Shown here one piece after another: positions 1-52,666 of a stretch of 52,666 nucleotides of DNA. Position numbers and translations under genes: made by a program. The stretch covers positions 1 through 52,666 of the forward strand of contig JALGVA010000014.1 in assembly GCA_029820295.1 (NCBI GenBank). The letters are read 5' to 3'. How positions within the stretch are numbered: the first letter of the stretch is position 1; each line of letters starts with the position of its first letter. The DNA is from Candidatus Zipacnadia bacterium (lineage in GTDB: Bacteria; Armatimonadota; Zipacnadia; Zipacnadales; UBA5352). The notes under the pieces were generated by a model. The model had not been told where the DNA came from. It saw only the letters and a program-made list of their open reading frames with translations, and made no database searches.

Positions 1-36
1 CAGCCCGTCGCGCCCGTAGCGAAGTGTGGTGATCAT
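1..36 (-). CDS. N-terminal 12 codons of a further gene, possibly LarA/DUF2088-like (partial)
   Basis: An ATG at 36 opens a frame that runs off the window edge and encodes MITTLRYGRDGL. It starts 11 bases after the stop of the retropepsin-like gene on the same strand, so it is probably the next operon member. A short N-terminus of the form YGRDGL is common in lactate-racemase (LarA/DUF2088) proteins, which is the only reason for that suggestion. Twelve residues cannot establish a family. There is no strong ribosome binding site. Confidence 0.25.
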   Translation of the reverse strand, partial: MITTLRYGRDGL

Positions 37-47
37 CGTGTGGAAGC

Positions 48-449
48 TCACTCAACGGAGTATCGGCTCTGTGGCCCATCCAGGTGCAACTGCCACGCCG
101 CCAGCACGTCGCGGCCGATGAGGACTTCGGCGGGCCCGTCAACGCCGAGAACCAGAAGCCGCTGAAACTTGCGCTGCACATCATCGGGCCAGCGCGGGTC
201 AACGATGGTCAGATCGACCTCGAAGACCGGCCACTCCCGCCGCTCTCCATCGCATGCCCGACACAGCGCGGTCCGCCACTGCCGTACCGCGCCGACCTCG
301 TCCAGCAGGGGCACGGGGGCCACGGTCCGAGCTGCGCCGCTGTCCAGCTTCGCCAACACGGAGCGCTTCGCCTCGATGAGGTAGTGGAGTTCGACCCAGA
401 CCGCCGGGAAGGGAGGGAACTCCTCCTGTGAGTAGGCGATCCTCCTCAT
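48..449 (-). CDS. retropepsin-like (clan AA) aspartic-protease-fold protein
   Basis: This 133-residue protein has the two landmarks of a single-domain clan AA aspartic protease fold. There is a D-S-G triad at residues 36-38 (LAKLDSGAARTVAP) and a hydrophobic-Gly motif near the end (VLIGRDVLAAW, residues 109-119), equivalent to the ILGRD of retropepsin-like bacterial proteins. Such proteins act as dimers with one Asp from each chain; here the Asp36 loop is intact, so activity is possible but not shown. There is no signal peptide, so it is probably cytoplasmic. Its ATG overlaps the TGA of the upstream DUF5678-type gene (ATGA), indicating translational coupling. The physiological substrate is unknown. 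Confidence 0.7.
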   Translation of the reverse strand: MRRIAYSQEEFPPFPAVWVELHYLIEAKRSVLAKLDSGAARTVAPVPLLDEVGAVRQWRTALCRACDGERREWPVFEVDLTIVDPRWPDDVQRKFQRLLVLGVDGPAEVLIGRDVLAAWQLHLDGPQSRYSVE

Positions 450-886
450 TGCTCACGCTCGATGCTTCTGGGGGCACCCATCCACGTGCCCACGTCGAGC
501 GGCTCGGGACGAGGGTCGCCGACTCTCGCGACGAACAGCGCCACCGGCCGGCCGACGGCCTTGAGGCCCTCGCGCGCCGCGTCCCGCGCTTCCTCCCCCA
601 CCCCGACGATCTCTCCACGGTACATGGCCACGAACTTGCCCGGGTACTTCTCCATCAGTTCCGGCAGCTTGCGCTCCCAGGCTGCGTCGTCATCCCGCCA
701 GGTCCACGCCCGGTCCTCGTCGGACGCGGCGCCGTTCTCCACGATCACCAGGTCCGCCTCGTCGATCTCACCCGCGTCACAGCCTGCGTCGGCCTCTCGG
801 ACCCGCAATCCGTGGCGTTCCAGCAACCGCCGGATCGCGGCGCGCGTCCGCTCATTGTCATCGACCAGCCGAATCCTGTGGGCCAT
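446..886 (-). CDS. DUF5678-like protein with a receiver-like N-terminus
   Basis: This 146-residue protein starts at an ATG preceded by GGGAG eight bases upstream. The C-terminal half (about residues 70-122) has the pattern of the small DUF5678 family: WERKLPELMEKYPGKFVAMY, then GEIVGVGEEARDA and PVALFVARVG. The first 30 residues (RIRLVDDNERTRAAIRRLLE) resemble beta1-alpha1 of a response-regulator receiver, including acidic pair D9-D10. The rest of a receiver domain (the phospho-Asp strand and Lys) is not recognisable, so this is a remnant or a coincidence. The gene lies 68 bases downstream of the leuB-like gene, with a TATACT hexamer at 928-933 that could be a -10. It is coupled by ATGA to the retropepsin-like gene. 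DUF5678 has no established function. Confidence 0.65.
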   Translation of the reverse strand: MAHRIRLVDDNERTRAAIRRLLERHGLRVREADAGCDAGEIDEADLVIVENGAASDEDRAWTWRDDDAAWERKLPELMEKYPGKFVAMYRGEIVGVGEEARDAAREGLKAVGRPVALFVARVGDPRPEPLDVGTWMGAPRSIEREQ

Positions 887-954
887 CACGCTCACTCCCG
901 ACCGGCGCCGGCGCCCTCCTCGCCTCAAGTATACCCGAAGGTTGCCGCTTTCCT

Positions 955-2010
955 CTACTCCACCAGCGACGCCACGAGGTCGCCGGTCTCGGTGGTCGAG
1001 ACGCCTGAGCGCGTGGACAGGTCGCCCAGCTTGCCCGACGCCAGCGCCGCGATCACCGCCGCCTCGATGGCCTGCCCGCACTCGACCTCCCCAAGGTGCT
1101 CCATCATCATCCCCGCCGCCGCGATGGCCGCGATCGGGCAGATCACATTCTGGCCGGTGTACCTGGGAGCCGAGCCGTGGATCGGCTCGAACATCGATAC
1201 GCCCTCGGGGTTGATGTTGCCCGACGCCGCCACGCCCATGCCGCCCTGGATCATCGCCCCCAGGTCGGTGATGATGTCCCCGAACATGTTGCAGGTCACG
1301 ATTACGTCGAACCACTCGGGGTTCTTGACCATCCACATGCAGCACGCGTCCACGTAGGCGTGGTCGGTTTCGATGTCCGGGTACTCCTCCCCCACTTCGG
1401 CGAACACGCGCTGCCACAGGCTGTGGCCGTAGGTGAGCACGTTGGCCTTGTCCACCATGGTCAGCGCCTTGCGCGCGCGCGTGCGCGCCAGCTCGAAGGC
1501 GTAGCGCACGCAGCGCTCGACGCCCATGCGCGTGTACACCGCCTCCTGCACCGCGACCTCGTGTGGGGTGTTTTTGCGCAGCGAGCCGCCGACGCCCGCG
1601 TAGAGGCCCTCGGTGTTCTCGCGCACCACCACGAAGTCGATGTCCTCGGGGCCCTTGTTCGCCAGCGGCGTCTCCACGCCCGGATACAGCTTCACCGGGC
1701 GCAGGTTGATGTACTGGTCCAGCTCGAAACGCAGGCGCAGCAGAATGCCCTTCTCGAGGATGCCCGGCGCGACCTCCGGGTGCCCCACCGCGCCCAGATA
1801 GATCGCGTCCATCGCGCGCAGCTCTTCGAGCACCGAGTCGGGCAGAATCTCGCGCGTGCGGATGAAGCGGTCGCCGCCGACATCGTAGCTCACGGTCTCG
1901 TACTGCACGCCGTAGATGCTCGCGGCCGCCTCGAGCACCTTCAGGCCCTCGGCGACGACCTCCGGCCCGACACCATCGCACGGGAGCACCGCGATTGTGT
2001 ACATGGGCAT
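955..2010 (-). CDS. leuB: isocitrate/isopropylmalate dehydrogenase family protein (LeuB-like)
   Basis: This NAD(P)-dependent beta-decarboxylating dehydrogenase of about 351 residues most likely acts on 3-isopropylmalate in leucine synthesis. Family motifs are VVRENTEGLYAG (substrate loop), VDKANVL (catalytic Lys), the metal-binding Asp run DIITDLGAMIQGG, and FEPIHGSAP near the cofactor site. The RENTEGLY form is shared with tartrate/malate, homoisocitrate and archaeal-type isopropylmalate enzymes, so the substrate is not certain and no other leu gene is present. The usual N-terminal GDGIGPEV is CDGVGPEV here, a Gly-to-Cys change. AAGGAG lies 3 bases before the ATG at 2010 and 9 before the ATG at 2004, so the second is an equally good start. 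A TATAAT promoter lies upstream. The gene is divergent from the heparinase-like gene. Confidence 0.85.
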   Translation of the reverse strand: MPMYTIAVLPCDGVGPEVVAEGLKVLEAAASIYGVQYETVSYDVGGDRFIRTREILPDSVLEELRAMDAIYLGAVGHPEVAPGILEKGILLRLRFELDQYINLRPVKLYPGVETPLANKGPEDIDFVVVRENTEGLYAGVGGSLRKNTPHEVAVQEAVYTRMGVERCVRYAFELARTRARKALTMVDKANVLTYGHSLWQRVFAEVGEEYPDIETDHAYVDACCMWMVKNPEWFDVIVTCNMFGDIITDLGAMIQGGMGVAASGNINPEGVSMFEPIHGSAPRYTGQNVICPIAAIAAAGMMMEHLGEVECGQAIEAAVIAALASGKLGDLSTRSGVSTTETGDLVASLVE

Positions 2011-2078
2011 AGTCTCCTTGCAGAGGCGCCGCCGGAGCACATACCGGCGGCTCTCGGGGGGCTTACGTGAGTGTCCGG

Positions 2079-2107
2079 ATTATACCAAATGCCCGCGGCG
2101 CGCGCAA
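2079..2107 (-). promoter_or_regulatory. sigma-70-type promoter for the leuB-like gene
   Basis: On the minus strand TTGCGC (2102-2107) is followed by a 17-base spacer and a perfect TATAAT (2079-2084). Transcription would start near 2072 and leave a leader of about 60 bases before the ATG at 2010. A perfect -10 box stands out in such GC-rich DNA. The -35 matches consensus only in TTG. Confidence 0.6.
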
Positions 2108-2194
2108 AGCCGTGGCGGGCGGTGGGCGGGCAGCAGGTCTCCCGCTCGTACCCGCGAACCTCCTGCCATCAGTCGCCGAGAGGAGCCCCGCATC

Positions 2195-5100
2195 ATGCGC
2201 ACCCTCGCACTGCTCGCCGCCGTCCTCATGTGCGTCGCCGCGGCCGCCCGCGAGGTCAACATCGCGCCCGCCGCCGAGATCACCACCGTGCCCGAGGTCG
2301 CCGAGGGCCGCATCCCCGGCATCCTCGACGGCCGCGTGGACACCGGCTTCGCCTTCGAGGTCGGCACCGGCGGTGAGGGCAGCGTCACCTTCGACTTCGG
2401 CGCGCCCCGCGAAGTTACCGGCCTGCGCTTCTTCCAGCACAGCCCGGTGTACTACACCACCCACTACGTCATCGAGGGCGATGGGGCCGGCGATGGCGAG
2501 TTCGAGCGGACCCTCGTAGAGAGCACGGAGGCCCCGGTGTCGGAGTGGATCGAGCACCGCTGGGAGCCCGCTACGGTGCAGGTCCTGCGCCTGCGCTCGG
2601 TCGAGGGCGTCTCCGAGGGCCGACGTGCGCACCCCTGCATCGCCGAGATCGAGATCTTCGGGCCGGCGCTGCCCGAGGATTCGGCCCGCGCCGCGCAATT
2701 GGGCAATCCGGTCTCGACCATCAACGCGCCGCGCCCGCTGCGCCGCGAGACGCCACTGATCGGCGGCGGCAACCCGCCCGCGGTTGTGGCCGGCGATGAC
2801 GCCCCCTCGCGCGCGGCCGCGCGGGCGCTCGCGACCGGCCTGTCGGCCGCGCTCGGCCAGGACGTGCCGGTCGTCGAGAGCATCGCGGACGCGGGCCTGG
2901 GTGAACGCACCGTGCTGGCGGTCGGCACCTGTGTGACCAACCCGCTGGTCGCGCGCCTGTACCACAACTGGTACGCGCAGGAGGACTCGCTCTACCCCGG
3001 CCCCGGCGGCTACACGCTGCGCACCGTCACCGACCCCTACCCGTGGCGCGGGGACATGGATGTAATCGTGATCGGCGGCAGCGACGAGGCGGGCCTGGCG
3101 GCGGGCGTGCGGCGCCTGCTCGCGCTCGTGGGCGCCGGCGGCGAGCTGCCGTGGCTGCTCGAAGTGGTGAGCGACGCGCGCCCCTCCGCCGAAGAGGTGC
3201 GCGCGGCCACCGCCGATGACCCCGCACCGACCTTCGCGGCCTTCCTCGATGCGGTCAGGCAGTGGCAGCGCTGGGGCGACGAGGCCTGGGCGCGGCGCGC
3301 CGTGCAGGCGCTGGACACCATGGTCCAGACCTACGAGGACGACCCGGCGCGGGACATCCCGTGGAACGAGGAGACGCGATCCGGGCCGATCTTCGCGGCG
3401 TGGGAGGCCTTCGAGCCCTGGCCGTCCCTCGCCGACGAGCAGCGCCTGGCCTACACTCGCGCGCTGCTGCGGCTCCTCTACGCCATCCCGCAGCATGTCT
3501 CGGGCTACGCGAACCTGGAGCGCAGCGAGCTGGTCACCTGGAACCACACCACTTTCCCGCTGCTCGGCCTCTACTTCGGCGGCCGCTACTTCGAGCACTA
3601 CCACCACATCACCATCTGCGACGAGTACCTCGCCAGGGCCCACGCCTGCTTCCGCGCCCAGGCCCGCTCCTGGAAGCCGCAGGAGGACGCAGACTCGTAC
3701 ATCACCTGCACCATGGACCACACGATACGCTACTGCCTCGCGGAGGGCCTCGACGAGTGGGTGAGCGGCGGCAACATGGCGCGCTACGCCGACTACATGA
3801 TCGGCATCTGTGACAGCCGCGGCTGGGCCGGTGGCTTCGGCGACTCGCACTACTCCTCTAACCCCGGGTTGCTGCAGAAGGTGCTGCCCCTCGCCTTCCT
3901 GACTACGGGCGACCCCGCCTATCGCTGGGTGCTCGAGCACGTTGATCCGCAGTGGCAGAACCCCTACCAGAACACGCCCGGCGAGTGTCCTGACCGCTTC
4001 GTCGGCCTCAACGTCTTCCCGCTGGACGCCCAGCTCTACGAGTACACCCAACGCTACCCCTACTACAACGAGCGGCTGACGCCCTCCGAGGTGCCGGTCG
4101 AGCGCGCGTGGGACAAGATCGCCATGCGCGAGAGCTGGGACCCGGGCGCGCAGTACCTGCTCATGGACGGCTTCGGGCGCGGCAAGCACCTGCACTACGA
4201 CACCAACGCCATCACCGAGTACGTGGCCGACGGCGAGCGCTGGCTGGTCGATCATGACTACCTGGTGCGCAACTCCACCGAGCACTGCATGCTCACCGTG
4301 CTGCGCGATGGCCGCGGTGACACGCTGGTGCCGAGCATGGCCGGGCTCGACGCCTCCGCCGACTTCGACGAGTGGAGCGCGGTGCGCACCAGCGTCCCGG
4401 CGTACACGGGCCTTGACTGGGATCGCACACTCGTGTGGCACAAGGGGCGCTACTTCGTGGTGCTCGACGGCGTGACCGCGCGCGAGGAGGCCGACTATGA
4501 CCTGGAGCTGACCTGGAAGACCGAGGACATGCACGCGCAGTGGATCGAGGACGGGCGCAGCTTCGTCGCCGACCGCAGCGCCGCAGTCGCCAGGAGCGCC
4601 GACGTGTTCGTCCAGGATGACGCCGACGCCTCGGGCGGCAAAGCCGTGGTGTTCGGGTCATCCACGTCGCGGCTGGCGCTGCGCGTGCCCCTGCCCGGCG
4701 GCGAGTACTCAGTCCAAGTGCGCGGGCGCGGCGAGGACGGCAGCCACGATTCGGTCTGGCTGCGCGTGGACGGCAGCGACCCCATCGCCTTCGGCCTCGG
4801 CCAGGGCGCGTACAACGGCCCGGTCGGCGGCGGGCCGGCTCCCGGGGCCTCGCGCGCGGTCACGCTCCCGCCCGGCGACGTCCACCTGCTGCTCATCACG
4901 CTGCGCGAGCTGCCGCCCATCAGCCTCGACCGCCTGACGTTCTTCCGCGGCGATGAGCAGGTCCTCGTCATCGAGGCCGAGGACGCCGAGCCGCTGCGCG
5001 CGGGCGAGAGCATCGACGCCGAGCCCAAGCGCTTCCTCATCCGCTCCGCCGAGCCCGCCCGGTGCCGCGTAACCACCCATCAGAGCCAGGGCATCTCGGT

Positions 5101-6640
5101 GCCGCTGGCGGTGCTGCACCAGCGGCGGCGGGCGCATCTGGCCGAGGGCGATGGCGAGCGCTTCGCCTCGATCTTCTACGACGTGAACGGCCGGCGCTCG
5201 GGCGAGTACGACCTCGAGCGCGTCGGGCCGGCGCGCTACCTGGTTACCGGCGACGACCGCGCGCTGATCGCGCTCGGTGAGCTGCGCGTGGGCGCCATCG
5301 ACTGCACCGCGCAGGTCGCCATCGTCGAGCCCGCGCGCATCCTGCTCGTGGGCGCGACGCAGGTTGAGGCCGGCGCCGAGCGCTGGGCCTCCGAGCGGCC
5401 CGCGAACGTCGTCATCGAGCTGGCCCTGGAGCTGCTGGCTGTGAACGGGGCCCCGACGCAGTCGCTGCCCATCACCGACGCCGACCGCGCGGCCGTCGAG
5501 CGTCTCCTGCAGCCCGAGCCTGAAGCGGCCGCCGCCGAGACCGAGGGGGCGACGACCGAACCCACCGAACCGCGCTGGCGCGTGCAGTTCCCCGAGCCCG
5601 GGCCGATCCGCCGCCTGCAGCGCGCCGATCTCGACGAAGACGGCGCCCCCGAGATTCTGGTGGCGCAGGGCCGCTGGTGCCACTGCCTGAGTCCCTCGGG
5701 AGAGGTGCAGTGGAGCTACGCCGCCGAGGGCACGGTGCTGGACGTGGCGGATGTGCAGGCGCGCGCGAACCCGGGCCGCGAGGTCGCCATCGCATCAGCC
5801 GACACCCATCTCCACGTGCTCTCGGCGACCGGCGAGCTGCTCGACACGCACCGGCCGCTGGGCCCGCCGCACAGCCAGACCTTCGGCGAGCGGCCGTGGC
5901 AGTTGTGGGTGGTCGATGGCATGGACCTCGACGGCGATGGCCTCAACGAGCTGTTCACGGTCATGGACAACTACAAGCTCATCGCGCTCGATCAGGACTG
6001 GACTCGCCTCTGGGAGTACGGGCAGGTGGCGCACGGCGCGCTGGACATCGAGTTCGCCGACTGGGACGGCGACGGCGCCGACGAGATCTTCGTCTCCGAC
6101 CGCTACGGCTTCGTCCATGGCGTCACGCAGGATGGTCGGCGCGCCTTCATCGGCTACTCCTCCATCGGCGACGTGCAGTTCGACGTGGCGCCGCTCACCG
6201 CCGACGGTCTGAGCGTCATCTACGGCTCATCAACGGGCGATCTGCTCACCCGAGGCCCCGACGCGAAGATCGCCTGGCGCTTCGACAACTTCGGCTACGC
6301 GGTGCGGCGCATCCGCGCGGCCGACATCTCCGGGGACGGTGCGCCCGAGGTGCTCATCGCCTCGGACACCGGCTACCTCTACGCGGTCGATGCCGCCGGG
6401 GAGGAACTGTGGCGCGCGCACCTGGGCTTCGCGGTCAATGACGTGACTGTGGCCGACCTCGACGGCGATGGCGCGGTCGAGGTCATCGCGGCCGGCGAGG
6501 ACGGTCTGGTGCGCATCTTCGCGGGAGATGGCACGGTGTCACGCACCATCAACACGCCCGCGGCGGCGCGGCGGGTGTGCCTGCCCGGCGGCGGCCTCGT
6601 CCTGGCGGCGACCGCATCCGGCGAGGTGGTCGCGTACTGA
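2195..6640 (+). CDS. secreted heparinase II/III-like protein with discoidin-like and FG-GAP propeller domains
   Basis: This is a 1481-residue exported protein. The ATG at 2195 has AGGAG 9 bases upstream and opens a signal peptide (MRTLALLAAVLMCVAAAA). Residues about 25-165 look like a discoidin/F5-8 carbohydrate-binding sandwich. Residues about 195-325 resemble the N-terminal domain found before glycoside hydrolase barrels. A helical region follows, then a heparinase II/III-like segment with FGRGKHLHYDTNAI near residue 664 and GERWLVDHDYL. Residues about 1130-1481 hold at least five Ca-binding FG-GAP/VCBS blades (DLDEDGAPE, DLDGDGLNE, DWDGDGADE, DISGDGAPE, DLDGDGAVE). The likely role is binding and eliminative cleavage of uronic-acid polysaccharide outside the cell. 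Exact substrate and catalytic residues cannot be fixed from sequence alone. It converges on the next gene with 10 bases between them. Confidence 0.75.
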   Translation: MRTLALLAAVLMCVAAAAREVNIAPAAEITTVPEVAEGRIPGILDGRVDTGFAFEVGTGGEGSVTFDFGAPREVTGLRFFQHSPVYYTTHYVIEGDGAGDGEFERTLVESTEAPVSEWIEHRWEPATVQVLRLRSVEGVSEGRRAHPCIAEIEIFGPALPEDSARAAQLGNPVSTINAPRPLRRETPLIGGGNPPAVVAGDDAPSRAAARALATGLSAALGQDVPVVESIADAGLGERTVLAVGTCVTNPLVARLYHNWYAQEDSLYPGPGGYTLRTVTDPYPWRGDMDVIVIGGSDEAGLAAGVRRLLALVGAGGELPWLLEVVSDARPSAEEVRAATADDPAPTFAAFLDAVRQWQRWGDEAWARRAVQALDTMVQTYEDDPARDIPWNEETRSGPIFAAWEAFEPWPSLADEQRLAYTRALLRLLYAIPQHVSGYANLERSELVTWNHTTFPLLGLYFGGRYFEHYHHITICDEYLARAHACFRAQARSWKPQEDADSYITCTMDHTIRYCLAEGLDEWVSGGNMARYADYMIGICDSRGWAGGFGDSHYSSNPGLLQKVLPLAFLTTGDPAYRWVLEHVDPQWQNPYQNTPGECPDRFVGLNVFPLDAQLYEYTQRYPYYNERLTPSEVPVERAWDKIAMRESWDPGAQYLLMDGFGRGKHLHYDTNAITEYVADGERWLVDHDYLVRNSTEHCMLTVLRDGRGDTLVPSMAGLDASADFDEWSAVRTSVPAYTGLDWDRTLVWHKGRYFVVLDGVTAREEADYDLELTWKTEDMHAQWIEDGRSFVADRSAAVARSADVFVQDDADASGGKAVVFGSSTSRLALRVPLPGGEYSVQVRGRGEDGSHDSVWLRVDGSDPIAFGLGQGAYNGPVGGGPAPGASRAVTLPPGDVHLLLITLRELPPISLDRLTFFRGDEQVLVIEAEDAEPLRAGESIDAEPKRFLIRSAEPARCRVTTHQSQGISVPLAVLHQRRRAHLAEGDGERFASIFYDVNGRRSGEYDLERVGPARYLVTGDDRALIALGELRVGAIDCTAQVAIVEPARILLVGATQVEAGAERWASERPANVVIELALELLAVNGAPTQSLPITDADRAAVERLLQPEPEAAAAETEGATTEPTEPRWRVQFPEPGPIRRLQRADLDEDGAPEILVAQGRWCHCLSPSGEVQWSYAAEGTVLDVADVQARANPGREVAIASADTHLHVLSATGELLDTHRPLGPPHSQTFGERPWQLWVVDGMDLDGDGLNELFTVMDNYKLIALDQDWTRLWEYGQVAHGALDIEFADWDGDGADEIFVSDRYGFVHGVTQDGRRAFIGYSSIGDVQFDVAPLTADGLSVIYGSSTGDLLTRGPDAKIAWRFDNFGYAVRRIRAADISGDGAPEVLIASDTGYLYAVDAAGEELWRAHLGFAVNDVTVADLDGDGAVEVIAAGEDGLVRIFAGDGTVSRTINTPAAARRVCLPGGGLVLAATASGEVVAY

Positions 6641-6650
6641 CACCGGCCGC

Positions 6651-8036
6651 CTACTCGAACCGCCACGCAGGGATGGCGGGACCTTCGGACAGCACCTCCT
6701 CGACGTAGCAGCCGGTCCGCGCGGTGGGAGGCGCGCCGCGATGCTCGGCGCTGTCCAGGACTCTGTACACGAGCACCCCGTGCCACGCGCCATCGGCCAG
6801 GCGCACGACGGCCCCCGAAGGATGGTCCACCATCCACCGCGAGTCCGCCGACGGCGCACCGAACTCCTCCCGGGCGGCGCGCACGGTGATCGGCTCGAGC
6901 AGCTCGGTGCGTGCCTCGTTCAGCGGCCAGATGCACAGCGTCTCGCGGCCGCTGTCGGGCAGGTTCGCGCCGATGTAGGGCGTGCCGTCGGCGGCGCGAT
7001 TGATGGAGATCGGCCCGGGGCTGTGGGCGCCGGGGGCGCTCAGCACCTGCCGCCACTGTGGCCCGCCCTCCTCCAGGTGCAGCACGCGCACGTCCTCGGT
7101 GCTGAACACCAGCCGCCACTGCGGCCCGCCGTCATAGCGGCGCCACACACGTACCTCCGACAGCCGATCGCCCCCCGAGCCGCGCGCGCTGAACAGCAGC
7201 GCGCCGTCGGTGTCGCGCACCAGGCTGGCCTCGGCCCACGACTCGCCCGGCGGCGTGACCGGCCAGAACTCGACCGGCTCCCAGATGCCATCCACGCGCG
7301 ACCAGCGCGCAACACCCGCGGCTGAGGCCGAGCCGCCACCGGCGGTGACGGCCTGGAGCATGTCGTCTCCATCGGGGATGGCGTTGGTGATGCCCGGCGC
7401 GGATATCACCCACGCCGTGTCACCGACCTTCGGGTGAGTCTGCTCGGGCGTGGAACTGCGCACCGCCGCGAAGCGCTCGCCGTCGTAGCTGAGCTGATGG
7501 ACCTCGCAGCGGTGGCTGTACTCGCTCTGCCAGTTGAAGTGGCCGCGCTCGTCAACCGGGAACGAGATCGCCTGGCAGATGCCGAAGCCGGTGCCGGCGT
7601 GCGGGTGTGGCCTGCCATCCTCGCCCAGCGTGCCGAGCGGGACGAAGCCGCCGATGACCGGGAACTTCACCACGATGCGCCCCACGCCGTTCTCGTCGGT
7701 CAGCCGCTCATTCCGGGAGATCGCGACGGCGCCGTCCGCGCTGATCTCATCCACGCTGTCGAAGACGATCACGTCGGTACCGTTCTCGTAGTCGAAGGTG
7801 GCGACGCCCTCCACGCGCACATTGCAGAACAGCGCCGCCCGGCCGGGTGCGACCTGGAAGGGGAAGCCGAGGCCGTAGCTCAACGCCTGCTCCTCGGTCG
7901 AGTCCGGCGGGGCCACCAGGCGCACGTCGCTTGCGGTGACGGCGGTGATCTCAGCGCTCGCCGCCGACGCCAGGCCGCAGGCCACGAGCCCGACCATTGC
8001 CAGCCGGCGCAGGGCGCAGTTTGCATTCGGTCGCAT
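6651..8036 (-). CDS. secreted protein of unknown function, possibly BNR/propeller-like
   Basis: The ATG at 8036 is chosen because GAGGTGAT, almost the full anti-SD complement, lies 7 bases upstream; a GTG at 8048 lies inside that site. The 461-residue product begins with a signal peptide (LAMVGLVACGLASAASA). The body contains repeated strand-rich segments with tryptophans and Asp/Gly turns (WSRVDGIWEPVEFW, VRVWRRYDGGPQWRLVFS, EEGGPQWRQVLSAPG). That pattern is reminiscent of BNR/sialidase-like propeller blades, but no diagnostic motif is present. GGPQWR occurs twice about 30 residues apart, suggesting internal repetition. The end of the frame is 10 bases from the convergent heparinase-like gene. 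Function is unknown. Confidence 0.6.
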   Translation of the reverse strand: MRPNANCALRRLAMVGLVACGLASAASAEITAVTASDVRLVAPPDSTEEQALSYGLGFPFQVAPGRAALFCNVRVEGVATFDYENGTDVIVFDSVDEISADGAVAISRNERLTDENGVGRIVVKFPVIGGFVPLGTLGEDGRPHPHAGTGFGICQAISFPVDERGHFNWQSEYSHRCEVHQLSYDGERFAAVRSSTPEQTHPKVGDTAWVISAPGITNAIPDGDDMLQAVTAGGGSASAAGVARWSRVDGIWEPVEFWPVTPPGESWAEASLVRDTDGALLFSARGSGGDRLSEVRVWRRYDGGPQWRLVFSTEDVRVLHLEEGGPQWRQVLSAPGAHSPGPISINRAADGTPYIGANLPDSGRETLCIWPLNEARTELLEPITVRAAREEFGAPSADSRWMVDHPSGAVVRLADGAWHGVLVYRVLDSAEHRGAPPTARTGCYVEEVLSEGPAIPAWRFE

Positions 8037-8147
8037 CCTTCCGATCACCTCGGGCGAACCTCATCACGCATGTGCCGCGGCTTCGGGTTCGCCCGGCGAG
8101 GCGGCTTCGCCTGCTTCCCGGGGCGATCGCTCCCCGCCGCGTACACG

Positions 8148-8178
8148 ACGGGGCCCGCGCGTGCCGCGCGGGCCCCGT
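8148..8178 (-). terminator. 14-bp perfect hairpin after the prepilin-like gene
   Basis: A perfect 14-base inverted repeat (arms 8148-8161 and 8165-8178, all but two pairs G:C) encloses a 3-base loop. It lies 22 bases past the stop of the prepilin-like gene and upstream of the next gene start. There is no T-run after it, so it may be a non-canonical intrinsic terminator or an RNA-stabilising 3' stem. Confidence 0.6.
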
Positions 8179-8200
8179 ACCATGCCTCGGACGCCGACGC

Positions 8201-8863
8201 TCAGTCCCAGTGATGGACCACGGGAATGATGCGGTCCGGATTGTGCATCCCGGGCAGGGGTGGCTCGACCGTCTGGTTCCACGTGACCCACTTGCCGTGG
8301 CCGTCGGCGAAGGCGTAGTTGGAGCCGCTGTTGTGGCGGTCCTTAGCCAGATGGCCCTCGAACCAGTTGTGGCCGTCGGCGGCGGTGTAGGCGGACATCA
8401 CGTTCCAGCTTGAGCCGTCGCGCGGCCAGGGGTGGTAGCCGTCGTAGATGACATCATCGCCGCGCTCGGCGATCATGATGAACTCGCCCGCCTGCTTGAT
8501 GTCCGCCTGGGCGATGCCGTGGGCGAAGACGCCGCTGATCGAGTAGTCGGTGTAGGGATTGCCGGCGTCCATGCCCACCGAGGGGCACTTGAAGATCTGC
8601 GCGTTCATGGCGTAGGGCTGGACCAGCACGTACCAGGCCCAGTCATCGCTGATCCAGACGAAGCGCTCGTCGTAGTCCTGGGCGTACATGAGCATGGTGG
8701 TGCCGATCTGCTTGATGTTGTTCAGACAGCTTGTCTGGCGCGCCTTCTCGCGCGCCCGGGCGAAGACCGGGAACAGGATCGCCGCCAGGATGGCGATGAT
8801 GGCGATCACCACCAGCAGCTCGATGAGCGTGAACCCGGCGCGTCGATGATGTGACAATCGCAT
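8201..8863 (-). CDS. type IV prepilin-like protein with H-X9-DG domain
   Basis: This 220-residue protein starts at an ATG with AGGAGG 8-9 bases upstream. Residues about 9-35 form the class III signal/transmembrane helix: [20 protein letters not shown], with predicted prepilin-peptidase cleavage after Gly and Glu at mature position 5. The conserved block [16 protein letters not shown] and YAQDYDE follows. The C-terminal signature is H-X9-DG ([17 protein letters not shown]). Proteins of this kind are often DUF1559-like pseudopilins, processed by PilD and inserted in the inner membrane or a short pseudopilus. No secretion ATPase or platform gene is in the window. It is a distant paralogue of the cluster at 45061-49623 and sits alone, downstream of a lipid kinase and a small exported protein. 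Confidence 0.85.
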
Positions 8864-8918
8864 GGTGTGTGACCTCCTGCGAACAGAGTATTCCGAGTAC
8901 GAGGCGGGCTTTGAGGCA

Positions 8919-9218
8919 TCATGCCAGCGGGGGCGGGCCGCGGGCCGCCGTGGCGGAGACGTGGGCCGGCAGCACCGGCCCGGCCACGACCTCCGGGACG
9001 GGCAGCGGCGACCGCTCGGCGGCGGCGACCGGGGTCGCGTCCGCCGGAGCCCACACGCCGTGGGCCTGCAGCACACATACCGGGCAGGCGTCCGCGTTGT
9101 GCCCCGGCGCATGTGAGTGCACGGCCGGCGCCAGTGCGGTGGCGTTTAGCAGCAGCGCGACCGCAAGGCCCGCGGCGAGCCGCAGCGCAGGACGCCGGCG
9201 TCCTCGGCGTGACATCAT
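8919..9218 (-). CDS. small exported Cys/His-rich protein (DUF2946-like)
   Basis: This 99-residue product has an Arg-rich N-terminus ([13 protein letters not shown]), a hydrophobic export helix ([19 protein letters not shown]) and a compact putative metal-binding patch, [15 protein letters not shown]. The rest is a low-complexity Ala/Pro/Val tail. The His cluster followed by CPVC is the pattern of DUF2946-type small proteins, which are suspected of metal handling and often sit near metal transporters, though none is near here. GGGGAG lies 6 bases before the ATG at 9218, with a second ATG directly after it. The gene is 46 bases downstream of the lipid kinase and 55 bases upstream of the prepilin-like gene, all on one strand. 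Confidence 0.6.
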
Positions 9219-9264
9219 GAGGCGCTCCCCGTAAGAATGCAGCCGTCACACGCCATAACGGCGC

Positions 9265-10206
9265 TCAGCCGCCGGGAGTTCCCGCGGCCAGGTCCAGCCC
9301 GCGCAGGCGCAGCGCGCAATGGCGACAGCGCACCGTCACGCGCTCCTGCCCGCCCAGGCCTTCACCGTCGAGGTGCACCTCAGCCCCGCCCTTGACTTCC
9401 AGCCGGAACTCCGGCGCCGTCGCCTCGAAGACCAGCTTCGGCTCGGACGGCGGCTCCTGCCACGATGTCACCCAGCGCCACAACACATCGACGCCCGGCC
9501 GATCGCGGATCACGATGGCGTGCAGGGCGCCGTCGGTAGGGTTGGCGCGCTCGAGGCCCGGCACACGCAGCAGCACGCGCATGGGCAGGTTGCTGAAGAT
9601 GGTGGTCAACATCTCGTCCTCGAGCAGCACTTCGTCGCCGGCGAGCAGGCGCACCGGCACCCGCCGGATCTGGCGCGCCGCACGCAGGCCGGCGACGACG
9701 TAGGCGAAGTTGCCCAGCCCCGACTTGTCGTCCTCGACCTCGCGCGCCGCCTCCGCCTCGAAGCCCACCCCCGCGCGCACTGTGAACAGCTCGCCGTTGC
9801 ACTCCCCGAGGTCCATGCGGCGCACCGGCTGCCCCAGCATCCACTCCGCCTGGCCGAGCGGGTCGGTCCACGCGTGGCCCACGACCTCCACCAGCCGGTT
9901 ACTGGTCCCGCCCGGGATGGGGCCGAGGATGGCATCCGCCTCGACGATCGCCCCCAGGCACTCACGGATGGTACCGTCGCCGCCGATCACCCAGATCTCC
10001 TCGAAGCCCGCATCCAGTGCCGCCTCCACCGCGGGGGTCGCCCCATGCTCTCTATGGGTCTCGAAGGCCGCGACCCACACGCCGCGGCTGCGCAGCATGC
10101 GCGCGATGTTGAGGAGGAGTTGATCGCCACCGCCCCCGCCGGACATGGGGTTGACCACGAACGCAACCGCCTCAACCGCCCGGTGCTCGACACCCTGATC
10201 CATCAT
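9265..10206 (-). CDS. diacylglycerol kinase family lipid kinase (YegS/BmrU-like)
   Basis: This protein of about 313 residues contains the DAGK catalytic-domain landmarks. VNPMSGGGGGDQLL is the N-terminal nucleotide loop, WVIGGDGTIRECLG is the GGDGT active-site motif, and GPIPGGTSNRL corresponds to the P-G-G/GT-N motif. The C-terminal half is the usual beta-sandwich (TVRAGVGFEAEAAREVE and ATAPEFRLEVKGGAEVHLDGE). It would phosphorylate a diacylglycerol or related lipid at the inner membrane face using ATP. Length is typical for YegS/BmrU proteins (about 300). The start is one of two adjacent ATGs (10206 or 10203) after GAGAGGGG. A longer frame to 10299 lacks a ribosome binding site and is low-complexity. 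Confidence 0.88.
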   Translation of the reverse strand: MMDQGVEHRAVEAVAFVVNPMSGGGGGDQLLLNIARMLRSRGVWVAAFETHREHGATPAVEAALDAGFEEIWVIGGDGTIRECLGAIVEADAILGPIPGGTSNRLVEVVGHAWTDPLGQAEWMLGQPVRRMDLGECNGELFTVRAGVGFEAEAAREVEDDKSGLGNFAYVVAGLRAARQIRRVPVRLLAGDEVLLEDEMLTTIFSNLPMRVLLRVPGLERANPTDGALHAIVIRDRPGVDVLWRWVTSWQEPPSEPKLVFEATAPEFRLEVKGGAEVHLDGEGLGGQERVTVRCRHCALRLRGLDLAAGTPGG

Positions 10207-10346
10207 GGATCCCCTCTCTGTGTGCCGTGCCACCGGTCTTCCACGAGCGAACGTACGCGTCCTGCGTGCGTGGCAGGAGTCACGACCGTCCGGGGCCAAC
10301 TATACTCGAGTCGCGACGCAGACGCACAGGAGAGAGGCGAACGGCC

Positions 10347-11621
10347 ATGTCCGCCGCTGCGAGCGAGACCGTCCTGCGCGGCAGCTCCGCGATCGCCAAC
10401 GCGGTCGAGCGCATCTGCCGCACCACCACACTGCCGATCGATGTGCACACGCATCTGTACTCCGGGCGCTTCGGTGACCTGCTGCTGTGGGGCTTCGATG
10501 AACTGATTACCTACCACTACCTCATCGCCGAGGTGTGCCGCACCAACCGCGCGGTGAGCCCCGACCAGTTCTTCGCCATGAGCAAGCGCGAGCAGGCCGA
10601 CCACATCTGGCAGAGCCTGTTCATCGACGAGAGCCCTGTCTCCGAGGCGCGCCGCGGCGTGCTCACCTGCCTGCAGGCCTACGGCCTCGATGTCGCCGAG
10701 GGGGGGCCGGACGACTTCCGCGAGTTCTTTGCGGCGACCACGCTCGAGGATCACATCGACCGCGTATTCGCGACCGCCAACGCCGAGAAGGTGGTCATGA
10801 CCAACGACCCCTTCAGCGACGAGGAGCGCGCGGTCTGGCTCGAGCAAGGCGCCGAAACCGACGAGCGCTTCCTGGCGGCGCTGCGTATCGATCCGCTGCT
10901 CGTCACCTGGCACGAGGCCCAGCCGAGGCTCGCCGCCTGGGGCTACGACGTGGCGCTGGACCTCTCGGGCATCACGCTCTTCGAGGTGCGCCGCTTCCTC
11001 ATGGACTGGGCCGAGCGCATGAGCCCGGTGTACATGGCGGCGTCACTCGGGTTCAACTTCGCCTACCCCGACGACCACCCGAGCACGCCCATCCTCAACG
11101 AGGCGATCATCCCCGCGTGCGTGGAGTTGGGCATACCGTTCTCGCCCATGATGGGCGTGAAGCGGCAGGTGAATCCGGCGCTGCGGCTCGCGGGCGACGC
11201 GGTGGGCAAGGCCGACATCGGCACCGTCGAGCGGCTGTGCGCACATCACCCGGACTGCAACTTCTTCGTCACACTGCTCTCGCGCGAGAACCAGCACGAG
11301 CTGTGCGTGGCCGCGCGCAAGTTCCCGAACCTGATGCCCTTCGGCTGCTGGTGGTTCCTCAACGACCCGAGCATCATCGATGAGATCACGCGCGAGCGCG
11401 TCGAGCTGCTGGGTCACAGCTTCGTGGCGCAGCACTCCGACTGCCGCGTACTCGACCAGCTCGTGTACAAGTGGATTCACTCGCGCGAGGCGCTGGCCGC
11501 GGTGCTCACCGACAAGTACCTGGACCTGCACGCGACCGGCTGGCAGCTCACCGCCGAGCAGATCGAGGCGGACGTGCGCGGCCTGCTGGGGCAGAACTTC
11601 CTCGACTGGATCGGGCGGTAG
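10347..11621 (+). CDS. glucuronate isomerase-like amidohydrolase-superfamily protein
   Basis: This 424-residue protein is of the uronate isomerase (UxaC) type, slightly shorter than the usual 470. It has the superfamily HxH metal ligands early (PIDVHTHLYSGRFGDLL, H34/H36). Further landmarks are EDHIDRVFATANAEKVVMTNDPF, and a C-terminal GCWWFLNDPSIIDEI then QHSDCRVLDQLVYKW, which parallels the WWFND and TDSRS regions of UxaC. It would interconvert glucuronate/fructuronate-type sugars in the cytoplasm. No uxuA, uxaB or kdg genes lie nearby, so the exact sugar is open and a related hydrolase activity is possible. The start is preceded by AGGAGAGAGG. A TATACT at 10301-10306 may be its -10, but no convincing -35 was found. 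Confidence 0.8.
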   Translation: MSAAASETVLRGSSAIANAVERICRTTTLPIDVHTHLYSGRFGDLLLWGFDELITYHYLIAEVCRTNRAVSPDQFFAMSKREQADHIWQSLFIDESPVSEARRGVLTCLQAYGLDVAEGGPDDFREFFAATTLEDHIDRVFATANAEKVVMTNDPFSDEERAVWLEQGAETDERFLAALRIDPLLVTWHEAQPRLAAWGYDVALDLSGITLFEVRRFLMDWAERMSPVYMAASLGFNFAYPDDHPSTPILNEAIIPACVELGIPFSPMMGVKRQVNPALRLAGDAVGKADIGTVERLCAHHPDCNFFVTLLSRENQHELCVAARKFPNLMPFGCWWFLNDPSIIDEITRERVELLGHSFVAQHSDCRVLDQLVYKWIHSREALAAVLTDKYLDLHATGWQLTAEQIEADVRGLLGQNFLDWIGR

Positions 11622-11735
11622 GAGGGCGAGCGCCGTCGTGCACCGCAGCCGCTGGCGGCGACGCATTTTCGCATGCGCCGGGGCGCGGCCGCCACGAGAG
11701 GTTGCGGCAATCATCGGCGGGCCCCCGCAGGTCAC

Positions 11736-12635
11736 TCACCGCTCCGTCCGACGAGCCGGCCGCGTGGCGAGGTAGACGGCGATGATGATGATGACGGCGC
11801 CCGCGACGAAGGTCCACGACAGCGGCTCGCGCAGCATCAGCCAGCCCAGCATCGTCGCCAACGGCGGCGCGACGTACTGCGTGGGGCCGAGCACGTTGGC
11901 GTCCACTAGGTCCAGCGCCTGGTACCAGACGAGCATGGCGATGGCGGTCGGGAAGATGCCCAGGTAGACCAGCGCCAGGCCCTCGGGCAGGCCGAGCGAG
12001 AGGTTGACACCGCGCGCGAGGCTGACGACGATGAGCATAACCGCGCCGGCGATGAGGGTGATGGTGGCGGCTTCAAGGCCGCCGTACACGCGCACGTAGC
12101 GCTTGCCCCACACGGTGTAGGCCGCCCAGCATACGGCGCCGCCGACGGCCGCCAGTGAGCCGAGCACGTTGTTGGCGACCGGCAGCGGTTGGGGCGGCGC
12201 GACGCCTGTGACGATGATCGCGCAGCCCGCGAGGCCGAGCAGCAGGCCGACGGCGCGGATGACCGGCACCCGCTCGCCGATGAAGAGCGCGAAGACCGCA
12301 ATGAAGATGGCGTTGGCGTTGAGGATGAGCGCGCCGTTGATCGAGCTGGTGAGGCTGGTGGAGATGAAGACGAGCATGCCCATGCCGAAGATGCCGACGG
12401 CGCCCAGGCCCGCCAGCGGCCACAGTGCCTCGGCGGCGCGCGTGAGCCGCGACCAGCGCCCGGTCACCAGCAGGTAGACGACCGCCCCGGCCGCTCCCAC
12501 CGAGAAGCGCACGGTGGCGGTCAGGATAGGGTCGACGCCGCGACCGGCGGTCACATAGCGGCCGGCCACGAAGACCGACGCCCACAGCGCGCTGGCGACG
12601 AAGCCCAGCAGGAGGCCCTTCGCCCGATCGGTCAC
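11736..12635 (-). CDS. DMT-superfamily transporter with two EamA repeats
   Basis: This 299-residue membrane protein has about ten hydrophobic helices arranged as two EamA repeats (about 8-137 and 155-290). Characteristic segments are FVASALWASVFVAGRYV, SSINGALILNANAIFIAVFA and, in repeat 2, GAVCWAAYTVWGKRYV and VLGPTQYVAPPLATMLGWL. The family exports or imports small metabolites such as amino acids, nucleotides or sugars; the cargo cannot be predicted. It starts at GTG, whose last bases overlap the TGA of the TPR gene (GTGA), so it is the translationally coupled last gene of the ABC/DUF4175/TPR/DMT operon. Confidence 0.88.
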   Translation of the reverse strand: MTDRAKGLLLGFVASALWASVFVAGRYVTAGRGVDPILTATVRFSVGAAGAVVYLLVTGRWSRLTRAAEALWPLAGLGAVGIFGMGMLVFISTSLTSSINGALILNANAIFIAVFALFIGERVPVIRAVGLLLGLAGCAIIVTGVAPPQPLPVANNVLGSLAAVGGAVCWAAYTVWGKRYVRVYGGLEAATITLIAGAVMLIVVSLARGVNLSLGLPEGLALVYLGIFPTAIAMLVWYQALDLVDANVLGPTQYVAPPLATMLGWLMLREPLSWTFVAGAVIIIIAVYLATRPARRTER

Positions 12636-15253
12636 GACGACACCCCGCGCAGCAGCTCCAGCTCATCCCGCGCCTGCTCTGCCGCGGCGCTGTCGGCGTG
12701 GTCCTCCAGGATCCTGCCCAGCGCCTCCGCGGCGCCGGCGGGGTCATCCAGCTCGTCGCGCAGCACGCGCGCGGCGTGCAGCAGCGCCTCGGGGGCGAGC
12801 AGGCCGTCGCCGAAGCGGTCGGCCACGCGCAGCCACATTTCGACTGCGCCCGCCGCGTCGCCGCCATCGTGCCTGGCGCGCGCCAGCAGCATCAGCGCGT
12901 CATCGGCCAGGGGCTCGCCGCGCGTACCGGCGACCTCCTGCAGCAGTCCCTCGGCCTCGTCGAAGGCGCCGCGGTCGAGCAGCATCAGCGCGCGCAGGTA
13001 GTCTCCCTCCGCGCGCCCCTCGCCGTCGAGGTTCTCGCGCATGAATGACAGCCACTCGAGTGCATCGTTGGCCTCGTCGCCGTCAGGCCAGCGCTCTGCG
13101 ACGGCGCGCAGGCGCTGCTCGGCCACCGCGAGGTCGCCACGCCGCAGCGCGATCTCAGCCAGCCGCAGCGCCGCCAGCGTGTCCTCGCCGCCCGTGAACA
13201 CGTAGACCGGCGGGGGCACCATCCCCGGCGGCGCCACCATCTCCCGCGGGAAGACCGGCCGCTCGAACCCCGGCGGGAGAGGCGGCCCCTCGAAGCCGCC
13301 CGGCGCGGGCGCGTCGCCGCCGGCGAGCAGGTCGGTGAAGGCCTCCTCGGCCTCATCGAGCCGGCCCATGGCGAAGAGCCAGTGCGCGCGCGCCCGGCGA
13401 ACCGGCCCGGCCCACGCAGGATCGTCGCCCGCCAGCGCCTCGAGCTGCAGCAGCGCCAGGCCGGCCTCGTCAGGGCGATGCGCACGCTCCAGCAGCAGTT
13501 CCACGCGCAGCAGCAGCGCCTGCGGGTTGTCGTCGATGAGCGCGATGTCCAGCGCCTCCAGCGCCTCCTGCCAGTGCCCGCGCTCCGCCTCCAGCTTCGC
13601 CAGGCTCATGGCCACGGGCCCGGCTTCGGGACCGGGCAGGCCGCGTTCGAGTGCGAAGACGTAGAGGTCGGCGGCCACCTCGGGCTCGCCGCGCAGCTCG
13701 CTCTCCCGGGCGATCTCCGCGACCTCCTGCGCCGCGAACTCCGTCTCCCCCAGCAGCTCCAGCGCCCGCGCGGTGTCCCCCGCCGCCAGCCACGCCCGGC
13801 CGAGGGCGACCCGCTGCGCGTCGCTCAGGTCCCCGGTCGGCTGCGCCGCGATGACGGCCAGCACCTCCGGCCCGGCGATCTCATCGCTCACCAGCCGCTC
13901 CAGCTCGTAGGCGACCATGCGCGTGGACACGTCCTCCTGCTCCAGGGCTGCGAGCAGCTCGCGCGCGGCGCTCGGATAGTCGAGGAGCGCGATCTGCGCC
14001 CGCGCCATCTCCCACGCCAGCGCGTCCTCGTCGCCGGTGGCGGCCCGGGCTTCACGGTAGGCCGCCACCGCCTCGTGGTGCAGCGAGTAACGCGCGAGGA
14101 GGTAGCCCAGCGAGCGCACGGTGGTGAGATCCGCAGGAGCGTAGCCCACCGCGCGCTTGAGCGTGCTGATGGCCTCGTCGGTGCGCCCGCGCCGCACCAG
14201 CACCTCGGCCAGCGACTCGGCCGCAGGCTGCGACTCGGGGGCCAGCTCCAGCGCGCGCCGGAAGGCCGTCTCGGCGCGCTCGAGGTCGCCCGCGTCCAGC
14301 GCCAGGCCGCCGACGGCGCGGTGCGCGTCGGGGTCGTCGGGATGGAGCGCAAGCAGGCGCTCCCACGCTTCGAGCGCGGCGGGGGCATCGTGCTCAAGCG
14401 CTGCGATACGCGCGAGCGTGCGCAGGGCCGGCTCGGGGTCATCGCCCGCGGCTCGCGCGCGCAGCTCCGCGAGCAGCTCCGCCACCGTGCCGCGCTCCAC
14501 CGCGATGGCGTGCACCAGCTCGATGGCCTGGGGATGATCCGGCATCTCCGCGAGCACCTCACGCGCGACGGCGTCGGCGGCGTCGAGGTCGCCCGCGTCC
14601 TCGGCGGTGATCGCGATGCGCATGAGCAGGCGCGCCCGGTGGCTGTCGTCCGCGGCGGCGCGGGCCGCCGCGAGGGCGCGCGCGCGCTGCTCCTGCAGGA
14701 GCAGGCAGTCCACGAGCAGCTCGCGTGCCTGCACGTGCGCCGCGGTCTGCTCCGCGGCGCCGAGCATGACCTCAAGCCGCGCGATGGCCCCGTCAAGGTC
14801 GCCGGCGTCGCTGTCGGCACGGGCGAGCGCGAGCATCGCCGCCGCGGCCTGCGCGGAAGTCGGCCCGAGCGCCTCGACCAGGCGCTCGTTGGCGGCACGC
14901 GCCAGGTCCGGACGGCCGTGCCGGGGCGCGAGCGCCGCAAGCTGAGCCATGCACGGCGCAAGCCACGCGCCTCCGCCCTCAAGCTCCAGCACGCGCGCCA
15001 GCGCCTCGACCGCGCCGGCATTGTCGCCGCGGCCACGGCGGCTGTTGGCGAGCAGCCACAGGGCCTGCGCCCGCTCTTCGTCCGAGGTGGCGGCGGCGAT
15101 CGCCTGCGCGTACGCGGCCTCCGACTCCTCGATCTGTCCGGTGCGCGCGAGCCCATCGGCCTGCCCGAGCAGCGTGCGGAAGTCGGCGCCGGCATCCTGC
15201 CCCAGCGCCGGGCCGGCGACGAGCAGCATGATCAACGCGACGCGCGCGATCAC
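12632..15253 (-). CDS. exported TPR-repeat protein
   Basis: This 873-residue protein has an N-terminal signal peptide (MIARVALIMLLVAGPALGQ), so it should lie in the periplasm or be membrane-attached. Almost all the rest is tetratricopeptide repeats, recognisable as recurring helix pairs such as GQIEESEAAYAQAIAAA, GDLERAETAFRRALELAPES and GRTDEAISTLKRAVGYAPAD. A Pro-rich linker (PPGFERPVFPREMVAPPGMV, around residues 668-687) divides the array before further repeats (RRGDLAVAEQRLRAVAERWP). It begins with GTG overlapping the stop of the DUF4175-like gene (GTGA). Pairing of a large TPR protein with a DUF4175-like membrane protein recurs in bacteria and suggests a cell-envelope scaffold; that role is inference. 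Confidence 0.85.
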   Translation of the reverse strand: MIARVALIMLLVAGPALGQDAGADFRTLLGQADGLARTGQIEESEAAYAQAIAAATSDEERAQALWLLANSRRGRGDNAGAVEALARVLELEGGGAWLAPCMAQLAALAPRHGRPDLARAANERLVEALGPTSAQAAAAMLALARADSDAGDLDGAIARLEVMLGAAEQTAAHVQARELLVDCLLLQEQRARALAAARAAADDSHRARLLMRIAITAEDAGDLDAADAVAREVLAEMPDHPQAIELVHAIAVERGTVAELLAELRARAAGDDPEPALRTLARIAALEHDAPAALEAWERLLALHPDDPDAHRAVGGLALDAGDLERAETAFRRALELAPESQPAAESLAEVLVRRGRTDEAISTLKRAVGYAPADLTTVRSLGYLLARYSLHHEAVAAYREARAATGDEDALAWEMARAQIALLDYPSAARELLAALEQEDVSTRMVAYELERLVSDEIAGPEVLAVIAAQPTGDLSDAQRVALGRAWLAAGDTARALELLGETEFAAQEVAEIARESELRGEPEVAADLYVFALERGLPGPEAGPVAMSLAKLEAERGHWQEALEALDIALIDDNPQALLLRVELLLERAHRPDEAGLALLQLEALAGDDPAWAGPVRRARAHWLFAMGRLDEAEEAFTDLLAGGDAPAPGGFEGPPLPPGFERPVFPREMVAPPGMVPPPVYVFTGGEDTLAALRLAEIALRRGDLAVAEQRLRAVAERWPDGDEANDALEWLSFMRENLDGEGRAEGDYLRALMLLDRGAFDEAEGLLQEVAGTRGEPLADDALMLLARARHDGGDAAGAVEMWLRVADRFGDGLLAPEALLHAARVLRDELDDPAGAAEALGRILEDHADSAAAEQARDELELLRGVSS

Positions 15254-18200
15254 GGCCCGCCCTCCCCCAGCGCCCGGAAGTACTCGCGCACCAGCTCCTC
15301 GTAGCCGCGTGGCAGCGCTTCAGCACCCGCGCCCGGCCGCACCATCACCGACGGCGCGCGCAGCAGGCTGGGGCTCAGCGCCGGCGGAGACGGCGGCGGC
15401 TCCCACGCGCTCGGCCGCTCGGCCTGGCGCTCCGAGCGCTCCTGCTCGCGCGTGTAAAGCGAGCGCTGCGCCTCGAGCATCCTCTCCAGGATGTGCTCCT
15501 GGCGCTCGACGGTCTCGCGCTCGATGCGGCCCGAGCGCATCTCCTCCTCGACCTGCTCCATCTCGTCGGGCACGCCGCCGAGCTGGTCGGCGATCGGCTG
15601 TGTGGCCTCGCCGCCCTGCTGGAGCATCTGTTGCAGCGCCTCGCGGATCATCGCCTGCTCGAGCGCAAGCTCTGACAGGTTCGGCCCGGGCGCCCGGCCG
15701 GGCTGGCGGCCCGACTGCGCCTGGCCGGTCTGCTCGTTGAGGCCCTGCTGGCGTTGCGCGAGCTGCTGCAGGCGCCGCATGTAATCCGACAGCGTGCTCT
15801 GCGCCGAGCTGGAGGCAAGCTGCTCGTCCACCTCCAGCAGGCGGCGCGCGATCTCGTTGAGCCCGGCCATGGCCGCGCGCCCGCGCCAGGTGGCGGCGCC
15901 CACGTCGGCGCCCTCGATCTCCCGGGCCGCCTGCGCCATCTCCTCGGCGATGGCGACGGCGGCGCCGGCGAGCGCGGGGTCCATCGCCGGAGTCTGCTGC
16001 GCCAGCTCCAGCATGCGCTCGGCGAGCGCACTCGCCCCGTCGGCCAGCGTGCTCTGCCGGCGCCGCACCGGATCGACCGCGCGCTTGTCGCGCACCAGGT
16101 CCATGCTGCGCAGCGTCGCCAGCCGGCCCACGTCCTCGCCCAGGTCCTCCTGGCCGGCCGAGAGCGCGAGGGCGTCACGGATCATGCGCGCGATCTGCCG
16201 GCGCGTGTCGGCGGTGAAGTCGCTCGCGAGCTGCTCGGACAGCTCCGCCAGCGCGGCCGCTGCTTGCCGGAGCGCGTGCAACGCCTGGTCCTGGGGGTCG
16301 CGCGCGGCCGACGGGCTTCCCCGCCCCAGGGCGCTGGCGGCCCGGCGCATCGACCCCGCCGGGTCCTCGCGCAGCAGCCGGTCGGCGATGGCGCCGAGCT
16401 CCACGGCCATCTCGTCCGCGACTTCGCGCGCCACCTCGACCGCCTGCTCGATCTCGCCGGCCAGCGGCTCGGTGTTCCGGGCGAGGGCCTGCTGATCGCG
16501 CTCGGCCTGCCGTGCCTCGGCGGCCGAGCCCTCGGGCATCTCCTCGGTGCGCTCGCCCAGCTCCTCCTGGCGCCGTGCCAGCTCCTCGGCCCGGCGCCGG
16601 AGCTGCTCGACCAGCGCCTCCAGCCGCGCGCGCCGCAGCAGCGACAGCGTCTGCTCGAGGCGCTGCATGAAGCGCTCTTGAGCCTCGCGGGCGCGCTCGA
16701 GGCTCATGCGCATCTGCGCGAGGTCCTGTGCCTCCAGCGCGCGCTGCAGCTCCTCGAGCGCCCGGCGCATCTCCTCGTCGAGCACTTCGCGCATCAGCTC
16801 GTGCAGCTCGCGCACCTTCTCCACCAGCTCGGGCGTGAGCATCTCGCTCGCGGTGAGCTGCCGCCCGGCCTCGTGCATGGCGCTCTCGAGGCGACCGGCC
16901 TGCTCCTGCAGGCGCCGCGCCGCCTCCTGCAACTCGCGGCCGACGGCCGGCTCCTGCTCGCCACCGGCGGCGGATGCCGACGCGCTCTCCAGCGCCTGCG
17001 TCAACTGTTCGGCGAACTCCGCGGCGGCGCGGCGGAGCTGCTCGAGGGCGTCGGCCTCCTCGCGCTGCGCCTCCTGCGCCGGCGTCTCGGGGGTCAGGGG
17101 GACGGTCGCGTCGGCGCGCAGGTGGATGCGCACCGGCGCGCTCAGCGCGGTCTTCGGGCCCGTGACGGCATCGTTGTCCATGGCGTACGCGCGGAGCAGC
17201 AGCTCGCCACCGGGCCTCAGCCCCACCGCGCCGACGTTCAGCCGCGCGGTCGCCGAACCCGCGGACGCCTCCAGCGGCAGCGACTGCCAGCGGTCCGCGT
17301 CGCCCAGGCGGTAGCGCAGGCCCAGCGCCGCGATGCCGTAGTCGTCGCCGGCGGCGACCGCGACCTCGATCGGCCCGGCAACGTCGAGCGTCAGGTCACC
17401 ATCCGGGCGCAGCAGGCGCACGGTGGGCATCGCGTCGGGCACCGGTTCGAGGACGCACCAGCCGGTCATGGCGATGCCCGCGGCGTCTTCGGCGCGCAGG
17501 CGCCAGCGCACGGTCCGCGCAAGCGTGAAGCTGTGCTTGACCCGGCCGCCCTCGGCGCGCGGCAGATCGCGCGTGCCGCCCGGCTCCATGGCGAGCGAGG
17601 TCGTGGCGCCGGCGCGTTGGCAGCGGCCGGCGATGGTGATCGCGCTGCCCTGCGGCGCACGTATCGTCTCCGGGATGTCCGTGACCCGGCGGGCGGGCAG
17701 GCGCGTGTACGCGGGCGGGGTGATGCTCAGGCTCAGGTCGGTGAGTGCGGGCGGGATCGGCGTCGCGGGCTCGACGCGCTCAGAGATGGCAGGGCCCGGG
17801 GCGATCGCGCGCGCATCGCGGGCAGCGTCCGGCAGCGCGCTCCACGCCAGCGCCGCCAGCCCGAGACCCAGGATCGCCACGAGCGCGTGCGTGCGCAGTA
17901 CGTTCAGCGGCAGGGCGCGGGCGAACGGCAGGTCGCGCAGGGCGGCGGCGGCCTCGGCGCTGATGCGCGCTGCGATGCGCTCGGAGTGACGCGCGCGCGT
18001 GGGCCGTGCGCGCGCCAGGTCGATCGCCGTCGCCACCCGATCCTGCAGCCATGGGAAGCTACGCTCGACCGCCAGCGCGGCGGCCATCGCGTCAGGGGGG
18101 CGAATGAGGCGCACCAGCGCGGGCGCCAGCGCGAGGGCCGTCAGCGCTCCGGCGACGATGGGCGCGGCGAGGGCCAGGCGGCCGAGGACCAGCACCAGCG

Positions 18201-18321
18201 CCGCCGCCAACACCCCGGCCAGCGTCAGCCCCTGCAGCAGCCCGGCGGCGGCGGCGAGCAGCCGTCGCCTGAGCAGGTAGGGCCGCAGGGCGGCCTCAAG
18301 CTGGGCCGTGGCGGGCGTCAC
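15250..18321 (-). CDS. DUF4175-like membrane-anchored coiled-coil protein
   Basis: This 1023-residue protein starts at GTG with AAGGAG 6 bases upstream. Two adjacent membrane helices (about residues 20-68) and a third (about 143-165) anchor it. A strand-rich extracytoplasmic part follows (LSITPPAYTRLPARRVTDIP, VAVAAGDDYGIAALGLRYRL). From about residue 415 to the end it is nearly continuous charged helix rich in Glu, Ala, Arg and Gln, typical of long coiled coils, with a Pro-rich C-terminal segment. The ITPPAYT motif plus long Gln/Glu-rich coiled coil is the architecture of the DUF4175 family. It lies 30 bases after the ABC exporter and overlaps the TPR gene by four bases. The family's function is not established; a structural or envelope-stress role is a guess. 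Confidence 0.75.
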   Translation of the reverse strand: MTPATAQLEAALRPYLLRRRLLAAAAGLLQGLTLAGVLAAALVLVLGRLALAAPIVAGALTALALAPALVRLIRPPDAMAAALAVERSFPWLQDRVATAIDLARARPTRARHSERIAARISAEAAAALRDLPFARALPLNVLRTHALVAILGLGLAALAWSALPDAARDARAIAPGPAISERVEPATPIPPALTDLSLSITPPAYTRLPARRVTDIPETIRAPQGSAITIAGRCQRAGATTSLAMEPGGTRDLPRAEGGRVKHSFTLARTVRWRLRAEDAAGIAMTGWCVLEPVPDAMPTVRLLRPDGDLTLDVAGPIEVAVAAGDDYGIAALGLRYRLGDADRWQSLPLEASAGSATARLNVGAVGLRPGGELLLRAYAMDNDAVTGPKTALSAPVRIHLRADATVPLTPETPAQEAQREEADALEQLRRAAAEFAEQLTQALESASASAAGGEQEPAVGRELQEAARRLQEQAGRLESAMHEAGRQLTASEMLTPELVEKVRELHELMREVLDEEMRRALEELQRALEAQDLAQMRMSLERAREAQERFMQRLEQTLSLLRRARLEALVEQLRRRAEELARRQEELGERTEEMPEGSAAEARQAERDQQALARNTEPLAGEIEQAVEVAREVADEMAVELGAIADRLLREDPAGSMRRAASALGRGSPSAARDPQDQALHALRQAAAALAELSEQLASDFTADTRRQIARMIRDALALSAGQEDLGEDVGRLATLRSMDLVRDKRAVDPVRRRQSTLADGASALAERMLELAQQTPAMDPALAGAAVAIAEEMAQAAREIEGADVGAATWRGRAAMAGLNEIARRLLEVDEQLASSSAQSTLSDYMRRLQQLAQRQQGLNEQTGQAQSGRQPGRAPGPNLSELALEQAMIREALQQMLQQGGEATQPIADQLGGVPDEMEQVEEEMRSGRIERETVERQEHILERMLEAQRSLYTREQERSERQAERPSAWEPPPSPPALSPSLLRAPSVMVRPGAGAEALPRGYEELVREYFRALGEGGP

Positions 18322-18351
18322 GGGGCGCTCCTTCCGGTCTGTGTGCCGGTG

Positions 18352-20223
<1,872 letters not shown>

Positions 20224-20345
20224 GCGCGTCCTCTCCTCACGGCACACGACACGTCGATCCTGTGGCGGGAATCCGCGGCGGAGGGGTGTCGACGTCCGCT
20301 GGCCGCAGCACCGCGGGCCCCGCCCCCCGCCAGCGCGGAAGCCTC

Positions 20346-20374
20346 ATTATACGGTGCCCGCGCGCGGCTGACAA
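20346..20374 (-). promoter_or_regulatory. near-consensus sigma-70 promoter of the ABC/DUF4175/TPR/DMT operon
   Basis: Minus strand TTGTCA (20369-20374), a 17-base spacer and perfect TATAAT (20346-20351). The leader to the ATG at 20223 would be about 115 bases. This is one of the best promoters in the window. Confidence 0.75.
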
Positions 20375-20392
20375 GGTTGCCTCCGCAACCTT
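20373..20392 (-). terminator. 8-bp hairpin after the pseudokinase gene, abutting the next promoter
   Basis: Perfect inverted repeat AAGGTTGC / GCAACCTT with a 4-base loop, 24 bases past the pseudokinase stop. Its last two bases overlap the -35 box of the ABC operon promoter. It could terminate the upstream transcript (there is no T-run) or be a repressor operator for the ABC operon. Confidence 0.4.
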
Positions 20393-20415
20393 CCGGGGCG
20401 CGGGGCGGCGGCGCC

Positions 20416-22122
20416 TCAGCGCAGGCGGACCCAGCGGAAACCGGGGCCGATGTAGGCGCTGCCGCCGCCGAAGTCATCGACCAACCCGAAGCTGTTGTCC
20501 ACGTCCACGCGCTCGAGCTGCGAGCGCTCGCGCACCCGCGAGAGCAGGTTCTGCGCCTCGCGCATGCCCGGCTCGATGGACAGCACGGTGCGCAGGTGGT
20601 CCTCGGCCTGCTCGTAGCGGCTGTGCGAGGCGTAGGCCGACGCCAGCGCCATATGCACCGGCACCAGCCCGGGGTCCTCGCGCAGCACATCCTCCCAGGT
20701 GTCGATCGCCTCCTGCACCTTCCCCTCCTCAGCGGCGATGGCCCCCAGGTGGATGCGTGCGGACAGCCGCACCTCGTCGCGGTCGGTCAGCTCCACGGCC
20801 TTGTGCAGGGCGTCGCGCGCCTCGCGCCGGCGCTGCAGCGCCATGAGCGACACGCCCAGGTCGTGCCAGGCGTCGTCGTCGCGCGGGTCGAGGCGCACCG
20901 CCTCGCGGTAGGCGGCCGTCGCCTCGTCGAAACGGTTCTGCACCGCCAGCACGTCACCGAGTTCGTTGTGCAGGATCGCCTCGCCCGGGTGGCGCTCGAT
21001 GGAGCGTCGGTAGGCCTTCTCGGCGGCGCTGAAGTCGCGCTTGGCCAGCAGCCGGCGGCCGTGATCGTGGAAGTAGCCCAGCGCCTCGCTCTCGTCGGTG
21101 GCCTTGCGCAGCACCAGCCCGCACGCCAGACAGACGCGCCCTGATGGCGACACCGGCCGCCGGCAGGCCGGGCACACGCGCACGCGCGCGCCCGGGGCGG
21201 TCGGTACCTCCGCGGCGGCGCCGGTCACCGTCTCGGCATGTGCCAGCCGCGACAGCGTGGAACGCGTGGGCGCACCCTTGAGCAGCTCGACGAACTCGTT
21301 GACGCTGCCCGGCCGGTCCTCCAGCTCCGGGGCGATGGCGGTCGCGATAGCGTTGTGGAGCGCCGGCGGCGTCCCCGGAGGCAGGTGGCCCAGGTCAAGG
21401 GTCTCGGGCACCTCGGTCGCCTGCTCCGCGCCCGCGACCTCCAGGAAGGAGAAGCGGTCGCGGCCGGTGGCCTCACGGCGCTGCAGCGGGACGCCGCCGA
21501 TGAGCGTCGAGTAGAGCAGCACGCCCAGGCTGTAGATGTCCGAGGGCGGGTGGATCACGCCCCTGCTGCGGAACTCAGGCGCGAAGAACACCTCGTGGGC
21601 GGCGGTGTAACGCGGGCGCTTGTGCACCGAGTTGCCGTAGAGCGCGGCGATGGCGAAGTCCGTGATGCGCACACTGCCGTCGTCCATCAGGAAGACGTTC
21701 TCGGGGCGCAGGCTGGTGTGGTAGACGCAGCGCTGGTGGGCGTGCATGAGCCCGGCGCAGATCTGCCGCGCCAGCGCGACGGTCTCGTAGGGATCCACCG
21801 CGCCCTCGCCGGCGAGCACGTCGGCGAGCGTGCGGCCATCCACGACCTCGCCGATGATGGCCACATGGTCGCCGTGCAGCACGATGTGCCCCACATCGGC
21901 GATGGTGGGATGGGCGAGGGCGACCACCACGCGGGCGATGCGATTGAAGGCGCGCCCCAGCGTGTCGCGCACCGGCTCATGCAGGCGCTTGAGCACCATG
22001 CGCTGCCGTTTCTGCTCGTGCAGCACCGCGTACACGGTACCGTGCGGGCCCGAGCCCAGCACGTCCTGGACGAGGTAGGGCCCGACGCGCACGACGTCAC
22101 CATCGCCGCTGTGCTCAGTCAT
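20416..22122 (-). CDS. Ser/Thr kinase-fold pseudokinase with zinc ribbon and TPR domains
   Basis: This 568-residue cytoplasmic protein has three parts. Residues about 12-285 have the protein-kinase fold: glycine loop GSGPHGTV, Lys45 in VLKRL, and the activation segment through PEFRSRG and SDIYSLGVLLYST. The catalytic loop reads H135-T-S137-L-R-P-E-N instead of HRDLKPEN, so the catalytic Asp is Ser, and DFG is D155-F-A. This predicts a pseudokinase that may still bind nucleotide. Residues about 317-336 are a zinc ribbon (CPAC...CLACG). From about 350 on there are TPRs (NRFDEATAAYREAVRLDPRD). It is divergent from a small zinc-ribbon/TPR gene, so the two may share a role as signalling scaffolds. 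The ATG has only a weak upstream GAG. Confidence 0.82.
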   Translation of the reverse strand: MTEHSGDGDVVRVGPYLVQDVLGSGPHGTVYAVLHEQKRQRMVLKRLHEPVRDTLGRAFNRIARVVVALAHPTIADVGHIVLHGDHVAIIGEVVDGRTLADVLAGEGAVDPYETVALARQICAGLMHAHQRCVYHTSLRPENVFLMDDGSVRITDFAIAALYGNSVHKRPRYTAAHEVFFAPEFRSRGVIHPPSDIYSLGVLLYSTLIGGVPLQRREATGRDRFSFLEVAGAEQATEVPETLDLGHLPPGTPPALHNAIATAIAPELEDRPGSVNEFVELLKGAPTRSTLSRLAHAETVTGAAAEVPTAPGARVRVCPACRRPVSPSGRVCLACGLVLRKATDESEALGYFHDHGRRLLAKRDFSAAEKAYRRSIERHPGEAILHNELGDVLAVQNRFDEATAAYREAVRLDPRDDDAWHDLGVSLMALQRRREARDALHKAVELTDRDEVRLSARIHLGAIAAEEGKVQEAIDTWEDVLREDPGLVPVHMALASAYASHSRYEQAEDHLRTVLSIEPGMREAQNLLSRVRERSQLERVDVDNSFGLVDDFGGGSAYIGPGFRWVRLR

Positions 22123-22249
22123 GCTTACTCAGCACTGGGTTCGACACGTGCACGCCCGTCGCCTTCCCGCGGAGGAGGCCCGTCGGGCGCCGTCGAACTT
22201 CTCCTCGTCGTGGCCACCGTGTGATGTCGCTCTGGCCTGGAGGCAAGGC

Positions 22250-22660
22250 ATGCCCCTGTGCTCGATCTGTGGGACCGAGGCGGAGGAGGACGTGAAGTTC
22301 TGCCCCGAATGCGGCGCGAGCTTCGGCGACGATGACGATGGCGCGTCGGACACCATCCGGGACATGGCGCAGGAGTACGCGAAGCAGGTGCGTGAGCACC
22401 CCGAGGACATGTCGGCGCGCTACGACCTCGCGCTGGCGTACATGTACGACCGCAAGTGGGGGCGCGCGGCCGAGCACCTGCTGGTGGTTCTCGATGCCGA
22501 ACCCACCTACGCCGACGCGCACGCGAACCTGTCGGTGTGCTACGCACGACTGGGGCAGCCGGACGAGGCGCTGGCGAGCGTAGAGCGCGCCATCGAGCTG
22601 GACCCGGAGAAGAAGCGCTTCCGCAAGATCCGTCGCCAGCTCACCGGCCACAAGCACTGA
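22250..22660 (+). CDS. small zinc-ribbon plus TPR protein
   Basis: The ATG at 22250 is preceded by GGAGG 6 bases upstream, so the longer frame from 22121 is not used. The 136-residue product starts with a four-Cys zinc ribbon (CSICGTEAEEDVKFCPECG, about residues 4-22), then an acidic linker (FGDDDDGASD) and two or three TPRs (MSARYDLALAYMYDRKWGRA, NLSVCYARLGQPDEALASVE). It is the mirror, in miniature, of the zinc-ribbon and TPR part of the divergent pseudokinase, from which it is separated by 127 bases. Both genes could be controlled from that gap, where no clear promoter was identified. The likely role is protein-protein interaction; partner unknown. Confidence 0.82.
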   Translation: MPLCSICGTEAEEDVKFCPECGASFGDDDDGASDTIRDMAQEYAKQVREHPEDMSARYDLALAYMYDRKWGRAAEHLLVVLDAEPTYADAHANLSVCYARLGQPDEALASVERAIELDPEKKRFRKIRRQLTGHKH

Positions 22661-22675
22661 GCGCCGCAGCTCAGT
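22656..22675. terminator. inverted repeat spanning the stops of two convergent genes
   Basis: Perfect 7-base arms ACTGAGC / GCTCAGT with a 6-base loop. The plus-strand TGA (22658-22660) and minus-strand TGA (22671-22673) lie inside the arms, so one hairpin could serve as a 3' end for both genes. There is no T-run. Confidence 0.4.
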
Positions 22676-23690
22676 ACCTGGGGGCCTCGGGGCGCCCGCC
22701 GTTGGCGGCGGAGCGGTCGGCGGCGAGGCAGACGCGGCTGGTGCGGACGCCGTCGGCGATGTCGGGGACGCAGTCGGCGCCCGCCTGGATGCACTCCACC
22801 AGGTGATCGATCTCCTGCTGGAACGGGTGGTGCGCCACGTCCCCGGAGTTGGGCGTGATGCACGGGATCTCGAAGTAGTCCTGCTGCTCGGGCGCCAGCA
22901 CCCGGCTGAAGACGCGGTTGCCCTGCGCCGTGCCCTCGCTGCCCATTACCGTCACGTTGAACTGGTACGGCCCCACCACCTCGAGGATCGCCGAGATCTT
23001 ACCGACCGCCCCACTCTCGTACTGCACCGAGCACACGGTGGCCGTGTCGTACTCGAAGCCCAGCGCCGGGTTGCGGTGTGAGTGGGCGGTGACGGTCGCG
23101 ACCTCGCCCATGAAGTTGCGCGCCATGTCCACGGCGTGGCAGCCGCCGGTGAGCATGGCGCTGCCCGCCTCGGCCTTCTTCGCGATCCAGCGGTCGGCGC
23201 GGATGACCTTGCCCACGCCATGCCAGTAGTCGGTCTCGCAGTAGAACAGCTCGCCCAACGCGCCGCGCTCCACCAGCCGCTTGATGTTGAGCACCTGCTG
23301 GTTCCAGCGCAGCACGAAGCTCATGACGCTGCGCACCCCCGCAGTCCTCACGGCCTCGCCCAGCTCATCCAGCTCGTCCTCGTGGATGCCCGCGGGCTTC
23401 TCCAGGCAGATGTGCTTGCCCGCCTGCGCCGCCGCGATGGCGTCGCGCGCGTGCAGGTAGTTGGGCGTGGTGACCGAGACGATGTCCACCTCGTCATCGG
23501 CCAGTAGCTCGTCGTAGTCGGCGTAGATGCGGCAGTCGAGGCCCAACTCGGCGACCAGGCGCTCGGCGCTGGCGCGCGTGCGACTGGTCACGCCCACGAT
23601 GCGCGTGTGCGGGTTGCGCAGGTAGGCGCGCGCGTGCTCGGTCGCCACCCATCCGCAGGCGTTGATGGCCGCACCCAGCGTCTGGCTCAT
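22671..23690 (-). CDS. Gfo/Idh/MocA family sugar dehydrogenase
   Basis: This 339-residue NAD(P)-dependent oxidoreductase begins with a Rossmann fold (LGAAINACGWVATEHARAYL). It contains the family motif CLEKPAGIHEDEL (the EKP Lys) and a C-terminal domain with RADRWIAKKAEAGSAML and GGCHAVDMARNFMGE, the GxxxDxxH-like ligand region. It oxidises or epimerises a sugar or inositol-type substrate. The ATG at 23690 has GGAGG 8 bases upstream; a GTG two codons earlier is too close to it. It lies 21 bases after the poly-Asp micro-protein gene and converges on the zinc-ribbon/TPR gene. It is one of three Gfo/Idh proteins in the window, none closely similar to another. Confidence 0.88.
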   Translation of the reverse strand: MSQTLGAAINACGWVATEHARAYLRNPHTRIVGVTSRTRASAERLVAELGLDCRIYADYDELLADDEVDIVSVTTPNYLHARDAIAAAQAGKHICLEKPAGIHEDELDELGEAVRTAGVRSVMSFVLRWNQQVLNIKRLVERGALGELFYCETDYWHGVGKVIRADRWIAKKAEAGSAMLTGGCHAVDMARNFMGEVATVTAHSHRNPALGFEYDTATVCSVQYESGAVGKISAILEVVGPYQFNVTVMGSEGTAQGNRVFSRVLAPEQQDYFEIPCITPNSGDVAHHPFQQEIDHLVECIQAGADCVPDIADGVRTSRVCLAADRSAANGGRPEAPRY

Positions 23691-23711
23691 GTGCACTTCC
23701 TCCTCGCGCCG

Positions 23712-23858
23712 TCAGTCATCATCCATCAGCACGGTCACGATGGCCGCCTTCTCAACGTCGTCATCATCGTCGTCATCATCGCCGCCGAGCAGCAGCAAGA
23801 GGGCGATGAGGGCCAACAGACAACCGCAGCCGCAACCGGTGGAGCAGCAATTCGCCAT
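23712..23858 (-). CDS. 48-residue Cys-rich, poly-Asp single-helix membrane peptide
   Basis: A complete frame from an ATG at 23858 encodes three zones. The first is a Cys-rich head (MANCCSTGCGCGC, six Cys in 13 residues). The second is a Leu-rich membrane helix (LLALIALLLLLGG). The third is a run of eight Asp followed by VEKAAIVTVLMDDD. It lies between the metallophosphoesterase and the Gfo/Idh gene on the same strand, with 80 and 21 bases between. The ribosome binding site is weak (AAGGGG about 13 bases away). Reasons to believe it: an internally coherent composition, fit to the gap and no competing gene. Metal or Ca binding by the Cys head and Asp tail is conceivable but unproven. The family is not recognised. 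Confidence 0.6.
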   Translation of the reverse strand: MANCCSTGCGCGCLLALIALLLLLGGDDDDDDDDVEKAAIVTVLMDDD

Positions 23859-23938
23859 GATGCGCCCGACCCCCTTGTTCACAGGCCCACGGCACCGCGG
23901 CCTCGTCGCCGAGCGCAGGGCCCCGGGCCGTGGTGTGT

Positions 23939-24769
23939 TCAGAGCGCGATGCGCCGCACGTCGATAGTGAAGCTGGTATCCTCGACGGTGACCAGCAGGT
24001 AGTGGTGGAAGCCGCCGCGCTCGGGGGTGGTGTAGAGCGGCGCGCCGCCGCCGCCGGTGATGAAGTAGTGGATGCCGTCACGCTCCTGGTGGTTGTAGAG
24101 ATGCTCGTGCCCGGCGAAGACCACGTCCACGCCCTGCTGCACGAACAGCGCGTGCAGCGCATCGCGGTCGCCCGGGTACTCGTCGAGCGACGAGCCGATG
24201 TGCCCGTCCACCGGGAAGAGCGGGCGATGCAGCGCCACGAAGGTGAACTTGGCGTCTGCGTGCGCGGCCAGGTCCTGCTTGAGCCACTGCAGTTGTGTGC
24301 CGGCGATGCGCCCCTCCTGGCCGAGGCCCTCGGTATCGAGGATGATGAAGTGACAGCTCTCGTAGTCGAAGGAGAAGTAGAGGTGCCGGAAGTGTTCCAG
24401 GAAGATCTCGGCGTTCCGTCGCACGCCCATGATGTCGTGGTTGCCGGTCGCCAGCGCGACGGGGATGGCGCGGTTGGCCTGCAGCGGCGCCAGCGCGGTG
24501 AAGAAGCCCTCCCACTGGCGGCGCACCGTGGTCTGGTTGGCCGAGCCCTCGATGTAGTCGCCCGTGCCGATCACGAACGGTACGTCCATGCCCCCGATCT
24601 CAGCCGCGATGGCGTTGAGCACCGGGCTCCACTCCCGCGTGCCGGGACGGCAGTCGCCGAAGACCGCGAACTGGAACGGGTCGGCGGTGGTGTCGTCCTC
24701 GTCGGCGAGGACGACGCCCAGGCACAGGAGTGCCAGCAGCGCGATGATCGTCAGTCTCAGCATGCGCAT
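23939..24769 (-). CDS. exported calcineurin-like metallophosphoesterase
   Basis: This 276-residue protein has a signal peptide (MLRLTIIALLALLCLGVVLA). It carries the metal-site motifs of the family in order: FGDCRPG (D-x-H/R type), GTGDYIEG (GD-x), ATGNHDIMG (GNHD), VALHRPLFP and FAGHEHLYNHQ (GHxH). It should hydrolyse phosphoesters outside the cytoplasm; the closest functional analogues are purple-acid-like and cyclic-nucleotide phosphodiesterases, so the substrate is unknown. ATG at 24769 is chosen because GGTGAG lies 5 bases upstream; GTG at 24775 overlaps that site. It is 62 bases downstream of the AIR-synthase-like gene. Confidence 0.87.
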   Translation of the reverse strand: MRMLRLTIIALLALLCLGVVLADEDDTTADPFQFAVFGDCRPGTREWSPVLNAIAAEIGGMDVPFVIGTGDYIEGSANQTTVRRQWEGFFTALAPLQANRAIPVALATGNHDIMGVRRNAEIFLEHFRHLYFSFDYESCHFIILDTEGLGQEGRIAGTQLQWLKQDLAAHADAKFTFVALHRPLFPVDGHIGSSLDEYPGDRDALHALFVQQGVDVVFAGHEHLYNHQERDGIHYFITGGGGAPLYTTPERGGFHHYLLVTVEDTSFTIDVRRIAL

Positions 24770-24831
24770 GAGCACTCACCGATCGTGCAGACGGCTGCCT
24801 TCGCGCGCAGGTTCTGCAGCCACGGCGCGCC

Positions 24832-25875
24832 TCAGAATAGCTTCGTGATCTCGTCCTGGTCGTAGCGCGGCAGGTCGAACCAGGAGGGGCCGGTCGCCTG
24901 ACCGGCCCTGCCACCGGGGCCGCGCCGGATCTTCACGCCATGCTCCTCGGCGACCACCTCGCCGATGTCCGCGCAGTCGATGCCCGCCTCGCGGCAGGCG
25001 TCGACGATCGCATCCGAGTCCTCCGGCGGCGCGGCGATCAGCAGCGACCCCGATGCGATCAGCCCCAGCGGCTCCAGGCCCAGCAGGTCGCAGAAGTCCT
25101 GCGTCTCGGGCAGGATGGGGATGGCCTCGAAGGCGACGGCCAGCCCGACTCCCGCGGCCATGGCCAGCTCGTGCAGGCCCGTGGCCAGCCCGCCCTCGGT
25201 CGGATCGTGCATCGCGTGCACGTCGCCGGCCGCGACCGCCGCGCGCGCCTCCGCGACCACGCTGATGCCCGGCTGGTGCAGGAAGTTCGCGGCCCGGCGA
25301 ACCGTGTCCTCGTCGATACCGCGCGCGCTCAGCTCGTCGGCCAGCTCGCGGGCGATGATCGCGGTGCCCTCGACCGCCACTCCCTTGGTGAGCAGCACAC
25401 GGTCGCCCACCTGCGCGCCGTCGCTGGTGACCAGCCGGTCGCGCTCGACCTCACCGAGCATCATGCCCACCAGAATCGGGCGGTCGAGGTCGTAGGTCAC
25501 CTCGGTGTGCCCGCCCACCAGGGCGACGCCCAGGTCGGCGCAGGCGGCGTTGATCTGGGCGAAGATGCTGCGCGCGAGGTGCTCATCGGCGCCCTCGTCG
25601 GGCAGCAGCAGCGTGGCGAGGAACCAGCGCGGCACACCGCCGCTGGTGGCGACGTCGTTGGCATTGACGCTCACCGCGTAGTGGCCGATCTCGTCGGTGG
25701 CGAAGGTGATGGGGTCGGTCTTGGCGATGAGGTAGCGCGCGCCCTCGTCCCACGCCAGCACGGCGACATCGCGCCCCACGCCCGGGCCCACGATCACCGA
25801 CGGATCATCGCACGGCCCTTCGCCCAGCAGCTCGGCCAGGAACTCGGGCTCGAGCTTGCCCACAGGCAGGCGCAT
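24832..25875 (-). CDS. AIR synthase-related protein (HypE/SelD/ThiL-type fold)
   Basis: This 347-residue protein has the two-domain PurM/AIR-synthase layout. The N-terminal ATP-binding part contains GVGRDVAVL, TDPITFATDEIGHYAVSVN and ANDVATSGGVPRWFLATLL; the C-terminal part contains VLLTKGVAVEGTAII and MHDPTEGGLATGLHEL. It is closest in outline to HypE, the hydrogenase maturation dehydratase. It lacks the HypE C-terminal cysteine tail, ending instead in YDQDEITKLF, and no other hyp or hydrogenase gene is present. It is therefore probably not canonical HypE. AGGAG lies 9 bases before the ATG, and the gap to the upstream HAD gene is only 6 bases. Confidence 0.8.
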   Translation of the reverse strand: MRLPVGKLEPEFLAELLGEGPCDDPSVIVGPGVGRDVAVLAWDEGARYLIAKTDPITFATDEIGHYAVSVNANDVATSGGVPRWFLATLLLPDEGADEHLARSIFAQINAACADLGVALVGGHTEVTYDLDRPILVGMMLGEVERDRLVTSDGAQVGDRVLLTKGVAVEGTAIIARELADELSARGIDEDTVRRAANFLHQPGISVVAEARAAVAAGDVHAMHDPTEGGLATGLHELAMAAGVGLAVAFEAIPILPETQDFCDLLGLEPLGLIASGSLLIAAPPEDSDAIVDACREAGIDCADIGEVVAEEHGVKIRRGPGGRAGQATGPSWFDLPRYDQDEITKLF

Positions 25876-25881
25876 CGCCGC

Positions 25882-26577
25882 TCACTCCTCGGAGCAGAAC
25901 AGGCCGACCAGGTCCGCGACCGAGTCGAGCACCAGGTCGGCGCCGATCTCCTCGAACTGCTCGCGCGTGGTGTTCGCGGTGAGCACACCCGCGGTGAACG
26001 CCCCCGCGGCCTGGCCGGTCTCGATGTCGGTGATGTGATCGCCGACCATGAGCGTCTCCGCCGGCGACACTCCCAGCTCCTCCAGCGCCAGGTGCAGGTG
26101 CTCGGGGTCGGGCTTGACGCGCTCGACGTCGTCGCGGGTGAGCAGCACCTCGTGGTCAAGGGGATGCCGGTCGATGACCGACGCCACCCCCACGCGGCAG
26201 TTGCGGGTGATGATGCCCACGCGCCGGCCGCAGGCGCGCAGATGCGCCAGCGCCTCGGGCACGCCGGGGTAGGGGCACGCGGTCGAGGTGGACAGCAACT
26301 CCACCTGCACCATCGCCTCGGCGGCCTCGGCGCGCAAGCGCGCCGCGTCCTCGGGCTCCAGCAGCGCGGCCGCATCATCGACGATCTCGAGGATGTAGCG
26401 GCGCGGCTGGATGCGGTCGCTCAAGCCCCAGCGCTCGACGACCTCCAGCACGCGCCGGCGCATGAGCGCGAAGTCGATGTTGGTCTCGGCCAGGGTGCCG
26501 TCGAAGTCGAAGACGACGGCGCGGATGCGGGCGGGATCGAACTCGCTCACGGGCGTGGTCCTCGCGTGTTCGCTCAT
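25882..26577 (-). CDS. HAD-superfamily phosphatase (PGP-like)
   Basis: This 231-residue cytoplasmic hydrolase carries all four HAD motifs: VVFDFDGTLAETN (nucleophile and acid Asp), GIITRNC, the Lys in RVKPDPEH, and MVGDHITDIETG. The cap is a small helical domain between motifs I and II (residues about 35-105). Architecture is that of phosphoglycolate/beta-phosphoglucomutase-like phosphatases; the natural phosphoester is unknown. The ATG at 26577 overlaps the TGA of the upstream PHP gene (ATGA). A much longer frame through this gene is out-of-frame shadow of that PHP gene. Confidence 0.88.
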   Translation of the reverse strand: MSEHARTTPVSEFDPARIRAVVFDFDGTLAETNIDFALMRRRVLEVVERWGLSDRIQPRRYILEIVDDAAALLEPEDAARLRAEAAEAMVQVELLSTSTACPYPGVPEALAHLRACGRRVGIITRNCRVGVASVIDRHPLDHEVLLTRDDVERVKPDPEHLHLALEELGVSPAETLMVGDHITDIETGQAAGAFTAGVLTANTTREQFEEIGADLVLDSVADLVGLFCSEE

Positions 26578-28064
26578 GTGATGAAGATGGGCGACGCCCA
26601 GGCCATGTGGCCGTCGGCCTGGGTGACGCGGACGTAGTAGCAGTCGCCGGGCCGGACGGCGCGGCGGTCGCAGAGCGTGACGCATACGCGGTCGCCGGCG
26701 GGCGCGGCGCTGTCCACGACCTCGGTGGTGCGCACGAGTTCGCAGGCGCTGATGCGCCCGCTGCCGATGACCTCGGCGCGCACCTCGGCCGGGCCGGACA
26801 GGCTCGCGGCCGGGACCTCCCCGCCCATGGGCGTGTCGCCCAGGGCGCAGCGGACGATGATGCGCGCGCCGCTGGTGCCGTAACAGCGGCGGGCGCGCAG
26901 GGCGTCGAAGATGCCGTCGCGCGTGAAGCGCTCGGCCCACACGGCGGTGATGCCCGGCGGCGCCAGGAAGTCGGTCTCGGCGATGACGTAGGGACCGTGG
27001 ACGATGGCGCCACCCGGGCGGCCGTCGTGGGACTCCGAGCCGGCCGTGAAACCGAAGCGGCAGCCGCGCGCCAGGCCGTCCTGCAGATGATGGCCGCGGG
27101 CCTCGCCCGTCTTGAAGTAGCCGCCACTGGGCAGGTACTCGATCGGCCAGGGGTCGCCCATGCGCTCGGAGCTGCCCCAGATGGAGAACACCTCGCACAG
27201 GCGCTCCAGCTCGGGGTCGAAGTAATCCCAGTTCATCCAGGTGTTGCCGCCGCCGCGCGCCGTGTGATGCGGCACCACCAGCACGTCCTCGGTGGGCACG
27301 AGCCCGCGCAGGGCGGCGTAGAGGCCGGGGGCGGTGTTGGTGGGCTGGTCGCAGCAGCGCAGCAGCGGCACGGGCTCGACTCCGCGCACACGGCTGCGGC
27401 GGTAGACCACGTGGCGGTGGCCGTAGTTCATGGCCATGCCCGACGAGTCGCCCCACTCGTAGCCGGGGAAGGCGACGAAGCGGCCCTCGTCGGTGAAGCG
27501 CCGGGCGTCCTCGATGGTCTCCCGCCACTCCGCGCCGGTGAGCTTGAGGTCGTGGTCGGTGACGGAGGCGAAGTGCAGGCCGATGACGTCGCGTGCCCAC
27601 TCGTAGGCGGCGGCGACGGTCGGCGGCCCCATCAGCTCGTCGGCGTCGCTGATGAGCGCCTGCGCCCGGCGCTCGCGGATGTGTGAGTGAATGTCGCCCC
27701 ACAGCAGGCGCTGCGCCGGCTCGTCGGCGCTCACCTCGACCGGATCGGAGACCGCGCGCAGACGATCCGACGCCAGGGCCTGCACGCGATGCACACCCGG
27801 CTCGCCGATGGCGATCTCGGCGTGGCCGATGCCCGCCTCTACCGTGGCCTCGCCGGCCCTGGAGAGGCCGGACGGTCCGGCCACCACCAGCGGCACCGGG
27901 CCGGAGAAGCCGCCGGCGGTGGCGCCGACCGCGTTCTGCGCCTCGACGGTCACGCGGATGGGCTCACCGGCCGCCGCGCTGCTGGCGGCGATGACCCGGA
28001 GGCCGGCGACCTCCGGGTCGATGAGCCGCTGCACCACTTCAGGCAGGTCCGGCCGCTCCCGCAT
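26574..28064 (-). CDS. PHP/CehA-type metal-dependent hydrolase (DUF3604-like)
   Basis: This 496-residue protein has a strand-rich N-terminal domain (about 1-110) and then a PHP fold. The metal ligands are LLWGDIHSHIRE (HxH), FASVTDHD, VVPHHTARGGGNTW and FTAGSESHDGRPGG. The C-terminus is another beta domain ending in DCYYVRVTQADGHMAWASP. It is paralogous to the protein at 51418, sharing the FTAG-x2-SH, AVWA and R-x2-IFDAL blocks. DUF3604/CehA-like proteins hydrolyse phosphoesters or carbamates. No signal peptide is seen. It starts 14 bases after the UPF0182 gene and overlaps the HAD gene, so UPF0182, PHP, HAD and AIR-synthase genes form one transcription unit. Confidence 0.82.
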   Translation of the reverse strand: MRERPDLPEVVQRLIDPEVAGLRVIAASSAAAGEPIRVTVEAQNAVGATAGGFSGPVPLVVAGPSGLSRAGEATVEAGIGHAEIAIGEPGVHRVQALASDRLRAVSDPVEVSADEPAQRLLWGDIHSHIRERRAQALISDADELMGPPTVAAAYEWARDVIGLHFASVTDHDLKLTGAEWRETIEDARRFTDEGRFVAFPGYEWGDSSGMAMNYGHRHVVYRRSRVRGVEPVPLLRCCDQPTNTAPGLYAALRGLVPTEDVLVVPHHTARGGGNTWMNWDYFDPELERLCEVFSIWGSSERMGDPWPIEYLPSGGYFKTGEARGHHLQDGLARGCRFGFTAGSESHDGRPGGAIVHGPYVIAETDFLAPPGITAVWAERFTRDGIFDALRARRCYGTSGARIIVRCALGDTPMGGEVPAASLSGPAEVRAEVIGSGRISACELVRTTEVVDSAAPAGDRVCVTLCDRRAVRPGDCYYVRVTQADGHMAWASPIFIT

Positions 28065-28078
28065 GGGCGCGCCTCCCG

Positions 28079-31015
28079 TTACTGGTTGAGCTGGCCCTCA
28101 AGCTGCCTGAGCAGCTCAGACTGCTGCTGGTTCTTCTCGGCGTAGGTGCCGATGTCGCCCCGGGCGCGCGCTTCTTCGGCCGCGCGGTCAAGCTGCAGGA
28201 TCTGGTCGATGAGCGAGCGCAGGCTCTCGATCACCTCGGGCGCGATCTCCACCTGCGGCGGTTGCTCCTCGCCCGGCGTCTCTGCGATCTCCGCGCGCCC
28301 CTCGATGGTGCCGAAGAGCTGCGCCAGTGCGGCCTCCAGGTTGGCGCCCCAGACGATCTCGTCGCGGTAGGACAGGATCACGCGGCGCAGTTCAGGCAGG
28401 CCGGTGTCCTCGGCCTCGAGGTAGAGCGGCTCCACGTAGAGCAGCGAGTTCTCGAGCGGGATGACCAGCAGGTTGCCGCGGATCACGCGCGAGCCCGCCT
28501 GGCTCCACAGGGTGATCTTCTGCGAGATCTCGGCGTCCTGGCTGATGCGCGACTCGACCATCCACGGGCCGTAGATGGTCTCGCCCTTGGGGAAGTTGTA
28601 GACGATCAGCTCGCCGTAGTGCTCGGGGTCGCAGCGGGCGGCCATCCACGCCACCATATTGCGCTCCTCCTGCCCCGAGAGCACCAGCGGCATCATCAGC
28701 ACGAACTCGGGCTCGTTCTCGCCCGGGAGCTGCTGGACCACGTAGTAGGCCTCGACGATGCGCCGACCGAAGGAGTAGATCTCCGGCGGCATCGCCCAGC
28801 GGTCCTCCTTCTGGTAGAAGACATCCGGCGTGGTCATGTGGTAGTCGGCGTAGACGCCGACCTGGATGGTGAAGAGAAGCTGCGGCACGCGCAGATGGCT
28901 GCGTATGTGCTCGGACATCTCACCGCTGGATCTGAACAGCGTTGGGAAGATGCTGCGGTAGCACTGCGCCAGCGGGTCGCTCTCGTCCACGATGTAGTAC
29001 TCAGGCGCGCCGTTGTAGGCGTCGCACAAGACCTTGATCGAGTTGCGGAAGTAGTTGCCCAGCGGCCGCAGCGGATCGGAGTACGGGTACCTGGTCGAGA
29101 CGGTGTACATGTCCGCGATCCACTTGAGGCTGCCGTCCTCGTCCACGACCATGTACGGGTCGGGATCGTACATCAGGAAGGGCGTCACCATCGCCATGCG
29201 TTCGGGCAGGGTGCGGTGGAACTGGATACGGCTCTCGTCCGTGATCAGGTTGGTGAACAGGATGCGCACGTCGCGGAAGCGGGCGAAAAAGGCGAGGCGG
29301 CGGAAGAAGCCGTTGATGAGCACGCCACCGGTGCCCTGGTAGTGGGTGTAGGCGTTGTCGATGGTCTCGTTGCCCTCACCGCCGCGCGAGTAATCCAGCT
29401 CGGGCTCGCGGGTGTTGACGATGACGAACTCCTGGGCCGTGATGTCCTCGCGGGTGGCGCCGGGCTGGCCACGCATGGGCTGGTTGGGGCCCGTCCGCGG
29501 CTGGCCGCCGCCGCCGGGGCCCTCCGGCGCCTCCTCCGGCCCCGCCGCCGGCTGCTGCGTGGTCAGCGGCTGCTCGGGCGGGCTGATGCGCTCGATCATG
29601 CGCGGGTGAATGCTGGCGCCGTAGTAGACGCCCGGGCGGGTGACCTCGATCTCTTCGATGGTCTGGGGCGGAATGTCGCTCACCCAGTAGTTGGGCAGAC
29701 CCTCGGGCCCGATCTCGTTGACCGGCGAGAGCGCCAGGCCGTAGCCGTGGGTGTACTTGAGATGCCGGTTGATCCAGCGCTCCGCGCCGGGAATCTTCTG
29801 CGCGTTGAGCTGCCTGGGGGCGAGCATGACCTGACGCAGCCGACCGCCGACGGTGTAGCGGTCCACGTCTACGTCCGGGAAGTTGTAGTAGGCGCGCAGC
29901 GCCTGCTCCTGGTTGTAGGTGCGCTGCAGCGGGCGGTGGTCCCACAGGCGGATGTTCTCGATGGTGGTCCAGTTGTCCGAGACTACGTCGGCATCCAGGT
30001 CGTTGGCGATGGCGAAGAGCCGGTTGTCAACTCGATCGGTGCCGTAGGCGAAATTGGTGGCCTCGATGTTGCGCGCGATGTAGTCGCGCTCCTTCTCCAG
30101 CTCGTTCGGGACGACCACCAGCTTCTGCATCGCGATCGGGTAGACCGCGCCGCCCAGCACCGACAGCAGGATGAGCGCGGCGACCGCGCCCGCGGGCAGC
30201 TTGTAGTTGCGCGTCTTGATGGCGATCAGCGCGATGACCGCACAGGCCGCCGCCGCCACCATCAGGATGTAGAGCACGGGCATGCGCGCATTGATGTCGG
30301 TCCAGCCCGCGCCGCCGTTGAAGGCTCCCGAGCTGCTCGAGAACAGCAGGTTGTACTGCATGAGCCGGTAGCCGTAGATCTTGACCAGCAGCGCGGCGGC
30401 GAGCAGGCTCAACACGTGTACGCGGGCGCGCTTGATCGCCTGCACCGTGTTGCCCACCAGCCGGATGGCCTCCTGATAGAGATGCACCACCGTGCTGGCG
30501 ACGAAGGTGACCAGCAGCGCGTAGTACACCGACCGCCAGACGTACTCGATAAAGCGCAACTTGAAGACGTAGAACCCGGCGTCGCGGCCGAACACGGGGT
30601 CGGTCTTGCCGAAGGGGACGGCGTGCGAGAACTGCAGCCACTCGACCCAGTGGGCGCTGGCGACCGCGCCCGCCATGATCCCGCCGACGATGGCGAAGAT
30701 CAGCAGCGCCCGGTCGGCGTACTGCTCGATCTGCTCGCGCTCCTCCTCGGGGAGCAGCCGCCGGCCGATGAAGGTGACATCACCGGGCAAGGGCAGGCGC
30801 GCGAAGCGCAGGTTGGCAAACAGGAAGGCAAAGAACAGCGCCCCGATCACCAGCCCCAGAAGCACGCGCGCCCAGAACATGGTGCTCCACACTGCCGCCT
30901 GCCCGAACGAGTCGAACCACAGGTAGTCGGTGTAGAGCGTCAGGCCCTTGGCGATGAGGATCAGCGCGAAGATGACGGCAAACAGATATACGACCCAGCG
31001 ATTGGATGTCTCCAC
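28079..31015 (-). CDS. UPF0182 family multi-pass membrane protein
   Basis: This 978-residue protein has about seven membrane helices within the first 310 residues (WVVYLFAVIFALILIAKGLT onward). A large extracytoplasmic region follows, with Tyr-rich blocks typical of the family such as YTHYQGTGGVLINGFFRRL, LFTNLITDESRIQFHRTLPE, YNFPKGETIYGPW and GNLLVIPLENSLLYVEPLYL. A Pro/Gly linker (about 485-520) interrupts it, and a Glu/Gln-rich tail ends the chain. Length and layout match UPF0182 (COG1615), whose function is unknown. GTG start with GGAGGA 8 bases upstream. It lies 124 bases downstream of the bifunctional nuclease gene. Confidence 0.92.
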   Translation of the reverse strand: METSNRWVVYLFAVIFALILIAKGLTLYTDYLWFDSFGQAAVWSTMFWARVLLGLVIGALFFAFLFANLRFARLPLPGDVTFIGRRLLPEEEREQIEQYADRALLIFAIVGGIMAGAVASAHWVEWLQFSHAVPFGKTDPVFGRDAGFYVFKLRFIEYVWRSVYYALLVTFVASTVVHLYQEAIRLVGNTVQAIKRARVHVLSLLAAALLVKIYGYRLMQYNLLFSSSSGAFNGGAGWTDINARMPVLYILMVAAAACAVIALIAIKTRNYKLPAGAVAALILLSVLGGAVYPIAMQKLVVVPNELEKERDYIARNIEATNFAYGTDRVDNRLFAIANDLDADVVSDNWTTIENIRLWDHRPLQRTYNQEQALRAYYNFPDVDVDRYTVGGRLRQVMLAPRQLNAQKIPGAERWINRHLKYTHGYGLALSPVNEIGPEGLPNYWVSDIPPQTIEEIEVTRPGVYYGASIHPRMIERISPPEQPLTTQQPAAGPEEAPEGPGGGGQPRTGPNQPMRGQPGATREDITAQEFVIVNTREPELDYSRGGEGNETIDNAYTHYQGTGGVLINGFFRRLAFFARFRDVRILFTNLITDESRIQFHRTLPERMAMVTPFLMYDPDPYMVVDEDGSLKWIADMYTVSTRYPYSDPLRPLGNYFRNSIKVLCDAYNGAPEYYIVDESDPLAQCYRSIFPTLFRSSGEMSEHIRSHLRVPQLLFTIQVGVYADYHMTTPDVFYQKEDRWAMPPEIYSFGRRIVEAYYVVQQLPGENEPEFVLMMPLVLSGQEERNMVAWMAARCDPEHYGELIVYNFPKGETIYGPWMVESRISQDAEISQKITLWSQAGSRVIRGNLLVIPLENSLLYVEPLYLEAEDTGLPELRRVILSYRDEIVWGANLEAALAQLFGTIEGRAEIAETPGEEQPPQVEIAPEVIESLRSLIDQILQLDRAAEEARARGDIGTYAEKNQQQSELLRQLEGQLNQ

Positions 31016-31139
31016 CAGACAGGTCCTCCGATTCTCTGTGCGCGCGTGCGGCCAAGCTCGACATGCGGGGAGCGCCCGGCCCGGGAGTGCCGATCAGGGG
31101 TTCATTGCGCCGGGGGGTGGCGATCGCGGCCGCTGTTCT

Positions 31140-31628
31140 CTACTCGAGCGGTTCCTCTCCAAGATCGACGCGGCCCAGCAGGTCCCGGAACTTCTCCACA
31201 TCCTCCGCCTCCTGCTCGGCCTGCTCGGCGGAGTCGTCGATGACCTCGGCACGGGCGAGCACATCCTCAGCGACGAAGATGGCCGCGTCGGCGCGCAGGG
31301 CCAGGGCAATAGCGTCGGACGGACGGGAATCGATGGCGATCGTCTTGCCGTCGCGCTCCAGGTGCACCAGGGCGAAGAAGGTCTTTTCGGCCAGCCTGGT
31401 CACTTCCACGCGCTCCAGGCGCCAGCCGAGCTGCGTGATGACGGACAGCAGTAGATCGTGGGTGAGCGGGCGGCCGATGTCCTCACCGCTGATGGCCATC
31501 GCGATCGATTGTGCCTCGAACAGGCCGATGAGAATCGGCAGCAGCCGCCGCTGATCCTCGTCGGCGAGGATCACCAGCGCCTGGCGGCTGGGGTCGATCC
31601 CCACCTTCTGCACGGTCATGCGAACCAT
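31140..31628 (-). CDS. bifunctional nuclease (BFN/DUF151) domain protein
   Basis: This 162-residue protein has one BFN (DUF151) domain: KVGIDPSRQALVILADEDQR, LLPILIGLFEAQSIAMAI, GRPLTHDLLLSVI and the core IDSRPSDAIALALRADAAIF. An acidic helical tail (EQAEQEAEDVEKFRD) follows. BFN proteins in plants and bacteria have been reported with DNase/RNase activity, but most are uncharacterised. ATG at 31628 is preferred because AGGAGG is 11 bases upstream; ATG at 31619 would be 20 away. A TTGACT-17-TAGGCT promoter lies 130 bases upstream, divergent from the promoter of the plus-strand dehydrogenase. Confidence 0.88.
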   Translation of the reverse strand: MVRMTVQKVGIDPSRQALVILADEDQRRLLPILIGLFEAQSIAMAISGEDIGRPLTHDLLLSVITQLGWRLERVEVTRLAEKTFFALVHLERDGKTIAIDSRPSDAIALALRADAAIFVAEDVLARAEVIDDSAEQAEQEAEDVEKFRDLLGRVDLGEEPLE

Positions 31629-31756
31629 GGCGCGACACGCCTCCTGAGGTCTATCCCCTGCATCGGCCGGCGTCCGGCATGTCGGCGGGCCGGTGCTTCC
31701 CCGAAGCACAAACCCATCTCCGATGACCTTACCGGCCACCGGCTATGGCAGCGAGA

Positions 31757-31785
31757 AGCCTACCACAGCCCCCCTGCGAAGTCAA
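31757..31785 (-). promoter_or_regulatory. possible promoter of the bifunctional nuclease gene
   Basis: TTGACT (31780-31785) with a 17-base spacer and TAGGCT (31757-31762). The -35 is 5/6 to consensus and the -10 only 3/6, so this is moderate evidence, supported by position upstream of the nuclease gene. Confidence 0.4.
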
Positions 31786-31821
31786 ATGCGCCGCGGATGC
31801 ACACCACCGCCCGAGAGTGCG

Positions 31822-31851
31822 TTGACACGGTTTTTCGCTATGCCGTATAAT
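31822..31851 (+). promoter_or_regulatory. consensus sigma-70 promoter of the Gfo/Idh gene
   Basis: TTGACA (31822-31827), an 18-base spacer and TATAAT (31846-31851): both boxes match the sigma-70 consensus exactly. Transcription should start near 31858, leaving a leader of about 75 bases before the GTG at 31932. It is the strongest promoter seen in the window and probably also feeds the sugar isomerase and following genes. Confidence 0.85.
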
Positions 31852-31931
31852 CGCCACTGCCGTGGGGACGTTGTGCAGTCGCACCTGCGTGCAGATCGGG
31901 GCGTCACCAGACGGGCAGCGAGGTGGAGACT

Positions 31932-32960
31932 GTGAGCGAGATCCGCCGCTTCGGAGTCATCGGCACCGGCGTGTGGGGCGAGACCCACCTGATGACCTAC
32001 TCGACGCACCGCGGCGCCGAGCTGGCGTGCATCTGCGACCTTAATGAGGACCTGCTGAGACAGCGTGCCGAGCAGTTCGGCGTCTCCTGCTGGACCACCG
32101 ACTACGAAGAGCTGCTCGCCGACGATGACATCGACGCCGTCTCCGTCGTGACCCCCGACTTCCTGCACCGCGAGATCGCCGTCGCCGCCGCCGAGGCCGG
32201 CAAGCACGTGCTCCTCGAGAAGCCCATGGCCACCACGGTCGAGGACTGCCGGGCGATGATCGACGCGGCCGCGGCCAGCGGCGTCAAGCTCATGGTGGAC
32301 TTCCACAACCGCTGGAATCCGGCGATGTGGGGCATCAAGCAGAAGGTCGTCGCCGGCGAGCTGGGCGACCCGCAGATGCTCACCGTGCGCCTCAACGACA
32401 CCATCTACGTGCCCACCGAGATGCTCAGTTGGGCCGGCCGCTCCACGGTCATCTGGTTCCTGGGCAGCCACTCGGTGGACCTGGTGCGCTGGCTGTTCGA
32501 TGATGAGGTGTCGCGCGTCTACTCGGTGTCGCGCTCGCGCGTGCTCACCGGCATGGGCGTGGACACGCCGGACTTCTTCCTGACCATCGTCGAACTTGAG
32601 GGCGGCGGCGTGGCGCATATCGAGAACTGCTGGATCATGTCCACCTCCATGCCCACGGTCTTCGACTTCAAGCTCGAGATGATCGGCTCCGAAGGCACCT
32701 GCTTCGCCGACTGCAGCTCCCACCGGATGCTGCAGACCTTCACACCCGAGGGGCCGTCCTACCCGGATGTCGCGGTGCGCACCGAGGTCCAGGGCGTGCC
32801 GGCCGGCTTCGGCGTGCACAGCATCAGGCACTTTGCCGACTGCGTGATCCACGACCTTGAGCCGGCGGTGAGTGTTGCCGATGGCCTTGAGAACACACGC
32901 GTCCTTGTCGCCATCCACGAGTCCGCGCAGAGCGGGCAGCCGGTTGAGGTGCAGCGCTAG
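31932..32960 (+). CDS. Gfo/Idh/MocA family dehydrogenase
   Basis: This 342-residue oxidoreductase has a Rossmann motif (FGVIGTGVWGETHL), a cofactor-adjacent EKP motif (VLLEKPMATTVEDC) and a substrate-domain signature (FLGSHSVDLVRWLFDDEV). The GTG at 31932 is taken as start because GAGGTGG lies 5 bases upstream and the protein then begins directly at the first strand; an in-frame GTG at 31923 lies inside that site. The strongest promoter in the window precedes it. The next gene downstream is a sugar isomerase-like protein, so both may act on one carbohydrate (inositol or a rare sugar). Substrate is not determinable. Confidence 0.88.
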   Translation: MSEIRRFGVIGTGVWGETHLMTYSTHRGAELACICDLNEDLLRQRAEQFGVSCWTTDYEELLADDDIDAVSVVTPDFLHREIAVAAAEAGKHVLLEKPMATTVEDCRAMIDAAAASGVKLMVDFHNRWNPAMWGIKQKVVAGELGDPQMLTVRLNDTIYVPTEMLSWAGRSTVIWFLGSHSVDLVRWLFDDEVSRVYSVSRSRVLTGMGVDTPDFFLTIVELEGGGVAHIENCWIMSTSMPTVFDFKLEMIGSEGTCFADCSSHRMLQTFTPEGPSYPDVAVRTEVQGVPAGFGVHSIRHFADCVIHDLEPAVSVADGLENTRVLVAIHESAQSGQPVEVQR

Positions 32961-33079
32961 GCTGGTTGGTCCACGGTGACGAAGGGGCGCGGCCGATGGA
33001 GGCGGTCGCCGCCGCACAGACATCTCAGGGGCGCGGGGAGAAAGGTAGCCTGCAGGTGGCACGTGATAACCCACGACCG

Positions 33080-33862
33080 ATGAAGACGGCGCTGTGCACC
33101 ATCGCCTTCCGCGAACGCCTGCTCGAGTACAGCCTCGACATCGCGTGCGAGGCGGGGCTCGATGGCGTGGAGATCTGGGGCCGCGAGCCACACATCTCGG
33201 AGGAGTACGACGCCAACCGCGTGGCCGCCGCGCGCAAGATGGTGGTCGAGCGCGGGCTGCAGGTGGCGGTGTTCGGCTCGTACCTGCGCTTCGGCGCGGT
33301 GGAGAACGACAACATATCGCTGCGCGACGTGCTGCAGATCGCGGCCGGCCTGGAGGCGCCCGTGGTGCGCGTGTGGGCCGGTGACGTAGGCTCGGACGAG
33401 GCCGACGACGAGCTGTGGAAGCGCACCGTGCACGAGTGTCACGAGGCCGCGGTGGCCGCCGCCAAGATGGGCATGAAGCTGGCCGCCGAGATGCACTCCA
33501 ATACCCTCGCCGACACAGGCCCGTGCGCCCGCCGCCTCGTTGAGGACGTCGGCCACGAGAGCTTCGGCCTCAACTACCAGGCCTCCTCGAAGCTTGACGA
33601 TGACGATCCTCTCGAACGTCTCGAGTTCGCCCTGCCCCATGTCTTCCATCTGCACGCACAGAACTACGCCCCGCTCAACGGCGACCCCGAGCGCATCGAG
33701 CGCGTTGGCCTTGCAGATGGCGTCATCGACTACGCGCCGCTGGTGAGCCGCCTGCGCGAGGTCGGCTACGATGGCTACCTGGCGATCGAGTTCAGCCCGT
33801 CCAACTGTGAGAGCAAGCGCGACGCCATCATCCGCGACGCTCATTACCTGCGAAGCCTGTGA
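33080..33862 (+). CDS. sugar phosphate isomerase/epimerase (xylose isomerase-like TIM barrel)
   Basis: This protein of about 260 residues is of the AP-endonuclease-2/xylose-isomerase TIM-barrel family. It has a typical opening (MKTALCTIAFRERLLEYSLD, then AGLDGVEIWGRE), PVVRVWAGDVG, LAAEMHSNTLADTG (Glu and His ligands), HVFHLHAQNYAPLN and YDGYLAIEFSPSN (late Glu ligand). It would isomerise or epimerise a sugar in the cytoplasm, which fits the Gfo/Idh gene 120 bases upstream. The start is uncertain: the ATG at 33080 gives the family-like N-terminus but has no good ribosome binding site, while longer frames reach 32966. Its TGA overlaps the GTG of the CXXC micro-protein. Confidence 0.8.
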   Translation: MKTALCTIAFRERLLEYSLDIACEAGLDGVEIWGREPHISEEYDANRVAAARKMVVERGLQVAVFGSYLRFGAVENDNISLRDVLQIAAGLEAPVVRVWAGDVGSDEADDELWKRTVHECHEAAVAAAKMGMKLAAEMHSNTLADTGPCARRLVEDVGHESFGLNYQASSKLDDDDPLERLEFALPHVFHLHAQNYAPLNGDPERIERVGLADGVIDYAPLVSRLREVGYDGYLAIEFSPSNCESKRDAIIRDAHYLRSL

Positions 33863-34005
33863 CCGTGAGAGCGATGCGCTGGCTCTGGCTGCCACTGGCC
33901 CTGCTGGGCATCGCACTGCTGGTCTACGGTGCGTGGACCGGTCAGATCGATGCGGTGATCAGGCACGCGAAGACCCTGTGCACCGCCTGCATCGGCCTGG
34001 GGTGA
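33859..34005 (+). CDS. CD1871A-like CXXC micro-protein with one membrane helix
   Basis: This 48-residue protein starts at a GTG whose bases overlap the previous stop (GTGA); an internal ATG at 33874 could also serve. It has one hydrophobic helix (WLWLPLALLGIALLVYGAW) and ends in QIDAVIRHAKTLCTACIGLG, with a CXXC pair (C41/C44) four residues from the terminus. This layout is the same as the CD1871A-type CXXC micro-proteins found next to 4Fe-4S polyferredoxin genes. The polyferredoxin gene here starts 9 bases downstream. It could deliver electrons or thiols to, or assemble with, that protein; no function has been shown for the family as far as I know. Confidence 0.78.
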   Translation: MTVRAMRWLWLPLALLGIALLVYGAWTGQIDAVIRHAKTLCTACIGLG

Positions 34006-34014
34006 GGCGTGGCC

Positions 34015-34878
34015 ATGGCAGAGGGCAAGCGTCCGGCCTTCCCCGGCTATTTGCGTTTCCGCCGCTACGTGCAACTCGCCCTGGTCTTCCTGCTCAACGC
34101 CCGCTTCAGCGGCGGCTTCCTCTATGACCTGCGTGGCGTGTGCTTCCCGGCGCTGAACTGCTGGGCCTGCCCCACCGCCGCGGTGGGGTGCCCGATGGGC
34201 GCGCTCCAGAACGCCATCGGGGATATGCGGGCGGTGTTCATCCTGCCGCTCTACATCCTCGGCTCGCTCATTGCCGTGAGCGCCGTGATCGGCCGGTCGA
34301 TGTGCGGTTGGCTGTGCCCGTTCGGGCTTCTGCAGGACCTGCTGGCGCGCGCGCGCCGCCGCCACGCCGAGCTGCCCCCGTGGACCGGATACATCAAGTA
34401 CGCGCTGCTGGTGGGCCTGGGCATCATCCTGCCCTGGCTGACGGGCGTGCCGTGGTTCTGCAAGTTCTGTCCGCAGGGCGCGCTGCAGGGGGGCATCTTC
34501 CAGCCGCTGCTCTACCCCGACCTGCGCCCACTGATCCACGAGTGGTGGTTCCTCAAGATCGGCATCCTGGTCGCCTTCGTGGTCGCCTCGGTGTTCATTC
34601 GCCGCCCGTTCTGCCGCTCGTTCTGCGCGCTGGGCGCGCTGTTCTCGCTCTTCAGCCGCGTCAGCCTGGTGCGCATGTACTACGACCGCGAGGCCTGCAC
34701 CGACTGCATGTGGTGTGTCCGCGCCTGTCCGGCCGGCATCGACCCGCGCCGCGAGCTGTCGGGCATGAACTGTGTGAGCTGCATGGAGTGCGCGAAGTGC
34801 CCGTTCGGCGCGATCCACGTCGAGACCGCGTTCTCGCGGCGGGTCGCCGCGCCCGGCGATGAGGGGGAGGGCGCATGA
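34015..34878 (+). CDS. membrane polyferredoxin (NapH/CcoG-like 4Fe-4S protein)
   Basis: This 287-residue protein has about four to five membrane helices and several Cys clusters. The N-terminal part has CWACPTAAVGCPMGA, then CGWLCPFGLLQDLLAR and CKFCPQGALQGG, the CxxxCP motifs of NapH/RdxA-type proteins. The C-terminal domain has two 4Fe-4S ferredoxin motifs (CTDCMWCVRACPAG and CVSCMECAKCPFGA). It should pass electrons between the quinone pool and a partner at the membrane. No nitrate reductase or cytochrome gene is near. ATG at 34015 has GGTGAGG 7 bases upstream. The CXXC micro-protein precedes it and a small kinase overlaps its stop (ATGA). Confidence 0.88.
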   Translation: MAEGKRPAFPGYLRFRRYVQLALVFLLNARFSGGFLYDLRGVCFPALNCWACPTAAVGCPMGALQNAIGDMRAVFILPLYILGSLIAVSAVIGRSMCGWLCPFGLLQDLLARARRRHAELPPWTGYIKYALLVGLGIILPWLTGVPWFCKFCPQGALQGGIFQPLLYPDLRPLIHEWWFLKIGILVAFVVASVFIRRPFCRSFCALGALFSLFSRVSLVRMYYDREACTDCMWCVRACPAGIDPRRELSGMNCVSCMECAKCPFGAIHVETAFSRRVAAPGDEGEGA

Positions 34879-35579
34879 GCGGCCCGGGATGGGACGATCT
34901 CACCGCGGAGGACGTGGATCGGCTGACCACGCAGGTGCTGCGCCACGGCTCGCGTGCGCGGCCCGAGCTGCGCCGCATCCGCCTCGGCGGCGTGGACGCG
35001 GTGGTCAAGGACTACGGCCGACGCGGTACGATCTTCAAGCGCCTGCTGGGCGCGTGGCTGGCGCGCCGCGAGGCGGCGGCGCTGCGCCGCGCCGAGGGGG
35101 TGTCCTGCGTCCCGCGCATCCTGGGCCGACCTCAGCCGTGGACGATCATCACCGAGTTCGTGGACGCCACGCCCGTAGCCAGGCTGCAGGCCCCGCAGCT
35201 CGACGCGGCCTTCTTCGCGTGCCTCACCGACCTCATAGTCGCCCTGCACGAGCGCGGCATCGCCCACGGCGACCTCGAGCACCTCGACAACATCCTGGTC
35301 ACGCCCGAAATGCAGCCGGCGGTGGTTGACTTCGCCGCCGCCGTCATGACCGGCAGTAATCCGCTCGCCGCCTTCGCCTGGCCCTACGTGGCCGACAACG
35401 ACTTCCGCGCCATCTGCAAGCTCAAGGCTCAGCACGCCCCCGAGCTGCTCAGCGAGGACGACCGCTGCACGCTGGAGCGCCGCAGCGCCGCCGAGACGTG
35501 GTTCCGGCGCGCCCGGCGCTATGTCCGCGGGCCGGTCAAGGCGCTCGCCACCGATTCCGACGAGGACGCGCGATCATGA
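34875..35579 (+). CDS. small RIO/Kdo-kinase-like protein kinase
   Basis: This 234-residue protein has a minimal kinase fold: RLGGVDAVVKDYG (ATP-binding Lys), FVDATPVARL (hinge), the catalytic loop HERGIAHGDLEHLDNILV with an intact HGD Asp and Asn, and the metal-binding Asp in PAVVDFAAAVM. The HGDL...DN form is that of RIO, lipopolysaccharide (Kdo/WaaP) and related atypical kinases. The target is unknown; a lipid, sugar or protein substrate is possible. Its ATG overlaps the polyferredoxin stop (ATGA), and its own TGA overlaps the start of a 32-codon frame. Placement between redox proteins and an ECF sigma factor suggests a regulatory or envelope role (inference). Confidence 0.82.
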   Translation: MSGPGWDDLTAEDVDRLTTQVLRHGSRARPELRRIRLGGVDAVVKDYGRRGTIFKRLLGAWLARREAAALRRAEGVSCVPRILGRPQPWTIITEFVDATPVARLQAPQLDAAFFACLTDLIVALHERGIAHGDLEHLDNILVTPEMQPAVVDFAAAVMTGSNPLAAFAWPYVADNDFRAICKLKAQHAPELLSEDDRCTLERRSAAETWFRRARRYVRGPVKALATDSDEDARS

Positions 35580-35674
35580 CCCTCTCCGAGTGCCTCGGGA
35601 ACCGCGCCGCCGCCGCGGGACGTTATCACCATCGACGGCGCGCGCGCGCCGTCCACGGGGAGCCCCCCCGATGA
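35576..35674 (+). CDS. possible 32-residue coupling peptide
   Basis: An ATG overlapping the kinase stop opens a 32-codon frame (MTLSECLGNRAAAAGRYHHR, then a basic tail) whose TGA overlaps the ATG of the ECF sigma gene. It would bridge two genes by ATGA overlaps at both ends. The peptide is basic and low-complexity, so it may be only a translational relay or chance. Confidence 0.3.
   Translation: MTLSECLGNRAAAAGRYHHRRRARAVHGEPPR
35597..35625 (+). promoter_or_regulatory. possible ECF-type promoter before the sigma gene
   Basis: GGGAAC (35597-35602), an 18-base spacer and CGTTA (35621-35625) match the GGAAC/CGTT pattern of many ECF sigma factors. It lies about 45 bases upstream of the sigma gene, as expected for autoregulation. 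No -10 TATAAT competes. Confidence 0.4.
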
Positions 35675-36249
35675 CGCTCAGGTTGATCGGCTCAGCTCGG
35701 GATGGCGGCACGCGCCGCCGCGAGTTCGAGGAACTCGCCCGCAAGCACGAGCGCGACATCTTCAACGCCGCCCTGCGCATGGCCGGCAACTACGCCGACG
35801 CCGAGGACGTGGCGCAGGAGGCGCTGGTCAAGGCGTACAACGCCTTCGATCAGTTCGAGCTGGGCACGAACTTCCGGGCGTGGATCCTGCGCATCGTGAC
35901 CAACACGTACATCAACGAGTTCCGCAGGCGGCGGCGCGCGCCTGACACGACTACGTGGGATGACCTGCCGCGCGAGGAGCTGGGCAAGCTTGCGCGCGAC
36001 GAGGAGGACAGTCCTGAGCTGGCGGCGCTGGCCGGAGCCATCGACGCCGAGGTCGAGCAGGCACTGAGCGAGATCCCGGAGGTGTTCCGCGAGGCCGTGG
36101 TGTTGTGCGACATGCACGGGATGGCCTACGGCGACATCGCCGATGCGCTGGGCGTGCCGATCGGCACGGTACGCTCACGCATCGCGCGGGGCAGGGGGCT
36201 CCTGCAGGGCAAGCTCGAAGCGTACGCACGGTCGCGAGGGTTGATCTGA
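35671..36249 (+). CDS. ECF-family RNA polymerase sigma factor
   Basis: This 192-residue protein has sigma region 2 (FEELARKHERDIFNAALRMA, then NYADAEDVAQEALVKAYNAF and NFRAWILRIVTNTYINEFRR) and region 4 (ALSEIPEVFREAVVLCDMHG, then YGDIADALGVPIGTVRSRIA). It should redirect RNA polymerase to a small regulon. The ATG at 35671 has GGGGAG 8 bases upstream. The zinc-finger anti-sigma gene starts 2 bases after its stop, the classical pairing for a membrane-controlled switch. A GGAAC-N18-CGTT candidate upstream suggests self-activation. Confidence 0.93.
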   Translation: MTLRLIGSARDGGTRRREFEELARKHERDIFNAALRMAGNYADAEDVAQEALVKAYNAFDQFELGTNFRAWILRIVTNTYINEFRRRRRAPDTTTWDDLPREELGKLARDEEDSPELAALAGAIDAEVEQALSEIPEVFREAVVLCDMHGMAYGDIADALGVPIGTVRSRIARGRGLLQGKLEAYARSRGLI

Positions 36250-36251
36250 CC

Positions 36252-37019
36252 ATGGCAACGGGTTGCGAGCAGACGACCGAGGCGCTGTCCGCGCTGGTGG
36301 ACGGCGAACTGGACGACGACCGCCGCAAGGTGCTCGCCGCGCACATCCTCACCTGCCCGGAGTGCAGCCGCATGACGGGCGCGCTGATGGCCGCCAAGCG
36401 CGTCACCCAGCGCGCGTCCGCGTCCGTCGAGGTGCCCGCCGGCTTCCACGCGCGACTGCGCGCGCGCCTGGATCAGGTCGATGGCGTACGCTCGCGCGTC
36501 GCCGCCTCCCGGCCCGCCCGCCGGCTGGTGGGCATCGCCGCCATGGGCGCGATCGCCGTCAGCATCGCCATCATCTTCAGCACGGTCTACCTCATCAACG
36601 CCGACCGCGCGCTGGCGCTGGCGCAGGCGCATCAGCAGTTCGCAGCGATCATCGCCGGTCCGCCCTCTCCGGGCTCACTCTCCATGGTCTCCTGTGATCC
36701 CGACACGCAATCCTGGATCCCCGTGCGCCATGCGCTGGTGCGCCTTGACGGCACGGTCGTGCAGTACACCCTCTACCAGGTCGGCGGCTGCGCGGTCTCG
36801 ATCTTTGAGGGACCGGCGGAGTGGCACCCCTACCGCACCGGCTGGCTGGTCAGCGAGCGCGTCGGCGAGTTTGACGTGCGCCGCGTCGGCGATCAGGCTA
36901 TGACCACGGTGCGCAGGGGCGCGTCGCGAGACGTCATCGTCGCCGCCGTGCCTCCCGAGCATCTCGTCGCCTTCGCCCGCGCCTGGCGCCTCCAGCCGGG
37001 AAGGTCTTCGGGGCTCTGA
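36252..37019 (+). CDS. zinc-finger anti-sigma factor, membrane-spanning
   Basis: This 255-residue protein has a zinc-binding anti-sigma domain at the N-terminus with H31, C35 and C38 (AAHILTCPECSRM). It has one membrane helix (about 92-115, LVGIAAMGAIAVSIAIIFST) and an extracytoplasmic strand-rich domain (about 120-255) with Cys154 and Cys182 (VSCDPDTQ, VGGCAVSIFEG). It should hold the adjacent ECF sigma factor until an envelope signal releases it. The extracytoplasmic Cys pair could form a disulphide; with a redox-like gene next to it, the signal may be redox, but that is inference. It starts 2 bases after the sigma stop. Confidence 0.88.
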   Translation: MATGCEQTTEALSALVDGELDDDRRKVLAAHILTCPECSRMTGALMAAKRVTQRASASVEVPAGFHARLRARLDQVDGVRSRVAASRPARRLVGIAAMGAIAVSIAIIFSTVYLINADRALALAQAHQQFAAIIAGPPSPGSLSMVSCDPDTQSWIPVRHALVRLDGTVVQYTLYQVGGCAVSIFEGPAEWHPYRTGWLVSERVGEFDVRRVGDQAMTTVRRGASRDVIVAAVPPEHLVAFARAWRLQPGRSSGL

Positions 37020-37066
37020 GGCGAACCTGCCCCGCGCGGGACCATCCTGAGCCGGAGGTGGTGCTG

Positions 37067-37702
37067 GTGAGAGCTGTGGCCGTCATCCTCGCACTGCTGG
37101 TCGTCGGGTCGGCGGCCTGTCCGCAGGACGAAGGCGTGCGCCGGCCGCTCGCGCCGGGCGTGGCCGCCCCCGACTTCACCGCCAACACCCTCGATGGCGC
37201 CACCATCAAGCTCACCGACTGGCGCGGCAAGGTGGTCGTGCTCAACTTCTTCGTCACCTGGTACCGCGATGCCGCGCAGCACCTCAAGATGCTTGAGGAC
37301 CTGAGCACCGCCTTCAGCGAGCAGGGCATGCGCCTGGTCTCCATCTCGCTCGACGAGGGACAGGTCGGCCTGGACGCGGTGCGCGCGGTCATCGCCGACC
37401 AGGGCATCGCCCACCCGGTGATCATGGACCCGGCCCAGCAGATCGCCGCCCCCTACGGCGTGCGCGTCCTGCCCGCGATCTTCATTATCGGGCGCGACGG
37501 GGTCATCGCCAACTACCACGAGGGCTACGCCGAGGGCGATGACGAGCGCCTGGGTGAGCTGATCGCCGCGGCGCTGCAGGTCGGGACCGAAGCCGGGCCA
37601 TCGGCCGAGACGGAGGCCGAAGCCGAGCCGGCGGCCGGGCCGGAGGAGCCCGCGCCGCCCGAGGAGCCGGTATGCAAGTGCTTCCGGCAGGAGGCCGAGT
37701 AA
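37067..37702 (+). CDS. thioredoxin-fold lipoprotein lacking the CXXC active site
   Basis: This protein of about 211 residues is probably a lipoprotein (signal VAVILALLVVGSAAC, Cys18). It has an AhpC/TlpA-type thioredoxin fold: PDFTANTLDGATIKLTDWRG, VVVLNFFVTW and GVRVLPAIFIIGRDG with the cis-Pro. Where TlpA has WCPPC, this protein has W65-Y-R-D-A, so both catalytic Cys are gone and redox activity is not expected. The C-terminus is acidic and Pro-rich and ends in PVCKCFRQEAE, a possible secondary CxC site. GTG at 37067 has GGAGG 8 bases upstream; GTGs at 37058 and 37061 lie inside that site. It follows the anti-sigma gene by 47 bases. Confidence 0.82.
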   Translation: MRAVAVILALLVVGSAACPQDEGVRRPLAPGVAAPDFTANTLDGATIKLTDWRGKVVVLNFFVTWYRDAAQHLKMLEDLSTAFSEQGMRLVSISLDEGQVGLDAVRAVIADQGIAHPVIMDPAQQIAAPYGVRVLPAIFIIGRDGVIANYHEGYAEGDDERLGELIAAALQVGTEAGPSAETEAEAEPAAGPEEPAPPEEPVCKCFRQEAE

Positions 37703-37816
37703 CGACGCGGCACCGGCGGGCGGGTACGGAGACCACGCCGGCGGCGGCCCCGGCAGCACGGGAACGCCGCCGCTTCGACTTGCGGGCGCGCCGTGCGCCC
37801 GGAGAGGAGCATTGAG

Positions 37817-39211
37817 GTGCGGCCACTGGCCTGTGTGATCCTGGCGGCCGGGCAGGGCACGCGCATGAAGTCCGAGCTGCCCAAGCCGCTGCACGAGGTG
37901 TGCGGGCGGCCGATGATCGACCACGTGCTCGCCACCATCGAGCAGCTCGGGGCCGAGCGCACCGTGGTGGTTGTCGGCGCGGGAGCCGAGCGGCTGGTCG
38001 CAGCGCTGGGCGAGGGCGTCGTCGCCTGCGAGCAGCCCGAGCAGCTCGGTACCGGCCACGCCGCCATCTGCGCCCGCCCCGGCCTTGACGGCTTCACGGG
38101 CGATGTCCTCATCACCTACGCCGACATCCCGCTCGTGACCACCGACACTCTGCGCCGGCTCACCGAGCACCACCGCGCCGAGGGCGCCGCCGCCACCGTG
38201 CTGACCACCGAGCTGCCCGACCCCACCGGCTACGGGCGCATCATCCGCGACGGCACGGGCGCGGTGGCCGCCATCGTGGAGCAGCGCGACGCCAGCGCCG
38301 AGCAGCGCGCCATCCGGGAGATCAACACGGGCATCTACCTCTTCGACTCCGAGGCGCTGCTCTCGGCCCTCGACCGCATCAGCCCCGACAATGACCAGGG
38401 CGAGTACTATCTGACCGATGCCATCGCCATCCTGGTGGGCGACGGCCGGCCGGTGCGCGCACTCATCACCGATGATCCCGACGAGGTCATGGGCATCAAC
38501 ACCCGCGTGCAGCTCGCGCAGGCCGAGCGCATCGCCCGCGATCGCATCCGCGAGCAGGTCATGCTGGCGGGCGCCACGCTCATCGACCCGCCCTCGACCC
38601 TCATCGACGCGGGCGTGACCATCGGCCCGGACACGATCATCGGCCACGGCTGCCAGCTCCTGGGCGCCACCGCCATCGGCGCGGGCTGCGAGATCCGCTC
38701 CGGCGTGGTGCTGCGCTCGGCGACCATCGGCGATCGCGTGCTGCTGCGCGATCACACGGTCATCGACGAGGGCACCGTGCTCGACGGCTCGGAGGTCGGG
38801 CCGTTCGCGCTGGTGCGGGGGGGCAGCGTGGTTGGCCGCGACTGCAAGATGGGCAGCTCGGCGGAGATCAACCGCACGCGCATGGGCGATGGTACCAAGA
38901 TGCAGCACTTCTCCTACCTGGGCGACACCACCACCGGCCGCGACTGCAACATCGGCGCGGGCGTCATCACCTGCAACTATGACGGCTACGACAAGCACCC
39001 GACGGTCATCGAGGACAACGTCTTCATCGGCAGCGACAGCATCCTCATCGCGCCGGTCACCATCGGCGCAGGTGCGTACACCGGCGCGGGCTCGGTGATC
39101 ACCGGGGACGTGCCCGCGGGTGCGCTGGCCGTGGCGCGGGCCAGGCAGAAGAACATCGAGGGCTGGGCGGAGCGGCGGCGCAGGCAAATCGAGAGGCGTG
39201 AGCGGCAGTGA
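37817..39211 (+). CDS. glmU: bifunctional GlmU (UDP-N-acetylglucosamine pyrophosphorylase/acetyltransferase)
   Basis: This 464-residue enzyme makes UDP-GlcNAc for peptidoglycan and LPS. The N-terminal uridyltransferase domain has ILAAGQGTRMKSELPKPLHE, LGTGHAAICARPGL, YADIPLV and ELPDPTGYGRIIRD. The C-terminal left-handed beta-helix has IGPDTIIGHGCQLLG repeats, then the acetyltransferase block MQHFSYLGDTTTG (catalytic His), IGAGVITCNYDGYDKH and VIEDNVFIGSD. It starts at GTG with GAGAGGAG 7-8 bases upstream. Length and motifs are standard. Its stop overlaps the GTG of the following Gfo/Idh gene (GTGA). Confidence 0.95.
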   Translation: MRPLACVILAAGQGTRMKSELPKPLHEVCGRPMIDHVLATIEQLGAERTVVVVGAGAERLVAALGEGVVACEQPEQLGTGHAAICARPGLDGFTGDVLITYADIPLVTTDTLRRLTEHHRAEGAAATVLTTELPDPTGYGRIIRDGTGAVAAIVEQRDASAEQRAIREINTGIYLFDSEALLSALDRISPDNDQGEYYLTDAIAILVGDGRPVRALITDDPDEVMGINTRVQLAQAERIARDRIREQVMLAGATLIDPPSTLIDAGVTIGPDTIIGHGCQLLGATAIGAGCEIRSGVVLRSATIGDRVLLRDHTVIDEGTVLDGSEVGPFALVRGGSVVGRDCKMGSSAEINRTRMGDGTKMQHFSYLGDTTTGRDCNIGAGVITCNYDGYDKHPTVIEDNVFIGSDSILIAPVTIGAGAYTGAGSVITGDVPAGALAVARARQKNIEGWAERRRRQIERRERQ

Positions 39212-40104
39212 TCAGGCTGGGCATCGTCGCGCTGGAGTCAACGCACGTGGACGCCTTCTGCCGCATCTTCAACTCCGACTCGTCCGAGCCGACCCGCCTC
39301 GAGGGCGCGACCGTCGTCGCGCTGTGCAACCAGGACAACACCCCCGAGCGCATCGCGGAGCTTCAGCACGAGTGGAAGATCGAGATCGTGGTGGCCGAGC
39401 CGCGCGACCTGCTGGGCATGGTGGACGCCGCGCTGATCTGCTCGCGCGACGGCTCCCAGCACCTGCGCCAGGCCGAGCCCTTCCTGGAAGAGGGCCTGCC
39501 CGTGTTCGTGGACAAGCCTTTCGCGCTCGACCTCGACGACGCCAACGACATGATAGCGCTGGCCCTGGACTCGGGCGCGCCGGTCATGTCCGCCTCGGGC
39601 CTGCGCTACGCCGACGAGTTCACCGCGGCGCTCGAGCAGATCGGCGACGCCGAGGTGGTGCACGCGGACCTGGTGGGCCCCGGCGAACTCTACTTCTACG
39701 GCATCCACCTCTCGGACATGCTCAACACCGCCATGGGTCCGGGTGTGCAGGCGGTGAGCAACCTCGCTGAAGTCGAGTTCGACCTGATCTCGGTGAGCTT
39801 CGGTGACGGGCGCTCGGCGTCGCTGCAACTGCTGCGCGAGGCCCACGCCCGCCATCACGGCGAGCTGTTCACCGCCGAAGGCTCGGTGCGCTTCGAGATC
39901 ATCGAGCACACCTTCTACCAGCGCACCATGCAGCAGTTCCTGGCGATGATCGAGACCGGCGAGCCGCCGATCCTCTACGAGGACATGCTGGAGGCGCTGG
40001 CGGTGCTGGTGGCGGCCGATCGCTCCCAGCGCCAGGGCGGCCGCGCCGTGCGCCTCGCCGAGCTGCGCTCCGACCGCGAGTCGTTGCAGCCGACCATACA
40101 TTGA
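39208..40104 (+). CDS. short Gfo/Idh/MocA-like oxidoreductase
   Basis: This 298-residue protein belongs to the Gfo/Idh family, with a Rossmann-type beginning (IRLGIVALESTHVDAFCRIF) that lacks a clean GxGxxG. It has VDKPFALDLDDAND (here DKP replaces EKP) and GIHLSDMLNTAMGPGV. The first strand is LGIVALESTHVD, so cofactor binding may be altered or lost. It overlaps the glmU stop by four bases and is translationally coupled to it, suggesting a link with amino-sugar metabolism. About 40-60 residues shorter than usual family members. Confidence 0.75.
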   Translation: MIRLGIVALESTHVDAFCRIFNSDSSEPTRLEGATVVALCNQDNTPERIAELQHEWKIEIVVAEPRDLLGMVDAALICSRDGSQHLRQAEPFLEEGLPVFVDKPFALDLDDANDMIALALDSGAPVMSASGLRYADEFTAALEQIGDAEVVHADLVGPGELYFYGIHLSDMLNTAMGPGVQAVSNLAEVEFDLISVSFGDGRSASLQLLREAHARHHGELFTAEGSVRFEIIEHTFYQRTMQQFLAMIETGEPPILYEDMLEALAVLVAADRSQRQGGRAVRLAELRSDRESLQPTIH

Positions 40105-40149
40105 ACGCAAGTCGACAGAGGCCGGAGCGCCGACGTGCGGGCCTCCCCC

Positions 40150-40303
40150 GCCGGCGCAAACGACGCGCCGGCACCCCGTCCGTTCCGGAGGGGGTCTGCG
40201 GTGCCCTTGCGGCGGGCGAGGCCGGCCCTCCCGCCTCCGGGCGGGACCTGTGCCGTCGGCCGCTCCCGCCACCCTTCCTGGACGGCGGGCGCCCTCGCCC
40301 GCC
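40150..40303. repeat. three GC-rich hairpins in the gap before the membrane-protein pair
   Basis: The 215-base gap 40105-40319 contains three perfect inverted repeats: GCCGGCGC/GCGCCGGC (40150-40172, 7-base loop), TCCCGCC/GGCGGGA (40229-40246, 4-base loop) and GGCGGGCG/CGCCCGCC (40284-40303, 4-base loop). They could be a terminator for the Gfo/Idh gene, an RNA control element or a compact repeat. No gene or promoter was found in the gap. Confidence 0.5.
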
Positions 40304-40319
40304 CTGAGGGGGTATCGCC

Positions 40320-40901
40320 ATGGCGGACGACCAGCCTACTTCGCCGCCTCACCCTCAGCCTCACCCGCCCAATGCGGGGAAGGACTGGCGTCAGCACTTG
40401 CGCTCCTGCCTCATCATGCTCGGCCTGACCCTCGTCGTGCTGGTGGGCCTCGGCGTCGGCGCGCGCCTGTGGGCAGACTGGGTGTGGTCGCAGCATCGCG
40501 CGGAGATCCGCGAGAGCCTCCCCCGGGTCGAGCCGCTGCTGACCGCGCTGGAGATGTACCGCAAGGACTACGACGCGTATCCGGCCACCCTCACGCAGCT
40601 CACGCCGAAGTACATGGACGTGATCCCGGAGCCGCCGTTCGAGTTCAAGGCGCAGTGGGGGTGGGAGTACAGCGCCGACCCAGAGATGGTCACAGGCTGG
40701 ATAGACGCCGCCCTCGCGAATGAGGGGTTCGTGACGCCTCCGGGCATCTACCACCTCTACGTGACCGTGCCCAGCCACTACTCCCCGCTCCGCGGCCTAT
40801 TCCAGGACCGCCTCGTCTACCGTCCGGATGAGCGCTATCCTGCGGTCGCCTACGGCGGCGTCCTCGAGCGCATCGACGGCTGGGGCTACTACCATGAGTG
40901 A
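40320..40901 (+). CDS. single-pass membrane protein with pseudopilin-G-like periplasmic segment
   Basis: This 193-residue protein starts at an ATG with GAGGGGG 7 bases upstream. A Pro/His-rich cytoplasmic tail (TSPPHPQPHPPN) is followed by one membrane helix (LIMLGLTLVVLVGLGVGARL). After the helix, VEPLLTALEMYRKDYDAYPATL and LTPKYMDVIPEPP resemble the LxxYKxDxGxYPxxxxxL pattern of type II secretion pseudopilins, but there is no GFTLIE cleavage motif, so it would not be processed by prepilin peptidase. The next gene is a paralogue and overlaps it by 8 bases. Function unknown. Confidence 0.7.
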   Translation: MADDQPTSPPHPQPHPPNAGKDWRQHLRSCLIMLGLTLVVLVGLGVGARLWADWVWSQHRAEIRESLPRVEPLLTALEMYRKDYDAYPATLTQLTPKYMDVIPEPPFEFKAQWGWEYSADPEMVTGWIDAALANEGFVTPPGIYHLYVTVPSHYSPLRGLFQDRLVYRPDERYPAVAYGGVLERIDGWGYYHE

Positions 40902-41448
40902 GCCGAGGCAGAGCGGGCGGCGGCAGCGGCTGGCGACCGCCGCAACGATGGTCTTCCTGGCGGCGCTGCTGCTGGTGGGCCTGCCCTGGCTCATCTGGTG
41001 GCAGATGACCGCGAAGTTCGTGCGCGCGTGGGAGCAGGAGAAGCGGCCGGCGCTCGCCGCCGCCGCCGAGGCCGCGCAGCCGCTCATCGATGCCCTCGGG
41101 CGCTACCGGGCCGACCACGGCCGCTACCCCGATGAGCTTGAGGCGCTGGTGCCGGAGTACCTCGGTCGCGTGCCCGCGCCTCAACGTCCGCTCCGTGATC
41201 CGTGGTGGTACGGGCCGCTGGAGGAGGGGCGCGAGTTCTACCTCTTCGCCCATCCCCCCCAGAACTACTACGGCGTGCCCATCCAGGCGCCGACCGATGC
41301 CGAGCAGCTTGTCTACCAGTCCGACGGGCGCTACGAGCACGATCCGTGGGATCTCGCCGCCGGCGCGCGGAGAGAGCGCGAGCCCCTCGATCGCATCGGC
41401 GCGTGGGCCTACTACGCCCACTCGTCCACTCCGCCGCGAAGGGATTGA
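40894..41448 (+). CDS. paralogous single-pass membrane protein with pseudopilin-G-like segment
   Basis: This 184-residue paralogue of the preceding gene has one membrane helix (MVFLAALLLVGLPWLIWW) and the same segment: AQPLIDALGRYRADHGRYPD, then LVPEYLGRVPAPQ, with Tyr-rich ends (FYLFAHPPQNYYGVP, GAWAYYAH). The ATG at 40894 overlaps the upstream stop by 8 bases (ATGAGTGA), so translation is coupled. Both proteins lack a prepilin cleavage motif. They may form a pair on the periplasmic side of the membrane; the function is not recognised. Confidence 0.7.
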   Translation: MSEPRQSGRRQRLATAATMVFLAALLLVGLPWLIWWQMTAKFVRAWEQEKRPALAAAAEAAQPLIDALGRYRADHGRYPDELEALVPEYLGRVPAPQRPLRDPWWYGPLEEGREFYLFAHPPQNYYGVPIQAPTDAEQLVYQSDGRYEHDPWDLAAGARREREPLDRIGAWAYYAHSSTPPRRD

Positions 41449-41505
41449 CCGGTCCGCCGGCCAACCTGCCGGCGCACGCCAGGTCGTCCGCCACGGAGGT
41501 CCGCC

Positions 41506-44500
41506 ATGCGCCCGCTTACCGCGCTGATGCTGCTGTTCCTCGCAGTCCCGGCGTCTGCTGCACCGATGGCCCCCGTGCCCATTGCCACCGCCGGCCTGAC
41601 CGACGCCCCGCCCGCGATCGATGGCGCCCTCGATGACGCCTGCTGGGCCGCCGACGCTGCGGCGCTGGAGGGCTTCGTGACCCTCGACTTCTCGGGCCCG
41701 GCGCCGGTGCCGACGACCGCCTGGGTCTGCCGCGACGCCGAGCGCCTCTACCTGGCAGCGCGCTGCGTCGAGCCGAACACCGGAGCCATCGTCGCCAACG
41801 CGGTCGAGCATGATGACGCGGTCTGGCGCGATGACTGCGTCGAGTTCTTCATCGACACCAACCGCGACCGGCAGAGCTACGCGCACATCATCGCCAACAC
41901 GCGCGGCACGACCTACGATGACATCACGCCCGGCGACTCGACCTGGGAGTCGGGCGCCGAGGCGGCGGCCACGGTTGGCGACGGCGAGTGGTCCGTGGAG
42001 CTGGCGATCCCGCTGGCGTCGCTCGGCGGGGCGCCGCAGCCGGGCGATGTCTGGGGCTTCAACGTCGGCCGCGAGCGCCAGGCGGGCGGCGCCAACGAGC
42101 TGAGCGCATGGTCGCCAACCTACGGCAAGTTCCTCGAGCCCGGGCGCTTCGGCGACCTGCGCTTCGAGGCCGAGCCCGCGTGGCTGAGCGCGTCGCTGGC
42201 GGATGAGGGCACCTTCGGCCCGCGTGCGCTGACCATCATCGCTCCGCGCGCCATCAAGCCGGCGGTGAGCCTCATGCGCGAGTGGCCCGAGGGCCTCGCG
42301 CGCGACTGGCCGACGCCCGAGCCGACCGTGGCGGATAGCGACCAGCCGGGGCAGTGGAGCGCCGAGGTGCGCATCGTCGATGGCAGCGAGACCGGCGTCG
42401 TGGTCGCGCAGACGACCGACGAGGTCACCCTCGCGCGCCGGGCGATCCCCATCGTCATCTCGCCGCGGCCGCGCACCGCGCTACTGGCGCGCGAGGCGTT
42501 GAGCGTGCGCGGCCGCCTGGCCGACCTGCCTGCGCTGGGGGAGGCCACCGCCGAGCTGGTCGCGCAGGTGACCGAGCTGCTCGACGGCTTCGTGCAGGGC
42601 AATCTGACGCGCACCGAACCGATGTCGGCCCAGGAGTGGGCCGCGCAGGCAGGCGCCCAGCAGACGCTACTGGTGCGCATCTCCGGCCTCTCGTGCGTGG
42701 TCTGGACGCAGTCGCCACTGCTCGACCTCGCCCGCGACCAGGCGCCGCCGTCGCTGCAGCCCGACCCGACCATCAGCCTGCGCGCCTGCGGCAACGAGGT
42801 CGAGTGTGGCGCCTTCATCGTCAGCAACCTGTCCGCGGAGATGTTCGAGGGGCGCGTGACCATCGACGACCTGCGCTTCATCAGCGGAGAGGCCCTCGCC
42901 GCGACGGATGAGGGCAACCTGCTGACCAACGGTGACTTCCGCGCCGACGAGGACCAGGACGGCATCCCTGACGGCTGGAATGCCGTCGGGCGCGATGGCT
43001 CGTGGGCGCTCGAGCGCCTGCCCGACGGCTCGGCGGCGTTCGCACTCTCGGGAGATGGCCGCACGCAGGTGAACTTCCGTCAGGACGTGGCGCTCGAAGC
43101 CGGAGAGCGCTACACGCTGGTCGCCGAGATCTCGGCCGAGAACCTGCCCGGGGCCTCCGGCTACGTGCATGTGATCAACCGCGGCTGGACCTGGTCGAGT
43201 GGCGTTACGCCGATCACGCCCAACTCCGCGTCCTCGGAGTACACCGCCTCGTTCGTCGCGCCCGACTCCCCGGGCTTCCAGGTGGTGCTGCGCCTCGACA
43301 GCGCCGCCGGCGGGACGATCCGCTACCATCACGTGCGCCTCGTCGAGGGCGGCGTCGAGCAGACCACCTTCGCGCCCGACTGCCTCACGCTGCACGAGGC
43401 GCAGTACCAGGACCTGCGCGTGGGACGCACCGTCGCCGACCCCCTGCCGGTGATGGATGAGGCGCAGGTGCTGCGCGTGGCTCCGGGTGAGAGCCGCCAG
43501 GTCTTCCTCACCGCCGACACCTCGGCGCTGCCGCCGGGCGACTACGCCACCAGCATCCGCCTGCGCCCGCTCGACCACGAGCAGCCGCAGAAGGTCATCC
43601 CGCTGCGCCTGAGCGTGCTGCCGGTGCGCCTGCCCGAGCGCATGCCCATCGCGGTCTTCAACTGGGACTACGCGCGCGACGAGCACTACGTGCAGGACCT
43701 GGCGGCCCATCACACCAACACCTTCCTGCTGTCCACCGGCTTCCCCATGCGCTTCGATGACGAGGGCGAGCTGCGGGCTCCGGCCGACTGGTCGAGCTAC
43801 GACCGGCTGCTGCAGGTCAAGCTGCGCTACGCCCGCGAGTGCGGCGGGATCATCATGTTCTCGTACGGGATCATCCGCGACTTCAACACGCGCATGAGCG
43901 CCGCCCACGGCTGGGAGTTCATGTCCGAGCCGTGGCGGCGCGCCTTCCGCACCTGGGTGCTCGAGTTCGAGCGCCACCTGCGCGACGACATCGGCATGGG
44001 CTACGAGGAGTACGCGGTCCAGCTCTGGGACGAGGCGACGGGCGAGAACGCGCGCCTGACCGCGCAGGCCGGCGAGTTCATGCGCGGCTTCGCGCCGGGC
44101 ATCCGCACCTGCATGGACGGCGCGCAGACGCCGGAGGAGGTGCGCATGCTCGACCCCGTCATCGACCTGTGGATCCCGCATCAGACGGCGCTCTACGCGC
44201 GCCCCTACTCGCCCGAGCTGCGCGCGCTCTACGCCGAACTGGCGGCGCGCGGCGAGCCGGTCTGGACCTACACCTGCTCGACCAACATGAAGGCGCTCTC
44301 GCCGCTGGACTACTACCGGCTCAAGGAGTGGCGCGTCTGGGACCTGGGCGTCGGGGGCTCGTGCTTCTGGGCGTACAACTCATGGCGCGGCGATCCGTGG
44401 AACGACTTCGACGGTGAGATCGCCGACTGCGGCACCATCTACGACGGCCCCGCGGGCCCCATCACCTCGCGCCGGTGGGAGGCCACGCGCGACGGCCGCG

Positions 44501-44973
44501 AGGACTACCAGGCCCTGCACCTGCTGCGTGAGGCCGCCCGCGCACGGGGCCCCGAGACCGCCGCCAGGGCGCAGGCGCTCATCGACAGCCTGGTGGCCGA
44601 GGCGCTCGCTAACCCGACCGACATCGAGGTCTTCGACCGGGCGCGCGGGCGGCTGCTGGACGTGCTCGCGCAGTACTGCGGCGCGGATGTGCCGGCGCTG
44701 ACCGAGGGGCTCAGCTTCGCCTGGGATGATAGCGCGGCACGGGTGGCGTGGGAGACCGACCGCCCGACCGAGGGCGTACTGCATTACCGCGTGCCGGGGG
44801 ATGAGCAGTGGCGCGTGCTGGCCTTCGACACCGGCACCGCGCATGAGGCCACCATCACCGACCTGCCGGCGCAGCGCGATGTCGAGTGGTATCTGCTGTG
44901 GTGGGACGAGCGCGGCGCCACCGGCGGCGACCTGTCCGGCCTGCGCACCGACGGGTGGTTCGAGACGCGGTAG
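41506..44973 (+). CDS. secreted GH123/DUF4091-like glycoside hydrolase with CBM9 and CBM domains
   Basis: This 1155-residue exported protein has a signal peptide (MRPLTALMLLFLAVPASAAP). Residues about 25-225 look like a CBM9-type binding domain (DDCVEFFIDTNRDRQSYAHI, WSVELAIPLASLGG). Residues about 468-620 are a second carbohydrate-binding sandwich (LLTNGDFRADEDQDGIPDGW). From about 715 to 1040 it is DUF4091/GH123-like: PIAVFNWDYARDEHY, LQLWDEATGE-type pair D842-E843, SCFWAYNSWRGDPWND and EATRDGREDYQALHLL. The C-terminus (about 1060-1155) is FnIII-like. GH123 enzymes are N-acetylgalactosaminidases; the Asp-Glu pair here fits substrate-assisted catalysis. GGAGG lies 6 bases before the ATG. Substrate is inferred only. 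Confidence 0.8.
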   Translation: MRPLTALMLLFLAVPASAAPMAPVPIATAGLTDAPPAIDGALDDACWAADAAALEGFVTLDFSGPAPVPTTAWVCRDAERLYLAARCVEPNTGAIVANAVEHDDAVWRDDCVEFFIDTNRDRQSYAHIIANTRGTTYDDITPGDSTWESGAEAAATVGDGEWSVELAIPLASLGGAPQPGDVWGFNVGRERQAGGANELSAWSPTYGKFLEPGRFGDLRFEAEPAWLSASLADEGTFGPRALTIIAPRAIKPAVSLMREWPEGLARDWPTPEPTVADSDQPGQWSAEVRIVDGSETGVVVAQTTDEVTLARRAIPIVISPRPRTALLAREALSVRGRLADLPALGEATAELVAQVTELLDGFVQGNLTRTEPMSAQEWAAQAGAQQTLLVRISGLSCVVWTQSPLLDLARDQAPPSLQPDPTISLRACGNEVECGAFIVSNLSAEMFEGRVTIDDLRFISGEALAATDEGNLLTNGDFRADEDQDGIPDGWNAVGRDGSWALERLPDGSAAFALSGDGRTQVNFRQDVALEAGERYTLVAEISAENLPGASGYVHVINRGWTWSSGVTPITPNSASSEYTASFVAPDSPGFQVVLRLDSAAGGTIRYHHVRLVEGGVEQTTFAPDCLTLHEAQYQDLRVGRTVADPLPVMDEAQVLRVAPGESRQVFLTADTSALPPGDYATSIRLRPLDHEQPQKVIPLRLSVLPVRLPERMPIAVFNWDYARDEHYVQDLAAHHTNTFLLSTGFPMRFDDEGELRAPADWSSYDRLLQVKLRYARECGGIIMFSYGIIRDFNTRMSAAHGWEFMSEPWRRAFRTWVLEFERHLRDDIGMGYEEYAVQLWDEATGENARLTAQAGEFMRGFAPGIRTCMDGAQTPEEVRMLDPVIDLWIPHQTALYARPYSPELRALYAELAARGEPVWTYTCSTNMKALSPLDYYRLKEWRVWDLGVGGSCFWAYNSWRGDPWNDFDGEIADCGTIYDGPAGPITSRRWEATRDGREDYQALHLLREAARARGPETAARAQALIDSLVAEALANPTDIEVFDRARGRLLDVLAQYCGADVPALTEGLSFAWDDSAARVAWETDRPTEGVLHYRVPGDEQWRVLAFDTGTAHEATITDLPAQRDVEWYLLWWDERGATGGDLSGLRTDGWFETR

Positions 44974-44980
44974 GCAGAAC

Positions 44981-45016
44981 GCGAACCTGCCCGGTCCGGG
45001 GGCCGGGCAGGTTCGC
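44981..45016. terminator. 14-bp perfect hairpin between convergent genes
   Basis: Arms GCGAACCTGCCCGG (44981-44994) and its complement (45003-45016) enclose an 8-base loop. It lies 8 bases after the GH123-like stop and 45 bases before the stop of the convergent prepilin-like gene, so it may end both transcripts. No T-run follows. Confidence 0.65.
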
Positions 45017-45060
45017 ATCGTCAGGGTCGTGGCCGGTTACCGCCGCCGCACCTGGGCCGC

Positions 45061-45690
45061 TCAGGGATGGCTGCCGGGCTGCGAAGTCCACCCCGACCAG
45101 TTGCGGTCGATCAGGTTGGAGACCGAGATCCACTTCGCGTGCCCGTCGCAGAAACCGACGTTGTTGCCGCCGTTGTGCCTGCCGGGATACGCGACGCAGT
45201 TGTACGGCTGGCCGGAGATGCCGAGCGAGTAGAGGCGCAGGGAGTAGACGTAGTAGCGATAGGAGCCGGTGTTGTTGTCCTCGGTCTCGGTGAACATCAG
45301 GGCATCGGCCGGCTCCTGGATGCTGGCGAGGGCGGCGCCCTTGCCCGGCGTGCCGAAGCCATCATCCTCCGCGATGTTGTAGAAGCTCAGACCGTAACCC
45401 ATCTGGAATGCCTTGCTCGGGCATCGGAGGACCTGCGCATTCTTGATATAGGGGTCGATCAGTTCGTACCACTGGTAGGTGTAGTTCCCGTTGGCCAGCG
45501 GTATGAGCACCTCGTCGTAGTCCTGGGCGTACATCATGAAGGCGAGCGACAACTGCTTGACGTTGCTCAGACACGAGGTCTGCCGTGCCTTCTCACGTGC
45601 CTTGGCAAAAACGGGGAACAAGATTGCGGCAAGAATCGCAATGATCGCAATGACCACCAACAACTCGATGAGCGTGAAACCCTTGCGCAT
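45061..45690 (-). CDS. prepilin-like H-X9-DG protein, array member 1 (3' end)
   Basis: This 209-residue protein starts at the ATG of [11 protein letters not shown] because AGGGAG is 9 bases upstream; in-frame ATGs further up overlap that site. It has the prepilin signal/helix ([20 protein letters not shown]), [27 protein letters not shown] and H-X9-DG ([17 protein letters not shown]). It is the last of six consecutive prepilin-like genes on the minus strand. The sequence TTGCACGTTGCA (45712-45723) just upstream recurs before member 3. It is closest to member 6 (48976), sharing the [10 protein letters not shown]-type block and the C-terminal part. Confidence 0.87.
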
Positions 45691-45959
45691 CTCAGGCATC
45701 TCCCTGTCGGTTTGCACGTTGCATCCTCGTTCGACCTCACGATCCACCTGCTACCTCAACCGGCCCCCTTTCCCTTCAGTCCATTGCCTCTCAGTTGGTC
45801 GCGCTCCATCGGGCTCCAACTGTGCGTGCGTGGGTGGGCGACGCTCCGCGGCTGCGCCTCGCGGCCATGCCCGCCGCCGGTAGCCCCCCCCACCGCCGAT
45901 GAAGCAATGACCCGGCGCGCGCGCGCCCGGCGAGTGCGTCCCGCTGATGCGTGAGGCGG

Positions 45960-46670
45960 CTACTTCATGGTCTTGTACACCTCCAGGTCCGCCATGAATC
46001 CGGGCCCGACGCTCTTGACGTGCCCGTCCGCGAACAGCACGTTCATCTGGCCGTTGTGCCGGAAATGCTGCACGCCGCGCCTGCCATCTGCGGTGATCGC
46101 CACCAAGTTCCCGCTGGCGTCGCGCCCGTAGCCGCTGACCTGCTGCGTCCAACTGGTGGTGGCCTCGAACAGCATCACCGTCTCGGCGGGCCTGGTCACC
46201 TGCGCCAGAGCTACGCCGGGCGGGTAGTAGTTCCACATCGTGTACAGGGTGCCCAGGGAGGCGCGGCAATTCGCGTCCTGGGCCGGGACGCCGTAGCTGC
46301 CCTTGAACGAGTTGTACCCGAAGCCTTCGCCGACCGGCAGGGCCGTGCGGGCGTAGGTGGCTACGTACGAGTACGAGGGGCATCGCCCGATCTGCTCGTT
46401 CCTGGTGTACGGCTCCATCACGTCGTACCAGCCCTCGCCGCGCGTGTTCGAGTTCCCGGGCACCAGGTAGTGCTTGAACCCCGGCATCAGCTCCTCGTAG
46501 TCCTGCACGTACATCATGATCGCCGTGCCGATCTGCTTCTCGTTGCTCTGACAACTCGTCTGGCGCGCCTTCTCCCGGGCCTTCGCGAACACCGGGAACA
46601 GGATCGCGGCCAGGATCGCGATGATTGCAATGACCACCAACAACTCGATGAGCGTGAATCCCTTTCTCAT
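45960..46670 (-). CDS. prepilin-like H-X9-DG protein, array member 2
   Basis: This 236-residue protein starts at 46670, where GGGGAGG is 6 bases upstream; the ATG at 46676 would abut it. The prepilin helix and [20 protein letters not shown] block are standard, and H-X9-DG is [13 protein letters not shown]. The middle is divergent from its neighbours ([40 protein letters not shown]), so the variable region probably sets binding or interaction specificity. After its stop a 7-base inverted repeat (45792-45798 / 45816-45822) may act as a 3' stem. Confidence 0.87.
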
Positions 46671-46755
46671 GTCCATCCTCCCCTGTCGTCAGATTCGTTC
46701 GTCACGAATGCCCTGCGGCGCTCGTCACCAGCCAGGCATCAGTCCTTCCGGAGCG

Positions 46756-47421
46756 TCACTTGTAGTAGTATCCGAAGTACGTGTCCTGACCGCCGTCGTA
46801 GAGAACGCTGTAGCTCATCGCCTTGGCATGGCCGTCGCAGAAGGCCACGTTGCCCATGTCGTTGTGTCGTGCGCAGAAGTTGAAGACGTAGTCTCCCCAG
46901 ACATCGTGCGGGCAGTAGGAGTTGTGCTCTGAGCCATCGGTGGGATCGGGACGATGTCCACGGCTGGGTGCAAGGAGAGCGCCGGGTGTCCACGAGTCGA
47001 GGGTGGTGTCGCCACATAGGACGATGCTCGCCGGGTTCGTGATCCTGGCCAGCTTGACGCTGTACCAGCACTGCATGACAAACCAGTTCCACCCGTAGCT
47101 GCGATCTCCACCAAAGGTGATGGTGCTCTCGAGGTCGGCGCTCGGGCAGTTGAACACCTGAGCGTTCTTCACGTACGGATACATGACCTGGATCCCACTC
47201 CAGCGGGGTGAGCCAGCGGTGTAGGCCAGGGGGAAGGTGTCGTCGTAGTCCTGGACATACATCATCATGGCCGTGCCGATCTGTTTGAGGTTGCTCAAGC
47301 ACGAGGTCTGGCGGGCCTTCTCTCTGGCGCGCGCGAACACCGGGAACAGGATCGCCGCCAGGATAGCGATGATCGCGATGACGACCAACAACTCGATGAG
47401 CGTGAAACCCTTGCTGCGCAT
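46756..47421 (-). CDS. prepilin-like H-X9-DG protein, array member 3
   Basis: This 221-residue protein starts at 47421, with AGGAGG 6 bases upstream. The prepilin helix ([14 protein letters not shown]) and [20 protein letters not shown] block are intact, followed by YVQDYDD. The H-X9-DG motif is [17 protein letters not shown]. The variable core is rich in Trp, Tyr and Cys ([20 protein letters not shown]). The ending is YFGYYYK. Upstream, TTGCACGTTGCA (47443-47454) repeats the element before member 1. Confidence 0.87.
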
Positions 47422-47465
47422 CTGTATCCTCCTGTCATCAGATTGCACGTTGCACGTCTCGCGGC

Positions 47466-48128
<663 letters not shown>

Positions 48129-48188
48129 GGCTTCCTCCTATCGGTTGCTGCCAGCTATAGACCTTCGTACGGACCACGGTGGGGCAAC

Positions 48189-48848
48189 TCAGCCACCTAC
48201 CGAAGGGTCGAACCACCTGTCGATGGGGGTCTGGCCATAGAAAAAAGCACCCAGGCCCATTGCCTTGGCGTGTCCGTCGGCGAATATGAGGTTCGCCATC
48301 TCGTTGTGGCGCGCCGCCGGGGCCGTATAGCCGGCGTAGGGCTCGTGATAACCGGCCTGGCCTGGCGCGCGACTGGGCCTGAACACGCGGAAGTAGCTTC
48401 CGCCCAGCTCATTGCCGTCCCAGTCGTGTCCGATCTCACAGAGCATCACGGTTGTGGCTGGCTTGCTTATCGCTGCCATCTTCAGGGTCGGATTGGCACC
48501 GTACCAGTTGTCTGCGAAGAACCAGTTCGTCCCGCCATAGCTTGAATACGTGTCCTCGCCACTGGGGCAAAAGAACACCTGCCGATTCTTCACGTAGGGC
48601 TCGATGCAGTCCACCCAGTACCAGTGCTGATTGGTGCTGAGATCACGCGCAACATTGGGCGGGAACCGCTCGGAGTAGTCCTGGCAGTACATCATCACTC
48701 CCAGGCCGATCTGCTTGCAGTTGCTCAGACAGGCCGTTTGCCGCGCCTTTTCTCTGGCGCGCGCGAAGACGGGGAACAGGATCGCGGCGAGGATCGCGAT
48801 GATCGCGATGACGACCAGTAACTCGATAAGCGTGAATCCCTTTCGCAT
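48189..48848 (-). CDS. prepilin-like H-X9-DG protein, array member 5
   Basis: This 219-residue protein starts at 48848; GAGGAGAGGA lies 5-9 bases upstream, and the longer frame to 49145 lacks support. It has the prepilin helix, [27 protein letters not shown] and H-X9-DG ([17 protein letters not shown]). The core includes [20 protein letters not shown] and [20 protein letters not shown]. Its first 110 coding bases match those of member 6 at all but 3 positions, a likely recent duplication or gene conversion. Confidence 0.87.
48739..48848 (-). repeat. near-identical N-terminal coding repeat (copy A)
   Basis: The first 110 coding bases of array member 5 match 49514-49623 of member 6 except at 3 positions. 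The other four array genes share the same block with more changes. The region encodes the prepilin signal helix and FPVFAR block. Confidence 0.85.
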
Positions 48849-48975
48849 CTTCGTCCTCTCCTCTTTAGTGTGGGCACCATCTTCACTTCGGCCGGTGGTG
48901 ACCGGCGAAGGCCACCAGCAGCCCTGCGCCATACTACTCCCTGCCGTCGCCGCAGCAGAGACCTCTGTCAGGCGC

Positions 48976-49623
48976 TCACCAGAGTGAGGCTGCGGGCTGC
49001 TTCTGCCAGCCGTCCCAACTGCGGTCCAGCATCGTCGTCGTGGATATCCACTTGGCATGTCCGTCGCAGAAGGCGACGTTATTGCCCCCATTATGCCGAC
49101 CGGGATTCGGAATGCCATTGTTCGGGTATCCGGAGACGACCCCAACTGCGTACATCTTGAGCGAGTAGACCCAGTAGATTTGAGCGCCGTCGGCCCGCTC
49201 CGCCTCAGTGAACATCAGCGCGTCGGCAGGGGCCTCAATCGCCGCGAGCTTTGCCCCACAGCCGAGCTTGCCTGTAGAGGTATCGTCACACGCGATGTTG
49301 TTGAAGCTCAGACCATAGGCGATGGCTCTCTTCGTCGCGCTGGGACAGACGAAGACCTGGCTGTTCTTCACGTACGGCTCGATGATCGTGTACCAGCCGT
49401 AGCGTGCAACGCCATACCCACCGTTCGCCAGCGGTACAAGTGTTTCGTCGTAGTCCTGTGCGTACATCATGAATGCCAGTCCGAGCTGCTTCACATTATT
49501 GAGACAGCTCGTCTGCCGCGCCTTTTCTCTGGCGCGCGCGAACACCGGGAACAGGATCGCGGCGAGGATCGCGATGATCGCGATGACGACCAGTAACTCG
49601 ATGAGCGTGAATCCCTTTCGCAT
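48976..49623 (-). CDS. prepilin-like H-X9-DG protein, array member 6 (5' end)
   Basis: This 215-residue protein is the first gene of the run. The ATG at 49623 ([11 protein letters not shown]) has AAGGG 9 bases upstream; the ATG at 49632 abuts that site. It carries [27 protein letters not shown] and H-X9-DG ([17 protein letters not shown]). The core matches member 1 in places ([25 protein letters not shown]), so members 1 and 6 are the closest pair of full-length paralogues although they sit at opposite ends. A minus-strand promoter candidate lies about 430 bases upstream. Confidence 0.87.
49514..49623 (-). repeat. near-identical N-terminal coding repeat (copy B)
   Basis: Partner of the repeat at 48739-48848 (3 differences in 110 bases). 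The repeat ends just after the prepilin helix, where the two proteins diverge. Confidence 0.85.
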
Positions 49624-50047
49624 CCTGAACATCCCTTTCTGTCCGACGTGGGCACTCAGCACTCAGCGACGGGAACTCGATCCCTGCCGCAAGGCATACG
49701 CTTGGGTCGTCCCCCACCTGTGGCGGCGTCACGGCGGCGCGCCGGCGCGCGGGGCCCGGGAGGGCGCAGACACGATAGTCTCGCGCGCCCACCTGGCGGC
49801 AGCGATGGGAGGCGGCGTATACGGCCGGTGAGCGACTGTCTGAGGGTGGGAGAGGTGGGAATGGGGCACAACGCCTCCGCCGCCGGGCCGGCGACGGACG
49901 CGTCGAAGGGTACAGCGAAGTGCATCACAGCAGCGCCCCCGATGCGGCCGGACATTGTGTGTCCCCCCGGCCCCCTGTGGCCTGACATGGCGTCGGGGAT
50001 CCGGAGCGATTCCTTGGCAGCGCCCCGCACTGCCGCTCACTCACAAG

Positions 50048-50075
50048 AGTATAGCGAGTGTGCACCGGCTGTCAC
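50048..50075 (-). promoter_or_regulatory. possible promoter reading toward the prepilin array
   Basis: Minus strand GTGACA (50070-50075), 16-base spacer, TATACT (50048-50053). Both boxes are close to consensus. The leader to member 6 would be about 415 bases, which is long, so it may belong to an unseen transcript. Confidence 0.45.
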
Positions 50076-50086
50076 GTTAAATCTCT

Positions 50087-50114
50087 ATGACACGGGCTGA
50101 TCGGCGGGGATACT
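50087..50114 (+). promoter_or_regulatory. possible divergent promoter before a short frame
   Basis: ATGACA (50087-50092), 16-base spacer, GATACT (50109-50114). With the minus-strand promoter it forms a TGTCA/TGACA inverted arrangement of two -35 boxes. AGGAGAGGAG and an ATG follow about 30 bases on. Confidence 0.4.
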
Positions 50115-50146
50115 GGTCAATAAGGAACCACAGGAGAGGAGTAGAC

Positions 50147-50575
50147 ATGCGTCCTGCGCCGGCGCTGCCCAAGTACGGAGCACCGACCTGCGGGCGACCT
50201 GTGCGGCCTGCGCACCCGGGGCTGGTTCGCAGGGCGGCAGGGCGTGGGCGGCCCCCTCAGATCCCCAGCCCGCTGCGCAGCTTGATCAGGCGCACGATGT
50301 CGCTGTGGCTGATGATGCCGATGACGTTGCCCGCGCGGTCGGTGACCAGCAGCCGGCCCAGGTCGTTCTGGGCCATCTGCATGAGCGCCTCGACCGCCTC
50401 GTCATCGGAGTTGATGGTCATGCGCTCGGGGTCCAGCTCGCTCATCACGCCGCGCACGGTGGTGAACTGCCACTGCTCGCGCGGCACGCGCTGCAGGTCC
50501 TCCATGCGCACCATGCCCACGATGGTGCCGTCGTCCTCCACGCCGAAGCCGGTGAAGCGCGCGGCCATGAAGTAG
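50147..50575 (+). CDS. doubtful short protein with a strong ribosome binding site
   Basis: The ATG at 50147 has AGGAGAGGAG 5 bases upstream and a promoter candidate before it. The product begins MRPAPALPKYGAPTCGRPVR. After about 36 codons the frame is antisense to the site-2 protease gene and reads as low-complexity, so either the real protein is short and broken by a sequence change or the signals are coincidental. No family is recognised. Confidence 0.2.
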   Translation: MRPAPALPKYGAPTCGRPVRPAHPGLVRRAAGRGRPPQIPSPLRSLIRRTMSLWLMMPMTLPARSVTSSRPRSFWAICMSASTASSSELMVMRSGSSSLITPRTVVNCHCSRGTRCRSSMRTMPTMVPSSSTPKPVKRAAMK

Positions 50576-51384
50576 TCGTGTGCGGCCGCGTCCAGGTTCG
50601 CGTCGGCGGGGATGGTGGCCACCGGGCTGCTCATCAGGTCGTGGACGTAGACGCTGCCCAGCGCCTGCTGCAGTTGCAGCCGCTGGTAGCTCGCCGCCGC
50701 CGCGCTCGACAGCAGCCAACCCAGGGCCACCAGCCACAGGCCCGACACGGGGCCACCGAACAGCGCTACGAGGAAGCCGAAGACGATCATGGTGTAGCCG
50801 AAGGCGCGGCCGAAGCCGGAGGCCACGCGCGTCGCCCGGTCCAGGCTGCGCCAGATGGCCCACAGGGCCGCTCGCAGCACCCGACCGCCATCGAGCGGGA
50901 AGGCCGGCAGCATGTTGAACGCCGCCAGCAGCAGGTTGATGTAGCCCACCCATTGGCTCGCCGCCCACCACAGCCGCGGCGCGTCGGCAGCCCTCAGCCA
51001 GTAGAATAGGCCGTAGAACAAGCCGCCGAGCACGACGCTGGTGAGCGGGCCTACGATGGCGATGGCGAACTCGGTCCTGGGCTTGTCGGGCTCGCGGCTC
51101 ATCTGCGACACGCCGCCGAAGACGAAGAGGGTGATGCGCGACACGTCCGCGCCCAGGCGGTTGGCCACCACCGAGTGAGCCAGCTCGTGCAGCACCAGCG
51201 AGCCGAAGAACATCAGCGTAGTGATCAGGCCGATGCCCCACAGTTCAGAGGGGGATGCGTCGGGCACCTCAGTGGGCAGGATGTTGCCGGTGACCATCCA
51301 CAGAATCAGCCCCAGGATGATCAGCCAGGTGAAGTGAATCTCGATGCTGATGCCGAACAGCTTGCCGATGCGCCAGCCGTGCAT
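50257..51384 (-). CDS. site-2 protease (M50 family) with tandem CBS domains
   Basis: This 375-residue membrane protein has the zinc metalloprotease motifs of site-2 proteases: HELAH at residues 66-70 (FFGSLVLHELAHSVV) and FNMLPAFPLDGGR (Asp165 ligand). About six hydrophobic helices surround them. A CBS pair follows from about residue 245 (VHDLMSSPVATIPADANLDA, then VRGVMSELDPERMTINSDDE, RLLVTDRAGNVIGIISHSDI). Catalytic residues are intact, so it should cleave membrane proteins, with the CBS pair possibly sensing an adenosyl ligand. GAGGTGA lies 5 bases before the ATG. The ECF/anti-sigma pair at 35671 is a conceivable target class, but distance gives no direct support. Confidence 0.93.
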   Translation of the reverse strand: MHGWRIGKLFGISIEIHFTWLIILGLILWMVTGNILPTEVPDASPSELWGIGLITTLMFFGSLVLHELAHSVVANRLGADVSRITLFVFGGVSQMSREPDKPRTEFAIAIVGPLTSVVLGGLFYGLFYWLRAADAPRLWWAASQWVGYINLLLAAFNMLPAFPLDGGRVLRAALWAIWRSLDRATRVASGFGRAFGYTMIVFGFLVALFGGPVSGLWLVALGWLLSSAAAASYQRLQLQQALGSVYVHDLMSSPVATIPADANLDAAAHDYFMAARFTGFGVEDDGTIVGMVRMEDLQRVPREQWQFTTVRGVMSELDPERMTINSDDEAVEALMQMAQNDLGRLLVTDRAGNVIGIISHSDIVRLIKLRSGLGI

Positions 51385-51417
51385 GGGCCGTCACCTCATC
51401 GTCCACCACGTCGCGGG

Positions 51418-52666
51418 TCAGTCGGGAATCAGCACCCACGTGGGGCTCGACCACGCCATCCCGCCGCCCTCCTGGAACACGCGCGCGTAATAGTAGCCCA
51501 GACCGGGCGCCGCGGGCAAGTGCGCGATCGGTTCATCGTGCTCGTACTCGACGCCCAGCTCCCACTTCCCGCCGCCCTCGAAGCTTGTGAGCGTCGCGCC
51601 ATTGTGAATCAGGTCCACGCGCTCGATGGGCGCGGTGCCCGCCACCGCGATGGCGATCTCGCGCGGCTCATCCCGCTCCCCGAGCAGCAGCTCCTGGCCC
51701 ATCATCTGCCCGTTGACCGCGGTGTGCAGCAGGATGCGCTCGCCGCGGGTGGCGTAGGTGCGGCGGTGCCAGAGGGCGTCGAAGATCGCGTCGCGCGTCA
51801 GCTCAGTCGCCCACACGGCGGTGAGCCCGGGGATCCTGCCGTGGCCGAAGCTGGTCTCGCGATACGCCGCGGGCGCGCCCATGTGTGAGTCGGTGCCCGC
51901 GGTGAAGCCCACCATGCGCCCACGGTCGAGCCCGGCCCGCGCGGTGCACTCCTCGGCAATGCGCCCCGCGCCGACCGGCACCGGCACGTCCCGCGCCTCC
52001 GAGCAGCCGAAGAATGAGTAGACCTCCACCAGCCGCGTGCAGCCCGACACGAAGCGCCCCCAGTCGGTCTGCATGTGGCTGGTGTGATCGACCAGCATGA
52101 AGTTCGAGCGCGTGCGCTGCAGCAGCTCGACGAGTTCCTCGATGTGCACGTAGTCCAGCTTCGTGCGCCCGCCGCCGTAGGGGCTGGAGTTGAAGAACGG
52201 CGGCTCGTCATCGACGAAGTAGACGTTCTTGTGCCCGTAGGTCTGCCCGTCGGCCATGCCCGCGTGGCTGATCTCCCAGCCGGGCAGGGTCACGAAGCGC
52301 CCGGCCTCGTTGAAGTCGCGGGCGGCGTCGAGGATCATCTGCCAGTGGGTCTCGGCGTCGTTGAGGGCGATGCCGAAGTCGTGGTCGGCGATGGCCGCGA
52401 AGTCGAGCAGGGCGGTGTCGCGCCCCCAGTGATAGAACTGGTCGGGGGTGCGCTGACCGCCGTCGGACAGGCAGGTGTGCCCGTGGATCTCGCCCCAGAA
52501 GAGCCGGTAGGGCGGGTCCTCGACGATCTCGATGGGGTTGCTCTCGCCCGCCAGCCCCACGCGCTCGTCCTCGATGCGCACGCGGTCGAGCACGTTCGAG
52601 CCCTCGGGGCAGTCGAAGGGCGCGGTCTCGTCCTGGGCGGGAGGGAACTGCACGCGCGCGCGCCGC
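51418..52666 (-). CDS. PHP/DUF3604-like metal-dependent protein (5' end beyond the window)
   Basis: The frame stays open to the window edge, and its first visible part (RVQFPPAQDETAPFD, then IEDERVGLAGESNPIEI) looks like the inside of a beta domain, so the real start is outside. The PHP part has LFWGEIHGHTCLSDGG (HxH), FAAIADHDFGIA, FMLVDHTSHMQTDW and FTAGTDSHMGAPA. The end is a beta domain (GLGYYYARVFQEGGGMAWSS). It is paralogous to the protein at 26574-28064. It sits 34 bases upstream of the site-2 protease start, so they may be co-transcribed. Confidence 0.85.
   Translation of the reverse strand, partial: RRARVQFPPAQDETAPFDCPEGSNVLDRVRIEDERVGLAGESNPIEIVEDPPYRLFWGEIHGHTCLSDGGQRTPDQFYHWGRDTALLDFAAIADHDFGIALNDAETHWQMILDAARDFNEAGRFVTLPGWEISHAGMADGQTYGHKNVYFVDDEPPFFNSSPYGGGRTKLDYVHIEELVELLQRTRSNFMLVDHTSHMQTDWGRFVSGCTRLVEVYSFFGCSEARDVPVPVGAGRIAEECTARAGLDRGRMVGFTAGTDSHMGAPAAYRETSFGHGRIPGLTAVWATELTRDAIFDALWHRRTYATRGERILLHTAVNGQMMGQELLLGERDEPREIAIAVAGTAPIERVDLIHNGATLTSFEGGGKWELGVEYEHDEPIAHLPAAPGLGYYYARVFQEGGGMAWSSPTWVLIPD

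Follow-up and report, generated by a model that had tools for sequence, protein, structure and literature searches.

A compact six-gene run in an uncultured marine-sediment bacterium (Candidatus Zipacnadia, Armatimonadota) lies in a gene neighbourhood that is genuine and old, yet is made up of two separable units and is not one proven redox sensor. In our reading, which we hold at a probability of about 60%, two functional units stand side by side: an electron-carrier pair, consisting of a CD1871A-type mini-protein and a membrane polyferredoxin, and an autoregulated stress switch centered on an ECF sigma factor and its anti-sigma factor. Observed directly were the genes present and their synteny, the independent loss of the units, the conservation of the promoter and of key residues, and natural fusions. 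The preliminary description had put forward a redox-sensing envelope system as a plausible hypothesis; the genes recur and the promoter it guessed is supported, while a single system is not shown, given that the units are separable.

All six open reading frames were found in the window (the whole stretch of 52,666 nucleotides analyzed), at the positions first given and with overlaps or short gaps between them, as summarized in Table 1. The two units emerged when 41 order-level and 251 phylum-level genomes were compared. The six-gene order was repeated in most genomes of the host's family, and the kinase, ECF, and anti-sigma genes recurred with the CD1871A pair throughout the order. Within the order, the neighbourhood survey proposed in the preliminary description came out positive, and conservation confined to the genome itself, which that description had named as counting against its idea, proved false. 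The conserved block is wider than six genes, running from the Gfo/Idh/MocA gene at 31923 to at least the GlmU gene and a second Gfo/Idh/MocA-like gene (40104). This synteny also extends to GlmU and to genes of sugar metabolism that have no evident connection, so neighbourhood alone may overstate coupling. The CD1871A and polyferredoxin genes are tightly spaced with the kinase gene and with the isomerase gene upstream of them.

Table 1. Features of the conserved block, with window coordinates
Feature	Position	Strand	Evidence
Gfo/Idh/MocA oxidoreductase, 5' end of conserved block	31923..32960	+	Pfam PF01408; family synteny
Xylose-isomerase-like TIM barrel (AP_endonuc_2), immediately 5' of CD1871A gene	33080..33862	+	Pfam PF01261; syntenic
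CD1871A-type 48-aa single-TM protein, C-terminus LCTACIGLG (CXXC)	33859..34005	+	NF040920 28.3 bits; CXXC in 28/28 orthologs
NapH-like membrane polyferredoxin, 289 aa	34009..34878	+	Fer4_5, NapH family; adjoins CD1871A across phyla
Small RIO/PRK12274-like protein kinase, 234 aa, ATGA overlap with polyferredoxin gene	34875..35579	+	RIO1, PRK12274; catalytic residues 32/32
ECF-type promoter GGAAC-N18-CGTT of sigma gene	35598..35624	+	24/32 upstream regions; specific to gap; single exact match in window
ECF sigma factor	35671..36249	+	Sigma70_r2/r4_2; SigH_actino 168.5 bits
Membrane anti-sigma factor, RsrA-spaced zinc motif C5-H31-C35-C38, beta-rich extracytoplasmic domain	36252..37019	+	zf-HC2; RsrA best solved relative; conservation; fold
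Exported TlpA/ResA-like protein, YRDA instead of CXXC, C-terminal CKCF	37058..37702	+	AhpC-TSA 1.6e-22; ResA 2.5e-24; alignment
GlmU-like uridylyltransferase, 3' neighbour, conserved at class level	37793..39211	+	NTP transferase and hexapeptide domains

CD1871A and the polyferredoxin have been gained or lost independently of the kinase/ECF/anti-sigma unit. Five genomes kept the isomerase-kinase-ECF-anti-sigma-GlmU order and had no CD1871A/polyferredoxin, three kept CD1871A/polyferredoxin-ECF-anti-sigma and had no kinase, and in two the pair was located apart. The order kinase-ECF-anti-sigma-GlmU persisted to class level (locus L126).

The alignment of the 48-aa protein with NF040920 (CD1871A family) is full length and scores under the curated cut-off of 32 bits, and by that cut-off the protein is a sub-threshold relative. 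It is short, has CXXC-[IV]-G at its C-terminus, and adjoins a 4Fe-4S protein, as the family is described, and the CXXC reported for it earlier is kept in every ortholog. Its neighbour, correctly described as a polyferredoxin, is like the NapH/MauN membrane ferredoxins in its best NCBIfam match (napH_, 63.8 bits) and unlike them in that the score is far under the model cut-off of 213; its membrane part found no match among solved structures. In all phylum genomes that gave a solid CD1871A hit (31/31), both genes lie on the same contig. The literature searched contained no paper on CD1871A by name.

Beyond the class, we surveyed 78 loci from other bacteria (562 kb scanned). CD1871A adjoined the polyferredoxin gene in 75 of them, and a TlpA-like gene lay within 1.2 kb in 63 and farther away in only one; neither the kinase nor the anti-sigma factor was near the pair at any of the 78. 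The polyferredoxin is naturally fused to CD1871A at one locus (L194; NF040920 37.4 bits, above the cut-off of 32) and to a TlpA domain at three others (L177, L222, and L236). A laboratory Clostridium with the module is C. tetanomorphum DSM 4474 (locus L224). In the predicted structure of the polyferredoxin-CD1871A fusion, the tail formed by CD1871A had no confident position (pLDDT about 50 to 60), and Foldseek with this model returned mostly ferredoxin-domain matches, none with E < 0.001. The pair corresponds to the membrane portion of a system found widely among anaerobes; a 4Fe-4S/TlpA/CxxC three-protein operon of gut Clostridia, linked there to patient outcome, is already known from a 2025 preprint (PMC12637426). 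The Zipacnadia genes resemble that operon in having a CxxC mini-protein beside a membrane 4Fe-4S protein and a TlpA-like protein nearby. In contrast to it, their TlpA-like gene lies three genes downstream, starting about 2.2 kb past the polyferredoxin gene (beyond a spacing of about 1 kb), encodes no CXXC, and stands behind the ECF promoter with the kinase and ECF unit in between. It is restricted to a single family; elsewhere in the order, no TlpA-like gene turned up close to the pair.

The sigma factor carries both Sigma70 region 2 and region 4_2, confirming its assignment as an ECF factor, and the best of all models was SigR/SigH (TIGR02947, SigH_actino), at a score under the cut-off of 251.55. 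The promoter GGAAC-N18-CGTT, a guess in the preliminary description, is strongly supported by ortholog conservation beyond chance: 24 of 32 orthologs have it ahead of the ECF gene, compared with a shuffle mean of 0.97, and, counted by gap, it stood before ECF in 23/31, before CD1871A in 2, and before none of eight other genes. The strict pattern matched 27 times in 10 genomes, ten of these matches being the ECF promoter itself. The motif also lies upstream of a distant exported-protein gene in 9/20 homologs (shuffle mean 0.03), including 6/7 in the family, and this putative second target, an unlinked gene, encodes an exported protein that probably has a thioredoxin fold; nothing redox-related was recognized by eye in its surroundings. 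If the sigma factor recognizes this motif, as the sequences suggest, its regulon would be small and autoregulated.

The anti-sigma identity also held, with a zf-HC2 match. Two extracytoplasmic Cys had been pointed out in this protein; they are present, but conservation in 6/31 and 9/31 orthologs rules them out as a conserved sensor. The conserved set is cytoplasmic (C5 in 29/31; H31, C35, and C38 in 31/31) and forms the C-x25-H-x3-C-x2-C zinc-ligand pattern (ZAS), whose spacing is identical to that of the RsrA ligands C11, H37, C41, and C44 (PMC4960319). The GGAA-type −35 element with a long spacer, and the autoregulation suggested by promoter position, likewise recall the SigR-RsrA pair. Unlike RsrA, the present anti-sigma factor is membrane anchored with an extracytoplasmic domain, and both proteins score under the curated SigH_actino and RsrA cut-offs (39.3 bits against 62.5 for the RsrA equivalog). 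Judging from the zinc motif, thiol sensing by the anti-sigma factor is possible.

The last gene encodes a protein with the Redoxin/AhpC-TSA (ResA-like) fold by sequence, as had been described, and retains the cis-Pro region (LPAIF) of ResA/TlpA oxidoreductases. It differs from them in that both active-site Cys are gone (WYRDA in the window; CXXC absent at the site in all 9 aligned family members and in genome G002) and in having gained a C-terminal CxCF, invariant in 9/9 family members, on which the preliminary description was silent. Its description as CXXC-less was right, whereas the lipoprotein reading was rejected, the lipobox Cys of the window copy (SAAC) being missing in orthologs. In G002, the TlpA-like gene has been relocated away from the block, and the idea that it is still under the ECF promoter failed, no motif being present there.

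The kinase was rightly called intact and atypical: K45, E66, H131, D133, N139, and D152, which provide the catalytic Lys, Glu, HxD, Asn, and metal-binding Asp of RIO kinases, are each kept in all 32 orthologs. Because it scored 74.6 bits against PRK12274, whose cut-off is 372, it is by sequence comparison a relative and not a member of that family. In two other-class loci that were read, it lies elsewhere in unrelated surroundings with no recurring partner, and no copy was found in viral contigs.

In the model that we infer, which covers co-transcription, the direction of electron flow, placement of the CXXC outside the membrane, recognition of the promoter by sigma, and the identity of the signal, electrons would most likely pass from cytoplasmic ferredoxin-level donors through the Fe-S clusters to the CD1871A CXXC, which, exposed at the external membrane surface, would reduce extracytoplasmic TlpA-type thiol-disulfide proteins. 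As the family's own TlpA-like protein has no CXXC, the standard acceptor step is ruled out for it, and only the C-terminal CxCF could serve. The sigma factor, the zinc-motif anti-sigma factor, and the CXXC-less TlpA-like protein would form the switch, in which a signal frees sigma to drive its own operon from GGAAC-N18-CGTT as well as the second, unlinked gene. The kinase would probably phosphorylate a partner of either unit. The role proposed for the pair, transmembrane delivery of reducing power to proteins of the TlpA type, is that of CcdA/DsbD systems; unlike them, it would rely not on the DsbD_TM family but on an Fe-S polyferredoxin together with a CXXC mini-protein. Simple replacement of CcdA/DsbD by the pair is ruled out as a rule by DsbD_TM in 29/41 order genomes, and since these include the host, the pair is not the sole candidate electron route there.

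Three other readings were weighed against two adjacent units. A single redox-sensing system, in which the pair sets the thiol state and the anti-sigma factor and CXXC-less thioredoxin read it out, would fit the full six-gene order retained in most of the family, zinc ligands of the redox-sensing type, and two sigma targets that both look like exported thioredoxin-fold proteins. We nevertheless consider it improbable: because the pair and the switch are lost independently, the ECF gene is preceded by a promoter of its own, and the pair-switch association is absent from the 78 outside loci, such a system is not established, and the extracytoplasmic Cys vary. Moreover, the zinc motif occurs in roughly half of the class I anti-sigma factors that are membrane bound, possibly in a structural role (PMC7406223). 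The separate view that the neighbours are unrelated, held together by descent through slow rearrangement with functionally unlinked units, is slightly less improbable; housekeeping and sugar genes are retained in the block and the kinase can live elsewhere, but the class-level reach of kinase-ECF-anti-sigma-GlmU, the preserved tight gaps and overlaps, and the linkage of the pair across phyla argue against it.

Somewhat better placed, though still a minority possibility, is sensing of general envelope or cell-wall stress through the extracytoplasmic domain and regulated proteolysis, with a structural zinc motif and redox irrelevant. The neighbour kept at class level is GlmU, an enzyme of wall-precursor synthesis, and the predicted domain aligned with the RseB/MucB C-terminal domain (Z 7.4, rmsd 2.9, 84 aa, 21% identity), although Z near 7 to 8 is within the tool's background. 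Several RseB/MucB entries stood near the top of the fold-match list. Homology to RseB is a structural hint, with no support from hhalign (0.16% probability with E. coli RseB, not above 22 decoys) or from Pfam and NCBIfam scans, which gave no RseB family match. The strict conservation of C5 beside H31/C35/C38 also keeps a thiol role in play. Returning to two units, their most ambitious elaboration is speculative and, to us, doubtful: the pair as an Fe-S transmembrane thiol-reducing conduit parallel to CcdA/DsbD, the ECF/zinc-anti-sigma switch of Zipacnadia as a reader of the envelope thiol state that the pair sets, and the two CXXC-less exported thioredoxin-fold outputs as binders or sensors, not oxidoreductases.

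If the conduit reading is true, many anaerobes would supply their envelope thiols with reducing power through Fe-S clusters, with or instead of CcdA/DsbD, and the gut-Clostridia operon would acquire a biochemical role that can be tested. The CXXC-less targets pose the question of what a thioredoxin fold does after loss of its catalytic cysteines, and through the conserved ECF promoter a stress switch of an uncultured class becomes directly accessible.

The window belongs to a 5.6 Mb metagenome-assembled genome of the Candidatus Zipacnadia, a class described from marine sediment, whose members are by inference fermentative or acetogenic anaerobes (PMC10290634). The six genes that the preliminary description had placed in one run were all present, with the identity of each backed by domain scans; that gene set stood, while its lipoprotein signal, extracytoplasmic cysteines and block extent needed correction. 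The gene order GFO-isomerase-CD1871A-polyferredoxin-kinase-ECF-anti-sigma-TlpA-like-GlmU-GFO2 (GFO and GFO2 being the bounding Gfo/Idh/MocA genes) was kept across six genera as far as the contigs reach, with the exception of genome G002, in which the TlpA-like gene is relocated, and full-length orthologs of the anti-sigma factor and the kinase were found in 10/10 family genomes. Thus, the run is conserved beyond this one genome, contrary to the outcome that would have refuted the preliminary description. Synteny within one family is weak functional evidence, since the block also contains housekeeping genes.

Coordinates of the run and of related features (L, fetched locus; C, contig)
Feature	Location	Remark
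CD1871A	window 33859-34005	48 aa, single TM, CXXC
Polyferredoxin	window 34009-34878	NapH-like
Kinase	window 34875-35579	RIO/PRK12274-like
ECF promoter	window 35598-35624	
ECF sigma	window 35671-36249	
Anti-sigma	window 36252-37019	
TlpA-like	window 37058-37702	
Two neighbouring short ORFs, 3' of the block	window 40320-41448	193 and 206 aa, mutually similar; present in some relatives
Second NapH-like polyferredoxin	L151 (own genome C122:11819-12550)	neither CD1871A nor TlpA nearby
Larger multi-TM-looking Clostridia proteins	L177:5118-5939; L222:5074-5940; L233:4961-5926; L236:4696-5559	end in CD1871A-type CTECIGLG; polyferredoxins adjacent
Second-target family	L259:1581-2207 (own genome C167); L277, L266, L281, L286-L300	exported, often His-rich, ~200 aa; no Pfam family found

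Profile searches for the kinase, CD1871A and polyferredoxin were run in a 251-genome phylum sample, and 56 neighbourhoods were fetched and annotated with profiles built in this analysis. CD1871A travels with polyferredoxin as a cassette, and kinase, ECF and anti-sigma behave as a second unit: five genomes (G067, G091, G115, G127 and G213) carried isomerase-kinase-ECF-anti-sigma-GlmU without the cassette at that spot, G084, G121 and G196 had CD1871A-polyferredoxin-ECF-anti-sigma with the kinase absent, G132 and G137 had the cassette apart from the other block genes, and the class-level genome G193 (L126) retained kinase-ECF-anti-sigma-GlmU only. The TlpA-like gene of the window type was seen in its own family alone in this comparison. 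In two related genomes (L106 and L113), an additional stretch of about 0.85-0.9 kb separated the kinase and ECF genes.

The cassette was followed more widely with a polyferredoxin profile scan of 84,980 species genomes, in which the best 80 of 565 matches were examined; these came mostly from Clostridia and also from Treponema, Stahlbacteria, Desulfobulbaceae and others. Among the 78 loci left after omission of two from Zipacnadia, whose percentages describe close relatives of the window polyferredoxin and not NapH-like proteins at large (the profile being seeded from Zipacnadia), polyferredoxin lay directly beside CD1871A in 75, and a TlpA-like gene lay within 1.2 kb in 63 and farther off in one (562 kb of flanking sequence), while neither kinase nor anti-sigma was found (0/78 each). 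Among the TlpA-like partners listed, CXXC is missing only from the Zipacnadia protein and from a single short fragment. Polyferredoxin, CD1871A and TlpA are tied together by natural fusions of polyferredoxin with CD1871A (L194) or with a TlpA domain (L177, L222 and L236). A 2025 preprint reported a three-protein operon of gut Clostridia (4Fe-4S, TlpA and CxxC proteins) and suggested reduction of surface targets (PMC12637426), so the cassette association is partly prior art.

The Zipacnadia TlpA-like protein has a ResA-like fold as judged by sequence, and its reported lack of CXXC holds family-wide, WCxxC being replaced by WYRDA or a close variant. Its designation as a lipoprotein was not borne out, as the possible lipobox cysteine of the window copy is not common to relatives. 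A low-complexity linker followed by CxCF ends 9/9 aligned copies, and the protein could bind a partner or use this tail as a thiol pair.

The proposed promoter, GGAAC-N18-CGTT, sits in the kinase-ECF gap and is the sole exact match in the window. Of the 32 regions 5' of ECF, 24 contained GGAAC-N14..20-CGT[TCA] (more safely 23, one being the truncated locus L039 with a distant match), compared with a mean of 0.97 and a maximum of 4 in shuffles, which preserve base composition only, and the genomes, being related, are not independent samples. Nearly all orthologs have a spacing of 18, with variable spacer sequence. The N17-18 pattern preceded ECF in 23/31 cases, CD1871A in 2/28 and eight other block genes in none; this specificity relative to neighbouring gaps of the same genomes is a stronger control than shuffling. 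Conserved and gap-specific, the motif is now supported beyond what the initial reading could have known. In L060 and L124, GGAAC-N17/18-CGT[TC] matched 5' of CD1871A, where either chance or a cassette-switch link may apply.

Ten of the 27 matches to a stricter pattern in ten genomes were the ECF promoter; the control gave 0-1 per strand and genome. A second recurrent site lay 5' of a gene that is not linked to the block and encodes an exported, His-rich protein lacking CXXC, and the motif preceded this gene in 9/20 homologs (shuffle mean, 0.03), including 6/7 from the bacterial family of the window. This protein probably has a thioredoxin fold; its profile matched mostly thioredoxin-fold proteins among solved structures, at non-significant E-values. 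Several relatives from outside this bacterial family have a single Cys close to the position of the thioredoxin active site and another in a 'GCExGLxxNG' loop.

Among solved structures, RsrA, RsiW and ChrR were the nearest relatives of the cytoplasmic part of the anti-sigma factor. Its C5, H31, C35 and C38, near-invariant in 31 orthologs, are spaced exactly as the RsrA zinc ligands C11, H37, C41 and C44 (PMC4960319). Such ligands would permit thiol sensing as a possibility; the motif does not establish it, because it is present, possibly in a structural role, in roughly half of the class I anti-sigma factors that are membrane-bound (PMC7406223). The extracytoplasmic cysteines emphasized earlier are rare in orthologs (6/31 and 9/31); the extracytoplasmic His127, soon after the TM segment, is invariant (31/31). 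Structural comparison likened the predicted extracytoplasmic domain to the C-terminal domain of RseB/MucB, with a Z possibly no higher than background, and sequence profiles gave this likeness no support.

Overall, the preliminary observation mostly held, and its single-system interpretation was supported only in part, as cassette and switch are separable. Most likely, a widespread electron-transfer pair of anaerobes has been placed beside an autoregulated ECF switch, which raises the testable question of whether this switch reads the redox state set by the CD1871A-polyferredoxin pair.
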